From positions 349,360 to 413,359 of the forward strand of contig NZ_QLLN01000001.1 in NCBI RefSeq assembly GCF_003259375.1: DNA of 64,000 nucleotides, in the 5' to 3' direction. A program made the translations under genes and the position numbers. The notes beneath the pieces are model-generated. The model was not told the origin of the DNA. It searched no databases and worked only from the letters and a program-made list of their open reading frames with translations. Positions 1-64,000 of this stretch are shown in pieces. Every line of letters begins with the position of its first letter. Position 1 is the first letter of the stretch. This DNA comes from Arenibacter echinorum (GTDB taxonomy: Bacteria; Bacteroidota; Bacteroidia; Flavobacteriales; Flavobacteriaceae).

Positions 1-1049
1 TTCATTATTTTGGAGAGGAATTCGACGAAATAAACGGCGACGGTGCCGATATGGATGACAATACCCGTAACCCCAAGGAAAAGCAAGAGGCCAAGGACGA
101 TGTGGTTAAGCTGATCAATGTAGTAATTGGGACTAGCGAGAAATTTAAGTCCAAAGAGGTTGTAAGGGCACTGACGGGAAAGGTCAACGCCTTGATATCT
201 TCCCACAAAACTGACGAAAAGGATTTTTTTGGTATTGGAAAAGATAAAGATAAAGGCTATTGGATGGCCTTGATACGTCAAACCCTGGTAGCCGGACTGC
301 TGAAAAAGGAGATTGAGCAGTATGGTATACTACATGTAACTCCTTCAGGAAAGGAATTTGTAAAGAATCCAACATCATTTATGATGACCATGGATCACGT
401 CTACAATAAGGCGGCAGATGATGCTATTGTAAGTGCTGCCAAATCTGCTGGTGGAGTTGCCGATGGTAATCTTTTGAGAATTTTAAAGGATTTAAGAAAA
501 AAAGAGGCCCATAAATTGGGTGTTCCGCCTTTTGTTGTGTTTCAAGATCCTTCTCTGGAGGATATGGCCCTTAAATATCCGATATCCTTGGATGAATTGG
601 TCAATATCTATGGAGTTGGGGAAGGTAAGGCCAAAAAATACGGGAAGCCCTTTGTAGATCAGATTGCTGCCTATGTGGAGGATAACAACATTTTAAGGCC
701 CGATGATCTGATCGTAAAAAGTACTGGTGCCAATTCTTCCCTTAAGCTTTATATCATTCAAAACGTAGATAGAAAATTGCCCTTGGATGATATCGCTTCT
801 GCCAAGGGATTGGAACTTAACGAATTGATCAAGGAGATGGAACAAATTGTCTTTAGTGGTACCAAATTGAATATCGCCTATTGGATCGATGAGATTTTGG
901 ATGAAGAACAGCAGGAGGAAATCCATGATTACTTCTTGGAAGCCAATACGGACGATCTTGAAGTGGCCTTAAAGGAATTTGATGGAGAATATGAGGATGA
1001 AGAGCTTAGGTTATATAGATTGAAGTTTATAAGTGAGGTGGCCAACTAA
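1..1049 (+). CDS. recQ: ATP-dependent DNA helicase RecQ, C-terminal part (5' end outside window)
   Basis: The reading frame is already open at base 3, so the gene starts upstream of the window; 348 residues are visible. They begin with HYFGEEFDE, the end of the RecQ zinc-binding segment, then a winged-helix RQC domain (around GYWMALIRQTLVAGLL), an HRDC domain (LRKKEAHKLGVPPFVVFQ ... VYGVGEGKAKKYG-like region) and a C-terminal helix-turn-helix extension. The family unwinds DNA 3'-5' in recombination and repair. The usual four-cysteine zinc cluster is not seen: the visible part has no cysteine at all, and DMDDN stands where CxxC would be expected. The helicase core itself lies outside the window, so the name rests on the C-terminal domains. 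Confidence 0.9.
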   Translation, partial: HYFGEEFDEINGDGADMDDNTRNPKEKQEAKDDVVKLINVVIGTSEKFKSKEVVRALTGKVNALISSHKTDEKDFFGIGKDKDKGYWMALIRQTLVAGLLKKEIEQYGILHVTPSGKEFVKNPTSFMMTMDHVYNKAADDAIVSAAKSAGGVADGNLLRILKDLRKKEAHKLGVPPFVVFQDPSLEDMALKYPISLDELVNIYGVGEGKAKKYGKPFVDQIAAYVEDNNILRPDDLIVKSTGANSSLKLYIIQNVDRKLPLDDIASAKGLELNELIKEMEQIVFSGTKLNIAYWIDEILDEEQQEEIHDYFLEANTDDLEVALKEFDGEYEDEELRLYRLKFISEVAN

Positions 1050-1077
1050 CCGATTAGTGCTTGGTTTCAACCAAAAA

Positions 1078-1100
1078 GCAGCCATACTTATGATGGCTGC
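1078..1100 (+). terminator. Hairpin after recQ, weak terminator candidate
   Basis: An 8-bp perfect stem (GCAGCCAT / ATGGCTGC) with a 7-nt loop lies 28 nt after the recQ stop. It lacks a clear T-tract on either side, so it may be only an mRNA 3' stabiliser. Confidence 0.4.
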
Positions 1101-1162
1101 ATTATGATTTGAGGTATTTCTTTAAATAATATTTTCTAGTTTATAGGTTGTGCGGGGTTTAT

Positions 1163-2221
1163 TTATCGGACCGCCTTTTCCAATATTTGCAGTGTCATTT
1201 TCTTGGTATCCAATTGGGCATTAATTCCTAAAGGGAGCGTAAAGTTGTTTTCTATATGGCCAAATGTCATACCGTAAACAGCGGGTATTCCCAAGGGTTT
1301 TATTCTGTCCAGTATCACTTCCTTAAGAGTAAACGATTTAGGGTCCGGAACACTGTCGCACCCTTTAAAAACCCCTAAAGCAATTCCTGCCGCTTTATTA
1401 AAAGTTGGGCCCTGCATCAATTGGGTCAGCATCCTGTCTATACGATAGGGGGCTTCTTCAATATCTTCAAGAAAGACTATGGCATCCGTAAAATCAATTT
1501 CATGGGGAGTTCCTATTAGGGCATTTACCAAAGTTAAACTACCTCCTACCAACTTTCCTGTTACAACTCCTGGGTTAATGCAATATCGATCATATTCAGG
1601 CTTGCTATATTCCTCTAGATCTGTTATTTCAACATTTTTTATAACAGGCGGTAATCCTGTGGATTTCATTACCACATTTTGCAGTTGCTCAATACTATAA
1701 GGGTCATTGATGGTGCTTCCTACGGGCCCGTGAAACGTGATTAGGCCAGTTTCCTGGTATATGCCATTTAATAGAGCCGTAATGTCACTAAAACCAATTA
1801 AAGCTTTTGGGTTTTTTCTAATAAGCTCATAATCTATCAAATGCATAATCCTGGTACATCCGTATCCACCACGTGCGCAAAGAATACCATCTACTTTTTT
1901 ATTGGCAAACATTTCGTTCAGATCAGCAACCCTTTCCGAATCCGTATTGCTAAAATAGCCATGGTTACCGTGTATGCGATCTGTATGGTAGGGTATAAAT
2001 CCCATTTTTTCCAATGTTTCTTTGGCTTCTATCAAAACCTCGGGTTTTATGGCATAACCAGGTGCAATAAGACCAATAGTATCACCTTTTTTTAATGCTC
2101 TTGGCTTTATGGTTGTAAGTGCCGATATTTTTTCGTTCGGATTGGCAAATATTGTTGATGGTATTAGGGCGGCCACCCCTGCCCCTAGGGCTGTTTTAAA
2201 GAACTGTCTCCTTTTTTTCAT
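1163..2221 (-). CDS. LD-carboxypeptidase (peptidase S66 family), exported
   Basis: This 352-residue protein matches the S66 muramoyltetrapeptide carboxypeptidases, which cut the terminal D-alanine from the tetrapeptide stem during peptidoglycan recycling. Visible family marks are the nucleophile motif GFSDIT, the acidic segment FLEDIEEAPYRIDRM and the His segment YGMTFGHIENN, giving the expected Ser-Glu-His triad in order. The N-terminus MKKRRQFFKTALGAGVAAL looks like a Tat signal (KRRxFF plus a hydrophobic stretch), so the enzyme probably acts in the periplasm, whereas E. coli LdcA is cytoplasmic. It is preceded on its strand by the CarboxypepD_reg gene and a terminator, so it is likely transcribed alone. 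Specific substrate is inferred from the family only. Confidence 0.88.
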   Translation of the reverse strand: MKKRRQFFKTALGAGVAALIPSTIFANPNEKISALTTIKPRALKKGDTIGLIAPGYAIKPEVLIEAKETLEKMGFIPYHTDRIHGNHGYFSNTDSERVADLNEMFANKKVDGILCARGGYGCTRIMHLIDYELIRKNPKALIGFSDITALLNGIYQETGLITFHGPVGSTINDPYSIEQLQNVVMKSTGLPPVIKNVEITDLEEYSKPEYDRYCINPGVVTGKLVGGSLTLVNALIGTPHEIDFTDAIVFLEDIEEAPYRIDRMLTQLMQGPTFNKAAGIALGVFKGCDSVPDPKSFTLKEVILDRIKPLGIPAVYGMTFGHIENNFTLPLGINAQLDTKKMTLQILEKAVR

Positions 2222-2262
2222 TAATCTTGTTTTCTAACATCTAAATATATAAAAAATCGCAT

Positions 2263-2294
2263 AAAAAAAAGTCCGTCATGTTTATGACGGACTT
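2263..2294 (-). terminator. Intrinsic terminator of the CarboxypepD_reg gene
   Basis: An 11-bp perfect stem (AAGTCCGTCAT / ATGACGGACTT) with a GTTT loop lies just past the stop of the minus-strand gene at 2316. An eight-A run on the plus strand gives the minus-strand RNA a U-tract. Confidence 0.85.
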
Positions 2295-2315
2295 GAATGT
2301 TAAAAAATAATAATT

Positions 2316-3653
2316 CTACATTCCCAAGGAGGAAGAGTCCTCTTTGGATTTGGACCTTCTTAATTGCCTTTGTATTTTCTTAATTGCAGATTCTATAGAT
2401 TTTTCGGGTTCAATGATATTATACTCGCCCCAAAAATCCGGATCTGAAAATCCTATTGCCTCATCTTCCAAAATTATGGAAGATTTAATTCGATCTTTAA
2501 ATTTGGGTGATTCTCCTGTGGTATTCTTCTCCCAGTCGGTAATGGCCATTTCGCAGGTCATACTATATACCGAATTGAAAAGTCGATCGTCCCAATTTAT
2601 TTTGAATTCCAATAGGACATTGCTGTACCCATAATACCATTTTCCGTTCTTTTCCCTGTAATCCACACGGTAGGCAATATCCGTTGGCCAAACATTGGCA
2701 TGGGCAGGCTTTTTGCGCACGAACATTTTGGCGGCCTTTTCCCGATCCGTAATGTTCAGGGAATAGATGGCGCTGGTCAGAATTTTTTTATCGGCATCTA
2801 TATACAGCTTACCTTGGTACAAGGGGTCTATAATAGTTTCCTTTTGTTTGAAATTGATTACGAAGATGAGTTTGTCGTTAACTTTGGTGGAATTTTCAAA
2901 ACTAAAGTTATAATCATCAAACGTTTCTTCCGTAAAGATATATTGTGGGTATTTGATCATGTCCACAAAGAGGGTATTAAAAGGCCCTCCTTGCAATTTA
3001 ATGGCCAAGGTGTCCAGTTTATCATAATCGGTGCTCTTTCTTGCCTTATAAAGCTGTAATGCATCCCTCCGATCGGAATTGTAGGGAGATTTGTAAATAT
3101 TGACTACTGCTTCTGACAAGGATACGTTTTTCCTTCTTTTTTTAATGGTTTCCCTATAAAAGGCTGTCATTAAGGTGGGGTCGTCAAAATAATTATCACC
3201 CCTTCGGAGCAATGTTTCCTTAACTAGTTCTTTTGCGTCTTTCGGAACGGCAAGGCTCACTTCGGACAATTCCGTAAAGCTTACCTCAAGAGCAATTTCA
3301 TTTTTATTTTCCTGTAACTGGCTTAATGGGATTGTTCTGGTCTTATATCCTAAAAAGGAAACGATAACCTGTCCCTCGCTCATATCTTTGGGAACTTTCA
3401 AGGAAAAGTAACCCTCTGTATTACTGACAGTACTAATATTCGTATTTTCAATGGAAAGAGTGGCAAATACCAATGGATTATTGGTTTCGCTATCTATAAT
3501 TCTACCTTGATATTGGTTAAATGAATTTTCTTGTTCCTGCATATCTTGGTACAGGAAGGCCGCCGAAACGGAGGGCGTTACCCCAAAGAACAACAAAATG
3601 GTTATTGCAGCTATAAGGGGGTTTTTTCTAAAAGGATTTTTTTTGAGTTTCAT
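2316..3653 (-). CDS. Exported CarboxypepD_reg-like domain protein of unknown function
   Basis: The 445-residue product has a basic N-terminus and hydrophobic signal segment (about residues 13-33), then a CarboxypepD_reg-like beta-sandwich domain at about 49-115 (GRIIDSETNNPLVFATL, NTEGYFSLKVP, VSFLGYK), as found at the N-terminus of TonB-dependent receptors. The remaining ~320 residues are hydrophilic and resemble the non-barrel region of Bacteroidota DUF5686-type proteins, but no beta-barrel or plug is evident. It is too short for a TonB receptor. Probable location is the periplasm or outer membrane. A strong terminator follows it. No function is claimed. Confidence 0.75.
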   Translation of the reverse strand: MKLKKNPFRKNPLIAAITILLFFGVTPSVSAAFLYQDMQEQENSFNQYQGRIIDSETNNPLVFATLSIENTNISTVSNTEGYFSLKVPKDMSEGQVIVSFLGYKTRTIPLSQLQENKNEIALEVSFTELSEVSLAVPKDAKELVKETLLRRGDNYFDDPTLMTAFYRETIKKRRKNVSLSEAVVNIYKSPYNSDRRDALQLYKARKSTDYDKLDTLAIKLQGGPFNTLFVDMIKYPQYIFTEETFDDYNFSFENSTKVNDKLIFVINFKQKETIIDPLYQGKLYIDADKKILTSAIYSLNITDREKAAKMFVRKKPAHANVWPTDIAYRVDYREKNGKWYYGYSNVLLEFKINWDDRLFNSVYSMTCEMAITDWEKNTTGESPKFKDRIKSSIILEDEAIGFSDPDFWGEYNIIEPEKSIESAIKKIQRQLRRSKSKEDSSSLGM

Positions 3654-4095
3654 CTGTTTAAATTTTATTGTTCCAATCGCTCAGAGGTATTCGCAATAAA
3701 TCTAAATAGTAGTTGGTGTAGGTAATTCAAGCTAAGCATTCAAAGCTTATATCAATGAACGATTGTCTTCCTAAGTTAGTGATTTTTAATGAAATACCCT
3801 ATTAAAAATTTGTTTAATTTTTTGGAGGCCTAGGACGGTTAAGCCCCCGCTACTGGAGCCTTGTTTTCCGGTCGATAAATTAAGGTGGCTTGTTCTAAAG
3901 CCAGTGTAGCTGGGCAAACAGCAATGTGTACGGTTCGCAGCCCAACTGTTGTTGATACTTTAGGGAAACAGCAATTTCTAAGAGCTTTTGCCACAGTGAT
4001 TCCCCTACAACGATTTTGGTCCTACCCAAGACATTGGTCCTTTATGAGGCAATGGCATCCGGTAAGGTTTAAAAAGTTTGCTATATTGGTTTAAT
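3654..4095. other. 442-bp intergenic stretch with an unexplained GC-rich core
   Basis: The first ~180 bp are AT-rich spacer upstream of the minus-strand gene ending at 3653. From about 3831 to 4080 GC rises to roughly 42-50%, well above the flanking spacer. A 69-codon plus-strand frame (3885-4094) and a ~60-codon minus-strand frame both stay open there, but neither has a recognisable product or start signal. It may be a decayed gene or a structured RNA; I cannot say which. Confidence 0.5.
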
Positions 4096-5631
4096 TCAGT
4101 TCTTTCTGCGCACCTCAAAAATATCCGTTCTTCTATCCTTTAGGTTTCTAACGCTACCAAATTGGTTTAGTTCCCTCAGTAGATCTATATCCAGGTCAAC
4201 GATCAGAATCATTTCGGTATTTGGTGTGGCTTCGGCCTTTATCCCATTGGCTGGAAAAGCAAAATCACAGGGGGTAAATACCATGGATTGGGCATATTGA
4301 ATGTCCATATTATGTACCTTGGGCAAGTTGCCCACGCTTCCTGCAATAGCTACATAACATTCATTTTCAATGGCCCTGGCCTGTGAACAATTTCTGACCC
4401 TGGAAAAGCCATTTTGGGTATCGGTTAGGTAGGGAACAAATAGAATATCCATTCCTTCATCTGCCAATAACCTACTCAATTCCGGAAATTCGGAATCGTA
4501 GCAGATCAGGACACCTATCTTTCCGCAATCCGTGTCAAATACCTTTAGTTCGTTGCCTCCTTGCATGCCCCATACCTTTGCCTCGTCTGGAGTTACGTGG
4601 AGTTTTTCATATCGCTCCTTGGTACCATCTCTTTTACAGACGTAACCAACATTGTAAAGCCCTCCATCTATTATTTCTGGCATACTACCTGTAATAATAT
4701 TGATGTTATAGGAAATTGCAAATTCAGAAAATCGTTGTACGATAGTGGCCGTGTGTTGGGCTAACTCTCTAATAGCAGCAGACTCTGATAAATGATTGTT
4801 CTCTGCCATTAAGGGAGCATTAAAGAATTCAGGAAACAGGGCAAAGTCTGAGCGATACCCGGAAACGGCATCTATAAAATACTCTGCTTGTTGAAGTACA
4901 TCATCTAGATTTTTATAGGGTCGCATTTGCCATTGAATGAGCCCTACCCGTACTACCTTTTTTATGACGCTTGCCTTTATGTTCTTTTTTTCATAATAAA
5001 TGTTGTCCCACTCCAAAAGCACGGCGTAATCGTCCGAAGCTGAGTCACCTTCCAAATAGTTTTTTAGAATTTTACTGGGATGGAAATCGTTGGAAATCTG
5101 AAAATTAAGTACGGGGTCGTTTATTTCCTTTTGCTTTACTTTTTCTATATACTCCTTGGGCGTGATACTATCCATGTATTTATGATAGTTGGGAATTCTG
5201 CCGCCAAAGGCAACCCCTCGCAAGTTTAAGCGTTCACAAAGGTCTTTTCTGTAGTCGTATAACCTTCTGCCCAAACGCATTCCCCTATATTCCGGTTTTA
5301 TAAAAACATCGATACCATAAAGTACATCCCCATCCGGAGAATGGGTATTAAATGTATAATTGCCAGTAATCTGTTGGTAGGTGTGTTTGTCTTCAAATTT
5401 GCTATAATCCAAAATAATGGACAATGCACAGCCGGCTATATGGCCATTTACTTTTATAACTACTTGGCCCTCGGGAAATCTGTTTATCAGATTTTCTATT
5501 TGATGCTCCCGCCAGTAAGATTCGGGCATAGTGGTATAGGATTCAATCATAGCAGTTTTAAGCTCTTGATAGTCATCCACACCTAAGTACAATAACTCAA
5601 TATTTTCTATTTCTTCCATCTTCATGGTCAT
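4096..5631 (-). CDS. GNAT acetyltransferase fused to a carbon-nitrogen hydrolase
   Basis: The 511-residue protein joins two enzymes. Residues ~1-210 form a GNAT N-acetyltransferase (acetyl-CoA loop region GMRLGRRLYDYRKDLC). Residues ~225-505 form a nitrilase-superfamily amidohydrolase with the Glu-Lys-Cys triad visible as FPEFFNAP, YEKLHVTPDE and VLICYDSEFPE. This two-domain architecture is known from other bacteria and usually annotated as a bifunctional protein; the physiological amide and acyl acceptor are not known to me. The start has three close Met codons (residues 1, 3 and 5), so the true start may be 6-12 nt in. The gene ends near the GC-rich intergenic stretch and follows rluF on the same strand after a 37-nt gap, so the two may share a transcript. 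Confidence 0.85.
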   Translation of the reverse strand: MTMKMEEIENIELLYLGVDDYQELKTAMIESYTTMPESYWREHQIENLINRFPEGQVVIKVNGHIAGCALSIILDYSKFEDKHTYQQITGNYTFNTHSPDGDVLYGIDVFIKPEYRGMRLGRRLYDYRKDLCERLNLRGVAFGGRIPNYHKYMDSITPKEYIEKVKQKEINDPVLNFQISNDFHPSKILKNYLEGDSASDDYAVLLEWDNIYYEKKNIKASVIKKVVRVGLIQWQMRPYKNLDDVLQQAEYFIDAVSGYRSDFALFPEFFNAPLMAENNHLSESAAIRELAQHTATIVQRFSEFAISYNINIITGSMPEIIDGGLYNVGYVCKRDGTKERYEKLHVTPDEAKVWGMQGGNELKVFDTDCGKIGVLICYDSEFPELSRLLADEGMDILFVPYLTDTQNGFSRVRNCSQARAIENECYVAIAGSVGNLPKVHNMDIQYAQSMVFTPCDFAFPANGIKAEATPNTEMILIVDLDIDLLRELNQFGSVRNLKDRRTDIFEVRRKN

Positions 5632-5668
5632 ACTATTAAAATTAAATTAGGGGGTAGTTGTTTTGTTA

Positions 5669-6403
5669 TTACTTGTGATGGGTCTTTGTGGAATCGGAAA
5701 TCATTTCATTGATTTCACTTAATTCCTTTTCGGATAAATATCGCCATTTTCCAACGGGAACGTCCAACTGAATATTCATGATCCTAATACGTTTTAAGGC
5801 GGTTACATTGTAGCCCAGATACTCGCACATTCGCCTTATCTGACGGTTAAGCCCCTGAGTTAGAATGATCCTGAATTGAAACTTATCTATTTGCTCAATT
5901 TCACATTTACGGGTTACCCTATCCAAGATGGGAACCCCATTGGCCATTTTTTCTAGGAAAGCCTTGGTAATGGGCCTATCAACGGTAACTATATATTCTT
6001 TCTGGTGTTTATTTCTGGCCCGTAAAATCTTATTTACAATATCTCCATCATTGGTCAATAGAATTAATCCTTCACTGGGTTTGTCCAACCTTCCAATTGG
6101 GAATATTCTGCTTGGGTAATTGATGAAGTCGATAATATTGTCCTTTTCCACCCTGGTGTCGGTTGTACAAACAATGCCAATAGGTTTGTTAAAGGCAATG
6201 TATACTGGCTTTTCTTGAGGTTCGGAAATAAGTTCTCCATCTACGCGTACCTCGTCGTCCAGGGTAATTTTGGTGCCCATTTCGGGAACTTTTCCGTTAA
6301 TGGTTACCCTTCCCTGGTCAATAAGTTTGTCCGCGGCCCTTCGCGAACAATACCCCATTTCGCTTAAAAACTTGTTTATTCGGGTGGCTTCCTTCTCTTT
6401 CAT
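5669..6403 (-). CDS. rluF: 23S rRNA pseudouridine synthase, RluF type
   Basis: The 244-residue protein has an N-terminal S4 RNA-binding domain (ATRINKFLSEMGYCSRRAAD) and a RsuA/RluF-type synthase domain with the catalytic aspartate motif GRLDKPSEGLILLTNDGD. The RNA-contacting segment GLNRQIRRMCEYLG and the phrase KEYIVTVDRPIT match RluF more than RluB or RsuA. RluF isomerises a uridine in helix 74 of 23S rRNA. A real Shine-Dalgarno (AAGGAG) sits before the ATG, which is uncommon in this window, and a 10-bp hairpin lies directly upstream of it. Confidence 0.9.
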   Translation of the reverse strand: MKEKEATRINKFLSEMGYCSRRAADKLIDQGRVTINGKVPEMGTKITLDDEVRVDGELISEPQEKPVYIAFNKPIGIVCTTDTRVEKDNIIDFINYPSRIFPIGRLDKPSEGLILLTNDGDIVNKILRARNKHQKEYIVTVDRPITKAFLEKMANGVPILDRVTRKCEIEQIDKFQFRIILTQGLNRQIRRMCEYLGYNVTALKRIRIMNIQLDVPVGKWRYLSEKELSEINEMISDSTKTHHK

Positions 6404-6413
6404 ACACGCTCCT

Positions 6414-6439
6414 TAAGTCCGATTTCCATATCGGATTTA
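6414..6439 (-). promoter_or_regulatory. Leader hairpin directly upstream of the rluF Shine-Dalgarno
   Basis: A 10-bp inverted repeat (TAAGTCCGAT / ATCGGATTTA, one G-U pair, 6-nt loop) lies 11-36 nt before the rluF start, next to AAGGAG. There is no U-tract, so it is a leader structure or operator rather than a terminator. Confidence 0.4.
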
Positions 6440-6533
6440 GGGGGGAAATATACTTAATTAAACGCTCATTATTGTTAACATTGGCACAAGATATTTCACC
6501 CCTAATTCTTCTGTAATAAATTTTGGCAAATAA

Positions 6534-8633
6534 TTATTTTTTTAGGGGATCTGCATTTTCCATATAAATTTCCTTTGCGAGTTCTTGGTTCAACTTTTTA
6601 AAGAACATCATTTCTGCATAGAATTGCCAATCAAAATTTATGGACTGATTGGCCAAATGTACATGATGGTCCTGATCTAAGATATAGTTATCCGGTTTGT
6701 TCAAAATACGCGTTTTACTGTAGACCATTTCCAATTCCTTTCTAAGGCTACCGAATTCTGACTCCAACTCCTTTAGTTTGGAAGCTGTAGCTATGATATC
6801 TTCCCTGCTATCCGCCATGTCGTAATCACGAAGAGCCAGTAGCATTTTTGGACTATAACCGGCCAATTTGTTTACCTGTTCATACACTTGTAGGTTGTGG
6901 TCGTTGCGCAGGGCAAGAGAACGGGCATTATCTATTTTCTGGGCTATACTATCGGTTTGGGATAAAGTTTGGGCAGCTGTCTTTAAACGCACTTCATTGG
7001 CCAAGCTCCATGCCCCTATATTGTCTTTGTCGGGAAAGTCAATAACGGCTTCTTCCAAGGGATCCGTCATCTTATGAAGAAAATTGCGCTGGTTCTTTTT
7101 AAGCAGTGCATTTTTCCAAAAGGCCACAGGGGATTCAAGTTCGGTAATAAAGGCCTTATTGTCATTGGCCATGGGGTATCCATATTCCCTTTGCCTATAG
7201 GCGCTCTTTATTTCCTCCTTACTTCGTTTGTCCCCTATCCAGGAATATTCGGCAAAGGCCAAAATACCTCTCATGTACAATTCAAAATGTGGTGAATCAT
7301 CATCCCATAGGGTCAACAACAAACCATTGAGGCCACTTTCTATGGAGCTAACCGCAAAAGAACGGATGTTTTCCATATTGCTCTCTTCCTGCGGCATCAA
7401 AACCCATCTGGTTTGGCCTGCCGTGGCACCCATAACCTCCATCCCGTGGTCTGTAAACCATTGCATGGCCTTGATATTTCCAAATGCTTGTGGCGAACTA
7501 TAGTTCCATCTCATATAGATACAATTCTTTGGGAAGATATCCAGAAACTCCAATAATTTGTGCTCGTTTTCCTTCCAGACCTGATCTACTTCTTCCTGTG
7601 TCATATCTTTTTTGAACATGGGGTCATAAACATCGGCCTGTTTTAAAGGCATATCATCCCAAAAAATTGGGGTCTTTCCATGTTCTTCTGCAAATTTGGC
7701 CACTTTGTCCAACCACAACAGCTGTAATTTCAAGGGCGATTCCTTGCTGCCCCGTCCAGTAGTGTGTACTTCGTCTCCCCCAACATGCAGGTATCTTCCG
7801 TAAGGAAAAGCCTCCATGGCGTCCAAATAAAGGTCAAATTGTACTTCATAAGTCTTGGGGTCTAGTGGATTAAAGGCCCAATCGCTTTCTCGGTTATCCC
7901 TGAGTTCCATATATTCCGGGTGTTTTAAAATAAACGAGGCATGGCCCAATCCTTGTACCAATGGACTTATTTCAATATGCCGCTCTTTGGCGTAATCGCT
8001 GATTTTTTTCCATTCCTCAATACTCAGGGCATCGGACGACGCAACTATGGGTTGACGTTTGAATTTTAATTTATCCTCAACTTCCAAAATAATACCGTTG
8101 ATTTTGTAGCTGGCAAACTTATCCAGCAGGTCATAATAGTATTCTGTTTTTTCCAAATGATGTTTTACATCCAAGTGGACGGAGCGGTAGGCTAATAAAG
8201 GATAATCCTTTATTTGGCATACTGGAAGGTTTACCTTTTGGTCTTTGGCGTCCACCATCAATTGTTCCAAGGTTTTAAACGCATAAAACAGCCCGGCCTC
8301 GTCTTTACCTTTGATAAGGATCTGTTCCTCGGCAATGGTCAGGGTGTAACCTTCCGCCGGTACGTCTAAATTGGAATCTATTTCATACATTAAAGTTGTC
8401 TTCCCTTGATTTTTATCCAGCGCTAAAATATCCAAGTCAATTATAGGTAGTACTTCTCCGTTTTTTGCTTCTGCTTTCAGGGTTCCATCATGAGAAATTG
8501 AACTAACCCCGGTAACTTCAATTTCTTGAGGTTGGGGTAGTAATTTAAAGTCGCCCATCTTATTTTCTTTGGGGGAACAAGAGAATAGCAAAATGGAGAT
8601 TGTCAATAGATAAATGCCTGTAATCTTTCTCAT
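6534..8633 (-). CDS. Glycoside hydrolase family 20 lipoprotein (beta-N-acetylhexosaminidase-like)
   Basis: The 699-residue protein starts with a lipoprotein signal; the hydrophobic run ends in LLFSC with Cys19. A GH20b-type alpha/beta domain spans about 28-140, followed by a (beta/alpha)8 domain. The catalytic pair appears as VGGDEVH with D287-E288. GH20 enzymes release terminal GlcNAc or GalNAc by substrate-assisted catalysis, here presumably at the cell surface on chitin- or glycan-derived oligosaccharides. The C-terminal ~200 residues are helical and of unknown role. A TAnnTTTG-type promoter box lies about 50 nt upstream. Substrate is inferred from the family only. Confidence 0.87.
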   Translation of the reverse strand: MRKITGIYLLTISILLFSCSPKENKMGDFKLLPQPQEIEVTGVSSISHDGTLKAEAKNGEVLPIIDLDILALDKNQGKTTLMYEIDSNLDVPAEGYTLTIAEEQILIKGKDEAGLFYAFKTLEQLMVDAKDQKVNLPVCQIKDYPLLAYRSVHLDVKHHLEKTEYYYDLLDKFASYKINGIILEVEDKLKFKRQPIVASSDALSIEEWKKISDYAKERHIEISPLVQGLGHASFILKHPEYMELRDNRESDWAFNPLDPKTYEVQFDLYLDAMEAFPYGRYLHVGGDEVHTTGRGSKESPLKLQLLWLDKVAKFAEEHGKTPIFWDDMPLKQADVYDPMFKKDMTQEEVDQVWKENEHKLLEFLDIFPKNCIYMRWNYSSPQAFGNIKAMQWFTDHGMEVMGATAGQTRWVLMPQEESNMENIRSFAVSSIESGLNGLLLTLWDDDSPHFELYMRGILAFAEYSWIGDKRSKEEIKSAYRQREYGYPMANDNKAFITELESPVAFWKNALLKKNQRNFLHKMTDPLEEAVIDFPDKDNIGAWSLANEVRLKTAAQTLSQTDSIAQKIDNARSLALRNDHNLQVYEQVNKLAGYSPKMLLALRDYDMADSREDIIATASKLKELESEFGSLRKELEMVYSKTRILNKPDNYILDQDHHVHLANQSINFDWQFYAEMMFFKKLNQELAKEIYMENADPLKK

Positions 8634-8683
8634 AAAATTTACAATTGGTAGTTAATTTCGGAACTAATTTGTTGATTAATTTG

Positions 8684-8691
8684 CAAAATTA
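8684..8691 (-). promoter_or_regulatory. -7 box (TAATTTTG) upstream of the GH20 gene
   Basis: On the minus strand the octamer TAATTTTG matches the Bacteroidota -7 consensus TAnnTTTG about 50 nt upstream of the ATG. No clear -33 TTTG was found. Confidence 0.45.
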
Positions 8692-8789
8692 TTGAATAAT
8701 ATTTAAACATGGAATCTTTCTCTAAAATTGCCTCAAAGCCTTCTGGAATGTTCATTCACATGGGCTCCAAAGCTCTATTCCTTAATTTT

Positions 8790-9242
8790 CTATACCCCAA
8801 ATTGTTCCAGATGATGGTTGAGATGTTTGTAAAACAAATTGTTCCATTCTGTTTTGGTCAAAGGACCAAAGGAATGTGATTCCTTATTGTGAAAATAAAC
8901 CCCTCCAAGTTCTTGGGTTTTTATCAAGTGGTCTATCAATCGCTTCTTTTCCTTATCAAAATCCCTTTCGTCCACGATTAGGAAAGCTGGTGCAGTCCGG
9001 CTATTTTTTTTGTATGGTTTTTCATTTACCACTGCTTGTTTCACAAAAAGTTTAAGCATAAGTTTCATTGGTCCGTTGGGTTTGGGATGCTTTTCGGTAT
9101 ATACCATTTCATAGGAGACATTGCAGTGGGCCAACATCTGTGCTACATTCATTTTACCCCATAATCCTGTACTATTAGGGTTTAATTTGTTGATTCTCCC
9201 TATTAGCTCGTCTACTACTTTTTTCTCGAAAATGTTTTTCAT
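8790..9242 (-). CDS. DUF1569 domain protein
   Basis: The 150-residue protein matches the DUF1569 family, whose members have a DinB-like four-helix fold: WGKMNVAQMLAHCNVSYEMV near residue 30 and the C-terminal LTKTEWNNLFYKHLNHHLEQF. The His positions in AHCN and HLNHHLEQF are where DinB-like proteins bind metal. It has no signal peptide and is likely cytosolic. DinB-like proteins are often thiol-dependent enzymes; BshC is encoded about 3 kb away, so a bacillithiol link is conceivable but only inference. Confidence 0.8.
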   Translation of the reverse strand: MKNIFEKKVVDELIGRINKLNPNSTGLWGKMNVAQMLAHCNVSYEMVYTEKHPKPNGPMKLMLKLFVKQAVVNEKPYKKNSRTAPAFLIVDERDFDKEKKRLIDHLIKTQELGGVYFHNKESHSFGPLTKTEWNNLFYKHLNHHLEQFGV

Positions 9243-9472
9243 GTTCCAATATTTTTAGTTGTTCCTGTTCCTTATTATGGTTGTTTGGTTTGCTTTTATA
9301 TGAACGCTTGTTTGTCCACTTTAGATTAATATTGTTATATATGTAATATTAAGGTTTGTGTCATAGCAGGGTAGGCGTATACTGTATTCCCCCTTTAATT
9401 CGACCTAAACTTATTGGTTCCGAAATTATTTAGAACCTGCCAGGCCAACCGACCAAATTGGTTTCATATGAA

Positions 9473-11929
9473 TTATTTTACCATAAACAGGGCATTGACG
9501 AAGAAGAGTTTGCCATTTTCCCAAAAACCCCTAAACAATGGGTTGTCTACCATATAAACAACCTGTCCCTTGCCCACTTCCTCCACACCGAATACCAATG
9601 TATTGGCAATTTTTTTCTTTGCTTCACTTCCTGCAAAACCCGCAATTGGTGAATTGGCATTTTCCAAATAGACTACGGTCCCCGTCTCTAAGTTTTCAAA
9701 GGCATCGTCGCTCAATTTAAGGGTAAAATAGTGATCTCCGTAGCCATAGGCCAGGGGGTGTGTTTGGTCAACTTTGGTTCTGAAAATGGCTCCTGTAATC
9801 GCATTTTTAATATCTTCCCGTTCCGCCTCTTCATAAGGGAGTATGTTTTCTGTACTGTCTTTCTTTATTTCCTTTTCTTTTATAGCAAATCCATGTTCCC
9901 CATTTATACCCTTTATGGCACCTTCCATGGCGATCAACTTTCCTCCATTTTTGACAAATTCCTTCAGCTCTTTCAGTTTATTTTCATTAAAGAACTTGCT
10001 ATACCACCCGTTGGGGAGTATAAGGACATCGTATTCTGACAAGTTCACTTCATCATAATATTCGGTATCCAAAATTGTTAGTGGGTAGCGAAGTTGTTGT
10101 TCAAAAAAGTGCCAAATTTCTCCAAATTCAAGGGTACTTGTAGGTTCACCCGATAGCATTGCTATTTTGGTGTCAGTAACCACAGGTACATAGCTGGAGC
10201 CAAAGTCGTTTCCTTTTTCAACAAATCCTGTATTGGTCGGAGTTAATATGGTTTTATTGTCATACGCAACCCGGCTCAAGGTCTCCACAAAGTTTTTATG
10301 GTTTTTATTGTCCCCTTTGGTGATGATCAAGCTACCGCGGTCAAATTTTTTACCTTCCGCCCAAAAAGGATTTTTTGCAAAACGCACCCTGATATTTTCT
10401 TTTACCAATCCTGCCAAAAAACGCGCATCCTTCATGCTGGACCAGTCACTTATATAGGCATAGGTGTCCTGGTTAATGTTGGCCCCCTTGGGCGGAAGAA
10501 CTTCCCAATCTCCAGAGGGGTCGGATTCCACTAACGTCTGGGAGGCAATTGTCTCCAATCCGTAGGCGTATGGTAAAGACCATGCCGTTATATCATAGGT
10601 CAGCGAATCGCTTAGCTTTGTGTTGGGTTCCATAAGAACTTGCGCCAAAGTGCCTTTGGCTTGGTTAGTAGAAACTACCAAACTGGAAGGGGTGGTTTTT
10701 GAGGACCCTAATTTTCCCGTGCCATAAAGATGGCCTTTGGCAGTACCTTCCTTGGCCCAACCGTATTTAATCTCATGGGACCTAAGAAGTGCCGCAATGG
10801 CATCAATTTTGTCTGGATCCCCGTTCATTACATAACTTTTGTATTTGAAATTTTTGTTCTGATAAAACTTCTTGAATTCCCTATTTAATTTTTCTGTGTT
10901 TTTGGAAGCTACTTCCACGGTAGACAACCCAGTTGTAAGATGATGGGCAATGCGGTCGTTCAGGGTAAGGGTGTCCCCTATAAAAGTTCTTACTCCCAGT
11001 CCGGCACGCCCACTACCACCTTGCTCGTAGGTCATTCCAATACCTCCATTATATGTTGGGTAAGTGTCACCATAGCTGGGATATAAAAGGTCAAAAACTT
11101 CTTTGGTAAAATAAAACCAACCATTGGCATCAAAATATTTGGCGTGGTTCTTCCCAATCGTAATCTGAAAATCGCGCTGAAAATCGGTTACCACTTCATG
11201 AAAGGGTTCTGCGGCCGGGGCAAAATAATAAGGGTTGTTTACACCCTGTTCATGGAAATCAACATGTACATGGGGCAACCATTGGTTAAAAACTTTTATG
11301 CGCTGCTGACTCTCTATTTGGGTAAGCCATGCCCAATCCCGATTTAGGTCGAACATATAGTGATTGGATCGTCCGTTAAGCCAACCCTCATGGTGTTCCT
11401 TGCTGTTCGGGTCTATATTGTTCGGAGTGTTCTTGAATTGGTTGTACCAGTTGACATATCTATCGCGACCATCCGGATTAATACACGGATCCATGATTAC
11501 TACCGTGTTTTCCAAGTAAGCAGATTTGCTGGTCAACAGTTCATAAATGGTCTGCATGGAGGCTTCTGTACTTACGCTTTCGTTTCCATGAACATTATAA
11601 CTTAACCAGACTATAGCCTTTGTGGGCGATCCCTGGCCAATAGTATTCTTCAGATGCTCCAATCTAATGGACTCCAAGGCAAGAATGTTTTCCGGGGCGG
11701 AAACATAGGCCACGAGAAGGGGCCTGCGTTCATTGGTTTTTCCATATTCTACCAATTTAACCCGATCTGAAGCATTTGCGGCCAGATATTTATAGTAGTC
11801 GACCACTTGATGGTGTCGTGTAAATTCAGATCCCAATTCATATCCTAAAAATTCGGAGGGAGATAGTAATGTTTGGGAAATTCCCAAGGCAGAAGAAAGA
11901 AGAAAAAAGGCTAGTAGAAGTTTTTTCAT
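9473..11929 (-). CDS. Exported zinc carboxypeptidase, peptidase M14 family
   Basis: The 818-residue protein has a signal peptide (about residues 1-19) and an M14 domain. Zinc ligands are visible as HGNE (H114, E117) and a His within HVDFHEQG (222-226); substrate-binding NPDGRDRY follows HGNE by some 35 residues, and EQGGSGRAG probably carries the catalytic Glu. The C-terminal half has a GATase1-like segment (VLILPNGWYSKFF, FVKNGGKLIAMEGA), an arrangement seen in large M14 proteins of Bacteroidota. It probably trims peptides in the periplasm or outside the cell. A -7 box lies 26 nt upstream of the ATG. Confidence 0.88.
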   Translation of the reverse strand: MKKLLLAFFLLSSALGISQTLLSPSEFLGYELGSEFTRHHQVVDYYKYLAANASDRVKLVEYGKTNERRPLLVAYVSAPENILALESIRLEHLKNTIGQGSPTKAIVWLSYNVHGNESVSTEASMQTIYELLTSKSAYLENTVVIMDPCINPDGRDRYVNWYNQFKNTPNNIDPNSKEHHEGWLNGRSNHYMFDLNRDWAWLTQIESQQRIKVFNQWLPHVHVDFHEQGVNNPYYFAPAAEPFHEVVTDFQRDFQITIGKNHAKYFDANGWFYFTKEVFDLLYPSYGDTYPTYNGGIGMTYEQGGSGRAGLGVRTFIGDTLTLNDRIAHHLTTGLSTVEVASKNTEKLNREFKKFYQNKNFKYKSYVMNGDPDKIDAIAALLRSHEIKYGWAKEGTAKGHLYGTGKLGSSKTTPSSLVVSTNQAKGTLAQVLMEPNTKLSDSLTYDITAWSLPYAYGLETIASQTLVESDPSGDWEVLPPKGANINQDTYAYISDWSSMKDARFLAGLVKENIRVRFAKNPFWAEGKKFDRGSLIITKGDNKNHKNFVETLSRVAYDNKTILTPTNTGFVEKGNDFGSSYVPVVTDTKIAMLSGEPTSTLEFGEIWHFFEQQLRYPLTILDTEYYDEVNLSEYDVLILPNGWYSKFFNENKLKELKEFVKNGGKLIAMEGAIKGINGEHGFAIKEKEIKKDSTENILPYEEAEREDIKNAITGAIFRTKVDQTHPLAYGYGDHYFTLKLSDDAFENLETGTVVYLENANSPIAGFAGSEAKKKIANTLVFGVEEVGKGQVVYMVDNPLFRGFWENGKLFFVNALFMVK

Positions 11930-11954
11930 TTAAATCCATTGATTTGCTAAGAAT

Positions 11955-11962
11955 CAAATCTA
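11955..11962 (-). promoter_or_regulatory. -7 box (TAGATTTG) upstream of the M14 peptidase gene
   Basis: The minus strand reads TAGATTTG, an exact TAnnTTTG match, 26 nt before the ATG at 11929. That would leave a leader of roughly 20 nt. Confidence 0.5.
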
Positions 11963-12131
11963 AGGAATATTCGTGATATTAATTGTCTTCTAAAAGTACT
12001 TGTAGCTTTTAGGATTGAGTAAGTTGCCCATCAAAAAGATTTAAAAAAGCGAATATTAAACTTCTTAACGTATTTTTAGGAACTGAAAAAAGGGATAATT
12101 TTATCTTTACCAGCTATTACCAATTATTTCT

Positions 12132-13733
12132 ATGGAAGTCGAATGCATACCCTTTAAAAAAACCGGTTATTTTTCCAATTTAATATGTGATTATCTGGAT
12201 GGGAAGGAATCTTTGTCTCCTTTTTATGAAAGGCCACCCCAAATTGATCAGTTTGCCGAGCAGATAAGTGCCAAGCAAAATTTTCCAAGCTCCCATCGCG
12301 AAGTTCTGTATTTGGCTCTTAAACATCAATATAGGGATATTGATGTTTCGGAGGATACTAAGGTAAATATATCACTCCTTAAAGAGCCCTCCACGTATAC
12401 CGTTGTAACCGGGCATCAATTAAATTTGTTTACAGGGCCATTATATTTTCTCTACAAAATTATTTCTACGATCAATTTGACCAAAGAACTGAAGCTGGCC
12501 AATCCGGAAAATAATTTTGTGCCTATTTATTGGATGGCGACCGAGGATCATGATTTTGATGAAATAAATTACTTCAATTTTAAAGGGAAAAAATTACAGT
12601 GGAATAAAAATGTTTCCGGTGCGGTAGGGCCATTGGCAACCGATGGACTTGAATCTATCCTGGAGGCTTTTTCCAATGAAATGGGAAATAGTATCAACGC
12701 CACTAAGCTTAAGGAATGGTTTGCCAAAGCGTATTTGGAGCACGATAATCTCGCAGATGCAACCCGTTTTTTGGCCAATGAACTTTTTGGTGAACACGGC
12801 TTGGTTATATTGGATGGGAACAATACCGAATTGAAGCGCTTATTGGTGCCCTTTGTAAAGCGCGATTTGTTGGAAAACGCTTCTTACAATAAGGTCGTTG
12901 AAACTATAGATCAACTACAGATACTACCCGGTAATTACAGTATACAGGTAAACCCAAGGGAAATCAATTATTTTTATTTGTTGGATGGTGTCCGGGAGAG
13001 GATTGTGGAGCAGGATGGTAGGTTTTATGTAAACGACACTAAAATTGAATTTAGTGAAGAAGAAATTCTGAAGGAATTGGAGCATTATCCTGAACGTTTT
13101 TCGCCCAATGTAATTACTAGACCTCTTTATCAGGAGGTTATATTGCCCAATTTGTGTTATATAGGAGGAGGAGGCGAATTGGCGTATTGGTTGCAATTGA
13201 AAGCCATGTTTACGGAAATGAAGGTGCCTTTTCCAATATTATTGCTTCGTAATTCGGCCTTGGTCATTACTGGGAAGCAGATGGAGAAGTTAGAACGAAT
13301 GAATATTTCCCTTTCTGACATATTTTTAAATCAAAGTAGTTTTATTAATAAGAAGATCAGGGAAATATCCAATATAGATATTGACTTTACACCTCAAAAA
13401 AAATATTTACAGGAGCAGTTCAAGGACTTGTACGACCTGGCCGATAAAACTGATGCTTCTTTTTTAGGAGCCGTGAAAGCCCAGGAGGTTAAACAATTAA
13501 AGGGTTTGGATAATTTGCAAGGGAGACTGCTTAAGGCCCAAAAAAGGAAGTTACAGGACCATGTGGTGCGTATGACCGAAATTCAGAATCAACTTTTTCC
13601 CAATAAATCACTTCAAGAACGCAACCTTAATTTCTCAGAACTTTATCTAGAGTATGGAGAGCGCTTGATACCACATTTAATGAAAGCACTTAGGCCGCTT
13701 TCGGGTGAGTTTTCTATAGTAAAAATGGATTGA
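12132..13733 (+). CDS. bshC: Bacillithiol biosynthesis cysteine-adding enzyme BshC
   Basis: The 533-residue protein carries family marks of BshC: VTGHQLNLFTGPLYFLYK, YWMATEDHDFDEINYF, VLPNLCYIGGGGELAYW-like segment and a long C-terminal coiled-coil region (about 400-500). BshC is the proposed ligase joining cysteine to glucosaminyl-malate, the last step in bacillithiol synthesis; many Bacteroidota use this thiol instead of glutathione. The length is as expected for the family. bshA and bshB are not in this window. The start follows an AT-rich leader with a near-consensus TATCTTTA box at 12102. Confidence 0.92.
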   Translation: MEVECIPFKKTGYFSNLICDYLDGKESLSPFYERPPQIDQFAEQISAKQNFPSSHREVLYLALKHQYRDIDVSEDTKVNISLLKEPSTYTVVTGHQLNLFTGPLYFLYKIISTINLTKELKLANPENNFVPIYWMATEDHDFDEINYFNFKGKKLQWNKNVSGAVGPLATDGLESILEAFSNEMGNSINATKLKEWFAKAYLEHDNLADATRFLANELFGEHGLVILDGNNTELKRLLVPFVKRDLLENASYNKVVETIDQLQILPGNYSIQVNPREINYFYLLDGVRERIVEQDGRFYVNDTKIEFSEEEILKELEHYPERFSPNVITRPLYQEVILPNLCYIGGGGELAYWLQLKAMFTEMKVPFPILLLRNSALVITGKQMEKLERMNISLSDIFLNQSSFINKKIREISNIDIDFTPQKKYLQEQFKDLYDLADKTDASFLGAVKAQEVKQLKGLDNLQGRLLKAQKRKLQDHVVRMTEIQNQLFPNKSLQERNLNFSELYLEYGERLIPHLMKALRPLSGEFSIVKMD

Positions 13734-13785
13734 TCTACACTGGTTTATTGCACTGCAGCGCATATTTTTAGACAATCAAAAAGGT

Positions 13786-13793
13786 TATATTTG
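13786..13793 (+). promoter_or_regulatory. -7 box (TATATTTG) upstream of the PLP decarboxylase
   Basis: TATATTTG is an exact TAnnTTTG match 13 nt before the ATG at 13807. The transcript would have a very short leader. Confidence 0.5.
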
Positions 13794-13806
13794 TTAAAAA
13801 CAGACT

Positions 13807-15198
13807 ATGTCCATGCACAAAGTAGACTTTGAAATGGTGGAAATGACATTGGATGTCATGAAATACGCCATTGGTCGAATTACCCATCCAGCCCCGGAAT
13901 TAGGCAAGCCCAAAAAGGAAGAGGAGTTAAAGACCTTGGTAGGGGAAACAATAACTCCTGATGGTATTGGAGGGGAAAGGGCCTTTCAATTGTTTAAAGA
14001 GGTACTTATAAAGGCTACGGTACCCATTGATCATCCCAGACATTTGGCGTTTGTACCGGCCTCACCTACACGGGCGGCAGTCATGTTCGATCTGGTAACC
14101 TCGGCATCCAGCATTCATGGGGCTTATTGGATGGAAGGGGCTGGCGGAATATTTTGTGAGAACGAAGCCATGAAATGGTTGGTGTCCCTAACAGGCTTGC
14201 CAAAGGGATCGTTTGGGGTATTCACCAGCGGAGGAACGGCTGCCAATTTATCGGCCATGGTAACAGCCAGGGAAAATTGGCGGAAGAATCCAGAAAATGT
14301 CAATAAAAAAGGGTTGATCATAACCTCTTCAGGGGCCCACTCATCAGTAAAATCTATGGCCAAGGTTATAGATTGTGACGTGCTTTTGGTGGAAACAGAG
14401 GAACAGATGACTGCAGAGGCCCTAAGTGACAGCATAATTACCTTGGATGCCCAACAAAGGGATAGGTTATTCGCCGTTGTGGCAACCGGAGGTACCACGA
14501 ATGCAGGTATAATAGATGATTTGTCCGGTATTGCCGAAATTTGTGGGGCTGAAAATCTTTGGTTCCATGTGGATGCTGCCTATGGTGGCGGCGCCTTGGC
14601 GTCCAAATCGGCCAGACCGTTGTTCCATGGCATAGAAAAGGCGGATAGTATAACCATTGATCCCCATAAATGGCTTTTCTCGCCCTATGATTGTGGGGCT
14701 ATAATTTATAAGAATCCGGAATTGGCCAAGGAAGCACATTCACAGGAAGGTTCCTATTTGGAAATATTTAAGGATGAAGGTGCCCATGGTTTTAACCCTT
14801 CGGACTATCAAATACAGTTGACGCGCAGGGTAAGGGGCTTACCGCTTTGGTTTTCACTGGCCATGCACGGAACCGATAAGTATTCATGGGCCGTTGATCA
14901 GGGTATTGGGTTGGCCAATTTAGCAGGACAATTAATAAGGAAGCATCCCTTGGTAGAATTGGTAAGGGAGCCCAGTCTATCCTGTGTCCTGTTCAGAAGA
15001 AAAGGATGGTTACCTCAAGATTATACTCATTGGACCTATAAAAATCACAGGGAAGGTTTTGCGCTGGTTACTCCTACCAAGTATAGGCAAAAGGGCGTTT
15101 ACGAAACTGTGGCGCGATTCTGTTTTATTAACCCGGATACAACCGAGAAAGATATTTCCATGATTTTGGATTCCATGGCCTTGAAGGATGTGGTTTAG
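13807..15198 (+). CDS. Pyridoxal-phosphate-dependent group II amino acid decarboxylase
   Basis: This 463-residue enzyme belongs to the group II decarboxylases (aromatic L-amino acid, glutamate, diaminobutyrate decarboxylase relatives). The cofactor aspartate is in HVDAAYGG (D256) and the Schiff-base lysine in IDPHKWLFSPYDCG (K288). FTSGGTAANLSAM binds the phosphate. The segment PRHLAFVPASPTRAAVMFD resembles plant and bacterial aromatic-type decarboxylases. The actual substrate cannot be read from the sequence. It is cytosolic, single-gene, and convergent with the PNPOx-like gene just 16 nt away. Confidence 0.85.
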   Translation: MSMHKVDFEMVEMTLDVMKYAIGRITHPAPELGKPKKEEELKTLVGETITPDGIGGERAFQLFKEVLIKATVPIDHPRHLAFVPASPTRAAVMFDLVTSASSIHGAYWMEGAGGIFCENEAMKWLVSLTGLPKGSFGVFTSGGTAANLSAMVTARENWRKNPENVNKKGLIITSSGAHSSVKSMAKVIDCDVLLVETEEQMTAEALSDSIITLDAQQRDRLFAVVATGGTTNAGIIDDLSGIAEICGAENLWFHVDAAYGGGALASKSARPLFHGIEKADSITIDPHKWLFSPYDCGAIIYKNPELAKEAHSQEGSYLEIFKDEGAHGFNPSDYQIQLTRRVRGLPLWFSLAMHGTDKYSWAVDQGIGLANLAGQLIRKHPLVELVREPSLSCVLFRRKGWLPQDYTHWTYKNHREGFALVTPTKYRQKGVYETVARFCFINPDTTEKDISMILDSMALKDVV

Positions 15199-15214
15199 GT
15201 TGATTAAAATCATC

Positions 15215-15760
15215 CTAGGGCACCAAATACTCACTTTCCCACTGAGTACCAACTTTGGAGAACCGGACCCTTATATGATGGGGTTGACTTAATTTTAGGT
15301 ATTCTATTTTGTAGGGTATAATCTCTACCAGGCAGAAATGATTTTCTTCACTTAAATATTCCAAATTTTGGGGATTGATTAAATTACTTCCAGGAGACCT
15401 GCTCGTAGTATATTGTTTTTTTGCGTAGCTATCCAGTTTGCTCCAATATTTCTCTTTGGTGGCATCATCATCTTTGTAGCTTGCCGTGCCTTCAATCTTT
15501 AATTGAAGCAATTTGGTAGGGTGGTATAGAAGTAGGCTAACCCTTTTGTTTTCTTTTATATGTGTTATTTTTTTTGAGCGCTTATCGGTATAAAAAGTCA
15601 GTTTTAGATTTTCGGAAACATCCCTTAATACAACGGTGCGCAAACGCGCAACCTGATCCAATCCTACGGTGGCAAGTGTGAAAAATCGGAAAGGATGGTC
15701 TTTTTCCGTGAGCACTTTTTGTAGCTCTTCCCTTATTTCCTTTAAATAAACGGTGGCCAT
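15215..15760 (-). CDS. Pyridoxamine 5'-phosphate oxidase-related flavoprotein
   Basis: The 181-residue protein has the split-barrel FMN-binding fold: PFRFFTLATVGLDQVARLRT, LRDVSENLKLTFYTDKRS and VSLLLYHPTKLLQLKIEG. It is related to PdxH but lacks the C-terminal PdxH signature segment, and fits the Alr4036/PNPOx-like group instead. It may use FMN or another flavin. It is convergent with a PLP-dependent decarboxylase, a possible but unproven functional link through the B6 vitamers. Confidence 0.75.
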   Translation of the reverse strand: MATVYLKEIREELQKVLTEKDHPFRFFTLATVGLDQVARLRTVVLRDVSENLKLTFYTDKRSKKITHIKENKRVSLLLYHPTKLLQLKIEGTASYKDDDATKEKYWSKLDSYAKKQYTTSRSPGSNLINPQNLEYLSEENHFCLVEIIPYKIEYLKLSQPHHIRVRFSKVGTQWESEYLVP

Positions 15761-15924
15761 GATGATCTTTTTTTAGTTATATTAAAGATAAAAATAATTG
15801 TTGGAGTAGGGTATTTCTTTTCTCAGGTGTTATAGATATAAATTGCTATGAATTTGAAAATAATTTCAAACGAAATTGTGAGTAGTTATAATTAGTTAAT
15901 TGGTTTAGGTTAGTTTTGATTAGT

Positions 15925-15951
15925 AAGCCCGGTTGGTTACCGGGCTTTTTT
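15925..15951 (+). terminator. Orphan intrinsic terminator hairpin upstream of guaA
   Basis: A 9-bp perfect stem (AAGCCCGGT / ACCGGGCTT) with a 5-nt loop is followed by six T. The box TAGTTTTG at 15911-15918 lies just before it. It could end a small RNA, act as an attenuator in a long guaA leader, or terminate read-through from 15198. Confidence 0.7.
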
Positions 15952-16167
15952 GTGCTTAAATGTAAAAATCTTTGCAATTGACCTAAAAATAAGCCCTGTT
16001 CGAATTTGATTGTTGGGTGTTTTGATTAATTATTGTGTTTTCCATTGGTTAAAAGAAGCCCTTATTTCAAAGGGCATATCGGCAAAAAGCTTACCTACAT
16101 ATCTTTCTGTTTATAAGTTTTGTGATTATTATACCCTAAAGATACTTTTTCAAAAATTTCAAATTAC

Positions 16168-16175
16168 TATTTTTG
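16168..16175 (+). promoter_or_regulatory. -7 box (TATTTTTG) directly before guaA
   Basis: TATTTTTG ends 4 nt before the ATG at 16179. If used, transcription would begin at or very near the start codon, giving an almost leaderless mRNA. Confidence 0.5.
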
Positions 16176-16178
16176 CCC

Positions 16179-17711
16179 ATGCAAAATAACGTCCTCATAT
16201 TAGATTTTGGTTCCCAATATACGCAGCTCATCGCTAGAAGGGTAAGGGAGCTTAATATTTTCTGCGAAATAAAACCGTACAACCATTTGCCCGAAGATTT
16301 ATCGGAATACAAAGCAGTGATACTTTCTGGATCGCCGTTTTCGGTAAGGGGAGATGACGCACCACACCCGGATTTGTCTCAAATAAAAGGGAAAAAGCCT
16401 TTGTTGGCCGTTTGTTACGGAGCCCAATATTTGGCCCACTTTAACGGTGGCAATGTAGCTCCTTCCAACACCCGTGAATACGGTAGGGCAAAATTGTCCT
16501 TTATAGATCACAGTGAATCCTTTTTTGAAGGGATTTCTGAAGGTAGCCAGGTTTGGATGAGCCATAGTGATACCATAAAAGAATTGCCTTTAGGTGCCAT
16601 TAAATTGGCAAGTACCCATGATGTGGAAAATGCGGCCTATAAGCTTAAGGATGAAGAGACCTATGCCATACAATTTCACCCGGAAGTTTATCATACTACC
16701 GACGGGAAAAAATTGTTGGAAAACTTTCTGGTCCATATAGCTGGGGTAGCTCAGACATGGACTCCGGATTCTTTTGTTGAAACTACCGTTGCGGCATTGA
16801 AGGCTAAAATTGGTGATGAAAAGGTAATACTTGGCCTATCCGGCGGAGTGGATTCCACTGTTGCAGCAGTCTTGTTGCACAAAGCCATCGGAAAACATTT
16901 GCACTGTATTTTCGTAAATAATGGACTGTTGCGGAAAAATGAGTTCCAATCGGTATTGGACCAATATGAAGGAATGGGCTTAAATGTGAAGGGTGTTGAT
17001 GCTTCGGCACGTTTTTTGGACAGCTTGGAAGGAGAAAGCGATCCAGAGAAGAAGAGGAAGGCCATAGGTAGAGTTTTTATAGAGGTCTTTGATGATGAAT
17101 CACACTTGGTGGAAGATGCAAAATGGTTGGCACAGGGAACTATATATCCTGATGTTATAGAGTCTGTCTCTGCCACCGGAGGTCCGTCAGCGACCATTAA
17201 GAGTCATCATAATGTTGGTGGATTGCCCGATTATATGAAATTGAAGGTCGTGGAGCCCTTGCGAATGTTGTTTAAGGATGAGGTTAGGCGTGTAGGTGCC
17301 AGTTTAGGAATAGATAAGGAGTTGTTGGGTAGACATCCCTTCCCGGGACCAGGTTTGGCCATCCGTATCCTAGGAGATATTACCCGGGAGAAAGTGGCTA
17401 TTTTACAGGAAGTGGATGCCATTTTTATCAACGGATTAAGGGAGTGGGGTCTTTATGATAAGGTTTGGCAAGCGGGAGCTATGCTTTTGCCCGTCAATAG
17501 TGTTGGCGTAATGGGGGATGAACGTACATATGAGAAATGTGTAGCTTTAAGGGCAGTAGAAAGTACAGACGGTATGACGGCGGATTGGGTAAATTTACCC
17601 TATGAGTTCTTGCAAAAAACCTCCAACGACATTATAAATAAGGTTAGGGGTGTAAATAGAGTGGTTTATGATATTAGTTCCAAACCACCGGCAACGATCG
17701 AATGGGAATAA
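16179..17711 (+). CDS. guaA: GMP synthase (glutamine-hydrolysing)
   Basis: GuaA converts XMP to GMP using glutamine and ATP. The 510-residue protein has an N-terminal class I glutamine amidotransferase (nucleophile in [12 protein letters not shown], His-Glu in FHPEVYHT), the ATP pyrophosphatase P-loop [10 protein letters not shown], and the C-terminal dimerisation domain ([14 protein letters not shown] ... PPATIEWE). I chose the ATG at 16179, which gives [16 protein letters not shown], rather than the in-frame TTG two codons upstream, because the TTG lies in the -7 box. Length is standard for the family. Confidence 0.97.
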
Positions 17712-17850
17712 TTGAAGAGCAAGTGCAGAGGAATTTTAAATTTCCAGCTGTGCATTAATTTTTAATTATTATTATAACATTGTTGTGTTTATGTTCGTTC
17801 TCAATTTTGTACTTGGCTTATTTTAAATAGAACAAATAAAATCTATTCTT

Positions 17851-20016
17851 GTGAAAATATATAGAAAAGTAATATTGACAACATTTTTATTAATGTTGGT
17901 GAGCATCAATGCAATTGCGCAAAAATTCACTACTCATTCCGTTAAAGCGGGTGAAACTTTGGAAAGTATCGCAAAAAGATACAATGTTAGCGAGCAAGGA
18001 ATATTAAATTACAACAAGGAGATAAAAAAAGGTCAAGCTTTAAGGGCCAATACCATCTTGGTAATACCAGCGTCCAACGGCGTGGCAGTAAAAAAAGATA
18101 GTGTTTCGGAAGTCAATACCTTATTGCAGGCCTTAAAAGGTGATGAGTCCGGTCTTCAACAACGGGAACCTATAGGTTATACCTCACATAAGACCAAAAG
18201 AAAGGAAACCTTGTTTGGTATTTCCAAACAGTACAATATTTCTGAGGATGATATTAAGCGTTACAACAAAGAGCTATATTCCGTTCAGTTGAAAAAGGGC
18301 ATGATTCTTAAGATACCCAAATATAAAAAGGTAGACCCTTCCGAAAAAGCATACATTGAAGATAATTATGAAATCTATACCGTACAACCTAAGGAAACAC
18401 GTTGGAGTATAGCCAATAAATACGGGATCACTATAGATAGTTTATTGGTGTTAAATCCTAAATTGTCCAAAATATCCGATTACCTTTCTTCTGGACAGGA
18501 GCTTCTATTGCCAAAGATATTGGGGAGTTCCATCAAGGATCAAGAAACCCAATTGTACAATTCATATACCGTTCCGGCCAAGCAAACTTTTTATAGTTTG
18601 GAGAAAAAATTTGGACTAACGGCCAACGAAATTATAGCCTTGAACCCTGAAATAAAAGAGAGGGGAGGGCTTAAGGAAGGTATGATACTGAGGATACCGG
18701 CGAAAAAGATGGAGACCGGTGAGGTCAATATTGAGAATTACAATTTTTATGAGGTGAAACCAAAACAAACAGAGTTTTCACTTACGCGTAAATTTGGTGT
18801 TACTTATACGGAATTATTGGAACTTAATCCAGAATTAAAAGATGGGTTAAAGGCGGGTATGGTCTTGAAACTGCCCAAGGCCCAGACAGGAAATTTTGAT
18901 GTAAAAAATGCACTTATCCTGGATAAGATCAACTTAAGGGACAGTGTCAATACATTAAACCGCCCAAAATTGGTATTTCTTTTACCGTTTAGATTGGATA
19001 GATTGGATTTAAACGATAATGCTGCCACCAAGAGTGCCATTGAGAATAGAAAAGATGTAAAATACAGTTTGGGACTCTATTCTGGGGCAATGGTTGCTTT
19101 AGATTCTATAGCCAAACTGGGAATCTCCGTAGATGTTAAAACATATGATACCCAATTGGACCTGAATCGCACCAAGGGTATTTTGCAAAAGGAAAATTTA
19201 ATTGGGGTATCGGCAATTTTTGGTCCCTTGGAGTCCCAATCCTTAAAAGAGGTAGCGCTGCAAGCTTCGGAATATGGAGTGCCCGTGGTAGCACCCTTAA
19301 CAGATAAGAGCGATTTAAGCTTGAACAATGTGTTTTTTGCCCTGCCTTCGGAAAAGGTAATGGCGGATCATATGATGACCTATGTTGAAGGATTAAGGAC
19401 AAAGGAAAATGTAATCATAATTGCAGATCAAAAGAACAAGCCTACGGAATCTGCTTTGTTAATGAAGTTTCCTGGGGCCAAAATAGTGGCTTTAAAGGAG
19501 GATCGAACGGTGGATATCGATAAAATCTCCAAGATACTTTCTTTGGAGACCGAGAACTGGGTGTTTTTGGAAACCGACCAGGCCAATGTGGTTTATCACG
19601 TAGGTTCTTTACTTAATTCATTGATAAGTGAGGATATTGGCATACGACTTTTTACAACAGACAAGAACAAGGCTTTTGACAGTGAGGTTGTTTCCTATTC
19701 CCATCTTTCCAATTTGAGGTTTACCTATCCTTCGGCTTCACGGGAAATTGGGGAGAATAGTTTTGTAAAATTATATAGAAAGAGATATGGGGCGGATCCG
19801 GATGCTTATGCAGTTCGTGGTTTTGACCTCACTTATGACCTACTTTTAAAATTGGCCTATAAAAGGGACTTGGTAAGTGCTTCCAAACTTGTTGGGGAGA
19901 CCGAATATGTGGGGAACAAATTTAACTTTAACAAAGACATCTCTTCCGGGTATTATAACAGGGCTTCTTATATTCTTGGATATGAGAATATGAATGTTAT
20001 TGAACTTAAAGACTGA
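17851..20016 (+). CDS. Exported protein with five LysM repeats and a PBP1-type ligand-binding domain
   Basis: The 721-residue protein begins at GTG and has a signal peptide (about 1-24). Five LysM repeats follow between about residues 25 and 345, each ending in an ILNYN/IKRYN/LLVLN/IIALN/LLELN-like motif. LysM binds peptidoglycan or chitin GlcNAc chains. Residues ~370-720 look like a type 1 periplasmic-binding fold (KLVFLLPFRLD, LGLYSGAMVALDSIAKLG, IFGPLESQSLKEVALQ, YAVRGFDLTYDLL), as in branched-chain amino acid receptors and LpoA. By analogy with LpoA it may regulate cell-wall synthesis, but that is inference. The gene is 5 nt upstream of an OsmC gene, so they are probably co-transcribed. 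Confidence 0.85.
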   Translation: MKIYRKVILTTFLLMLVSINAIAQKFTTHSVKAGETLESIAKRYNVSEQGILNYNKEIKKGQALRANTILVIPASNGVAVKKDSVSEVNTLLQALKGDESGLQQREPIGYTSHKTKRKETLFGISKQYNISEDDIKRYNKELYSVQLKKGMILKIPKYKKVDPSEKAYIEDNYEIYTVQPKETRWSIANKYGITIDSLLVLNPKLSKISDYLSSGQELLLPKILGSSIKDQETQLYNSYTVPAKQTFYSLEKKFGLTANEIIALNPEIKERGGLKEGMILRIPAKKMETGEVNIENYNFYEVKPKQTEFSLTRKFGVTYTELLELNPELKDGLKAGMVLKLPKAQTGNFDVKNALILDKINLRDSVNTLNRPKLVFLLPFRLDRLDLNDNAATKSAIENRKDVKYSLGLYSGAMVALDSIAKLGISVDVKTYDTQLDLNRTKGILQKENLIGVSAIFGPLESQSLKEVALQASEYGVPVVAPLTDKSDLSLNNVFFALPSEKVMADHMMTYVEGLRTKENVIIIADQKNKPTESALLMKFPGAKIVALKEDRTVDIDKISKILSLETENWVFLETDQANVVYHVGSLLNSLISEDIGIRLFTTDKNKAFDSEVVSYSHLSNLRFTYPSASREIGENSFVKLYRKRYGADPDAYAVRGFDLTYDLLLKLAYKRDLVSASKLVGETEYVGNKFNFNKDISSGYYNRASYILGYENMNVIELKD

Positions 20017-20021
20017 ATCCT

Positions 20022-20426
20022 ATGACCGCGAAAGTAATCTATACCGGTGGACTTAGAACAAACTGTGAACATATAAGATCTGGCAATTCCTTTATTACGG
20101 ATGCACCATTGGATAATCAAGGTTTGGGACAAGCATTTTCCCCTACGGACACTGTTGCCACAGGCTTGGCCAGTTGCATGTTTTCTGTTATGGGAATAAA
20201 GGCTAGGGGCTTGGAATTGGATTTGGAGAATTCCACTGCCGAAGTAATAAAGCATATGGAGGCCGATCCAAGGCGGATTACCAGGATAGATGTTAAATTT
20301 AATATGCCCAAGATAATTTCTGATAAACACAGAAAAATTTTGGAACATACGGCTCGTACCTGCCCCGTTCATTATAGTTTGCACCCAGACATCGTAAGGA
20401 ATATTACTTTCCAGTGGGATCTTTAA
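20022..20426 (+). CDS. OsmC family protein (peroxiredoxin-like)
   Basis: The 134-residue protein matches OsmC/Ohr thiol peroxidases. The two conserved cysteines are visible in LASCMFSVMG and ARTCPVHYSL. Such enzymes reduce organic hydroperoxides, usually with a lipoyl or dihydrolipoamide-linked reductant; lpdA is elsewhere in this window but not in the operon. It is cytosolic. It follows the LysM gene by 5 nt and overlaps the next gene by 13 nt, indicating one transcript. Confidence 0.88.
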   Translation: MTAKVIYTGGLRTNCEHIRSGNSFITDAPLDNQGLGQAFSPTDTVATGLASCMFSVMGIKARGLELDLENSTAEVIKHMEADPRRITRIDVKFNMPKIISDKHRKILEHTARTCPVHYSLHPDIVRNITFQWDL

Positions 20427-20944
20427 AAAAAGCAATATGGCTTTTTATGGGGCTTATGCTGCATTTGGGCTATGGCCAGGAAGAGGAAGTGGTTTTATGG
20501 ACCCCCACAGGAAAATTAGAGTGGTCCGATTTCAAGGGCAAGCCATCCAATATTTCCAATGCCGCGGCTATTACGGCCAGCGGTATCACCTACAGTTTTT
20601 CTGCTAAGGGAACCAAGGATAGAATGGAACTCGATTTCAAGGTGGACACCCATTTTTATCCGGATAAATCCTGGTACAAGACTAAATTGGCCAATCCGAT
20701 TATATTAAGCCATGAGCAATTACATTTTGATATATCCGAAGTGTACGCCCGAAATTTTAGGCAAATTTTGGCCAAGACCAAATTTACCAACAATGCAAAA
20801 TCTGAAGTAAAGGAGATATATAGGAATATACTTCGTGAGCTAAACGACTATCAGAACCAATATGATTCCGAAACCAACTTTTCCAGGGATACCGTTCAGC
20901 AATTAATTTGGAATAAAAAGATTAAAAAAGCCTTAAACAATTAA
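20414..20944 (+). CDS. DUF922-type putative secreted zinc protease
   Basis: The 176-residue protein starts at a GTG that overlaps the OsmC stop region by 13 nt; the next ATG (20447) would remove the basic residues of the signal peptide KKAIWLFMGLMLHLGYG. It has the motif LSHEQLHFDIS, resembling the HExxH-like centre of DUF922, a family of putative secreted metalloproteases, and the WSDFKGKP segment common in Bacteroidota members. Substrate unknown. Confidence 0.7.
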   Translation: MGSLKKAIWLFMGLMLHLGYGQEEEVVLWTPTGKLEWSDFKGKPSNISNAAAITASGITYSFSAKGTKDRMELDFKVDTHFYPDKSWYKTKLANPIILSHEQLHFDISEVYARNFRQILAKTKFTNNAKSEVKEIYRNILRELNDYQNQYDSETNFSRDTVQQLIWNKKIKKALNN

Positions 20945-20984
20945 AGGAGATTTTTTCAAATTCTCCTTTAATTGGATTTATTTC

Positions 20985-21854
20985 TTAAACGTCGCAAATG
21001 GTAACCCCTTCGTTTAGGGCGGCTATTTTATCGTCCCAAGTGGGGATAAATTCTTGCGCCACATGTCCTTTGTAGCCTGTGGCCAAAATAGCCTTCATTA
21101 TTGCCGGATAATATAATTCCTGGGTTTCGTTTATTTCATTTCGTCCAGGATTGCCTCCGGTATGGTAATGTCCAAAGTACGAATGGTAGTCTTGGATGTT
21201 ACGAATAATATCGCCCTCCATAATCTGCATATGGTAAATGTCATAAAGCAGTTTAAAATTGTTGGATCCCAATTTTTTGCACAATTCCACGCCCCATTCA
21301 GTGTGGTCGCACATATAATCTTCGTGGTTCACCTTGGAATTCAATAACTCCATTTGTATTATCACTCCGTGTTTTTCGGCTAGCGGCATAATCTTCTTTA
21401 ATCCGTCCACACAGTTTTGTAACCCAATAGCATCATCCATTCCCCTTCGATTGCCGCTAAAGCAGATAAGATTGGTATAGCCCGCTGCTGCCACCTTGGG
21501 AATCATTTCCGTGTAATTTTTAATCAAAGTCTCATGATATTTCGGGTCGTTCCATCCTTCCGTAAGGCTTATTTCGGCCCCGTTGCACATGGAGGAATTA
21601 ATATTGTACTTTTTAAGCAATGGCCAGTCTTTTGGACCAATAAGGTCAATGCTTTTTACGCCCAGGTCGTTTAGTGACTTTAAAAAATCTTCTAGCGGAA
21701 TGCTCCCATAACACCAGTAGCAAACACTGTGGTTAATGTTGTTTTTTAATTTGGACTCTTCTTTTTTGTTTGGCTCCATTGCATTTCCAGTTTTGTATGC
21801 CAGCATGCCAACCGATGCCGCTGCTGAGGTTCCTATAAATGTTCTTCGTTTCAT
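20985..21854 (-). CDS. TIM-barrel sugar isomerase/epimerase, hydroxypyruvate isomerase-like, Tat-exported
   Basis: The 289-residue protein has an N-terminal MKRRTFIGTSAAASVGMLA, a Tat-type signal, followed by an AP-endonuclease-2-type TIM barrel. Metal ligands typical of this group appear as IQMELLNSK, LLYDIYHMQIMEGD, YFGHYHTGGNPGRNE and HVAQEFIP, close to hydroxypyruvate isomerase. The likely reaction is isomerisation or epimerisation of a keto sugar. Export of such an enzyme is common in Bacteroidota. No sugar-utilisation genes flank it, so the substrate is open. Confidence 0.82.
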   Translation of the reverse strand: MKRRTFIGTSAAASVGMLAYKTGNAMEPNKKEESKLKNNINHSVCYWCYGSIPLEDFLKSLNDLGVKSIDLIGPKDWPLLKKYNINSSMCNGAEISLTEGWNDPKYHETLIKNYTEMIPKVAAAGYTNLICFSGNRRGMDDAIGLQNCVDGLKKIMPLAEKHGVIIQMELLNSKVNHEDYMCDHTEWGVELCKKLGSNNFKLLYDIYHMQIMEGDIIRNIQDYHSYFGHYHTGGNPGRNEINETQELYYPAIMKAILATGYKGHVAQEFIPTWDDKIAALNEGVTICDV

Positions 21855-22170
21855 CTGTTCTATTTTATTTTTTTATTGAAGGTACTATATGGATCGCTTT
21901 AGCACTTTCCTTGTGTATTTATCGGGCCTGAGGTGTACTACAATCTTTCCTCTGGGTTGCCCATTGTATTATTTTGGATATATCCATGGATAATGCGCAA
22001 TTCTTTATAAATGTAAATCGTACGTGTATAAAGATAGGTGATTTGTCTTAAAAGTACGAAATTTCGAAATAGAAAGTTCAAAATGGGCTTGGGGTATATT
22101 AGTAAATAGATTTCAATCAAAAACTTGGGATGCGTTCCCTAAGATGGTATATTTGGGTAGAATCTGTAGT
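21855..22170. other. 316-bp divergent spacer
   Basis: This spacer lies between the minus-strand isomerase gene and the DUF3820 gene. It is AT-rich with no recognisable ORF or RNA. Its only readable signal is the DUF3820 promoter at 22124-22155. Confidence 0.5.
22124..22155 (+). promoter_or_regulatory. Promoter of the DUF3820 gene (CTTG - 20 nt - TATATTTG)
   Basis: A one-mismatch -33 element (CTTG, 22124-22127) and an exact -7 box TATATTTG (22148-22155) are separated by 20 nt, the Bacteroidota spacing. It lies before the ATG at 22171 and would cut into a longer reading from 22144, which argues for the shorter start. Confidence 0.6.
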
Positions 22171-22404
22171 ATGAATGTAGTTCCGGACAAGAGACAATTA
22201 ATAGAATTGGCACATTATAGAATGCCATTTGGTAAATTTAAGGGAAGATATTTGGTGGAACTGCCCGAACCTTATTTGGTATGGTTTCAACAAAGCGGAT
22301 TTCCAGAGGGAAAGCTGGGAAATTTGTTGCGGGCCATGCTGGAAATTAAAATTAACGGACTTGAGGGCCTAATTCGTAAAATTCAAAAAGATTTTCCCCA
22401 ATAA
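22171..22404 (+). CDS. DUF3820 family protein
   Basis: This 77-residue small protein has the DUF3820 signature MPFGKFKGRYLVELPEPYL and WFQQSGFPEGKLG. The family is short, cytosolic and of unknown function; it is sometimes linked to nucleic-acid enzymes because similar modules occur in exonucleases. I chose the ATG at 22171 because the promoter box lies between 22144 and it. It sits 63 nt upstream of pyrG with its own promoter in between. Confidence 0.8.
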   Translation: MNVVPDKRQLIELAHYRMPFGKFKGRYLVELPEPYLVWFQQSGFPEGKLGNLLRAMLEIKINGLEGLIRKIQKDFPQ

Positions 22405-22430
22405 TACCCGTGAATTGTGATAGCAATTCG

Positions 22431-22438
22431 TATTTTTG
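22431..22438 (+). promoter_or_regulatory. -7 box (TATTTTTG) upstream of pyrG
   Basis: TATTTTTG is an exact consensus match 29 nt before the pyrG ATG. No convincing -33 element was seen. Confidence 0.5.
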
Positions 22439-22461
22439 CTCGCGTTACGAATTCAACCTAA

Positions 22462-24093
<1,632 letters not shown>

Positions 24094-24104
24094 ACTAGTG
24101 CCAG

Positions 24105-24138
24105 TTTGGCATATATCACCCAATTGGGCATATATTTG
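24105..24138 (+). promoter_or_regulatory. yidC promoter (TTTG - 22 nt - TATATTTG)
   Basis: A perfect -33 TTTG (24105-24108) and a perfect -7 TATATTTG (24131-24138) are 22 nt apart, fitting the Bacteroidota sigma-A consensus. The ATG is 75 nt downstream. Confidence 0.65.
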
Positions 24139-24212
24139 CAAGCTGATTTAATTCGCTGGGAACGTAGTTGTTGTTTGTATCCCTGCCGATAATATTTTAA
24201 ATTAAACTTTAG

Positions 24213-26069
24213 ATGGAGGAAAAGAAATTGGATATTAATACCATTATCGGTTTTGTGCTGATTTTTGGTATTCTTATTTTTATGTTTTGGCAGAACCAGC
24301 CAACACCGGAAGAGCTGGAAGCACAGAAGGCAAAACAAGAGCAGCTGGAAGCCGCTGAAATGCAAAAAGCCAATGCTCCCAATGAAGAGATTGCCCAACC
24401 CAAAACAATCGATCTACAAGATTCAACAGCGGTGGCAAGCTACAAAAGTGCCTTAGGTGCCTTTGGATATACGGCTCCTTCAGAAGGAACCACAGTATTG
24501 GAGAACGATGTGGTTTATTTGGAAATAAGCAACAAGGGAGGCCAGATTATCGAGGCGAGAATGAAAGGTTACGTAACCTATGATTCCATTCCAGTTTATT
24601 TGATAAAAGACGGCAATGCCAATTTTGCACTTAATTTTAGTACTTCGGACAATAGGGTTTTAAATACAAACGATCTATATTTTGAACCCACTCTTTCCAA
24701 ATCTGGTGAGAATCAGGTGCTGTCCATGAAAGCCAAAGTGGCATCGGATAAGTTCTTGGAATATCGCTACGAAATGAAACCTGACGAATACCTGATTGGT
24801 TTTACAGTGCGCTCTCAAGGCTTAAATGGCATCGTAAATAGTTCCAAGCCCATTGATTTGGATTGGAAGATGAAGTCGATCCGCCATTCCAAAAGTATCC
24901 AATATGAAAATAGATATACCAGGGTTACCTATAACCACGATGGTGACAAAATAAGTAAATTATCCGAAGGCAGTGAGGATGAGGAAACGGAAGTGGATAT
25001 AAAATGGATTTCTTACAGACAGCATTTCTTTAGTTCTATTCTTACTTATGCCAATAAGTTTAAAACGGCCAAATTGAATTCTGTAAATTTAGTGGAGGAG
25101 GAAAGTCACACCCAACAATTTACCAAGGAGTTCGCGGCCGAGGTGCCTTTGGAGCTGCAGGGCGGTGAGTTTGCCTATAATTTTAATTGGTACTACGGAC
25201 CAACAGATGTAAAGGTATTGGCGCAGTACAAGGAATTGGGACTGGAAGATTCCATTCCTTTTGGCTGGGGAATTTTTGGATGGATCAACAGATATATCTT
25301 TACCCCGGTATATACTTTCCTAAGTTCGTTCCTACCTTTTGGTATTGCCATTGTAGTCATGACCATTTTGGTAAGACTTATAATGTCGCCAGCTACCTAT
25401 AAGTCCTACTTGTCTCAAGCCAAAATGAAGGTGTTGAAACCTGAAATTACCGAGCTTAATGAGAAGTTCAAGGACAATGCCATGAAAAAGCAACAGGAAA
25501 CTATGAAATTGTATAATAAGGCCGGGGTAAGCCCTATGAGTGGTTGTGTGCCTGCTCTGTTGCAGATGCCGATATTCTACGCCCTTTTTATGTTTTTCCC
25601 AACTTCCTTTGCGTTGAGACAGAAACCGTTTTTGTGGGCAGATGACCTTTCTTCCTATGATGCTATAGCGCAATTGCCATTTACCATTCCATTTTATGGG
25701 GATCATGTAAGCTTGTTTCCTATTTTGGCCTCTGTTGCCATATTCTTTTATATGATGATGACCACTGGGCAGAATATGCAGACGCAACCAGGAATGCCCA
25801 ATATGAAATTTATAATGTATTTGTCCCCCTTGATGATGTTGGTTTTCTTTAACAACTATGCAAGTGGACTAAGTTTGTATTATTTTGTGTCTAACTTGAT
25901 TACCATTTTTATAATGCTGGCCATCAAGAATTTCATTTTGGACGAGGACAAGATCCACGCCCAGATACAAGAGAATAAAAAGAAGCCTAAGAAGGAAAAT
26001 AAGTTTCAGAAAAAGATGCGCGAGATGATGGAGCAGGCCGAGGAGCAGAAAAAAATAGGGAAGAAATAA
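24213..26069 (+). CDS. yidC: Membrane protein insertase YidC
   Basis: The 618-residue protein has an N-terminal anchor (IIGFVLIFGILIFMFWQNQ), a large periplasmic beta-sandwich domain (~70-340) and the conserved C-terminal five-TM core (YTFLSSFLPFGIAIVVM, SPMSGCVPALLQMPIFYALF, NNYASGLSLYYFVSN). It inserts proteins into the inner membrane alone or with SecYEG. The tail is highly basic, ending in KKIGKK. Length is typical for Gram-negative YidC. A terminator follows at 26096. Confidence 0.97.
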   Translation: MEEKKLDINTIIGFVLIFGILIFMFWQNQPTPEELEAQKAKQEQLEAAEMQKANAPNEEIAQPKTIDLQDSTAVASYKSALGAFGYTAPSEGTTVLENDVVYLEISNKGGQIIEARMKGYVTYDSIPVYLIKDGNANFALNFSTSDNRVLNTNDLYFEPTLSKSGENQVLSMKAKVASDKFLEYRYEMKPDEYLIGFTVRSQGLNGIVNSSKPIDLDWKMKSIRHSKSIQYENRYTRVTYNHDGDKISKLSEGSEDEETEVDIKWISYRQHFFSSILTYANKFKTAKLNSVNLVEEESHTQQFTKEFAAEVPLELQGGEFAYNFNWYYGPTDVKVLAQYKELGLEDSIPFGWGIFGWINRYIFTPVYTFLSSFLPFGIAIVVMTILVRLIMSPATYKSYLSQAKMKVLKPEITELNEKFKDNAMKKQQETMKLYNKAGVSPMSGCVPALLQMPIFYALFMFFPTSFALRQKPFLWADDLSSYDAIAQLPFTIPFYGDHVSLFPILASVAIFFYMMMTTGQNMQTQPGMPNMKFIMYLSPLMMLVFFNNYASGLSLYYFVSNLITIFIMLAIKNFILDEDKIHAQIQENKKKPKKENKFQKKMREMMEQAEEQKKIGKK

Positions 26070-26095
26070 GTCTAGATTTTCTTAACATACGATTA

Positions 26096-26125
26096 AAGTG
26101 CTTGAATTTTTTCAAGCACTTTTTT
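26096..26125 (+). terminator. Intrinsic terminator of yidC
   Basis: An 11-bp perfect stem (AAGTGCTTGAA / TTCAAGCACTT) with a TTTT loop and a T-tract lies 27 nt after the yidC stop. Confidence 0.9.
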
Positions 26126-26282
26126 ATGGACATAATCCACGGTTCTGAAACGGGAACCCAAATACCACTGAAATTTAATTGGTTTGTATACCTAGTGCCG
26201 TTTAATGGCCTTTTCAGGATGGTAATGAGGTAATTGATGCTTTTGAAGAGGAAGATTGACGTACTGGGATAATTATAAAAAC

Positions 26283-26312
26283 AAAAACCCCGGCCAGATG
26301 GTCGGGGTTTTT
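26283..26312. terminator. Second, bidirectional-type hairpin after yidC
   Basis: A 13-bp stem (AAAAACCCCGGCC / GGTCGGGGTTTTT, one G-U pair) with an AGAT tetraloop, A-tract on the left and T-tract on the right, works in either orientation. No annotated gene ends next to it. Confidence 0.75.
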
Positions 26313-26531
26313 AGCATTGATTTGGTTTAGTTTGGTAAGTTTTGGGTTCCCAAAGATTGTGCTTTTTTAAGCTGTATAAAACTAATAGTTGTAAAGTGGT
26401 CTTTTTAGTATGCTAAAGTGGCTTCTTTTGATGTATGGGTATTTTTTTGAATATAATTTTCAATCTTTCAGGTGGACGGTTATTCAATTTTAGTTGGATT
26501 ATATTTATAAGGCGGGCAAAATCCAATTTTG

Positions 26532-26539
26532 TATTTTTG
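26532..26539 (+). promoter_or_regulatory. -7 box (TATTTTTG) upstream of mnmA
   Basis: TATTTTTG is an exact TAnnTTTG match 62 nt before the mnmA ATG. It probably drives mnmA and the two genes behind it. Confidence 0.5.
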
Positions 26540-26601
26540 CATATTAAGTGTAAGCCATAAATGGTTTGCAGCGACCAAGGGTAAACAATAAATAATTACA
26601 G

Positions 26602-27792
26602 ATGCAAAAGGTGGTAGTTGGACTTTCCGGCGGTGTGGATTCCAGTGTTACGGCATATCTATTAAAGGAACAAGGGTATGAAGTTATTGGCCTATTTATG
26701 AAAAATTGGCATGACGATTCCGTGACCATTTCCAAGGAATGCCCTTGGTTGGAGGATAGCAATGATGCCCTTATAGTTGCCGAGAAGTTGGGAATACCCT
26801 TTCAAACGGTAGATTTAAGTGCCCAGTACAAAGAACGTATTGTGGATTATATGTTCAGGGAATACGAGAAAGGGAGAACACCAAATCCTGATGTGCTTTG
26901 TAACAGGGAAATAAAGTTTGATGTGTTTATGAAAATTGCCATGCAGTTGGGAGCAGACTTTGTGGCAACAGGACACTATTGTAGAAAGGGCGTTATTATA
27001 AATGAGGACGGAACGGAAACGTATCAGTTGCTTGCCGGTGCGGACGGAAATAAGGATCAATCCTATTTTTTATGCCAGCTATCCCAAGAACAACTTGCCA
27101 AAACCTTATTCCCCATAGGTGAATTACAGAAGCCTGAAGTGCGGAAAATTGCAGCGGAAAATGACTTGATTACTGCCGATAAAAAGGATTCCCAAGGTCT
27201 TTGCTTTATTGGGAAGGTGCGTTTGCCAGAATTTCTTCAACAGAAGTTAAGGCCCAAAAAAGGGGTAATTGTGGAAGTGCCGGCGGTATTGGAGCAGTAT
27301 GGGAGTGCCCTTCCCCAGTTTAATTCCAAATTGGAGGAATTGGCCTATTACGCAGAAAAACCTCACTATGACCCAACCGATGGGAAGGTGGTAGGGGAGC
27401 ACCAAGGTGCCCACTATTTTACAAAAGGACAGCGCAAGGGATTAGATGTAGGGGGTACCAAAGAACCTTTGTTCGTAATTGAAACCGATGTTGACCAAAA
27501 TGTAATCTATACCGGTCAAGGGAAGAGTCACCCAGGACTTTACCGTAGGACCTTATTTGTAAGCAATGATGAATTGCATTGGGTACGCACGGATTTGGCA
27601 TTGGAAGTAGACCAGACTATGGAGGTTATGGCCAGGATAAGATACCGTCAACCTTTGCAAAAGGCGACTATTTACAAGGTGGATGCCGGTTTGTATGTAG
27701 ATTTTGTTGAAAAACAATCTGCTATTACGGAAGGGCAATTTGTTGCCTGGTATATTGGAGAGGAACTGGTTGGGTCTGGTGTAATCTCTTAA
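26602..27792 (+). CDS. mnmA: tRNA-specific 2-thiouridylase MnmA
   Basis: MnmA puts the 2-thio group on U34 of Lys, Glu and Gln tRNAs. The 396-residue protein has the PP-loop [15 protein letters not shown] and both catalytic cysteines, in [12 protein letters not shown] and GLCFIGKV. The C-terminal beta-barrel ([16 protein letters not shown]) is complete. It is cytosolic. The next gene begins 1 nt after its stop, so translation is probably coupled. Confidence 0.95.
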
Positions 27793-27793
27793 A

Positions 27794-29419
27794 ATGGTCA
27801 AGGCTACCCTTTATCTATTTTTAATATTCTCGGTTTGGGGAAGGGCCCAAGAGCATGCCTGGGTATTTTTTAAAGATAAAGTCCAGGTAGAGGAATCCAT
27901 TTTAAATCCATCAAGTATTTTATCGGAACGGGCAATACAAAAAAAGAACAGATTTAATATTGCCATAGATGAAAGGGATGTTCCTGTCAACGAGGCATAT
28001 ATCTCCCAGTTAAAACTTCAAAACGGAATCACGGTCAAGGCCAAGTCCAAATGGTTCAATTGTGTTCACGTTCTAGGTAGTGTATCAGATATTTCAGCTT
28101 TAACAGACCTTCAGTTCGTTGACCATATTTCTTATGCCGATAAGGGTTTGAATGCCAAATCCAACTCGGTTATGGCATCGAGAAATCAGTCCAACAATCA
28201 TTCTAACAAGTTTCTGGAACAAGAGGCGGATTTTGTCTATGGCCAAAGCGATTCGCAAGTAAAACAATTGGGGGTACATATTTTGCATCTAAATAACTTT
28301 ACGGGTGAAGGTTTTTTAATTGCCGTTTTGGATAGTGGCTTCCCCAATGTGGATCAAATGGAAGCATTTGATCGTTTACGTACTAACAATGATTTATGGG
28401 GCGGGTATGATTTTGTTGTTCGATCAACAAACATTTATGCGGCCAATGGAAATGATCATGGCACCAGGGTATTGTCCGATATGGCTGGTTTTGTGGACGG
28501 ACAACTTGTTGGGACCGCTCCAGATGCCAGTTTCCTACTTTTTAGAACGGAAGATGCCGCTACCGAAACGCCGGTGGAGGAAAGCTATTGGGTGGAGGCC
28601 GCAGAGCGGGCAGATAGCCTTGGGGTAGATATAATCAATAGTTCCTTGGGATATAGTACCTATGATAATCCAAGATATAATTATTCCCCAATAGATATGG
28701 ATGGAAATACCGCGTTTATTTCCAAAGGGGCCAATATAGCAACTGAAAAGGGGATATTGGTTGTGAATTCTGCCGGGAATTCCGGTAATAGTTCTTGGGG
28801 TATTATTACGGCTCCGGCAGATGCCAATGTATTTGGTGTTGGAGCGGTTGATACATCTGGCAATTATGTGGCATTTAGTTCCAGGGGACAAAGCGCGGAT
28901 GGAAGGATTAAACCAGATGGAATGGCCTTGGGCTCAGGAGCAACGGTAATAGGCCCGGACGACAGATTGGTGAAAAATAATGGTACCTCTTTTGCTTCGC
29001 CCATTATGGCCGGCGCTATCGCTTCCTTTTGGCAGGCGTTCCCCGAAAAAAACAATATAGAGATTATGGCAATGGTGCGGGAATCGTCTTCCCGTTATCA
29101 AAATCCAAATTCCCAAATGGGCTATGGAATACCCAATTTTACCCTACCCTTGGCGCTATTGGGAATAGATATTTCATATCCTGAGGATGAGTGGTATTTA
29201 TTTCCGAATCCCTCTAAGACCGAGTTTCAAGTACAGCTTCCCGAGGCTTTTGGAAGTGCTCGTTTAACGCTGTTTGATATCTACGGGAAGCGCATTCTGG
29301 AAAAACAATTTATCCAAGGCAACGAGGAAATATCAGTAGAAAATTTAAGTACGGCCCTGTATATTGTACGCGTAAATGTGGATGGGGTTCGCCAGGAATT
29401 TAAATTGATAAAAAACTAA
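27794..29419 (+). CDS. Subtilisin-like S8 serine protease with type IX secretion C-terminal domain
   Basis: The 541-residue preproprotein has a signal peptide (about 1-19), a prodomain (~20-120) and an S8 domain with the catalytic triad visible as VLDSGFPN (Asp), NGNDHGTRV (His) and GTSFASPIMAGA (Ser). The last ~75 residues form a T9SS type A sorting domain (YLFPNPSKTEFQVQLP ... LYIVRVNVDG ... KLIKN), so it should be secreted across the outer membrane and processed by PorU. Being joined to mnmA and to a flavoenzyme is unusual for a secreted protease. Confidence 0.9.
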   Translation: MVKATLYLFLIFSVWGRAQEHAWVFFKDKVQVEESILNPSSILSERAIQKKNRFNIAIDERDVPVNEAYISQLKLQNGITVKAKSKWFNCVHVLGSVSDISALTDLQFVDHISYADKGLNAKSNSVMASRNQSNNHSNKFLEQEADFVYGQSDSQVKQLGVHILHLNNFTGEGFLIAVLDSGFPNVDQMEAFDRLRTNNDLWGGYDFVVRSTNIYAANGNDHGTRVLSDMAGFVDGQLVGTAPDASFLLFRTEDAATETPVEESYWVEAAERADSLGVDIINSSLGYSTYDNPRYNYSPIDMDGNTAFISKGANIATEKGILVVNSAGNSGNSSWGIITAPADANVFGVGAVDTSGNYVAFSSRGQSADGRIKPDGMALGSGATVIGPDDRLVKNNGTSFASPIMAGAIASFWQAFPEKNNIEIMAMVRESSSRYQNPNSQMGYGIPNFTLPLALLGIDISYPEDEWYLFPNPSKTEFQVQLPEAFGSARLTLFDIYGKRILEKQFIQGNEEISVENLSTALYIVRVNVDGVRQEFKLIKN

Positions 29420-30360
29420 TGGGAAATAGAATTACAGATCTTTTCGGAGTACAGTATCCAATTATTCAGGCCGGAATGGTTTGGGCCAGTGGATGGCGCT
29501 TGGCATCTGCCGTTTCCAATGCCGGCGGATTGGGGATAATAGGGGCAGGGTCCATGTATCCAGAGGTGCTGCGGGAACATATAGAGAAATGTAAATTGGC
29601 GACCAATAAGCCTTTTGGGGTCAATGTACCAATGCTGTATCCGGATATTGAGAAGCTCATGGAAATCATAGTGGAACTAGATGTGAAAATTGTATTTACC
29701 TCGGCAGGAAATCCCAAAACTTGGACTTCATATTTAAAGGACAAGGGCATTACTGTAGTGCACGTAGTGAGCAGTGTGAAATTTGCGCAAAAGGCAGAGG
29801 AAGCTGGGGTAGACGCCATTGTTGCGGAAGGTTTTGAGGCTGGCGGTCACAATGGTAGGGATGAGACCACCACACTGACACTAATTCCTGCAGTAAAAGA
29901 AAAAATAAGCATCCCTTTAATAGCGGCGGGGGGCATAGCAACGGGCAGGGCCATGTTGGCCGTTATGGTTTTGGGTGCCGATGGGGTGCAGGTAGGCAGT
30001 CGATTTGTGGCGAGCAATGAAGCCTCTTCCCATCCCTTGTTTAAGCAAAAAGTGGTAGAGGCCGGTGAAGGTGCCACGCAATTGACCTTAAAGGAATTGG
30101 CTCCCGTTAGATTGATAAAAAATAAATTCTATAACGATATACAAAAAGCCTATGCCGACTGTGCAACGGTGGAGGAATTAAAGTCGCTATTGGGTCGGGC
30201 CAGGGCCAAAAAAGGTATGTTCGAGGGCGATTTGGAGGAAGGGGAATTGGAAATTGGTCAGGTGGCCGCAATAATCCATGAAATAAAACCCGCTGCCCAA
30301 ATTGTGATGGATATAATGACGGAATTTACCCATGCCAAGGCAGAAGTGAAGCATTTGTAG
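29419..30360 (+). CDS. Nitronate monooxygenase / enoyl-ACP reductase FabK-like flavoprotein
   Basis: The 313-residue TIM-barrel FMN enzyme starts within the TAATG overlap with the protease stop. Marks are the N-terminal FGVQYPIIQAGMVW, GFEAGGHNGRDE, IPLIAAGGIATGRAM and GADGVQVGSRF. This is the 2-nitropropane dioxygenase/FabK superfamily. The AGGHNG-like motif is shared by nitronate monooxygenases and FabK; sequence alone does not decide. Its coupling to the upstream protease is positional only. Confidence 0.85.
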   Translation: MGNRITDLFGVQYPIIQAGMVWASGWRLASAVSNAGGLGIIGAGSMYPEVLREHIEKCKLATNKPFGVNVPMLYPDIEKLMEIIVELDVKIVFTSAGNPKTWTSYLKDKGITVVHVVSSVKFAQKAEEAGVDAIVAEGFEAGGHNGRDETTTLTLIPAVKEKISIPLIAAGGIATGRAMLAVMVLGADGVQVGSRFVASNEASSHPLFKQKVVEAGEGATQLTLKELAPVRLIKNKFYNDIQKAYADCATVEELKSLLGRARAKKGMFEGDLEEGELEIGQVAAIIHEIKPAAQIVMDIMTEFTHAKAEVKHL

Positions 30361-30468
30361 GAGGGACATTGGTTAAAATACTGTGCTTATACCCAAATTG
30401 GGAAAAAGATTTCCTGACATATAGGAAGATTCCTTAAAATGTACCCCATTTATATTTTTTGGGCATAA

Positions 30469-32199
30469 TTATAAAACAGAAGTTTTTATGGGTATATCTG
30501 CATGTTCCCAGGAATTTTCAAATTCTTGTTTTATTTTTTTGGCTTCCTCCAATTTACCTTGACCAATAAGGCTTTCATGGAGTCCAATTAAGGACCAGCC
30601 GTTTTGGCGCACTATTTCCAGGTCTTCCTTATACACTTTTTCAGCTTCTTCATATTTTTGAGCCTTTACTAATGCGGCACCTAAAGTCTGTCTTACCGGT
30701 ATATGCCATGCGGTAGGCTCACTGTATATTAGCTGGTCTTCATAAAATACCGCTTGCCTTAGATGTTTCAAGGCCTCTGGTATATTACCTTCTGCATTGG
30801 CAATTTCACCGGAAACCACCCCATGTGCAATTTGGGCTATTCTTGAAGATGGATTGGTATAATTGGCCACAACAGTTTCCAGTTCCGGGTCGTTCTTCAT
30901 TAGCTTCAGGGCGTCTAACTCTTCCTTGGCCTCTTTGATGTTGTTTTTCCTGACAAAGGCTATTCCCCTTGCGTAATGCCATATAAGTTTAAGGTGTTTA
31001 TATTGATCCCCTGGATATGGGATGGTCAGAATTTCATTCCACTTTCCAAAGCGGGTATAGGCCAATAGTGGCGAGGAAGCAAAATCTTGTAAAAATGGCA
31101 AAGACGCCATCTCTCCTAAGGGAACTTTTTCAGCGGTTTTTTTTGCGGCATCTATAGCTAGGTCACTGTTGCCCAAGAGGGTAGAGGCAGACCATAGAAA
31201 GTGTAGATTGTGAGGGTAATATCCCAATGGATACATGCCCTGGGAATAACATTGGGAGATATAATCCTCATCTGCCAAAATAGCGGCTTGATTTACCTTT
31301 ACTGCATCCGCATATCTACCTACCCTTATATAAATATGGGATGGCATGTGAACAATGTGTCCGGCTGCCGGCATTAAAGATCCTAGCTTATCTGCACTGG
31401 GAATGGCGAGGTCCGGTTTGGGAAGTTCAACCATATGGATATAATAGTGATGGGCTCCGGGATGATCTGGATTTAGCACCATGGCTCTCTCCAAGGCGGC
31501 TTTTCCCTTTAAGGTGTTAGGAGCTGGGTTTCCATCATTGTCCCAATAATTCCACGGCATGGTATTCATAATGGAGGCGGCGTACAAGGTCTGTACATGG
31601 GCATCATCTGGAAATGCTTGCACTACTTTTTCCATGGCACCCATATAGGCCATGTTCAATTCTGAAATTTCTTTTGTTAAATCATCACTATATCTATGCG
31701 CCAGAGCTTCTATTAAAGCTTTTTCTATGGGTGTACCGCTTTTGGACAAGTTTTGGGCTTTTAATATTGCTTCATAAGATCTTTTCCTACGCTCGTCATC
31801 CGGCATGGGGTCATTTATATTTGGACCTAAGGCGTAGGCCTGCCCCCAATAGGTCATGGCCGACTTGGGGTCTAGTCGCGATGCTTCCATAAATGAGCGA
31901 TGGGCTTCGGCATGATTAAAGGCATAAGTAAGTTTTACGCCCTGATCAAAATAGGTTTGGGCCTTTTGGTCTATTGTACTTATTCCGAAATGTAAATTCC
32001 CAAGGTTTGCAAATAAGGGTGCAATTTGTTGGGTGGTATCCACATTGCTCAACAAGTATTTGGCAACAGTACATTTCATGGAGTAAAAACTGGCTTCCTG
32101 TGTAACCTCCAATACTTGGGGTGCGGGTTGCGGTTTCCAAAAATAGCTTATGGCCAATAAGACTATGGCCACTATAGTGAGACTCAATTTTGTTTTCAT
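30469..32199 (-). CDS. Tetratricopeptide-repeat protein, exported or membrane-anchored
   Basis: The 576-residue protein has an N-terminal hydrophobic anchor (TIVAIVLLAISYFW) and TPR-like helix pairs. The first segment, about 65-130 (YFDQGVKLTYAFNHAEAHRSFMEASRLDPKSAMTYWG), is typical, with more near 225-320 and 470-560. HMPSHIYIRVGRYADAV is a conserved stretch in Bacteroidota TPR proteins. Probably a periplasmic scaffold; no enzyme motif is seen. It is convergent with the nitronate monooxygenase gene. Confidence 0.8.
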   Translation of the reverse strand: MKTKLSLTIVAIVLLAISYFWKPQPAPQVLEVTQEASFYSMKCTVAKYLLSNVDTTQQIAPLFANLGNLHFGISTIDQKAQTYFDQGVKLTYAFNHAEAHRSFMEASRLDPKSAMTYWGQAYALGPNINDPMPDDERRKRSYEAILKAQNLSKSGTPIEKALIEALAHRYSDDLTKEISELNMAYMGAMEKVVQAFPDDAHVQTLYAASIMNTMPWNYWDNDGNPAPNTLKGKAALERAMVLNPDHPGAHHYYIHMVELPKPDLAIPSADKLGSLMPAAGHIVHMPSHIYIRVGRYADAVKVNQAAILADEDYISQCYSQGMYPLGYYPHNLHFLWSASTLLGNSDLAIDAAKKTAEKVPLGEMASLPFLQDFASSPLLAYTRFGKWNEILTIPYPGDQYKHLKLIWHYARGIAFVRKNNIKEAKEELDALKLMKNDPELETVVANYTNPSSRIAQIAHGVVSGEIANAEGNIPEALKHLRQAVFYEDQLIYSEPTAWHIPVRQTLGAALVKAQKYEEAEKVYKEDLEIVRQNGWSLIGLHESLIGQGKLEEAKKIKQEFENSWEHADIPIKTSVL

Positions 32200-32530
32200 G
32201 ACGGTGAAGTTTTATGTTGATGTTGTTAATTCCATTTGGATTTACAAGATGTTACAGGGGTCAACCTATGTTTGAAGATAGGTTGCTTTGATTTCTAATA
32301 GAGACTATTTAATTACGAGGGGGAAATTTGTGATCGCTGACTTATTGGGGAGATGGAAAACTAATTTTTCCTATATCTAAAAGTAGTGAATTCTAAGGGG
32401 TAATGCTAGAATTATATGGTTTGTGTTGCAAAGGGGCCAAAGTTTTTATTCCACGAGTTATGATTTGGCCATTAATACAAACTGTATGGTCAAGAATGTT
32501 TTTTAAAAATCCCTTTAGCCGGGTCTTCTT
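32200..32530. other. 331-bp spacer
   Basis: Between the TPR gene and the DUF2007 gene, both on the minus strand. A weak 7-bp inverted repeat (AACCTAT / ATAGGTT, 32264-32285) is the only structure seen. A plus-strand frame at 32403-32594 overlaps the DUF2007 gene and is treated as noise. Confidence 0.4.
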
Positions 32531-32755
32531 TTACGCGTCTATAACTTTTTTGACAATATCTTGCGCTTTTCCCAACTCATCGGCATGGACATAAATTTGC
32601 TGGTTCCCTTGAATGGCGGATCCAAAGCCTGCCAATCTTCCAGATTCCGATTCGTCCTTTATCACAGGTATTATTCCAATTTCCCTTAGTTGATTTTCTA
32701 TGGTCTGTGCCAAAATAAAACTTCCGGAAAATACGCGGGTATATTTGGAATTCAT
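32531..32755 (-). CDS. DUF2007 domain protein (putative signal-transducing)
   Basis: This 74-residue protein has the DUF2007 pattern: TRVFSGSFILAQTIENQLREIG, IPVIKDESESG and a closing IYVHADELGKAQDIVKKV. Such proteins have a ferredoxin-like/ACT-like small fold and are called putative signal-transducing, without tested function. It is divergent from the YfiM-like gene, separated by 93 bp. Confidence 0.82.
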   Translation of the reverse strand: MNSKYTRVFSGSFILAQTIENQLREIGIIPVIKDESESGRLAGFGSAIQGNQQIYVHADELGKAQDIVKKVIDA

Positions 32756-32834
32756 TTTAGTAGTGTTTGTAAGCTGTTGTTAAGATACAAATTTTATATA
32801 AATCCTAATCCAAGAGAATTTGTAAAGGCATTAG

Positions 32835-32842
32835 TATCTTTG
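32835..32842 (+). promoter_or_regulatory. -7 box (TATCTTTG) before the YfiM-like gene
   Basis: TATCTTTG is an exact consensus match ending 6 nt before the ATG at 32849, and supports that ATG over an earlier in-frame start at 32690. The mRNA would be nearly leaderless. Confidence 0.55.
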
Positions 32843-32848
32843 TGGCCG

Positions 32849-33241
32849 ATGAAGACTGTCGTAATAGGTATTATCTTTTTTTTATGCACATTGCCGTTGT
32901 TCGGGCAACTGGAACAGGATAAGGTCAAACATTTTACGGCCGGTGCCTTAAGTGGGGCTATCGGTGCCGATATAGCGGATGGCTTTTCTGGAGGAAACCG
33001 CTATTGGAGAATTGCAGGAGCCGTAACTTCAAGTTTATTGGCAGGCTTGGCCAAGGAGGCCTATGATGATTATAAATACAAGGGTTGGGACAATCGGGAC
33101 CTTGCTGCTACAGTATTAGGAGGCGTGTCCATAGGAATAACTATAGATATATTTTCGGAGAAGAAACATAGAAAGGAAAAGGAGATGATGGTCGAAATCA
33201 TCGAAGAAAATATGACCTTTGGAAAGAGGGATATGGATTGA
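32849..33241 (+). CDS. YfiM/DUF2279-like small exported protein
   Basis: The 130-residue protein has a signal peptide (about 1-20) and the pattern DKVKHFTAGALSG ... GLAKEAYDDYKYKG ... DLAATVLGG, like the YfiM/DUF2279 family of small envelope proteins. A longer in-frame reading from 32690 is rejected, because the promoter box at 32835 lies inside it and the signal peptide begins at 32849. Function is unknown. Confidence 0.75.
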   Translation: MKTVVIGIIFFLCTLPLFGQLEQDKVKHFTAGALSGAIGADIADGFSGGNRYWRIAGAVTSSLLAGLAKEAYDDYKYKGWDNRDLAATVLGGVSIGITIDIFSEKKHRKEKEMMVEIIEENMTFGKRDMD

Positions 33242-33266
33242 TAAGGAAATTGATGTATTCCGAATT

Positions 33267-34601
33267 CTAAATTAGTCCGCGTGCTTTTATTTCCAAATAT
33301 TTGTTGATGGTATTTATGGTCAAGTGCTCAGGTTTTGTTAATATAGTCTGTATACCGTATTTCCTTAATTCGTTAACGATTAGCTTCTTTTCATAAACGA
33401 ATTTCTCCGCAATGGTCTTTTCAAATATTTGTTGGATGGTCTCGGTTTTTTCATCAGTAAATTTGATCAATTCAGTGTTTTCAAAGAAAATGACCACTAA
33501 CAAATGTTGCTTGGCAATAGCCTGTAGATAAGGAAGTTGCCGCTCCAAGGCATCCAGGGTCTCAAAATTTGTATATAGCAATAATAGGCTCCTGTGGGTA
33601 ATATTTCTTTTTATATCGGCGTATAATCGACTGTAATCACTTTCTACAAAATTGGTATCCAAATTGTAGAGTGTTTCCAAAATAAGGTTCATTTGGGAAC
33701 TGCGTCTCTCGGCAACTACCCGGTTTTCAATTTTCTTGCTAAAGGCGAACATTCCGGCCTTGTCCTGCTTTTTAATGGCAATGTGGGAAATAACCAATGT
33801 GGCGTTAATGGCATAATCCAACAAGCTAAGTCCATCAAAAGGCATTTTCATGACCCTCCCCTTATCTATAATGGAGTATATAGGTTGCGATTTTTCATCC
33901 TGGTACTGATTTACCATCAGGCCACCTTTTTTTGCCGTCGCCTTCCAGTTAATGTTTCGGATATCATCCCCCAGAACATAATCCTTAATTTGTTCGAACT
34001 CCATGGTATGGCCAATACGGCGAATTTTCTTAAGGCCATATTCGAAGAGTTTATTGGTAAAGGCCATTAGATCATATTTCCGCAATTGTAAAAAGGAGGG
34101 GTAGACAGGGACTTGTTGCTCATTATCAAAAGTGTACTTTTTGGAGATGAAACCAATAGGGGAGTTGGCAAAGACGTTCAAATTCCCAAAGGAATATACC
34201 CCTCTTTCAGTAGGTCTCAAGTAATACTTGAACACCTTTTCCTTTCCTTTCCCTAGAGTAGTGGAAATACCGAAATCCCGCTTTTGAAACTGATGGGGGA
34301 CTTCATCCAAGATTTTCAAACCTGCCAGGAACAAATAAGAATTGGATAGGCTAATTGTAATTTCGTTTTCATCCCCATTGGAAAGTTTTTCGGGAACCGA
34401 ACGGCGACCTTTTATTCCGCCCTTGGAGGCAAATACCAGAATAATATCGACCAAAAAAAATAGGGCAAAAACATAGAACAACAGTTTTATTGCCCCCAAA
34501 ATATTCGGTACCATATAGGAAATCAAAAAACCTAAGACCAAACTGGTCAATACAACAAAGAATCTCTTTTGTAGATAAATGTTTCTTAGGATTTTTTTCA
34601 T
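33267..34601 (-). CDS. DUF58 domain protein (von Willebrand A-like), membrane-anchored
   Basis: The 444-residue protein has two N-terminal TM helices (about 14-57) and a cytoplasmic or periplasmic region with the DUF58 signature YVLGDDIRNINWKATAKKG near 208-226. This family has a VWA-like domain and is nearly always encoded next to a MoxR ATPase, as here: the MoxR gene lies 48 nt upstream on the same strand. It is the last gene of the six-gene cluster. The MoxR/DUF58 pair is thought to act as a chaperone and client-adaptor for membrane or secreted complexes. Confidence 0.9.
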   Translation of the reverse strand: MKKILRNIYLQKRFFVVLTSLVLGFLISYMVPNILGAIKLLFYVFALFFLVDIILVFASKGGIKGRRSVPEKLSNGDENEITISLSNSYLFLAGLKILDEVPHQFQKRDFGISTTLGKGKEKVFKYYLRPTERGVYSFGNLNVFANSPIGFISKKYTFDNEQQVPVYPSFLQLRKYDLMAFTNKLFEYGLKKIRRIGHTMEFEQIKDYVLGDDIRNINWKATAKKGGLMVNQYQDEKSQPIYSIIDKGRVMKMPFDGLSLLDYAINATLVISHIAIKKQDKAGMFAFSKKIENRVVAERRSSQMNLILETLYNLDTNFVESDYSRLYADIKRNITHRSLLLLYTNFETLDALERQLPYLQAIAKQHLLVVIFFENTELIKFTDEKTETIQQIFEKTIAEKFVYEKKLIVNELRKYGIQTILTKPEHLTINTINKYLEIKARGLI

Positions 34602-34649
34602 TTGCTTTAGGTAGCTATGGTATTTTTTAATGCCGATAAGTTTTGTTCA

Positions 34650-35654
34650 TTATCTTGGAATTTCAATGGTCTCCATAATTTGTTTTATCACTTTATCCGG
34701 AGTTAATCCCTCCATTTCCCTTTCCGGTGTCAAAATAACCCTGTGCACTAAAACCGGGGTTGCCACTTTTTTAATATCATCCGGGGTTACAAAATCACGT
34801 CCGTGGATAGCGGCCAGAGCTTTGGAGGCGTCCATGATAGCTATGGAAGCCCTAGGGGAGGCCCCAAGATATAGGTTGGCATTGTTACGCGTGTTGTGGA
34901 CAATTCCGGCTATATACTTCATTAAGTTGTCCTCTATTATAATTTCCTTGATAACCTCTTGATAGTTGGCTATTTGCTCAGCGGTAAGCACCGAAGTTAT
35001 TAAGCTTTCCAAGTTTTTATTCTTTTGGCGATGTTTGCTTTCCAAGATTTCTATCTCTTCCTCCAGGGATGGATAGTTTACTTTAATTTTAAATAGGAAT
35101 CGATCCAATTGTGCTTCCGGAAGTCGGTAAGTGCCTTCCTGTTCAATGGGGTTTTGGGTAGCAAATACCAAAAATGGCGGCGACATTTCATAAGTTTGTC
35201 CGTCCATGGTAATTTGGCGTTCGGCCATGGCTTCAAACAAGGCCGCCTGTGTCTTGGCTGGGGCTCGGTTAATTTCATCGATCAAAATAATATTGGAAAA
35301 TAAAGGCCCCTTTTTAAACTCAAATTTAGAGGTCTTTACATTAAAAATGGAGGTGCCCAAAATGTCGCTCGGCATTAGGTCCGGGGTAAATTGGATTCTA
35401 CTAAAGCCTACATCCATAGTTTTTGCCAAGAGTTTGGCGGTTACGGTTTTGGCTACTCCCGGTACGCCTTCGATTAAGGAATGCCCATTGGCCAGGATAG
35501 AAATTATCAGTAATTCTATCATGTCCTGTTGCCCTATGATCACTCTTCCCAATTCCGTTTTTATCTGTGCTACCGATGTCTGTAGTTGACCAAGGTCTAT
35601 TCTACTCTTAAATTCCAACGGCTTGTAGTCTTCCCCTTTTTGACTTTCTTCCAT
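34650..35654 (-). CDS. MoxR family AAA+ ATPase
   Basis: The 334-residue ATPase has Walker A GVPGVAKT (63-70), Walker B ILIDEINRAP (D126, E127), sensor 1 FATQNPIEQEGTYRLPEAQ and the C-terminal lid domain with GASPRASIAIMDASKALA. MoxR ATPases work with VWA-type partners in chaperone-like assembly; the partner here is the neighbouring DUF58 protein. It lies 3 nt downstream of the DUF4350 gene, so they share a transcript. Confidence 0.95.
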   Translation of the reverse strand: MEESQKGEDYKPLEFKSRIDLGQLQTSVAQIKTELGRVIIGQQDMIELLIISILANGHSLIEGVPGVAKTVTAKLLAKTMDVGFSRIQFTPDLMPSDILGTSIFNVKTSKFEFKKGPLFSNIILIDEINRAPAKTQAALFEAMAERQITMDGQTYEMSPPFLVFATQNPIEQEGTYRLPEAQLDRFLFKIKVNYPSLEEEIEILESKHRQKNKNLESLITSVLTAEQIANYQEVIKEIIIEDNLMKYIAGIVHNTRNNANLYLGASPRASIAIMDASKALAAIHGRDFVTPDDIKKVATPVLVHRVILTPEREMEGLTPDKVIKQIMETIEIPR

Positions 35655-35657
35655 GTA

Positions 35658-36875
35658 TTATTTTTTAAATTGATTTAATTTTTTGTTCAATTGAATTACA
35701 TCCTGCTCACTGTGATGCTTTTTATTTTTTAGATGCACTATCATATCCAATAGATCCTTTACTTCAGAAAGTGGTTTGTCCGATCTTACCGCCAGATCTC
35801 TAGCGGTTTTTTCGTTGATAGCTTCGGTATTAAGATGATAATTACTTCTGATCTGCTCCAGAAAATAATTTATTTTTTTAACGATCAAATCTGTATAATC
35901 CCTGTGCTCATAATACAGCCCCCCTACGGTTTTGGCAAATTCAATGGATGAATTCTCCAAAGGCGTAATCACCGGAATGATCCGTTGTTCCCTTTTGGCC
36001 TTAAATATTATAAAAATTATTAGTCCGACCATACTCAAATAATAGGCCCACTTTAAGGATACTTGGTTGAGTATAAAACGCATAGGGGAATCTATAACTA
36101 TCCGGCCAGTTTTTTTGTAGTTGTCCCAGTAAACATCCATATCCTTTAAATAGGAAAAGGTATTGGCCACATAGTCCTTATTACCTTTTAGCATATAGTA
36201 GTTGGTAAACGTCTGTGGTGTGGTATTCAGGTAAAAATTGCCCTTCCCGAATTTTACCTTCACAAAATTGGGGCTTTTGGTTTTTTTACTGGACTCCGAA
36301 GGAATAAGCCCTTTTTCCGAATCATAGGAAATATGACCTAGAACGGAAGTGTTTAAAGTGTCTACAGAAGAAAAATAAGTACTGTAAATTCCCCTGGTCA
36401 AAGAATAGTTTTGTTTGGAAAATGAATTGTTGGTAAGATCGATCAGCACCGTATCCTCCTTTACGGAATATTGGGTTTCTACTTCAATATTTAGGGTGTC
36501 CGCGAGGTAGGTCCCAAAGTTGGAAGCAGCAATAAAGGAATCGTTGCCTGCATGAACGTATTGAAGTAATTGATTGGCCTCCTGTTTATCCAGGTCCAGG
36601 AAATCATTTATCAATAAATAGTTGGAGGCGCTGGTGGTGTCCCTTGCCACCAAGATATTGTACAAACTTTCGTTTGTAGCATGTATTTTTTGTCCTGGAA
36701 ATAGATTGGGAAGTTCATTGAACAATATATAGCACCCAAAAGGTATTTTGTCAGAGGACGTATAGGATGGTCTCCAGTTCAAGGGCTTAGGGCGCACAAT
36801 TTCCGTTACTATAATACCAATAAGTACAGCAAGAAATAGCCCTAGGATTATTTTGGAACGCTTATCCATGGGCAC
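35658..36875 (-). CDS. DUF4350 domain membrane protein
   Basis: The 405-residue protein has one N-terminal TM (IILGLFLAVLIGIIVTEIV), an extracytoplasmic domain (~30-270) and a second TM near 285-300 (AYYLSMVGLIIFIIFKAKR), followed by a cytosolic helical tail. The PFGCYILFNELPNLFPG stretch is the DUF4350 segment (a GATase-like fold of unknown role). It overlaps the DUF4129-like gene by 14 nt, a sign of translational coupling. Function in the module is unknown. Confidence 0.85.
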   Translation of the reverse strand: MPMDKRSKIILGLFLAVLIGIIVTEIVRPKPLNWRPSYTSSDKIPFGCYILFNELPNLFPGQKIHATNESLYNILVARDTTSASNYLLINDFLDLDKQEANQLLQYVHAGNDSFIAASNFGTYLADTLNIEVETQYSVKEDTVLIDLTNNSFSKQNYSLTRGIYSTYFSSVDTLNTSVLGHISYDSEKGLIPSESSKKTKSPNFVKVKFGKGNFYLNTTPQTFTNYYMLKGNKDYVANTFSYLKDMDVYWDNYKKTGRIVIDSPMRFILNQVSLKWAYYLSMVGLIIFIIFKAKREQRIIPVITPLENSSIEFAKTVGGLYYEHRDYTDLIVKKINYFLEQIRSNYHLNTEAINEKTARDLAVRSDKPLSEVKDLLDMIVHLKNKKHHSEQDVIQLNKKLNQFKK

Positions 36876-37590
36876 CTATATTGTTTAGGTTGACAAATTT
36901 CATCTGTGCGGCATGATATTTTTGGTCGTCTATCTCTTGTTCCCCGTACCAAATATGGTCGTACAAATAGGAAACATCTTTAAAGAGCAACCTTATTTTT
37001 GGGACCTTTATTTCTTTCTCGTAATCCTGATTGGTTTTTTCATAATGCCATTCAATGATCTGATGCTGGGATAGTGTTTTTAATACTTTTAGGTATTGAT
37101 AACGAATGGCCAATCTGTAATTCCTTTGTTGTATGGCATCACTTATTAAAGCATCCAGATCCAGGCTTTCTATGTGTTCCTCTGCCAAGTTTAGATTAAT
37201 CATTGAAGCCTCCTTTTTTCTAAATATGGCAGAGGCATTTTCTCCGGTCAGGAATCTAACAAGTAGGTATATGGCCAATGCAGCCATTAGCCCATAAATT
37301 ATGTTTTCCAATATTTGGGTAAGCCCTGGTGGAAGGTCAATGCCAAAAACATCCCTTAGCCCGTTCATAAGCCAATTGAGAAAGCGGGCCAGTATATTTT
37401 GTGACTCCCCGTCCTTGATATCGTAGTTGAATTCTTTCCCCTGATATTTTTGCGTGAAATTTTCATCCAATGTTCGCAATGCCAATTTACTATTGGTATC
37501 CTGGGTTAAGGCAACTGAATCTTTTTCCCCCTGGGACAAGCCGGGGAATAGGACGAAAAAACAGTACATGGTGGCAGCTAATTTTATCAC
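36862..37590 (-). CDS. DUF4129-like membrane protein
   Basis: The 242-residue protein has a signal peptide or TM at the N-terminus, one TM near residues 92-112 (GLMAALAIYLLVRFL) and a cytosolic C-terminal domain with NYRLAIRYQYLKVLKTLSQ and IIEWHYEKTNQDYEKEI, typical of DUF4129. This family is a regular member of MoxR/DUF58 clusters. It overlaps both neighbours by a few bases. Confidence 0.82.
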   Translation of the reverse strand: MIKLAATMYCFFVLFPGLSQGEKDSVALTQDTNSKLALRTLDENFTQKYQGKEFNYDIKDGESQNILARFLNWLMNGLRDVFGIDLPPGLTQILENIIYGLMAALAIYLLVRFLTGENASAIFRKKEASMINLNLAEEHIESLDLDALISDAIQQRNYRLAIRYQYLKVLKTLSQHQIIEWHYEKTNQDYEKEIKVPKIRLLFKDVSYLYDHIWYGEQEIDDQKYHAAQMKFVNLNNIGAHG

Positions 37591-38537
37591 TGGTCTTGAA
37601 GTCCTATTTGGTCTATTTTGCTTCTTGAATTTAAATTATAGGTTTTTTCGTGCAGGGAGAAATACAATAGCCCATTTACGAACTGTGATAAACATTGTGA
37701 ATAAACGGCTATAATTAGGAATAGGCATGTTCCTAAGGTGTAAATGATAGTAGGCAATATGGAAGCGCCTAGATCAACATCGTTTTGTACCACATGAAAA
37801 GTGTATATCCCGATAAGGATCCCTGGTATCATAATAACCACCATAAACAAAAGACCAATTAAGAATCCCAGAATAAAATTTACGCCCACCGCTCTCCAAA
37901 AGTTTTTGGTCACCAAATTCCAACCTTCCCCAAGAGCGTCCGTTACACTTCTTTTCTCTTTTAGCAAAACAAAAAAAGACACTCCGACCCAGGCCATTAC
38001 GAAGTATTGAATTACATATTGGGCAAGCATTCCTGCCAGAGGTATAAAGGTCAGAACCACAGCTGCGATCATAAGGCCAAAAAAGAGGACTATCAGTATC
38101 AAAATAAAAACCATAATGCTTCCCAAATTATTTTTCACTTCTTCCCAGACATCGGTTTTATCAAAATTCAGTCCTTTGCGTTCTTCATATTTTATCATGT
38201 ACGAAGTGCTAAGGCTATAATTTAACGCAGCCACCATTATGAAAATAATGAAGAATAAAATTCCTCCAAATATGAGGTACATTACATAGCTTTCACTATC
38301 AGAACCAACCGCATTTATGACTGTATTCTGATTGTCGGTGAAAAGGCCGATCATCCCGGATACCAGCAAATAACTAACGATCAATAGCCCTATTAGAAAA
38401 ATACCATTATAGCTTAGAAAAACGTTGGTAAATTTTTTAAGGTTTTGTTTAAAGAATTCGAAGTAAGCATTGATGATATCCCCAAAGTCCCTATTTACTC
38501 TTAGTTCAATAAATTTTTCCTGATTTTCGACTTGCAT
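37587..38537 (-). CDS. Multi-pass membrane protein of the MoxR/DUF58 module
   Basis: The 316-residue protein has a cytosolic N-terminus (ENQEKFIELRVNRDFGDI) and about six TM helices, with Gly-rich turns such as FILGFLIGLLFMVVIMIPGIL. It resembles the DUF4013/GlpQ-membrane-domain type of integral proteins found in such clusters, but no catalytic residues are seen. It overlaps the SpoIIM gene by 32 nt and the DUF4129-like gene by 4 nt. No function is claimed. Confidence 0.8.
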   Translation of the reverse strand: MQVENQEKFIELRVNRDFGDIINAYFEFFKQNLKKFTNVFLSYNGIFLIGLLIVSYLLVSGMIGLFTDNQNTVINAVGSDSESYVMYLIFGGILFFIIFIMVAALNYSLSTSYMIKYEERKGLNFDKTDVWEEVKNNLGSIMVFILILIVLFFGLMIAAVVLTFIPLAGMLAQYVIQYFVMAWVGVSFFVLLKEKRSVTDALGEGWNLVTKNFWRAVGVNFILGFLIGLLFMVVIMIPGILIGIYTFHVVQNDVDLGASILPTIIYTLGTCLFLIIAVYSQCLSQFVNGLLYFSLHEKTYNLNSRSKIDQIGLQDQ

Positions 38538-39486
38538 AAGATTGGTTTAACAAAATGGGATAAATGATATAATAAAAAAGAATTAGCACTAAAGATGAGC
38601 CTATAACTAAAAACGCCAACCAAGAGGGCATATTGGAATAGCGGGTAATAAATCCTTCTATAAAACCGGCAATGATAAAAAAGGGAATGGTGCTGACCAC
38701 TACCTTCAACCCGTCCTTGGCCCCTTTCATGAAAGAAACCCTTCTGGAATAGGTTTTGGGAAAAAGTATACTATTTCCCATGATCAATCCGGCACAACCT
38801 GCAATGATGATAACCGAAATTTCTATGGTCCCGTGCAGCCAAATCTGCTTGTTTGCCTGATAAAATACATCCTGAGTGTAAAAAAAAGTAATGAAAGCAC
38901 CTAGCATTACGCCATTGCTGAAAAGAATATAGGCTGTACCAATACTAGTAATTACGCCAAAGGAAAAGGCCATAAAGGCTACTTTAATATTGTTTATGGT
39001 AATCCCTAAAAAAGTGCCAATTTCACTGCCTCCTTTGTATATGGCCGTAGGGTCTCCACTGGCAATATTGTTGAGGGTCTCATTAACATAGGCATCACCT
39101 AAAATTAATCTCACAAACGTATCATCGTTCATAACAGAAATACTGCCTATAGCACTGGCAACAATAAAGATAAGAAAGGCGATGCCCAAGGTCTTATGAT
39201 ATTGCCTAAAGAAAATAGGGAATTCAGTTTTCCAAAAATCCGCTATTCTGTTCCGGTTCTCCTTTTTGTTTTTATATATTTTTTGATGGGCTTGGGATGC
39301 CAAGGAATTTAAGTACAATAATGTCTTGCTTTCCGCGTAATAAGTCTGTGCGTAGGCAAGGTCGTTGGTCAGTTGAATGTAACCATTGGCAAGTTCGTCC
39401 GGGTTAATGTGGGCATTATAGTTGATAGCCTTTTCAAATGCTATCCATTTTTCTTTATTTTGCTTCACAAAAGCTGCCTCACGCAT
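38506..39486 (-). CDS. SpoIIM-like (stage II sporulation protein M) membrane protein
   Basis: The 326-residue protein has an N-terminal cytosolic helical part (~1-95; REAAFVKQNKEKWIAFEKA) and a SpoIIM-type membrane core with five or so TM helices (IWLHGTIEISVIIIAGCAGL is the conserved block). In sporulating Bacillus SpoIIM is part of a peptidoglycan-remodelling complex; non-sporulating Bacteroidota carry it within MoxR/DUF58/RDD clusters, where its task is unknown. It is the first gene of the operon and lies only 38 bp from the divergent RDD gene. Confidence 0.88.
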   Translation of the reverse strand: MREAAFVKQNKEKWIAFEKAINYNAHINPDELANGYIQLTNDLAYAQTYYAESKTLLYLNSLASQAHQKIYKNKKENRNRIADFWKTEFPIFFRQYHKTLGIAFLIFIVASAIGSISVMNDDTFVRLILGDAYVNETLNNIASGDPTAIYKGGSEIGTFLGITINNIKVAFMAFSFGVITSIGTAYILFSNGVMLGAFITFFYTQDVFYQANKQIWLHGTIEISVIIIAGCAGLIMGNSILFPKTYSRRVSFMKGAKDGLKVVVSTIPFFIIAGFIEGFITRYSNMPSWLAFLVIGSSLVLILFYYIIYPILLNQSYASRKSGKIY

Positions 39487-39524
39487 ACTAGGATCATCCT
39501 TTAAGAAATAAAAATAGTACTAAT

Positions 39525-40250
39525 ATGTCCAAACTTCAAATCAATACAACGCAAAATGTAAACCTGGATTATAAAATTGTTGGTATTGGTGAAAGGATCG
39601 TAGCTTTTTTAATCGACGGATTTATCCTATATCTCTATGCCGTACTGGTGCAGTTGATAGGAAGAGGCATAGGTTATGTGTTTGATGACAATTGGACACA
39701 AATAGGATTGGTAAGCCTTATTTTTCTTCCTGCCATGTTTTATAGCTTAATATTGCACAGCCTTTTCAATGGGCAAACGGTGGGGAAAATGATCATGAAA
39801 ATCAGGGTGGTAAGATTGGATGGATCCCCCGTACATTGGTCCAATTTATTGGTTAGGTGGATGCTGCGCGTGGTGGACATTTGGCTTTTCTTTGGGTCCG
39901 TAGGATTATTGACCATTTTATTTACGGATAAAAAACAAAGATTAGGGGACGCCGCTGCCGGTACCGTGGTCATTAGCACAAAAAATACGGTGAAAATTTC
40001 ACATACTATTTTGGAAGAGGTAGAGGAAACCTATGCTCCTAAGTTTACCAATGTTACTATATTAACGGATAAGGATGTTCGCCTTATAAAGGAAACCTAT
40101 CAAATTGCCAAAAAAAGTCATGATTATAAGACTTTGAAGGCCTTGAGGGATAAGGTGGAAGGTCTTTTGAATTCCAATTCGGACCTATATGACGTTCAAT
40201 ATATAGATACCGTATTAAAAGATTATAATTTTTATACCCAAAAATCATAG
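39525..40250 (+). CDS. RDD family membrane protein
   Basis: The 241-residue protein has the RDD domain: IGERIVAFLIDGFILYLYAV (Arg-Asp), QTVGKMIMKIRVVRLDGSPV and the C-terminal TDKKQRLGDAAAGTVVI. Three to four TM helices lie within ~25-150, and a cytosolic tail of ~95 residues follows. RDD proteins may transport solutes or ions. It is divergent from the SpoIIM cluster, a gene pairing common in Bacteroidota, and is followed after 3 nt by the TRIC-type gene. Confidence 0.88.
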   Translation: MSKLQINTTQNVNLDYKIVGIGERIVAFLIDGFILYLYAVLVQLIGRGIGYVFDDNWTQIGLVSLIFLPAMFYSLILHSLFNGQTVGKMIMKIRVVRLDGSPVHWSNLLVRWMLRVVDIWLFFGSVGLLTILFTDKKQRLGDAAAGTVVISTKNTVKISHTILEEVEETYAPKFTNVTILTDKDVRLIKETYQIAKKSHDYKTLKALRDKVEGLLNSNSDLYDVQYIDTVLKDYNFYTQKS

Positions 40251-40253
40251 ATC

Positions 40254-40871
40254 ATGTTCTATTTCATAATTGATATATTAGGAATAATTTCCTTTGCTAT
40301 TTCCGGGGTTTTGGTGGCTATGGACAAAAAGCTGGATCTTTTTGGAGTCTTTATCATAGCCTTTGTAACGGCAACCGGAGGAGGTACTTTAAGGGATTTG
40401 TTAATTGGCAATACTCCAGTTTTGTGGATGCAGGAACCCACCTATGTCTATGTTATTGCTGGAACCGTTGTTTTTGCTATTATTTTCAGGAATCAATTGA
40501 AGTATGTACGTAGGTCTCTATTTCTTTTCGATACTATTGGGATAGGTCTGTACACTATGGTAGGTATTTCCCATGGACTACAGGCGGGCTTGCCTCCTGT
40601 TATGTGTATTGCCCTTGGTACAATAACAGCTTGTTTTGGAGGGGTGATACGGGATATATTATGCAATGAAATACCGGTAATATTTAGGAAGGAAATTTAT
40701 GCTACGGCCTGTATAATGGGGGGTATAGGCTTTTTTCTGATGCGTAAATTGCCCTATGATGATGCCTACGCCTATGTGGCAACCATATTGATGGTCATTG
40801 GGATCCGATTACTTGCGGTTAGATTTAAAATATCCCTTCCAAGTATATACCGCAGTGCCAAGGTAGGATAG
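40254..40871 (+). CDS. TRIC family (YadS/UPF0126) membrane channel protein
   Basis: The 205-residue protein has seven predicted TM helices and the two Gly-rich repeats of the family: TGGGTLRDLLIGNTPVLWM and CFGGVIRDILCNEIPVIF. Prokaryotic TRIC proteins are trimeric cation channels in the inner membrane; the physiological ion in bacteria is unclear. It lies 3 nt after the RDD gene and is likely co-transcribed with it. Confidence 0.88.
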   Translation: MFYFIIDILGIISFAISGVLVAMDKKLDLFGVFIIAFVTATGGGTLRDLLIGNTPVLWMQEPTYVYVIAGTVVFAIIFRNQLKYVRRSLFLFDTIGIGLYTMVGISHGLQAGLPPVMCIALGTITACFGGVIRDILCNEIPVIFRKEIYATACIMGGIGFFLMRKLPYDDAYAYVATILMVIGIRLLAVRFKISLPSIYRSAKVG

Positions 40872-40949
40872 TTGTATTTAAATTTTGGGTGAAAGTAGTT
40901 GTTAGGAATGGGACCGCTTGCTTTCTATCGATTCCAAATTATTTATCCT

Positions 40950-41669
40950 CTATTCAAAGGCTTCCGCTTTTAAAATATATATGTTTTGGGAAGGCCAATC
41001 CCCGTTGTCCACAGGTTGACTGTTTATATCGTCTACCACATCCATACCTTCTATCACCTGTCCAAATGGGGTATATCCACCGTCCAAGTGATAGGAGCCA
41101 GGCTTGGTAACTACTATAAAGAATTCGTAGGGAGATGCCAATTTATGGGGGTTGTTAATTTCACTACTGGGCATGGATACAACTCCCCTATGGTGTTTGT
41201 GCCCTTTTCTTGTATCCGGAGGTAAAAGGTATCTGCCTATTTTTGATCTTTTTTCCGCAGTTTCCACATTATCGGCATTTCCTCCCTGAATGATAAAGTT
41301 TTTAACTACTCTATGGAAATAGGTATTATTAAAATACCCCATTTTGGTAAGGTAGATAAAGTTGGCTTTATGATAGGGAACGTTGTCGAACAACTCAATT
41401 GTAATGGCCCCTAGACTAGTGGTAAGTTTTACCTTGTTCTCCTTTAGGCTTTTGCTGTAATTGAAGAAAAACTCAATAGCATTATCCTCTGTGAGCTCAA
41501 AGGCCTCTTCTTCTTTTTTTTCCACTTTTGGGGGTGTGTCGGGAACAATGCTATCTTTTTTAATATTGTTTTGCAGATGCTCGTTTTCTTTGGTAGTCGG
41601 CTGATCTTTGCAGCTCCCTAAAAGGAACATAAACAATATCGTAAAAAGTGAAATCTCTTTAAGTGTCAT
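40950..41669 (-). CDS. Cyclophilin-type peptidyl-prolyl isomerase lipoprotein
   Basis: The 239-residue protein has a lipoprotein signal (FLLGSC, Cys at about 20), a linker rich in Lys/Glu, and a cyclophilin domain (~90-235: TSLGAITIELFDNVPYHKA, FHRVVKNFIIQGGNAD, SMPSSEINNPHKLASPYEFF). It should assist folding of envelope proteins in the periplasm. The upstream region shows no clear promoter box. Confidence 0.9.
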   Translation of the reverse strand: MTLKEISLFTILFMFLLGSCKDQPTTKENEHLQNNIKKDSIVPDTPPKVEKKEEEAFELTEDNAIEFFFNYSKSLKENKVKLTTSLGAITIELFDNVPYHKANFIYLTKMGYFNNTYFHRVVKNFIIQGGNADNVETAEKRSKIGRYLLPPDTRKGHKHHRGVVSMPSSEINNPHKLASPYEFFIVVTKPGSYHLDGGYTPFGQVIEGMDVVDDINSQPVDNGDWPSQNIYILKAEAFE

Positions 41670-41742
41670 GTAATTTGTGTTATTTTTTAAATGAGTGTTA
41701 AATGATTAATATCGCCTAAGGGTTGGTTGTTTTTTAATTAAT

Positions 41743-42411
41743 TTGCTTAAAATTACTAAAATAGAATTCGTGCATTTTGACGATTTTTCCAACAGAATAT
41801 CAAAAATAGAAAATCTAGAACTTCCAGGGAGTGCTTCGCATTATAAAATGGCCCCAATGTTCAGGATTAAGGAGTTGGAGTCCGGTGAAATTGTAAAGAA
41901 AAATCCCAAGCAGGCTGCAGTAATGGCACTTTTTTACCCAAATCTGGACTACCAGACCAACCTTCTTCTGATCCTTAGAAATACCTATAAGGGTATTCAT
42001 AGCAATCAGATTGCATTGCCGGGTGGCAAGGTGGAAAAAAGGGACATAAATTTGTTGGAGACGGCATTACGCGAAACTCATGAAGAAGTGGGGGCAGTTC
42101 GGGAACAGATTACTGTAATCCGTTCCATGAGTGAAATATATATTCCTCCAAGCAATTTTGAGGTTACGCCCTACCTTGGGCTGTATAAAAAGGAGAAGCC
42201 GTTTTTAAGGCAGGTAGATGAGGTGGCGGCCATTGTTGAGGTTCCTTTGCATGATTTTATGGACGATAAGAAAATATTTCATCAAATTTTGAATACATCC
42301 TACGCCCAGAATGTAGAGGTACCAGCCTTTAAATTAAATGGTTATACGGTTTGGGGGGCAACGGCGATGATGTTGAGTGAAATCAAGGAATTGTTTAAGC
42401 AAGTGTTATAA
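41743..42411 (+). CDS. Nudix hydrolase, CoA pyrophosphatase type
   Basis: The 222-residue protein has the Nudix box in the CoA-pyrophosphatase form PGGKVEKRDINLLETALRE with THEEVG, so it probably cleaves CoA and derivatives to phosphopantetheine and 3',5'-ADP. The start is TTG at 41743, because the conserved family segment FDDFSNRISKIENLELPG lies upstream of the first ATG (41848) and would be lost with it. It is cytosolic. The acyltransferase gene follows by 41 nt. Confidence 0.87.
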   Translation: MLKITKIEFVHFDDFSNRISKIENLELPGSASHYKMAPMFRIKELESGEIVKKNPKQAAVMALFYPNLDYQTNLLLILRNTYKGIHSNQIALPGGKVEKRDINLLETALRETHEEVGAVREQITVIRSMSEIYIPPSNFEVTPYLGLYKKEKPFLRQVDEVAAIVEVPLHDFMDDKKIFHQILNTSYAQNVEVPAFKLNGYTVWGATAMMLSEIKELFKQVL

Positions 42412-42452
42412 GGTACTTATTTCGTAATTTTGAATGTTAACAAAAAAAATAT

Positions 42453-43256
42453 ATGGGCCTGTTTAAGAAAAATCCGTTTGGACATAATTTGTTTATCAAG
42501 AAGTGGCTTATTCGCATTCTGGCCGTTATCACCCACAAAAGATATAGGGGATTTAATACCATTGAAATTGAGGGGTCGGATATTATTAGAAAACTGCCTC
42601 CACAAAATGTTCTTTTCGTAAGTAACCATCAAACGTATTTTGCCGATGTGGTAGCCATGTTCCATGTATTCAACGCCAGTTTAAGCGGCCGGGAAGATTC
42701 TATAAAAAATTTGGGATATATATGGCAGCCCAAATTGAATATGTATTATGTGGCGGCGGCAGAAACCATGAAGAAAAGTCTTTTGACAAAAATCTTGGCA
42801 TACGCGGGTTCAATAAGTGTGGAGCGTACTTGGAGGTCCGAAGGACAGGATGTTAATCGGAAGGTTAAATTTAGTGATATATCCAATATTGGTACTGCTC
42901 TCAATGATGGTTGGGTAATTACCTTTCCACAAGGAACCACAACTCCCTGGAAACCGCTAAGAAAAGGAACATCCCATATTATAAAAAAATACAGGCCCGT
43001 AGTGGTCCCTGTGGTCATTGACGGTTTTAGGCGATCTTTCGATAAAAAAGGACTGCGCATTAAAAAGAAAGGAATTCTTCAGTCTATGGTGATCAAGGAA
43101 CCATTGGATATTGATTATGAGAATGAATCTTTCGATTCCATCATTGAAAAATTGGAATATGCCATAGAGCAACATCCTTCCTTTTTAAAGGTTATTCCCA
43201 AAAGTGAGTTAATGGCTTATGAAGAGGAAAATAAAAAACGGAAATTCAGGGTTTAA
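42453..43256 (+). CDS. 1-acyl-sn-glycerol-3-phosphate acyltransferase-like (PlsC family)
   Basis: The 267-residue protein has the PlsC motifs SNHQTYFAD (catalytic His-Asp) and ITFPQGTTTPWKPLRKGT (acceptor-phosphate motif, usually FPEGTRS). The spacing in the first motif is HX5D, not the usual HX4D. It likely makes phosphatidate or a related acyl-lipid at the inner membrane. The stop overlaps that of the convergent gene. Confidence 0.85.
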   Translation: MGLFKKNPFGHNLFIKKWLIRILAVITHKRYRGFNTIEIEGSDIIRKLPPQNVLFVSNHQTYFADVVAMFHVFNASLSGREDSIKNLGYIWQPKLNMYYVAAAETMKKSLLTKILAYAGSISVERTWRSEGQDVNRKVKFSDISNIGTALNDGWVITFPQGTTTPWKPLRKGTSHIIKKYRPVVVPVVIDGFRRSFDKKGLRIKKKGILQSMVIKEPLDIDYENESFDSIIEKLEYAIEQHPSFLKVIPKSELMAYEEENKKRKFRV

Positions 43257-43900
43257 ATATCCATTTCCTTCAGTTCCTTATAGTTCTTCTTAAGTTTCTT
43301 TAGGAGGATTCCGTAAAGTAAAAAATAAATGCATCCCATTACTAGGGTAACAACTATCCCGAGAACGACCACTGTAGATATCAAAATGGTCTTTAATTTT
43401 TCAGGGCTAATATTTTCTGGCTGATAGTTATATCCCATCGCGGCCATAGGGTCTTCGTTCAAGTATATTCCTACGGCCATGACAATAAAGGACATGAATA
43501 TCAGGGACAAACAAAAAATAACATAGTATTTAACTGTCTTTCTGGTCTTTAAAATATTGGATAGAAGCTTTTTGGCATTGTCCAAAGTTGATATTTCCCT
43601 ATATCTTCTATAAAATTGAAAGATAAAATACAGTACCACGGTATATTGAAGCACGTTGGAAATCAATAAAAAATTCCCCAGGCCCAGATCTTTCCAAACC
43701 GCCAAATTTTTGGACATAGAAGGAAGAAAGTACAATAAGTGGGGCACTAAAAATTCAATAATGCTTATTAAGAAAATCCATTTAACGATGGAAGACGATT
43801 TCTTCCATATCATTTTATAAATCTCATCAAAGGACAGTTGAGGCAATTGCTTGTCTTTCTTTTGCCAATCCCTTTTTAATAATTCCAGTTCATCCATCAT
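43253..43900 (-). CDS. Four-TM membrane protein, candidate anti-sigma partner
   Basis: The 215-residue protein begins with ~40 cytosolic residues (LELLKRDWQKKDKQLPQLS) followed by four TM helices (around 38-58, 75-95, 122-145, 170-200) and a Lys-rich tail. It lies 4 nt downstream of an ECF sigma factor gene, so the first ~40 residues may hold the sigma factor at the membrane. It has no FecR or zinc-anti-sigma motif. Database entries of this type are sometimes labelled beta-carotene monooxygenase without basis; I do not support that. Confidence 0.72.
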   Translation of the reverse strand: MMDELELLKRDWQKKDKQLPQLSFDEIYKMIWKKSSSIVKWIFLISIIEFLVPHLLYFLPSMSKNLAVWKDLGLGNFLLISNVLQYTVVLYFIFQFYRRYREISTLDNAKKLLSNILKTRKTVKYYVIFCLSLIFMSFIVMAVGIYLNEDPMAAMGYNYQPENISPEKLKTILISTVVVLGIVVTLVMGCIYFLLYGILLKKLKKNYKELKEMDI

Positions 43901-43904
43901 ATGG

Positions 43905-44399
43905 CTAGGGATTTAAAATGGTTTTTAACTTGTTTTTTATTCGGTTCATTTTCACTCTGGCATTTACCTCAGTAATACCCAAGGTTTCCGCTATTTCTCT
44001 ATAGTCTTTGTCTTCCAAGTAAAGAAAGACCAAGGCCTTATCTACATCCCCTAATTGCCTTACCGCATTGTACATCAGTTTAAGCTGTTGTTCCTCGGTA
44101 GGGTCGTATTCGTCTGCTGTTATTTTAAACATGACCGACTCATAATCTTGGGTCGGTATACTTTTTTTTGATTTTCTATATAATGTTATGGCAGTATTCA
44201 GCGCAACCCGATACATCCAGGTACTAAATTTGGATTCTCCCCTAAATTTGGGATAGGCCTTCCACAATTGAATCGTTATTTCCTGAAATAAATCATTGTG
44301 GGAATCCCTATCATTGGTGTACAATGTACAGACCTTATGCACAATATTCTGATTGCACTCTAATTCCGTAACGAATTGATGTTCCAAATCTTTGGTCAC
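43905..44399 (-). CDS. ECF RNA polymerase sigma factor (sigma-70 family)
   Basis: The 164-residue protein has regions 2 (DLFQEITIQLWKAYPKFRGE, STWMYRVALNTAITLYRK) and 4 (VFLYLEDKDYREIAETLGI) of ECF sigma factors, with a DNA-binding HTH at the C-terminus. The start codon is GTG at 44399. No sensor domain is fused. It precedes a four-TM protein by 4 nt, the usual position of a membrane regulator. Confidence 0.92.
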   Translation of the reverse strand: MTKDLEHQFVTELECNQNIVHKVCTLYTNDRDSHNDLFQEITIQLWKAYPKFRGESKFSTWMYRVALNTAITLYRKSKKSIPTQDYESVMFKITADEYDPTEEQQLKLMYNAVRQLGDVDKALVFLYLEDKDYREIAETLGITEVNARVKMNRIKNKLKTILNP

Positions 44400-44661
44400 T
44401 CGGTTCTAGTAGTTAGTTGATGATTAGTAGTAGAAAATTTAATTATGTTACAACGAATATAGAAATTACTTCTTTAAGGCCGAAAATTGAAAAGTATTGT
44501 GGATTTGCTTCATGGTACAGTATATTTCATCGATCCAAATGGTAGCATGGTTAGTTAAAGTTGTGTCCTGTTTTATTTGTGGAGAACCGAAAAATACTTA
44601 AAACCAATATTCTTCTTCTTGATTAGTTTGCGAATGTTTAAATTTACCCATATTTACATGT

Positions 44662-45954
44662 ATGAATATTCCTAAGACTAGTTTTCCAAGAATTGTTATT
44701 GTAGGTGGTGGTTTTGCAGGTATTTCCATTGCCAAAGGATTGAAAAATAAAGAGGTGCAGGTAGTACTTCTGGATAAACATAATTATCATACTTTTCAGC
44801 CCCTGCTTTATCAAGTATCTACTGGGGGGTTGGAGCCGGATTCCATTGCTTATCCCATACGAAAAGTTTTAAAGGACTATAACAACTTTTTCTTTAGGCT
44901 GGCCAATGTAGAGGAAATAAGAACTGAAGAAAATACCATCGTGACCAATATAGGTGCTTTGGAATATGATTATTTGGTGATTGCTACTGGCTCTGAAACA
45001 AATTATTACGGGAATAGGGAGATTGAAATAAATAGTATGGCCATGAAAACGATACCCCAATCCTTAAATCTTAGAAGTTTAATACTGGAAAACTTTGAGC
45101 AGGCACTTCTTACCGATCAGTATCATGAAAGGGATGCCCTAATGAATTTTGTTATTGTGGGGGCGGGACCTACAGGGGTGGAATTGGCCGGGGCCCTGGC
45201 GGAAATAAAAAAAGGGATTTTGCCAAAGGACTATCCAGATTTGGATACCAGGCGGGTACAAATTCACCTCATACAATCCGGAGATCGTATTCTTAAGGAA
45301 ATGAGTGAAAAAGCTTCCCAAAAAGCGGAAGATTTTTTAGATGGACTAGGAGTTCAAATTTGGAAAAACACAAGAGTAACGGGTTATGACGGCAAAACGG
45401 TTACCACGGATACCGATGTTGATTTTGAAACAGCTACCCTAGTTTGGGCAGCTGGCGTAAAAGGGGTGGAGATTAAAGGTTTGAATGCCAAAGATTTATT
45501 GGTGGGAGGAAGTAGAATTCCGGTGGATGAATTTAATAAGGTTAAAGGGCATACTAATATTTTTGCTGTGGGCGATGTGGCCTGTATGCAGACCGAAGAT
45601 ACGCCCAAAGGGCACCCCATGATGGCCCAGCCAGCGATGCAGCAAGGAAAGAACCTTGGCGAGAACTTGGTTCGATTATTGGAAAACAAGCCGTTAGAGC
45701 CTTTCGTATACAGAGACAAGGGGAGTATGGCCACCATTGGCAGGAACAAGGCGGTCGTGGATATGAAGAATATTAGGTTCCAAGGTGTTTTTGCCTGGTT
45801 TGTATGGATGTTTGTGCACCTTTTCTTTCTTATTGGGTTCAGAAACAGAATGGTGGTCTTTGTGAACTGGGTGTACAACTACGTTCGGTTCGATAGGGAG
45901 GCTAGATTAATTATTAGACCCTTCAATAGAAATTATAGCGCCTTTAAGGATTAG
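44662..45954 (+). CDS. Type II NADH dehydrogenase (NAD(P)/FAD-dependent oxidoreductase)
   Basis: The 430-residue enzyme has two Rossmann dinucleotide motifs, IVGGGFAGISIAKGL (FAD) and VGAGPTGVELAGALAE (NAD), an FAD/quinone-side sequence IFAVGDVACMQ, and a C-terminal amphipathic/hydrophobic region (FAWFVWMFVHLFFLIGF) that would hold it to the inner membrane. NDH-2 passes electrons from NADH to quinone without pumping protons. The start ATG lies after an AT-rich leader. Confidence 0.92.
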   Translation: MNIPKTSFPRIVIVGGGFAGISIAKGLKNKEVQVVLLDKHNYHTFQPLLYQVSTGGLEPDSIAYPIRKVLKDYNNFFFRLANVEEIRTEENTIVTNIGALEYDYLVIATGSETNYYGNREIEINSMAMKTIPQSLNLRSLILENFEQALLTDQYHERDALMNFVIVGAGPTGVELAGALAEIKKGILPKDYPDLDTRRVQIHLIQSGDRILKEMSEKASQKAEDFLDGLGVQIWKNTRVTGYDGKTVTTDTDVDFETATLVWAAGVKGVEIKGLNAKDLLVGGSRIPVDEFNKVKGHTNIFAVGDVACMQTEDTPKGHPMMAQPAMQQGKNLGENLVRLLENKPLEPFVYRDKGSMATIGRNKAVVDMKNIRFQGVFAWFVWMFVHLFFLIGFRNRMVVFVNWVYNYVRFDREARLIIRPFNRNYSAFKD

Positions 45955-45981
45955 AAATATTTAACCGCCAAGTGCAATTGT

Positions 45982-46893
45982 CTAATCGGATGTCCCACTT
46001 TTTCTAGGATGGTACTTGTTCATTACTTCGGCCAAATGTGTGCGATCTACATGCATGTAAACTTCTGTAGTGGTTATGCTCTCATGGCCCAGCATTTGTT
46101 GAATGGCCCGCAGATCTGCTCCATTCTGCAATAAGTGGGTGGCAAAAGAATGCCTAAAGGTGTGGGGACTTATACTTTTTTGTAGTCCTATCTCCAGTGC
46201 AAGTTGTTTAATAATGGTAAATATCATGGCACGGGTCAATTTATTCCCTCGGCGGTTTAAAAACAAGACATCTTCAGACCCCTTTTTAATTGCCATGTGT
46301 ACACGTATTTCCTTTCTATAGATATTTATATATTTTTTGTTGATTTCGCTTATGGGAACAAAACGTTGCTTGTCACCTTTACCGGTAACCTTGATAAAAT
46401 CCTCCTCAAAATAAAGGTCCGATAGTTTTAAGTCCAACAACTCTGAAACCCTTAGCCCACAGCCATAAAGTGTTTCCAAAATAGCCCGATTGCGCTCTCC
46501 TTCCGGTTTGGAAAGGTCTATGGCCCCAATTAGTTTATTGATTTCCTCTTCGGAAAGGGTGTCGGGGAGTTTGCGCCCTACTTTAGGGGATTCTATTAAC
46601 TCCATGGGATTGTCTTGGCGGTAATCCTCGAAGACCAGGTAATTGAAAAAGCTTTTTAATCCCGATATTACCCTTGCCTGGGACCTGGGATTAACATTTT
46701 TGGCCAGTTCGTAAATAAATTGTTGAATGGTACTTTTGTGAATATTTATAGGCGTTTCCACAATTTGATGGTCTTCCAGAAACAGTATTAATTTCTCAAC
46801 ATCCAGAACGTAGTTGCTTATGGAATTCTTGGATAGTCCTCGTTCCAAATTTAGGTAATGTTGAAAATCCTGAAGGGCTCGATTCCATTTCAT
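45982..46893 (-). CDS. xerD: Site-specific tyrosine recombinase XerD
   Basis: The 303-residue protein has the N-terminal SAM-like domain (LERGLSKNSISNYVLDV) and the catalytic domain with Arg (GCGLRVSELLDL), His-x-x-Arg (HTFRHSFATHLL), His (MLGHESITTTEVY) and the Tyr in EVYMHVDRTHL. It resolves chromosome dimers at dif, and XerD is the usual chromosomal copy. No integron or phage genes flank it, so it is taken as housekeeping rather than an integrase. Confidence 0.9.
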   Translation of the reverse strand: MKWNRALQDFQHYLNLERGLSKNSISNYVLDVEKLILFLEDHQIVETPINIHKSTIQQFIYELAKNVNPRSQARVISGLKSFFNYLVFEDYRQDNPMELIESPKVGRKLPDTLSEEEINKLIGAIDLSKPEGERNRAILETLYGCGLRVSELLDLKLSDLYFEEDFIKVTGKGDKQRFVPISEINKKYINIYRKEIRVHMAIKKGSEDVLFLNRRGNKLTRAMIFTIIKQLALEIGLQKSISPHTFRHSFATHLLQNGADLRAIQQMLGHESITTTEVYMHVDRTHLAEVMNKYHPRKSGTSD

Positions 46894-47105
46894 AAGCTAA
46901 ATATAATGGACTTTTTTGGGTTGAAATAGTAAACGCACATTAACTCTTATTACAACCGATTAATATTTGATCTTTCCTTGGGTTTGTATAATTGAATATC
47001 TTTTTTTAGTGATAAAAACCGCCTTAAATCAAATTCTTTTTTGCGGAGTAATTAATACTCATTGCCCCTCTTTTTTTATGAATTACAATTTCTTACATTT
47101 ATCCC

Positions 47106-47531
47106 ATGAAGATTATTATTGTCAACGGACCAAACCTTAACCTTTTGGGCAAACGCGAGCCTGAGGTTTACGGAAAAACAACTTTTGAGGAGTATTTTGC
47201 CACTTTGCAATTTAAATTTAAGGATGTGCAATTGGAATATTATCAATCCAATATAGAAGGGGAAATCATAAATAAATTACACGATTGCGGTTTTGAGGGA
47301 TATGAAGGCATTATTTTGAATGCCGGTGCATATACCCACACCTCCATTGGTATTGGCGATGCCATAAAGGGAATAACTACTCCTGTGGTGGAAGTACATA
47401 TTAGCAATACCTTTGGGCGGGAAGAGTTTAGACATACCTCCTATATTTCCCCAGTTGCCAAAGGTGTAATTTTGGGCTTTGGGCTAAAAAGTTATGACCT
47501 GGCCATTGAAAGCTTTTTAAATAAAGGCTAG
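47106..47531 (+). CDS. aroQ: 3-dehydroquinate dehydratase, type II
   Basis: The 141-residue enzyme of the shikimate pathway has the family marks NGPNLNLLGKREPEVYG, ILNAGAYTHTSIGIGDAI and VEVHISNTFGREEFR (catalytic His and Arg). It is cytosolic and dodecameric in the family. It is transcribed alone; 120 bp of unremarkable DNA holding a short tandem repeat follow. Confidence 0.95.
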   Translation: MKIIIVNGPNLNLLGKREPEVYGKTTFEEYFATLQFKFKDVQLEYYQSNIEGEIINKLHDCGFEGYEGIILNAGAYTHTSIGIGDAIKGITTPVVEVHISNTFGREEFRHTSYISPVAKGVILGFGLKSYDLAIESFLNKG

Positions 47532-47609
47532 GGTTGATGATTGTGCAAAGCAGACAAACTATCTAAGTCGTATTCAATAATTGAATAATATCAGTGACGT
47601 ACATTTTGT

Positions 47610-47637
47610 GCCTACTGAAAACTGCCTACTGAAAACT
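47610..47637. repeat. 14-bp tandem repeat, two exact copies
   Basis: GCCTACTGAAAACT occurs twice in a row, followed by a decayed copy (TGCAGTCTACTGCCCAC). Such low-complexity tandem units are scattered in Flavobacteriaceae intergenic DNA; no function is assigned. Confidence 0.6.
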
Positions 47638-47646
47638 GTTTGCAGT

Positions 47647-47946
47647 CTACTGCCCACTATTAACAGCCATTTGCGGCTTTAAATACTTTTTGTCTACATA
47701 AAAAGTGCCAAAAGGTACAAGAGAAGCAATAAATAGAATTGCAAACATTTTAAGGTCCCACTTTTTTTCAATACAGACCACGATTGCCAGGACTACATAG
47801 GCCATGAACAGAAATCCATGGGCATAACCAATATAGATATTGGGTTCCGGTATTTGGGCCAAATATTTTAGGGGCATTCCAATGCCAAAAAGCAATAGAT
47901 AGGAAATACCTTCAAGAATTGCGGTAAGACTAAAAATTTTCAACAT
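47647..47946 (-). CDS. DUF3817 family small membrane protein
   Basis: The ~99-residue protein has the DUF3817 pattern ILEGISYLLLFGIGMPLKYL and HGFLFMAYVVLAI, with three TM helices. I used the ATG at 47946; an in-frame TTG at 47973 would add 9 residues. The family is of unknown function, and members are integral to the inner membrane. It is downstream of lpdA on the same strand, with a palindrome between them. Confidence 0.82.
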   Translation of the reverse strand: MLKIFSLTAILEGISYLLLFGIGMPLKYLAQIPEPNIYIGYAHGFLFMAYVVLAIVVCIEKKWDLKMFAILFIASLVPFGTFYVDKKYLKPQMAVNSGQ

Positions 47947-47981
47947 ATCTTTTTCGGTGAGATTCGTAATCAAATTATTTT

Positions 47982-48019
47982 TTTAGACCCGTCAGGTTTT
48001 AAAACCTGACGGGTCTAAA
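47982..48019. repeat. Perfect 38-bp palindrome between lpdA and the DUF3817 gene
   Basis: The sequence centres on GTCAGGTTTTAAAACCTGAC and extends outward through GGGTCT/AGACCC to TTTAGACCC...GGGTCTAAA, all paired. No T-tract follows on either strand, so it is not a standard intrinsic terminator, although it would fold into a 19-bp cruciform or RNA hairpin after lpdA. Confidence 0.85.
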
Positions 48020-48045
48020 TAGGTAAAGAAAATATAAGACTTTAT

Positions 48046-49437
48046 CTATATATGTATTACTTCCCCGTAGGCATGTGCCACAGCTTCCATTACAGCTTCA
48101 CTCATGGTAGGGTGGGGGTGTACTGATTTCAGGATCTCATGTCCGGTAGTTTCCAACTTACGGGCCACTACTGCTTCCGCAATCATGTCCGTAACCCCTG
48201 CACCGATCATATGGCATCCTAACCATTCGCCGTATTTGGCATCGAAAATTACTTTTACAAAGCCGTCCTTGTTACCGGAAGCACTGGCTTTTCCACTAGC
48301 TGAAAATGGGAATTTACCAACTTTTATTTCGTAACCTTTTTCAATGGCCTGTTTTTCGGTCAATCCAACAGAAGCGATTTCTGGTGAGCAGTAGGTACAT
48401 CCAGGGATATTACCGTAATCCAAGGGCTCCACATGCATATCCGCAAGTTTCTCTACACAAAGTATTCCTTCTGCGGAGGCAACGTGGGCCAAGGCCTGTC
48501 CTGGGGTTACATCACCAATGGCGAAGTATCCCGGAATATTGGTTTGGTAATAATCGTTCACCAAAATTTTATCCCTATCCGTTGCAATACCAACATTTTC
48601 CAAGCCAATATTTTCAATATTGGTCTTGATACCTACTGCAGACAATACGATATCGGCCTCTAGGATTTCTTCCCCTTTGCTGGTTTTGACTGTGGCCTTC
48701 ACTCCAGGGCCAGAGGTATCTACCTTGGTTACCTCTGAGGAGGTCATAATCTTTATTCCGGTCTTTTTAAGACTGCGCTCCAATTGTTTGGAAACTTCTT
48801 CGTCTTCTACTGGTACTACATTTGGCAAAAACTCCACCACGGTTACGTCTGTACCCATGGCATTGTAGAAATAGGCAAATTCGATACCTATGGCTCCACT
48901 ACCCACTACAAGCATTTTCTTTGGTTGTTTGTCCAAGGACATGGCCTCGCGGTAGCCTATAATTTTTTTGCCGTCCTGTGGTAAACTGGGCAATTCCCTA
49001 CTACGAGCACCTGTAGCAATAATAATGTTATTGGCCGAATATTCGGTTTCTTTACCATCATCTGACTTAACACTTACCTTTTTGCCCGGTTTTAAGGTTC
49101 CATAACCGTTAATGACTTCAATCTTATTTTTTTTCATCAAAAATTGAACGCCTTTACTCATGCCTTCCGCTACGTTCCTACTTCTCTTGACCACCGCATT
49201 AAAGTCTTTGTCCACACCTTCGGCCTTGAGTCCGTAATCGGCCGCATGAAGCAAATATTCGAAAACCTGAGCGGATTTCAATAATGCTTTGGTAGGGATA
49301 CATCCCCAATTTAAACAAACGCCACCAAGACTTTCTTTTTCTATAATGGCAGTTTTAAATCCCAATTGAGAGGCTCTGATTGCGGCTACATAACCTCCAG
49401 GACCACTACCTAATACAATAATATCGAAATTGCTCAT
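48046..49437 (-). CDS. lpdA: Dihydrolipoyl dehydrogenase
   Basis: The 463-residue flavoenzyme is the E3 subunit of pyruvate and 2-oxoacid dehydrogenase complexes. It has the FAD motif VLGSGPGGYVAAIRA, the redox disulfide GGVCLNWGCIPTK, NAD motif VVGSGAIGIEFAYFY, and the C-terminal dimer-interface pair HPHPTMSE (catalytic His). It is cytosolic. E1/E2 genes are not in the window. A -7 box lies 34 nt upstream. Confidence 0.95.
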   Translation of the reverse strand: MSNFDIIVLGSGPGGYVAAIRASQLGFKTAIIEKESLGGVCLNWGCIPTKALLKSAQVFEYLLHAADYGLKAEGVDKDFNAVVKRSRNVAEGMSKGVQFLMKKNKIEVINGYGTLKPGKKVSVKSDDGKETEYSANNIIIATGARSRELPSLPQDGKKIIGYREAMSLDKQPKKMLVVGSGAIGIEFAYFYNAMGTDVTVVEFLPNVVPVEDEEVSKQLERSLKKTGIKIMTSSEVTKVDTSGPGVKATVKTSKGEEILEADIVLSAVGIKTNIENIGLENVGIATDRDKILVNDYYQTNIPGYFAIGDVTPGQALAHVASAEGILCVEKLADMHVEPLDYGNIPGCTYCSPEIASVGLTEKQAIEKGYEIKVGKFPFSASGKASASGNKDGFVKVIFDAKYGEWLGCHMIGAGVTDMIAEAVVARKLETTGHEILKSVHPHPTMSEAVMEAVAHAYGEVIHI

Positions 49438-49471
49438 TTATATTTTTTTTGGTAAATAAATTATGAAGTCG

Positions 49472-49479
49472 CAAAGTTA
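49472..49479 (-). promoter_or_regulatory. -7 box (TAACTTTG) upstream of lpdA
   Basis: The minus strand reads TAACTTTG, a TAnnTTTG match, 34 nt before the lpdA ATG. A leader of about 28 nt would result. Confidence 0.5.
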
Positions 49480-49600
49480 CAAAACCATACTGAATCCACA
49501 CAGAGGCCATTTTAAATTAATTGGAATAAAAAAGGCCGACCTGTTTTCAAGTGCTGGCCAGCCTGAGGAATTGAAAGGATTTTGGAATTGTGGATCAACC

Positions 49601-50095
49601 TTATTTTTTAGGCACAAAGCTTAAGGCCGCACCGTTAATGCAGTGTCTCTGGCCGGTGGTCTTTCTAGGGCCATCATCAAAAACGTGCCCTAAGTGGCCA
49701 CCGCAGGTTGCACAGTGTTCTTCTTTTCTGGCATAGCCTAAATCGTAATCCACATCAAAAGCAACATTTCCTTTTATTTCCCTATCAAAACTGGGCCATC
49801 CCGTTCCGGAATCAAATTTGTACTCGCTTTTGAAAAGCTCGGTTCCACAGGCAGCACAGGTATAAACTCCCTCTTGTTTGTTGTTAAGTAATTCGCTGGA
49901 TCCCGGGTTTTCCGTACCTGCTTTTCTAAGGACATAAAACTGCATGTCTGTAAGCTGTTTTCTCCACTCTGCCTCGGTTTTGGTAACTTTAAACTGTTCC
50001 TTTTTTTTGGTATCCAATTTGGATGCCTCTTTTTCCTGTGAGGTTCCCTTGCATCCAATAAAAATTACACAGAGTGCGAATATTATTTTTTTCAT
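49601..50095 (-). CDS. msrB: Peptide-methionine (R)-S-oxide reductase, lipoprotein
   Basis: The 164-residue protein has a lipoprotein signal (VIFIGC) and an MsrB domain with zinc pairs CAAC and CATC, GTGWPSF and the catalytic cysteine in GQRHCINGAALSF. It repairs oxidised methionine in envelope proteins. Placement in the periplasm is inferred from the lipobox. Confidence 0.93.
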   Translation of the reverse strand: MKKIIFALCVIFIGCKGTSQEKEASKLDTKKKEQFKVTKTEAEWRKQLTDMQFYVLRKAGTENPGSSELLNNKQEGVYTCAACGTELFKSEYKFDSGTGWPSFDREIKGNVAFDVDYDLGYARKEEHCATCGGHLGHVFDDGPRKTTGQRHCINGAALSFVPKK

Positions 50096-50195
50096 AGTAT
50101 ATTTTATTTTTTGTGCTTCCTACATTTAGACGAAATAAAAGTGGCTTCCTTTCATTCCTTGACTTACGCCAATTCTATAGTTGGGATTTTAATAT

Positions 50196-50232
50196 ATAAA
50201 AATAGCCCTTATTTCTTAAAGGAAATAAGGGC
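50196..50232 (-). terminator. Intrinsic terminator of the collagen-like lipoprotein gene
   Basis: An 11-bp perfect stem (GCCCTTATTTC / GAAATAAGGGC), 6-nt loop, and a TATTTTTAT tract on the minus strand lie just past the stop at 50256. Confidence 0.8.
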
Positions 50233-50255
50233 CAATTAAATTTTAGATCAAATTT

Positions 50256-50831
50256 TTAGTCCAGAGTAAATCGCTTAACGTCTATATCTTCAACGCCTAT
50301 AGTTCTCATTACTGCATTAATATTGGATTTGTCCAATTTCGATTCGGCATATTGGCTTGGAAGAATAACAATTCTGAACAATTGATTGTCCGTAAACCCG
50401 GTATCTAAATTGGAAAGGTTAAAATTTCCATCAATAAAAATCTCAACATCTATAAAGGTATGGGCATTGGTGTATTGTATGGTACCTTCCGGTAAAAAGA
50501 AATTTTGTGGAATCAGGCTCCATGCATCGGCTGTTGTGTTATCTTGATAATCAACAGGACCATCATATCGGTATACCAAAACCGCATCAGACTCGTAAAC
50601 TGGGAAACTGGTAAAATCAGAAAATGTAATAATGTAGGAATAGATGTCTCCTCCGGCATCATAGTTGAAGTCAATATTGTCCACTTCAAATACCTGTCCT
50701 TCGATACCATCCTCTCCGTCCTGTCCGTCCTCTCCATCAAAACCGTCATATCCCGGAGGTCCTGCCGGTCCTTCGCAGGAGATAAAAAATAAAGCAATAA
50801 ATGCGCCGAGTACTAAGGTGACTTTTTTCAT
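50256..50831 (-). CDS. Lipoprotein with a short collagen-like Gly-X-Y tract
   Basis: The 191-residue protein has a lipoprotein signal (ALFFISC, Cys19) followed at once by eight Gly-X-Y triplets rich in Asp, Glu and Pro (GPAGPPGYDG and on to about residue 44). The rest, about 150 residues, is hydrophilic and likely a beta-rich domain, with no match I recognise. It should be anchored to the outer membrane and may trimerise through the tract. Similar proteins occur in Bacteroidota with unknown role. Confidence 0.75.
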   Translation of the reverse strand: MKKVTLVLGAFIALFFISCEGPAGPPGYDGFDGEDGQDGEDGIEGQVFEVDNIDFNYDAGGDIYSYIITFSDFTSFPVYESDAVLVYRYDGPVDYQDNTTADAWSLIPQNFFLPEGTIQYTNAHTFIDVEIFIDGNFNLSNLDTGFTDNQLFRIVILPSQYAESKLDKSNINAVMRTIGVEDIDVKRFTLD

Positions 50832-50924
50832 AATAATTATTTTAGGGATTAATCAATATCTATAAATGTTATTGTATTTTTATAGTAGTTTCAAAAAGCG
50901 TTCCATTTTTTATATCTATACTTG

Positions 50925-50932
50925 CAAAGTTA
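50925..50932 (-). promoter_or_regulatory. -7 box (TAACTTTG) upstream of the collagen-like gene
   Basis: The minus strand has TAACTTTG about 94 nt before the ATG at 50831. The same string is repeated at 50965-50972, so one of the two may be chance or a second start site. Confidence 0.4.
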
Positions 50933-51013
50933 GGTTTTAAAGAAAACTTGTTATTCTTACAATCCAAAGTTAGGGAACAAAGTTGTCTAAACTGTGCACT
51001 AAATAACGTAATC

Positions 51014-52909
51014 ATGACCAAAGTAGTATCCCATAGTTTATTTACAGATTTTGACATTAATCTATTCAAGGCGGGCAAACATTTCAAATTATACGAAAAG
51101 TTGGGATCCCACCTTATTGAAGTCAACGGGGTAAAAGGCACTTATTTTGCTGTTTGGGCACCTTCAGCGCGCTCAGTTTCCGTTGTAGGAGATTTTAATA
51201 ATTGGTACGAAGCAGACCATCAACTGTATGTACGCTGGGACGGTAGTGGTATCTGGGAGGGGTTCGTACCCGATTTGGGAAAAGGTACCCTGTACAAATA
51301 TATTGTACACTCTACAAATCACGGAGTGGTAACGGAAAAGGCAGACCCCTTTGCCCGAAGCTGTGAACATCCACCTATGACGGCATCTATTGTTTGGGAG
51401 GATAAACACAAATGGGGAGACGAAACCTGGATGAAGTTCAGAAAGGAAAAAAATGCCCTGGATAAACCATTTGCTGTTTATGAAGTGCATTTGGGATCTT
51501 GGAAACGAAAATCCAACAATGATTATTTGACCTATACGGAATTGGCCGAAGATTTGGTGAACTATGTTAAGGAGATGAATTTCACGCATGTGGAGTTTAT
51601 GCCAATAATGGAGTATCCATATGATCCATCATGGGGATATCAATTAACGGGCTATTTTGCCCCTACCTCGAGATTCGGAAAACCAGAAGGGTTTAAACTA
51701 TTGGTAGATGCATTGCACCAAAATGGGATTGGGGTTATTTTGGATTGGGTACCCTCGCATTTTCCGGAAGATGCCCATGGTTTGGGATTTTTTGACGGTT
51801 CCCACCTTTATGAACATCCCGATAGTAGAAGGGGCTATCATCCCGATTGGAAAAGTTTGATATTTAATTACGGTAGAAATGAGGTAAGGGCATTTTTGAT
51901 CAGTAATGCCATGTTTTGGTTAGATCAATTCCATGCCGATGCACTGCGTGTAGACGCGGTAGCATCTATGCTGTATTTGGATTATTCCAGGGATGAAGGT
52001 CAGTGGGAGCCAAATATATATGGTAATAACGAGAATTTGGAGGCCATTTCATTTATAAGGGAACTTAATGAAACCGTTTATTCCAATTTTGAAGGAATAC
52101 AGATGATTGCGGAAGAATCTACCTCCTTTTCAATGGTATCTAAACCAGTGAGTATGGGAGGCCTTGGTTTTGGAATGAAATGGATGATGGGATGGATGCA
52201 CGATACCTTGGAGTATTTTAAAAAAGAACCTATTTATAGGAGACATCATCAAAATGATTTGACCTTTAGTGCAACCTATGCCTTTACAGAGAATTTTATG
52301 TTGCCGTTTTCACATGATGAAGTGGTTTATGGTAAACAGTCCCTGCTGTATAGGATGCCTGGAGATGAATGGCAACGTTTTGCCAATTTAAGATTGCTTT
52401 TTGGGTATATGTATACCCATCCCGGGGCCAATTTAATTTTCATGGGCGGGGAATTTGGGCAATCTTCCGAATGGAATTTTCAAAAAAGTTTGGATTGGCA
52501 TCTTTTACAATTTGACTTCCATAGTGGAATTCAAAAATTGGTAAAGGACTTGAACAAATTATATCAGGAGTATCCGGCTCTCTACGAGAAACAATTTAGT
52601 CCGGAAGGTTTTCAATGGATAGATTATGGGGACCATCAAAATTCCGTCCTAACCTATATTAGAAAAGGAAACAATCCTAAGGAGAATATCTATGTAGCCT
52701 GTAACTTTACACCGGTTCCGAGGGAAAAATATAGAATGGGAATTTCCAAAACGGGGCAATTAAAGGAAATTTTCAATAGTGATGATACCAAATATGGCGG
52801 TTCAGGAATGAAAAACGGCACATTGAAAATTGGTAAAACCGCTTGGCATGGATATGATAAGTCTGTGGAAATCAATATTCCACCACTTGGAGTGGTCGTT
52901 TTTAAGTGA
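51014..52909 (+). CDS. glgB: 1,4-alpha-glucan branching enzyme
   Basis: GlgB makes alpha-1,6 branches in glycogen. The 631-residue protein has an N-terminal CBM48 domain (GVKGTYFAVWAPSARSVSVVGDFN), a GH13 barrel with the nucleophile in DALRVDAVASMLYLDY, the general acid in MIAEESTSF and FSHDEVVYG, and a C-terminal beta domain. An upstream in-frame Met (50948) would add a non-conserved 22-residue tail; I chose the ATG at 51014. Confidence 0.93.
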   Translation: MTKVVSHSLFTDFDINLFKAGKHFKLYEKLGSHLIEVNGVKGTYFAVWAPSARSVSVVGDFNNWYEADHQLYVRWDGSGIWEGFVPDLGKGTLYKYIVHSTNHGVVTEKADPFARSCEHPPMTASIVWEDKHKWGDETWMKFRKEKNALDKPFAVYEVHLGSWKRKSNNDYLTYTELAEDLVNYVKEMNFTHVEFMPIMEYPYDPSWGYQLTGYFAPTSRFGKPEGFKLLVDALHQNGIGVILDWVPSHFPEDAHGLGFFDGSHLYEHPDSRRGYHPDWKSLIFNYGRNEVRAFLISNAMFWLDQFHADALRVDAVASMLYLDYSRDEGQWEPNIYGNNENLEAISFIRELNETVYSNFEGIQMIAEESTSFSMVSKPVSMGGLGFGMKWMMGWMHDTLEYFKKEPIYRRHHQNDLTFSATYAFTENFMLPFSHDEVVYGKQSLLYRMPGDEWQRFANLRLLFGYMYTHPGANLIFMGGEFGQSSEWNFQKSLDWHLLQFDFHSGIQKLVKDLNKLYQEYPALYEKQFSPEGFQWIDYGDHQNSVLTYIRKGNNPKENIYVACNFTPVPREKYRMGISKTGQLKEIFNSDDTKYGGSGMKNGTLKIGKTAWHGYDKSVEINIPPLGVVVFK

Positions 52910-53007
52910 TTTTAGGTATTATAATGCTACAGAATATAATTGCACCGCATATCATTTCATTAATTCACATGAATGTACTTTTTTTGTATTCGCAAATTTA
53001 ACCACCC

Positions 53008-55407
53008 ATGATCACTAATACTGAACTTGAATACAAAGGCAATTTATACCCCAATACAATTGTTGAATTTCACAGGGATACGGATAAACTGTTTTTTACC
53101 ACCTCCAACGGTGTCATTTTGGAGATGACAATATTGCGGGACAGTATATTGAGATTTAGATATGCTACCGAAAATATTTTTGAGCCCGATTTTTCTTATG
53201 CCATTAGCGAAAATGTTAGTGTTGGGTTTAATCACCTTAAGGTAGAGGAGACTCCTACAGAATATTTGGTATATACGGCCAAACTAAAAGTGCTCGTAGA
53301 TAAAAAGACCTTGAGGACCCAGATTTCGGATCTTGATGGCAATATTATTAATGAGGATGAGCTTGGTTTTCATTGGGAAGAAAATTATGAGTTTGGGGGG
53401 AATTCCGTAAAAATGAGCAAGATTACCCAAAATGCCGAGAGTTTCTACGGTTTGGGGGATAAAGCCACACATTCCAACCTAAAAGGAAAACGAGTTAGTA
53501 ATTGGGTAACGGATCAATACGCCTATGGTAAGGATCAAGATCCCTTATATAAGGCAATTCCGTTTTTTATAGGCTTGCACAACAATAAGTCCTACGGAAT
53601 TTTCTTTGACAATACCTTTAAAACAAATTTCGATTTCGCGCATGAGCGGAGAAATGTAACCAGCTTTTGGGCAGATGGGGGAGAGATGAATTATTATTTC
53701 ATCTACGGTCCCCAAATGAGCCAAGTGGTCAAATCCTACACCAATTTAACTGGGACGCCAGAGTTGCCGCCAATGTGGGCTATGGGTTACCATCAATCCA
53801 AATGGAGCTACTATCCGGAAAGTAACGTTAGGGCCATAGCCAAGAATTTTCGAAAAATGAGGATTCCTTGTGATGCCATTTATTTGGACATCGATTATAT
53901 GGACGGATTTAAGTGTTTTACTTGGGACAAATCCCGATTTCCGAATCCAAAAAAAATGATTTCGGATTTGGAGGAAAAAGGCTTCAAGACGGTTGTAATG
54001 ATTGATCCGGGGATAAAGATAGATAAAGATTATTGGGTATATCAAGAGGCTATTGAAAATGATTATTTCTGCAAACGGGCCGATGGTGCGTTTATGAAAG
54101 GTAAGGTTTGGCCGGGGGAATGTAATTTTCCGGATTTTACCAATCCCAAGGTTAGGGAGTGGTGGGCCGAATTGTATAAGGAAATGATGTCGGAAATTGG
54201 TGTTCATGCGGTTTGGAACGATATGAATGAACCGGCAGTTATGGAGGTGCCCACCAAGACGGCACCTTTGGATACCCGTCATGATTATGATGGACATCCA
54301 TGTTCGCATAGAAAAGCCCACAATGTATATGGAATGCAGATGGTTCGTGCTACCTATGAGGGTATTAAAAAGTACGTATATCCAAAGAGGCCCTTTGTAA
54401 TTACCAGGGCCGCATTTGCGGGGACCCAACGGTTTTCTTCTACTTGGACCGGCGATAATGTTGCCACATGGGAACATTTATGGATTGCGAATGTACAGGC
54501 GCAACGTATGTGTATGAGCGGATATTCGTTCGTAGGTTCGGATATTGGTGGTTTTGCGGAACAACCCAATGGCGAGCTGTTTGCCAGATGGATTCAATTG
54601 GGGGTTTTTCATCCTTTCTGCAGGGTGCATTCCAGTGGCGATCACGGCGATCAGGAACCATGGTCCTTTGATGATGAAGTAACCAATATTGTGCGTAAAT
54701 TTATTGAATTGCGCTACCAACTTTTGCCATATTTGTACACTATGTTCTACCGGTATTCCAAAGAAGGAGTGCCTATGTTAAAACCATTGGTGCATTTTGA
54801 TCAAGAGGATCATCAGACGCATTTTAGGACTGATGAATTTATTTTTGGGGAGCAAATTTTGATTTGTCCGGTTCATGAACCCAATGCCCAAGGCAGAAGG
54901 ATGTATCTGCCCAGAGGTACTTGGTACAATTATTGGACCAATGAAGCTGTGGTTGGCGGTATGGAGAAATGGGTGGTTGCCGGGTTGGATAAAATTCCAA
55001 TCTTTATTAAGGAAGGGGCTATGATCCCAAAATACCCGGTTCAACAATACGTTGGTGAACTGGAAATAAAAGAAATGGTCTTGGATGTGTACTTTAAAAA
55101 TGGTGTGGAAACTTCAACGGTCTATGAGGATGGACAGGATGGGTACGATTACAAAAAAGGCAGGTACAGCCTTAGAAACTTTAATTTAAAGGGAAAAGCA
55201 AACGAACTGCTTATTCAACAATTTAAGGATGGCAGTTTTATAACTTCCTATGAAACCCTAAAAATGAATCTTCATGGGCTACCCTTTAAAATTAAGAAAA
55301 TACAAATAGATAATGAGTTTGTGGATTTAAAGGATGTCAAGTTAAACGGGAACAACAATATTCATATCAGCAAGGATTTTACTTTATTGCACATTATTGG
55401 TGAGTAA
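53008..55407 (+). CDS. Glycoside hydrolase family 31 alpha-glucosidase
   Basis: The 799-residue protein has the N-terminal galactose-mutarotase-like domain, the GH31 barrel with the nucleophile in VWNDMNEPAVME, the acid/base in STWTGDNVATWEHL, GSDIGGF, and C-terminal beta domains. It probably releases glucose from alpha-glucans. There is no signal peptide, so it acts in the cytosol. It lies 98 nt after glgB, which points to glycogen or starch turnover. Confidence 0.93.
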   Translation: MITNTELEYKGNLYPNTIVEFHRDTDKLFFTTSNGVILEMTILRDSILRFRYATENIFEPDFSYAISENVSVGFNHLKVEETPTEYLVYTAKLKVLVDKKTLRTQISDLDGNIINEDELGFHWEENYEFGGNSVKMSKITQNAESFYGLGDKATHSNLKGKRVSNWVTDQYAYGKDQDPLYKAIPFFIGLHNNKSYGIFFDNTFKTNFDFAHERRNVTSFWADGGEMNYYFIYGPQMSQVVKSYTNLTGTPELPPMWAMGYHQSKWSYYPESNVRAIAKNFRKMRIPCDAIYLDIDYMDGFKCFTWDKSRFPNPKKMISDLEEKGFKTVVMIDPGIKIDKDYWVYQEAIENDYFCKRADGAFMKGKVWPGECNFPDFTNPKVREWWAELYKEMMSEIGVHAVWNDMNEPAVMEVPTKTAPLDTRHDYDGHPCSHRKAHNVYGMQMVRATYEGIKKYVYPKRPFVITRAAFAGTQRFSSTWTGDNVATWEHLWIANVQAQRMCMSGYSFVGSDIGGFAEQPNGELFARWIQLGVFHPFCRVHSSGDHGDQEPWSFDDEVTNIVRKFIELRYQLLPYLYTMFYRYSKEGVPMLKPLVHFDQEDHQTHFRTDEFIFGEQILICPVHEPNAQGRRMYLPRGTWYNYWTNEAVVGGMEKWVVAGLDKIPIFIKEGAMIPKYPVQQYVGELEIKEMVLDVYFKNGVETSTVYEDGQDGYDYKKGRYSLRNFNLKGKANELLIQQFKDGSFITSYETLKMNLHGLPFKIKKIQIDNEFVDLKDVKLNGNNNIHISKDFTLLHIIGE

Positions 55408-55446
55408 TTTTTTGTAATTTTCGGGGAATAAATATCTAATCATAAG

Positions 55447-56256
55447 ATGAAAAAAATAGTTTTAATAATAATGGCCTTTTTAGGGGTAGCGGCCTGTAAG
55501 ACCAATCCGTTTACAGGGCAAAAGGTTTTGAACTTTTACCCAAACAGTCAAATTTTTCCAACAGCTTTTGCCCAATATGACCAATTTCTTGGAGAGAACA
55601 AGGTAATAACCGGAACGGAAGACGCAAAAATGATAACCAAAACGGGTCAGCGTATTGCAGCAGCAGCGGAACGTTGGTTAACTGCCAATGGCTATCCAGG
55701 TTACCTTCAGGATTACAAATGGGAATATAATTTGGTGAACGATGAAACCGTTAATGCCTGGTGTATGCCTGGAGGTAAAATTGTTTTTTATACCGGGATT
55801 CTTCCAATTTGTAAAGGAGAAACTGGAGTGGCGGTAGTAATGGGCCATGAGGTGGCCCACGCCCTGGCAGACCATGGGGCTCAACGGATGAGTGCTGGAA
55901 CCTTACAACAATTGGGAGCCGTAGCCGGTAATGTCGTGATACAGGATGAGCAAAAAAGGAACATATTCAATCAAGCTTATGGAATTGGTTCCCAAGTTGG
56001 GGTAATGCTTCCTTTTAGCAGAAGCCATGAGACAGAAGCGGATAGAATTGGTTTACAAATTATGGCCATTGCAGGCTATAATCCAGATGAAGCTGCGGAA
56101 CTATGGAAGAGAATGCAGGCCAATAGTGGAGATGGTGCACCACCTGAGTTTCTAAGTACCCACCCTTCAAATGAAACCCGTATAGCCAACCTAACGGAAT
56201 GGGCGCCATTGGCCAGACAAGAAGCTGCTAAATTTGGCGTTACCTCTTTTCAATAG
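55447..56256 (+). CDS. M48 family zinc metallopeptidase, lipoprotein
   Basis: The 269-residue protein has a lipoprotein signal (GVAAC, Cys17) and an M48 domain with HEVAH and the third ligand in RSHETEADRIG. It resembles the periplasmic BepA/LoiP type that controls outer-membrane protein quality. A terminator follows at 56296. Confidence 0.9.
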   Translation: MKKIVLIIMAFLGVAACKTNPFTGQKVLNFYPNSQIFPTAFAQYDQFLGENKVITGTEDAKMITKTGQRIAAAAERWLTANGYPGYLQDYKWEYNLVNDETVNAWCMPGGKIVFYTGILPICKGETGVAVVMGHEVAHALADHGAQRMSAGTLQQLGAVAGNVVIQDEQKRNIFNQAYGIGSQVGVMLPFSRSHETEADRIGLQIMAIAGYNPDEAAELWKRMQANSGDGAPPEFLSTHPSNETRIANLTEWAPLARQEAAKFGVTSFQ

Positions 56257-56295
56257 TGATTGGTAAATTAAAAATACAGTACAAATTCAATTGGG

Positions 56296-56324
56296 AAGCT
56301 GCTCTAATAGGAGTAGCTTTTTTT
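56296..56324 (+). terminator. Intrinsic terminator of the M48 gene
   Basis: A 9-bp stem (AAGCTGCTC / GAGTAGCTT, one G-U pair), 6-nt loop and T7 tract lie 40 nt after the M48 stop and only 5-10 nt before the next ATG at 56329. Confidence 0.8.
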
Positions 56325-56328
56325 ATAT

Positions 56329-57651
56329 ATGAGTAGAATCCTTCCTATAAAGGGCAGTAAAAAATTATTAAACGCTTGGGCATTTTATGATTGGGCGAAT
56401 TCTGTTTATAGCCTTGTAATTTCGTCTGCCATATTTCCTATTTTTTATGGAGCCCTGTTTCGAGTGGCCGGAATAGAGAAGGTTACAGTCTTTGGTGGAG
56501 AAATTGCCAGAGCACCCCTAATAAGTTATGTTACCTCGGCAGCGTTCTTATTTATAGCCTTAATAACACCAATTTTATCTGGTATTGCAGACTATTTGGG
56601 GAACAAAAGGCTCTTTATGAAGTTGTTTTGTTACTTGGGAGCCTTGTCCTGTATAGGGCTATACTGGTTTTCCCTGGAGAATATTTACTTCAGTCTGGTT
56701 TGTTATTTTTTTGGATTGGTGGGATTTTGGGTAAGTTTTGCCTTTAACAACTCTTACCTGCCCGATATTGCTTTTCCAAGACAACAGGATAGAATTAGCG
56801 CAAAAGGCTTTTCACTGGGCTATATAGGAAGTGTTATTTTACTGCTATTTAATTTGGCAATGGTCATGAAGCCCAATCTCTTTGGGATAGAAACCGACGC
56901 TCGTGGAATCGCCGAAATTAAGGCTATGAGGTATTCTTTTCTAACGGTAGGCCTTTGGTGGATAGGGTTTTCCCAGTATAGTTTTTACTTTCTTCCCAAG
57001 GGGTTTAAAAGGGAAGGGGTTAGGCAACATGTAATTCTTAATGGTTTTAGGGAGCTAAAAAATGTATGGCATCAAATTGGGGGGCAAATAAAATTGAAGC
57101 GATATTTGGCCGCCTTTTTTATCTATAGCATGGCCGTGCAGACCGTGATGTTGATTGCCACTTATTTTGGGGAAGAGGAGATTCAATGGTCTTCAGATTC
57201 CGAAAGGACTACAGGATTGATAGTTAGTATCCTTCTTATTCAGCTTGTTGCCATTGCCGGGGCAACACTTACGGCCAGGGCATCCAAAACTTTCGGCAAT
57301 ATTGGGACACTTATTGTGGTGAATATACTCTGGGTATTGATTTGCATTTATGCTTATTTTTTGATCACACCTATGGATTTTTATATAGCTGCAGGGTGCG
57401 TCGGAATCGTTATGGGGGGAATCCAGGCACTTTCTAGGTCCACATATTCCAAATTTATTCCAGAAACCATAGATACGGCATCGTTCTTTAGTTTTTATGA
57501 TGTAGCGGAAAAGATAGGAATTGTAATAGGTACCTTCTTATATGGTTTTGCGGCCCAATATTTTGGAAGTATGCGATATGCCATTATTTTGCTCGGATTG
57601 TTTTTTATGGCAGGAGCATTTCTTCTGACCAGAGTAAATAGGGCCAATTAA
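56329..57651 (+). CDS. MFS transporter, UMF1 (Atg22-like) family
   Basis: The 440-residue protein has 12 predicted TM helices and the UMF1/Atg22-type markers AWAFYDWANSVYSLVISSAIFP-like N-terminus, ISGIADYLGNKRLFM-like loop and GGIQALSRSTYSKFIP. Such carriers export amino acids or small metabolites; the substrate here is unknown. The ATG directly follows a terminator, so the gene may depend on its own promoter or on read-through. It is convergent with the next gene. Confidence 0.88.
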   Translation: MSRILPIKGSKKLLNAWAFYDWANSVYSLVISSAIFPIFYGALFRVAGIEKVTVFGGEIARAPLISYVTSAAFLFIALITPILSGIADYLGNKRLFMKLFCYLGALSCIGLYWFSLENIYFSLVCYFFGLVGFWVSFAFNNSYLPDIAFPRQQDRISAKGFSLGYIGSVILLLFNLAMVMKPNLFGIETDARGIAEIKAMRYSFLTVGLWWIGFSQYSFYFLPKGFKREGVRQHVILNGFRELKNVWHQIGGQIKLKRYLAAFFIYSMAVQTVMLIATYFGEEEIQWSSDSERTTGLIVSILLIQLVAIAGATLTARASKTFGNIGTLIVVNILWVLICIYAYFLITPMDFYIAAGCVGIVMGGIQALSRSTYSKFIPETIDTASFFSFYDVAEKIGIVIGTFLYGFAAQYFGSMRYAIILLGLFFMAGAFLLTRVNRAN

Positions 57652-57679
57652 ATCTGAGTTATTAAGGGAGTGTTTTCCT

Positions 57680-58405
57680 TTAATGTTGAGTGATATCCCC
57701 GGATCCTGAAACTTTAGTGTCAATTCTTTCAGGATTGCCCCGATAATCTATATCGCCCGAACCCGACACTTTTGCAATTATTTCCTTAATGGCCGTCACC
57801 TTAACATTTGCAGAACCCGAAACCGTGGCATCCACGTTGTCGGCAATTAGGTCATAGGCATTGATATCTCCCGATCCCGAGATGGAAGCAACAAAATCAC
57901 TTGCTTTTCCACTTAAGGCCATATCCCCGGAACCGGACATGCTTGCTTTTAAGGAATTTACATCCAGAGCTATGATAATGTCACCGGAACCAGATATAGC
58001 GGTTTCAAAATTATTGGCCTTTAAGGTCTTTTTGCCAACAATCTCCCCCGAGCCGGATAAGCTCAAGGCCGAAATACTTTCCACAGGAATGGTTATGGAA
58101 ACCCCTCTTTTCCATGAAGTCGGATTTAGGTTATATCCGTTTTTTACTTTTATCGTTAATTTGTCGCCCTTTACTTCGGTAATAATATGGTCCAATATAT
58201 TTTGTTCCCCCTCCAATGTGAGCATACCTTCCTTGCCATCTACCAACTCAATATCAAAGAAACCTGAAATAGCTATTTGATCATAGTCCTTTGTTGTTCT
58301 CACTAGGGTAACCTGATTGCCGCTACCATTTATTTTATCGTTTCTTTGGGCACTAAAACTGCCAATGATAAATAGACTTAGTAGGGTGGTTGTTAAGTGT
58401 TTCAT
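57680..58405 (-). CDS. Head-GIN domain protein (DUF2807), exported
   Basis: The 241-residue protein (ATG at 58405, after a longer frame with no signal peptide) has a signal peptide (about 1-20) and a DUF2807 right-handed beta-repeat domain with many SGSGD/SGSAN repeats (about 10 turns). The head-GIN family is surface-exposed or periplasmic and of unknown function. It is the last gene of the sigma-factor operon. Confidence 0.83.
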   Translation of the reverse strand: MKHLTTTLLSLFIIGSFSAQRNDKINGSGNQVTLVRTTKDYDQIAISGFFDIELVDGKEGMLTLEGEQNILDHIITEVKGDKLTIKVKNGYNLNPTSWKRGVSITIPVESISALSLSGSGEIVGKKTLKANNFETAISGSGDIIIALDVNSLKASMSGSGDMALSGKASDFVASISGSGDINAYDLIADNVDATVSGSANVKVTAIKEIIAKVSGSGDIDYRGNPERIDTKVSGSGDITQH

Positions 58406-58421
58406 ATTTTTCTGTTTAACG

Positions 58422-59513
58422 TTATTTTTTATTAAATGAAATCCCGCCATATTCACTGGTAATAGTCATTAGATTACCACTGTTTTGCCTTCCGTAAAAG
58501 CCTTTCAAATATTTTTGGTTGGATTTTTCATTGCTAATGTTTATCTCAAATTCATCCTTTCCGCTTACTCCGGCATATTTTGTATCAATTTCAAAATCGA
58601 AATGATAGGCTGGGGAATAACCTATTTTTATGCCGGTGTATTCCGTGTTTATCTTTAGGTTTTTGGCATCGGGTGCCATCTCGTCAATTCTCACCGATCC
58701 GTAGCTGGATTTTATATCCATGTTGCCGTGTATTGTTCCCAAGCTTACATTTATATAATCTCCATTGCCCTGAACATTTCTGGCCTCCCCGATTTCCAAT
58801 TTACCATAATCGCAAACATAGGACAGATCTTCCATTGTCTGTACAGTGGCATTGGTGTAGTCGGCAACGATATCCAGATTTCCTGCCTTTTCAATGGTAA
58901 AGCCGGAATAATCGGCATTGATTTTACCGCTGTTGATATATCCTATTGTGGATTTTGAAGTATAATCGAAGGATAATTGGTTGCTTCTGCCGTGCAGTTC
59001 CCCAATTTCCAATCGGCCATAGTCGCAATTAATTTTGGCGTGGCCGTCTATTCTGTCCAATATAATACTGCCGTAGTCGTTACTGAGATTAACACTGTTC
59101 TTAACGGGGATTTTTACCGTATAGTTTACCTGCATATTTACAGTATTGCTATTGCCCCAATTCCATCCCCAACTATTTTTATCCTTGTTAAAGACGGTAG
59201 AGGCAGAAACCATAGTGCTGTTGCCCTCAAAATCCACGGTGATTTCATCCAGCTTACGCTGTACCTTATCTTCGTTGTCCCCAGTGGTCTTAATATGTAC
59301 CTCTATAGTTATCCTATCCTGGTTCCAAGAGCTTATATTTAAATTACCATAGCTATTGTCTATTTTCAATAAGGCTTCCAAATTTACTTTGTACTCTTTT
59401 TTAATGGTTTTTTCCTTGGTATACTTCCCTCTGGGCATATCATTGTTGGAAAAGGAACTAATGGGAACAAGCCATAATAGGGCGAGTATATATCTAAGCG
59501 GTAATATTTTCAT
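58422..59513 (-). CDS. DUF4097-like beta-repeat envelope protein
   Basis: The 363-residue protein (ATG at 59513; a longer frame to 59564 overlaps the upstream gene) has a signal peptide (KILPLRYILALLWLVPISSFS) and repeated beta-strand turns such as LKIDNSYGNLNISSW, DYGRLEIGE and SSYGSVRIDEM, as in DUF4097 proteins. It resembles the following head-GIN protein in fold. Function unknown; likely in the envelope. Confidence 0.8.
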   Translation of the reverse strand: MKILPLRYILALLWLVPISSFSNNDMPRGKYTKEKTIKKEYKVNLEALLKIDNSYGNLNISSWNQDRITIEVHIKTTGDNEDKVQRKLDEITVDFEGNSTMVSASTVFNKDKNSWGWNWGNSNTVNMQVNYTVKIPVKNSVNLSNDYGSIILDRIDGHAKINCDYGRLEIGELHGRSNQLSFDYTSKSTIGYINSGKINADYSGFTIEKAGNLDIVADYTNATVQTMEDLSYVCDYGKLEIGEARNVQGNGDYINVSLGTIHGNMDIKSSYGSVRIDEMAPDAKNLKINTEYTGIKIGYSPAYHFDFEIDTKYAGVSGKDEFEINISNEKSNQKYLKGFYGRQNSGNLMTITSEYGGISFNKK

Positions 59514-60054
59514 TTTCGTAGTTTTTAAAATTTTTAATTTCTTCAATTTGTTCCAACACTTCATTCAAAAGATCTATTCTGGTCTGAAAATTGGTAATCA
59601 TGGCGCTTAATATCAATTTGCTATTGCCGCCATCCAATAGATCCTGCTCCATCTTTTTGTAATCGTGGTCCAAGTTCCTAAGTTGGATCATGGTATCGTC
59701 AATCAATTTTTGAGTCTCGGGCGTACTTTCGTTTTGCATTTTTTTTACCTGATCCTCTATAACACTGGCAAAATAGTATTCCGAGTTCGTGATTTCCGGG
59801 GAAATTTTGGAAACCTGCTGCTGCACGCTTGGGGATGTGTAAAGGAAATGGAATCCTATGCTGCACAATATTAGGATGGCAGCGGCTATGGATAGTGGCT
59901 TCCATCCGAAGCGCTTCTTTTTGGTTTTTACTACCACTTTGGACGAGGCTTCTAATTTTGCCAAGAACCTTTGTCTGTGTCCATCTACCGGTTCCGAGGT
60001 ATCAAAGGAGCCCTTTAATTCCCCAAACAGTTTGTCTAAATCATCAGTTTTCAT
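59494..60054 (-). CDS. Candidate anti-sigma factor with one TM helix
   Basis: The 186-residue protein has ~50 cytosolic residues (DDLDKLFGELKGSFDTSEP), a single TM (SIAAAILILCSIGFHFLYT, about 54-72) and a helical extracytoplasmic domain. It overlaps the sigma gene by 11 nt. Position, topology and size fit a membrane anti-sigma factor, but no known anti-sigma signature was recognised. Confidence 0.75.
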   Translation of the reverse strand: MKTDDLDKLFGELKGSFDTSEPVDGHRQRFLAKLEASSKVVVKTKKKRFGWKPLSIAAAILILCSIGFHFLYTSPSVQQQVSKISPEITNSEYYFASVIEDQVKKMQNESTPETQKLIDDTMIQLRNLDHDYKKMEQDLLDGGNSKLILSAMITNFQTRIDLLNEVLEQIEEIKNFKNYENENITA

Positions 60055-60607
60055 GGTATTCGGTATTTAATTTCTGTCTAAGGCTTTCTTTGGCCCTTGA
60101 AATCATTGTTCTGCAATTGGCATAACTCAAATTCATTATTTCGCTTATTTCTTCGTAATCATACCCTTCAATTAAATGTAAGGTCAAAGAAATTCTGTAA
60201 TTGTCTTTTAACAGCTTCATGGTTTCAATCACTTTTTGAGCCTTTAGTTCAATCATTCCATTATCTGGGACACATCCATCGTTGTCTTCGACCTTGTACA
60301 TTACATTTCCAAGATCTACTTCTTGGCGTTTCAACCTCTTTTTATATTGATGAATACTATTGTTGACCACAATTCGTTTCAGCCAGGCTCCAAAGGAAAC
60401 TTCTCCCTTAAATTGGTCCAATTTGGTCAGTGCACTTAATAGCGATTCCTGCATTACATCTTCTGCAATGGCGCTGTCTTTTACAATCCTATAGGAAACA
60501 TTGTACATTCCCTTGTAATAGCGATTGTAAATCTCTAATTGCGCGTTCCGGTTGCCATTCAAGCACAATGGTATCAACTCATCAATATGTCTCTTTTCTA
60601 GGCTCAA
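60044..60607 (-). CDS. ECF RNA polymerase sigma factor (sigma-70 family)
   Basis: The 187-residue protein has region 2 (YNVSYRIVKDSAIAEDVMQE, FGAWLKRIVVNNSIHQYKK) and region 4 (LTLHLIEGYDYEEISEIMNL). The start is TTG at 60607, since no ATG precedes residue 34. It leads a four-gene minus-strand operon with overlapping or short spacings. Confidence 0.9.
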   Translation of the reverse strand: MSLEKRHIDELIPLCLNGNRNAQLEIYNRYYKGMYNVSYRIVKDSAIAEDVMQESLLSALTKLDQFKGEVSFGAWLKRIVVNNSIHQYKKRLKRQEVDLGNVMYKVEDNDGCVPDNGMIELKAQKVIETMKLLKDNYRISLTLHLIEGYDYEEISEIMNLSYANCRTMISRAKESLRQKLNTEYHEN

Positions 60608-60790
60608 AAAGGTAATGGTTTGCTTAATAGATGAGGTAATTTAGGGAATGTTACAGTTTATTTATAAAAAGATTCTCTTTGTTGGCATAAGAATTGCCCA
60701 AATAGAAATAAAAGGAAATGCTAGAATCCTCAACCTACTGATTATTATAGGGAAAGTAGGTATACAAAGGATTTAATATAAATTATTTTT

Positions 60791-60814
60791 CTGTCTTTGA
60801 ATGACAGAATGACC
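60791..60814 (+). promoter_or_regulatory. Inverted and direct repeat directly upstream of lon
   Basis: CTGTC (60791-60795) and GACAG (60803-60807) form an inverted repeat, and GAATGAC occurs twice at an 8-nt period in the same segment. The string TGTCTTTG (60792-60799) is one mismatch from the -7 consensus. The element lies 12-35 nt before the ATG and could be a stress-response operator. Confidence 0.45.
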
Positions 60815-60825
60815 GAAATTAGAAT

Positions 60826-63276
60826 ATGGCTAAAACAAAAAACATACAATTTGACACTATGTCATTTCACGGGATTGATGAGGATGCGGAGTTAATACCC
60901 TTGATGACACCTGAAGATGAGGAGGAAATCAACAATGAAAAGTTACCCGAAACCTTGCCTATATTACCATTGCGCAACACTGTGTTGTTTCCCGGGGTAG
61001 TTATTCCAATAACAGCAGGGAGGGATAAGTCCATTAAATTGATAAAGGATGCCAATAACGGATCAAAAGTTATTGGTGTGGTAGCTCAAAAAGATGAGGA
61101 AACAGAGAATCCTGGCGTAAAGGATATCAATACTCTGGGGACTGTGGCAAGAATTTTAAGGGTGCTGCAAATGCCCGATGGAAACACAACCGTGATCATT
61201 CAGGGTAAAAAACGATTTGAAGTGGCCGAAGTGCTTACCGAAAAGCCTTACATCACCGCCACTGTGAGGGAAACAACAGAAGTTAGACCGGCACGTGAAG
61301 ACAAGGAGTTTAGGGCCATCATAGACACTATAAAAGAACTGTCATTGCAGATTATTAGGGACAATCCCAATATTCCCAGTGAGGCTTCTTTTGCCATAAA
61401 GAATATACAGAGCGATTCTTTTTTGATAAATTTTGTCTCCTCCAACCTCAATTTGAGCGTAAAGGATAAGCAGGAATTATTGGAGATCGGAAGTTTACAG
61501 GATCGTGCATTGGCCACCCTTAAATATATGAACATTGAGCTTCAGAAGCTGGAACTTAAAAATGATATTCAGTCCAAGGTCCGAACTGATATGGATCAGC
61601 AACAGCGGGAGTACTATCTTCATCAGCAAATGAAAACCATTCAAGAGGAATTGGGTGGACTTTCTTATGAAGAGGAAGTGGATGAGATGCGCAAAAAGGC
61701 CAAAAAGAAGAAGTGGAACAAAGACGTTGCCGAACATTTTGAAAAGGAATTGGCAAAAATGCAACGGATGAATCCGCAGGTGGCGGAGTATTCCATTCAA
61801 CGTAATTATTTGGATTTGTTTTTGGACCTTCCCTGGAACGAATATTCCAAGGATAAGTTCGATTTAAAAAGGGCCCAAAAAATATTGGACAGGGACCATT
61901 ATGGTCTGGAAGATGTTAAAAGAAGGATCATTGAATATTTGGCGGTGCTAAAATTGAGGAATGACATGAAATCGCCTATCCTATGCCTGTTTGGACCTCC
62001 GGGAGTTGGTAAAACCTCCTTGGGCAAATCTGTGGCCGAGGCTTTGGGAAGGGAGTATGTGAGAATTTCACTAGGTGGTCTCAGGGACGAAGCCGAGATT
62101 CGCGGGCACCGTAAAACTTATATAGGAGCCATGCCCGGTAGAATTGTTCAAAGTTTAAAAAAGGCGGGTAAGTCGAACCCTGTTTTTATTTTGGACGAAA
62201 TAGATAAGCTGTCCAATAGTCATCAAGGTGATCCTTCCTCGGCTATGCTGGAGGTTTTGGATCCGGAACAGAACAATGAGTTTCACGATAACTTTTTGGA
62301 AATGGGTTACGACCTTTCCAAAGTAATGTTCATTGCTACGGCCAACAGCTTATCGGAAATACAGCCTGCCCTTAGGGATAGAATGGAAATTATACACGTA
62401 ACCGGGTATACCATAGAGGAAAAGGTGGAAATTGCCAAGAGGCATCTACTGCCAAAGCAGTTAAAGGAGCATGGTTTAAGTGTAAATCATCTGAAAATTG
62501 GCAAACCTCAATTGGAAAAGATTGTCGAGGGCTATACCAGGGAATCCGGGGTTAGGTCTTTGGAAAAACAAATAGCCAAAATGGTGCGTCATGCCGCGAA
62601 ATCCATAGCAATGGATGAGGAATACAACCAAAAGGTTTCCTTTGAAGATGTAGAAAAGGTTTTGGGACCTGCACGAATGGAAAGGGATAAGTACGAGAAT
62701 AATGACGTTGCCGGTGTTGTTACAGGATTGGCCTGGACCAGTGTTGGTGGGGATATTTTATTTATCGAGTCCATTTTGTCCAGGGGAAAAGGTACCCTGA
62801 CCATTACCGGTAACTTAGGTACGGTGATGAAGGAGTCTGCCACGATAGCCATGGAGTATATTAAATCCAATTCGGATAGGTATGGTATTGATCCAGAAGT
62901 ATTTGATAAGTACAATGTACATATTCACGTTCCGGAAGGGGCTACTCCAAAAGACGGTCCCAGTGCGGGGATTACCATGTTGACCTCCTTGGTATCCTTG
63001 TTTACCCAGAAAAAAATAAAGAAGAGCTTGGCCATGACGGGAGAAATTACCCTAAGGGGTAAAGTGCTTCCTGTAGGAGGAATAAAGGAGAAGATTTTGG
63101 CCGCAAAGCGAGCGAGAATTAAGGAGATCATTCTTTGCGAGGATAACAGGAAGGATATTTTGGAGATCAAGGAGGATTATTTAAAGGGCCTTACTTTTTA
63201 TTATGTGAACGACATGCAGGAGGTGATAGATATTGCCATTACCGATGAGTCCGTTAAAAATGCAAAGCAACTTTAA
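60826..63276 (+). CDS. lon: ATP-dependent protease Lon
   Basis: The 816-residue protein has the N-terminal LON substrate-binding domain ([19 protein letters not shown]), a coiled-coil region, the AAA+ domain with Walker [13 protein letters not shown] and Walker [10 protein letters not shown], and the C-terminal protease with Ser in [10 protein letters not shown] and Lys in [12 protein letters not shown]. It degrades damaged and regulatory proteins in the cytosol. A strong terminator follows. Confidence 0.97.
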
Positions 63277-63299
63277 GGAGATTTTTATATCAATATATT

Positions 63300-63340
63300 A
63301 AAAGTACCTACTGGGAGATTAGTAGGTACTTTTGTTTTTT
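63300..63340 (+). terminator. Intrinsic terminator of lon
   Basis: A 12-bp perfect stem (AAAGTACCTACT / AGTAGGTACTTT) with an 8-nt loop and a T-tract lies 24 nt after the lon stop. Confidence 0.9.
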
Positions 63341-63370
63341 AAAGATGGCTATGTTAAAGATGGCTATGTT
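63341..63370. repeat. 15-bp tandem repeat, two exact copies
   Basis: AAAGATGGCTATGTT occurs twice in a row directly after the lon terminator. It has no evident function and may be a replication slippage duplication. Confidence 0.7.
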
Positions 63371-63470
63371 TAGGTAATTAGAGTTTCAGCAAGATAGGAA
63401 TGTTGTCTGGGATTCAAAATTTGTAAGCTTTCCCTTGTCTAACTGTTAATATTTAGGCTTGTCGATGTGC

Positions 63471-63478
63471 TACATTTG
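63471..63478 (+). promoter_or_regulatory. -7 box (TACATTTG) upstream of cmk
   Basis: TACATTTG is an exact TAnnTTTG match 25 nt before the cmk ATG. No clear -33 TTTG. Confidence 0.5.
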
Positions 63479-63503
63479 AGCAATTCTTATTATTTTTAAG
63501 CCC

Positions 63504-64000
63504 ATGGGAAAGATTACAATTGCAATAGATGGATATTCATCTACAGGAAAAAGTACTATCGCCAAACAATTAGCGAAGGCATTGGATTATGTTTACGTAG
63601 ATACAGGGGCCATGTACAGGGCGGTAACGCTTTTTGCTATGCGCGAAGGTTTTATTGGGGGTGAAAAAGACAATCTGGAAGGATTGGTCAATGCCCTTCC
63701 CTCTTTGGATCTTAAATTTGTATACAATAAATCCCTTGGATTTTCTGAAATGTTTTTGAATGGGGAGAATGTGGAGAAGGAAATCCGGACATTGCCGGTT
63801 TCCCAACAAGTTAGTAAGATTGCTACCATTGAGAAAGTTAGGTTAAAATTGGTGGGGATGCAACAGGAAATGGGCAAAAAGAAAGGAATTGTAATGGACG
63901 GTAGGGACATAGGGACCGTGGTCTTTCCCAATGCCGAATTTAAAATTTTTATGACGGCTTCTCCTGAGACTAGAGCGTTTAGAAGATATAAAGAGCTTTT
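63504..64000 (+). CDS. cmk: Cytidylate kinase, 5' part (3' end outside window)
   Basis: The first ~165 residues of a CMP kinase are present, cut by the window edge. Visible marks are the P-loop IAIDGYSSTGKSTIAKQLA, VYVDTGAMYRAVTLFA, MDGRDIGTVVFPNAEFK and RAFRRYKEL. It phosphorylates CMP and dCMP with ATP. The ATG is 25 nt after a -7 box. Confidence 0.95.
   Translation, partial: MGKITIAIDGYSSTGKSTIAKQLAKALDYVYVDTGAMYRAVTLFAMREGFIGGEKDNLEGLVNALPSLDLKFVYNKSLGFSEMFLNGENVEKEIRTLPVSQQVSKIATIEKVRLKLVGMQQEMGKKKGIVMDGRDIGTVVFPNAEFKIFMTASPETRAFRRYKEL

Follow-up and report, generated by a model that had tools for sequence, protein, structure and literature searches.

A conserved ECF sigma factor, anti-sigma candidate and exported Toastrack-fold protein as a probable envelope-response module of Bacteroidota

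The 64,000-nucleotide stretch of DNA from the marine bacterium Arenibacter echinorum analyzed in this study (the window) contains a compact unit of four genes (~3 kb). This unit is probably a Bacteroidota envelope-response module in which an ECF sigma/anti-sigma pair controls its own expression and the main output is an exported Toastrack protein of the unit itself. Gene order, its conservation, the ECF-type promoter sequence and the topology signals on which this proposal is based were read from sequence, and the folds were predicted. At rest, the sigma factor would be kept at the inner membrane by a pair of short cytoplasmic helices in the 186-aa anti-sigma-like protein, in the CnrY-like fashion of class II anti-sigma factors. 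An envelope signal acting on the periplasmic helical bundle of the same protein would free the sigma factor; since the latter would transcribe mainly its own operon, the exported Toastrack-fold proteins would then accumulate in the periplasm or farther out. Among the accumulated products, the DUF4097-like protein would nearly always be found and the head-GIN protein in some lineages. The DUF4097-like protein would be the core partner; besides serving as the main output, it might, with less certainty, feed back on the system by contacting the periplasmic part of the anti-sigma protein. Sigma factor, anti-sigma candidate and Toastrack protein probably work as a signalling unit in many related bacteria; the first-pass annotation considered such a unit undescribed, and we likewise found no description of it.

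All four genes that the first-pass annotation had named, encoding an ECF sigma factor, an anti-sigma-like protein, a DUF4097-like protein and a head-GIN (DUF2807) protein, are present as a co-directional, operon-like run on the minus strand (60607-57680; Table 1). They had been described as overlapping, which holds for the first three (11 nt between the sigma and anti-sigma genes, 20 nt between the anti-sigma and DUF4097-like genes), but the last two are separated by 16 nt when their preferred starts, ATG 59513 (not 59564) and ATG 58405 (not GTG 58456), are used. An Rfam scan of positions 57000-61500 returned no RNA over threshold, and a PHROGs search yielded nothing for three of the four operon proteins.

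Table 1. Operon genes and the upstream promoter sequence in the window
Feature	Coordinates	Strand	Basis
ECF-type promoter	60624..60655	-	conserved sequence; predicted promoter activity
ECF sigma factor, 187 aa, TTG start	60044..60607	-	Sigma70_r2 and Sigma70_r4_2 over cut-off
Anti-sigma-like protein, 186 aa	59494..60054	-	sigma adjacency, topology, model; putative sigma binding
Exported DUF4097/Toastrack-fold beta-helix protein, 363 aa	58422..59513	-	model and signal-peptide-like N-terminus
Exported head-GIN (DUF2807) protein, 241 aa	57680..58405	-	PF10988 over cut-off

The first protein exceeds the Pfam cut-offs for Sigma70_r2 (50.4 versus 24 bits) and Sigma70_r4_2 (45.9 versus 25.7 bits) and comprises regions 2 and 4 only, as is characteristic of ECF sigma factors (~190 aa). 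Its TTG start occupies an identical position in loci L009-L028 and L059. These scores, together with one transmembrane (TM) segment in the adjoining protein, bear out the earlier assignment of an ECF sigma factor paired with a single-TM anti-sigma candidate, the latter being a likely membrane-bound brake on the sigma factor.

The anti-sigma model (pLDDT 84.9) is all-helical, with predicted cytoplasmic helices at residues 4-13 and 26-36, a TM helix at 52-71 and a periplasmic helical bundle at 77-182. One TM-like segment was found in all 189 unique relatives (median start at residue 54), and 182 of them exhibit an N-in (C-out) charge bias, which argues for the proposed module. The modeled protein does not possess the four-helix cytoplasmic domain of at least 50 aa, often carrying an Hx3Cx2C motif, that defines class I anti-sigma factors (ASDI); the motif occurs in 0 of the 189 relatives, and no class I family appears in the Pfam listings for the window protein or 72 relatives. 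According to the model, it instead has the short two-helix cytoplasmic part preceding one TM helix that is typical of class II (CnrY-like) proteins. Twelve proteins, hand-picked from 65 weaker rows of the search for relatives, share the N-terminal helix-plus-TM part, and each of them adjoins an ECF sigma factor; in addition, L143, a relative, scores 26.4 bits against an NCBIfam anti-sigma model, a weak match given its cut-off of 100. Both observations are consistent with the module. No Pfam or NCBIfam family was matched over its cut-off by the window protein itself. A DUF4179 label was dropped (17.1 versus a cut-off of 30.1 bits), and DUF3379, matched in 11 of 72 members (best E 0.00099), was regarded as too weak. 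A fold search with the model returned nothing at E<=0.001, and a weak likeness to chemoreceptor sensor domains (E 0.7) was set aside. The profile search of solved structures gave unrelated-looking helical matches only (best, fibrinogen, E 0.0028), with no CnrY chain among 18 matches at E<=1, although such short helices may escape this type of search.

At E<=0.01, the 'DUF4097-like' protein of the window is without a Pfam match; its name is based on PF13349 matches in 2 of the 51 members of its alignment (best 2.8e-10) and on the predicted fold. Its model (pLDDT 90.9) superimposes in VIA-align on 3lyc, 3ljy, 3jx8 and 4opw (Z 16.9-17.4, rmsd 2.7-3.1, 214-221 residues) and on 4qrk (Z 10.7), which points to a Toastrack/DUF2807 fold. 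VIA-align ranks a Legionella Dot/Icm chain (7muc_AM, Z 17.8) first, level with the Toastrack structures. In Foldseek, the best match was 4qrk (4.8e-9), but the TM-scores in the top 16 were 0.18-0.34, and searching solved structures with a profile from the DUF alignment gave nothing useful. The head-GIN protein scores 175.7 bits against PF10988 (cut-off 24.2) and has 3jx8 (2.5e-24) and 3lyc (2.1e-20) as PDB relatives. The two window proteins, in which similar beta-repeats had been noticed earlier, have the same predicted beta-helix fold. PF10988 carries the name of an autotransporter adhesin; in the 241 aa of the head-GIN protein, only DUF2807 exceeds the cut-off, and no outer-membrane translocator domain of its own was found.

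Both proteins appear to be exported. A signal-peptide-like N-terminus was detected by hydropathy in 181 of 183 DUF4097-like relatives, none of which has a further TM-like segment, and in 30 of 31 head-GIN relatives; these export signals agree with the module reading. The surface location suggested earlier did not find support, as both window proteins have signal-peptide-like starts with no lipobox cysteine (judged by eye). The intracellular placement predicted for Toastrack proteins of PSP systems does not seem to apply here, and the Pfam matches of all four operon proteins include neither PspA nor PspC, which sets the operon apart from a PSP system.

The order of the genes is conserved. In all 80 regions fetched around anti-sigma relatives, the gene immediately upstream encodes an ECF sigma factor, and in 75 the one immediately downstream encodes a DUF4097-like protein. 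The DUF4097-like protein is not strictly needed, since four regions (L167, L168, L169 and L171) carry the sigma/anti-sigma pair without any DUF gene, and in one (L178) a head-GIN gene takes its place. In the reverse test, 61 of 62 places with a DUF4097-like gene (E<=1e-30, 395 genomes) adjoin sigma and anti-sigma genes; because only the best candidates per genome were scored (up to 8 for anti-sigma relatives and up to 5 for DUF4097-like proteins), stand-alone relatives may have been missed. The order is also kept in 80/80 named loci, a conditional rate because these loci, the best 80 among the matches listed, were selected on the DUF gene. The operon is also present in the Zobellia loci L251, L265, L267 and L277. 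The first-pass annotation had named frequent separation of the two halves in other genomes as refuting its reading; for the DUF4097-like gene, the counts (75 of 80 and 61 of 62) instead favor that reading. The same arrangement is found in other genera and families, which argues that the unit is more than chance; it is old, and the sigma factor and its likely brake are nearly always inherited with an exported beta-helix protein.

The same does not hold for two such proteins as a rule. Only 31 of the 80 anti-sigma regions have a head-GIN gene in the 2.5 kb downstream, and in 6 of the 16 operons of the window's genus this gene was not found or is split over two frames. Seven of the eight GIN genes of the host genome have no sigma, anti-sigma or DUF gene within 1.5 kb. 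The head-GIN gene is a looser addition to the sigma/anti-sigma/DUF unit.

The host genome contains three diverged cassettes of this type, each with its own DUF-type partner (~360, 365 and 504 aa, not forming three size classes). They fall into three separate tree groups, the support for the group of the second cassette being only 0.46. These cassettes bear on the idea that the genes owe their common site between lon and an MFS gene to ancestry rather than to function. This setting, too, is conserved (61 of the 80 named loci have lon and 69 have MFS, several others being cut short), but the other two host cassettes lie elsewhere (C1, ~651 kb, and C6) and yet keep the sigma/anti-sigma/DUF order, as do cassettes of other families. 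Moreover, operon and promoter are jointly missing in two genomes (G008 and G012) in which lon and the MFS gene remain. A chance or housekeeping neighbourhood is thus largely refuted and, in our view, highly improbable. In contrast, the joint loss and the three cassettes, together with the linkage counts in both directions, argue for the envelope-response module.

The predicted operon promoter reads TGTAAC ... CATCTATTAA (-35/-10-like) and lies ~16 nt upstream of the sigma start codon. It is found with at most one mismatch in the specified bases in all 16 operon-bearing genomes of the genus, has one exact match in its own genome and, by a script check, is absent from both operon-less loci. Across the wider set, an ECF-type pattern, chosen only after inspection of the sequences, was found ahead of the sigma gene in 65 of the 80 upstream regions, versus a mean of 0.77 (maximum 4) in shuffles, and is absent from the other 15. 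When the window-type promoter was searched for in 18 genomes (at most two mismatches), 116 matches were left after the 16 operon sites were set aside, versus 113 for the reversed pattern as a control, and hence there was no visible wider regulon for sites near this promoter type; other sigma targets may exist because the -10 element differs between family members. Both the promoter and the lack of a wider window-type regulon fit the module, and self-induction has a precedent in Bacteroides thetaiotaomicron, in which deletion of the anti-sigma gene dma2 leaves adjoining genes among the most induced (PMC13088901). The DUF-less pairs, the post hoc choice of the pattern, the 15 regions without it and the -10 variation count against the module.

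The place of the beta-helix genes downstream in a probably autoregulated operon with no visible wider regulon of window-type sites would also be expected if their products were response products only, such as envelope scaffolds or adhesins, with no part in signalling. We consider this quite possible, though short of probable. It agrees with the persistence of the sigma/anti-sigma pair without a DUF gene in 4 of 80 regions and with the effect on biofilm and attachment of deleting a DUF2807 protein in Porphyromonas gingivalis (PMC10949514). However, an effector of general role would be expected to occur apart from the switch as well, and 61 of 62 close DUF4097-like relatives do not; it is the head-GIN protein, unlike the DUF4097-like protein, that behaves as a free effector.

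The linkage also raises the possibility that the DUF4097-like protein is a cognate periplasmic co-regulator that binds the anti-sigma bundle and sets its stability, with the head-GIN protein as the effector where present; we hold this view only tentatively. RseB, which regulates the stability of RseA by binding, is the model for it. RseA-RseB of the sigma-E system likewise combines a TM anti-sigma factor having a periplasmic domain with a periplasmic partner encoded adjacently, which the window operon may resemble, but their folds differ from those of the anti-sigma/DUF pair described here. The near one-to-one pairing of DUF and anti-sigma genes, which extends to the three host cassettes with a DUF partner of their own in each, favors co-regulation, but pair conservation is equally expected for a dedicated output, and pairs without any DUF gene exist (4/80). 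Co-divergence, measured as partial correlation, gave a further hint. In 126 window-type orthologues (DUF more than 30% identical to that of the window), the periplasmic part of the anti-sigma protein co-diverges with the DUF protein (partial r 0.52, corrected for sigma and the cytoplasmic part) and the cytoplasmic part does not (-0.13), as the topology would suggest, but the periplasmic part correlates almost equally with sigma (0.43). The other 57 cassettes contradict the topology, co-divergence with the DUF protein being higher for the cytoplasmic (0.44) than for the periplasmic part (0.34), and the sliding-window analysis was likewise mixed. Direct coupling analysis of 183 sigma/anti-sigma/DUF triples (Neff 105) was rejected as uninformative: no clear contacts emerged even within proteins, and the top DUF/anti-sigma pairs joined the start of the former with the end of the latter, where both reading frames overlap. 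A class-wide, so far undescribed Bacteroidota ECF system, in which the periplasmic bundles of a class II-like anti-sigma family lacking a Pfam model are gated by cognate exported Toastrack proteins as extracytoplasmic signalling partners in an RseA/RseB-like manner, with several copies per genome and matched partners, is a doubtful extension.

For the envelope-response module, the choice between sensor and effector is directly testable because the unit is compact, its promoter is predicted and each downstream part has natural losses. Only 6% of Bacteroidetes ECF sigma factors reportedly adjoin a class I anti-sigma factor (PMC7406223), and the unit supplies a defined, widespread candidate brake with a short two-helix segment. 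It also links Toastrack/DUF2807, an orphan fold that is an adhesin largely in name, with a likely envelope response.

Several known systems share parts of this architecture. CnrY, described as two helices wrapping its sigma factor (PMC7406223), resembles the modeled anti-sigma protein in its short two-helix cytoplasmic part before one TM helix; the window protein differs in having the periplasmic helical bundle in the same polypeptide and a Toastrack protein as partner. The Dma/Das proteins of B. thetaiotaomicron (PMC13088901) likewise combine a Bacteroidota ECF sigma factor with an N-terminal anti-sigma part and a TM helix, but Dma continues into a long tether and a C-terminal (outer-membrane) beta-barrel, whereas here a ~110-aa periplasmic helical bundle and a separate exported beta-helix protein are predicted; the 186-aa protein, all-helical in its model, does not have these Dma features. 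Toastrack partners of PSP and Lia systems (DUF4097, DUF2154, DUF2807) have in common with the window operon the fold and its coupling to transcription control. PMC11237479 mentions an operon-linked sigma factor for one Toastrack context and predicts intracellular proteins with PspC, LiaI-LiaF-TM, SHOCT-like or PadR partners, unlike the Toastrack protein described here, which carries an export signal and accompanies an ECF sigma factor and a TM anti-sigma candidate. Finally, SM6 promoters of Flavobacterium psychrophilum, which has seven ECF sigma factors, have a CGT-type -10 and include an ECF/anti-sigma pair among their own genes, similarly to the window operon, but are tied to T9SS genes (PMC9723704).

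The four genes from 60607 to 57680 all run in the same direction on the minus strand and encode a complete ECF-type sigma factor (sigma; regions 2 and 4 both above the Pfam cut-offs), a single-TM anti-sigma-like protein (anti), an exported DUF4097-like protein (DUF), and a head-GIN protein (GIN). Sigma shares 11 nt with anti, and anti shares 20 nt with DUF, which bears out the co-directional run and the first two junctions of the overlapping operon described in the first-pass annotation; DUF and GIN, however, do not overlap, since start codons chosen to yield signal peptides (59513 for DUF and 58405 for GIN) place them 16 nt apart. Judged from sequence, the host is close to Arenibacter, and the closest named locus among the matches listed is that of Arenibacter algicola, with a 95% identical DUF protein. 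Elsewhere in the window (43253-44399, minus strand), a second ECF-sigma-like gene (164 aa, recognized by eye) adjoins the gene for a 215-aa membrane protein of another kind.

Features around the operon and near related cassettes
Feature	Position	Strand or orientation	Remarks
MFS-type gene	56329-57651	convergent, downstream of operon	name from reading the translation
Sigma-54-like -24/-12 element, TTGGCA...TTGC	60682-60697	+	before lon; kept in the operon-less relatives G008 and G012
Short element, CTGTC...GACAGAATGACCGA	60791-60816	+	just ahead of lon start; largely conserved in genus members and operon-less loci
lon	60826-63276	divergent, upstream of operon	name from reading the translation
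Outer-membrane-like small protein near second-kind cassette	L155:2075-2743		by eye; with head-GIN
Outer-membrane-like small protein near second-kind cassette	L147:5180-5818		by eye; with head-GIN

Across the phylum, the halves of the sigma-anti-DUF cassette are seldom apart, in line with the co-occurrence proposed as a check in the first-pass annotation. The anti-sigma profile A1 (25 sequences), run over 395 genomes with the best 8 or fewer candidates per genome scored, gave matches at E<=1e-3 in 80 genomes. Eighty regions were fetched, namely all 77 places with E<=6.8e-11 and three (L177 to L179) from the close-relative anti-sigma search. Sigma lies immediately upstream of anti in 80/80, and a DUF-type gene immediately downstream in 73 (first profile) or 75 (broader profile, adding L153 and L162), counts that keep some circularity because cassette members went into the profile. 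At L167, L168, L169, and L171, anti is not closely followed by any co-directional gene longer than 150 aa, and at L178 head-GIN takes the place of DUF. In the reverse test, a DUF profile run over the same genomes (best 5 or fewer candidates per genome scored) found 62 places with E<=1e-30, of which 61 have sigma and anti beside DUF (59 within cassettes already fetched, plus L180 and L182) and one, L181, is a lone DUF gene. Among 19 extra DUF places (L180-L198), mostly more distant, seven carry all three genes, three (L183, L197, and L198, the last with a sigma fragment) have sigma and DUF separated by an unrecognized gap, and nine are without sigma; the association is thus strong among close DUF relatives and weakens with distance.

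Head-GIN had been put forward as the second beta-repeat protein of the system, but it is not a standard component, being found within 2.5 kb downstream in just 31 of the 80 regions; in the window-type clade (n=32), it is absent from L124 and L133 only. The host genome has eight GIN genes (nine matches, two within one ORF), and of these only the window's lies within 1.5 kb of both anti and DUF.

Among close relatives, DUF is present in 25 and anti in 26 of 40 genomes, the host's own included. Two genus members, G008 and G012, lack both; their lon and MFS genes lie only about 310 bp apart, too short a gap to hold the operon, and neither strand carries the promoter pattern at these loci. The remaining 16 members (L009-L024, own included) all keep the sigma-anti-DUF order, followed by head-GIN in 11; GIN is split across two frames at L018, aligns from residue 20 onward only at L016, and was not found within the 1.5-kb flank at L020-L024. 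The best 80 named loci, chosen by DUF search, have sigma-anti-DUF in every case and GIN in 78, the two counted as lacking it being L230 (A. latericius) and L231, which stops soon after DUF. At L028 (G020, assembly 80% complete), an in-frame stop inside the sigma stretch reflects either error or decay.

No description of the sigma-anti-DUF unit was met in the literature searched, in agreement with the initial view that it is undescribed as a signalling system; it may be listed unnamed in the main ECF classification paper or in supplements, which lay outside that search. The parts of PMC10434189 and PMC12596196 examined do not describe it, and the consulted part of PMC11237479 mentions, in the context of DUF2089, a sigma factor linked in the operon to Toastrack genes.

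The anti protein, with one TM segment, matches no family above cut-off in Pfam or NCBIfam. A single TM-like segment occurs in all 189 unique family members, its N-terminal flank is the more positive in 182, and the Hx3Cx2C motif is absent from all 189. The anti model (72-sequence alignment, pLDDT 84.9) predicts two short helices before the TM segment and a helical bundle after it, and may be likened to class II CnrY, two helices of which wrap the sigma factor; class I anti-sigma neighbours accompany only 6% of Bacteroidetes ECFs (PMC7406223, sections consulted). The relative at L143 weakly matches an NCBIfam anti-sigma model (26.4 bits against a cut-off of 100). From 65 weaker A1 rows, 12 proteins matching mainly in the N-terminal and TM part were hand-picked (L309-L320). 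ECF sigma directly adjoins all 12, and five of seven scanned have Pfam matches (E<=0.001) outside that part; these matches are to a TonB plug combined with VWA and a T9SS tail, to VWA/YfbK, or to outer-membrane barrels (one of them below cut-off). These observations support a putative common N-terminal anti-sigma segment with exchangeable sensors.

DUF matches no Pfam family above cut-off, and GIN belongs to DUF2807/head-GIN (175.7 bits; structural relatives 3jx8 and 3lyc). The DUF model (51-sequence alignment, pLDDT 90.9) matches Toastrack/DUF2807 structures, with low Foldseek TM-scores and, in a second structural comparison, Z close to 17 across 214-221 residues, so the similar beta-repeat nature first ascribed to both proteins is upheld at the level of predicted fold. 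A Legionella Dot/Icm secretion-complex chain (7muc_AM) aligns to the model equally well (Z 17.8). Signal-peptide-like N-termini occur in 181/183 DUF and 30/31 GIN relatives, whereas an intracellular location has been proposed for PSP Toastrack proteins (PMC11237479, in part).

Upstream of sigma, genus members carry AAACTGTAACA, 15 nt, and CATCTATTAA or near, with a conserved spacer sequence. A broad pattern drawn from the genus site and paralogues (G[TC][AC]AC, 16-17 nt, [CAT][AG]TC) occurs in the 130 nt preceding sigma in 65/80 regions versus a mean of 0.77 (maximum 4) in 100 dinucleotide shuffles, and a narrower one with a 15-nt spacer in 39/80 versus 0.29, both patterns having been picked after inspection of the sequences. 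The site is consistent with an ECF-type promoter whose -10 is CGT-like, a form described among the SM6 promoters in Flavobacterium psychrophilum, whose lon is listed under a sigma-54-type (SM4) promoter (PMC9723704, in part). The window site has one exact match in its own genome. With up to two mismatches, 18 genus genomes gave 132 matches (16 at the operon promoter; 8 and 10 in the operon-less genomes) versus 113 for the reversed pattern, so the window form gives no indication of a wider regulon. The TTG start of sigma, at the same position in L009-L028 and L059, may keep sigma scarce.

The sequence itself shows a conserved gene order, a promoter-like site, signals of protein topology, and folds as predicted. 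In the most likely mode of action, anti would sequester sigma, a signal would release it, and sigma would induce its own operon, with a putative role for the beta-helix proteins. A precedent for the mechanism is Bacteroides thetaiotaomicron, in which Dma2 loss strongly raises neighbouring-gene expression (PMC13088901, part consulted). There is a hint that DUF contacts the periplasmic part of anti, as this part co-varies with DUF in 126 orthologues (partial correlation 0.52; 0.44 to 0.64 in 60% subsamples) and the cytoplasmic part does not (-0.13; -0.24 to -0.01). However, the periplasmic part correlates nearly as well with sigma (0.43), the other 57 cassettes reverse the order (periplasmic 0.34, cytoplasmic 0.44), and sliding-window co-divergence is mixed.

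The host genome contains three cassettes, in the window, on contig C1 near 651 kb, and on contig C6 near 258 kb. They fall in three separate groups of a midpoint-rooted FastTree tree of 85 cassettes, the group holding the second (L101) having a support of only 0.46. Their DUF partners measure about 363, 365, and 504 aa, the second being 20% identical to the first. In second-kind cassettes L155 and L156, a 222- to 225-aa outer-membrane-like protein (by eye) is followed by GIN, and at L147 GIN and such a protein lie upstream; Pfam recognized no family in the two scanned. In third-kind cassettes L117 and L120, a 230- or 231-aa protein follows, that of L120 matching peptidase M23.
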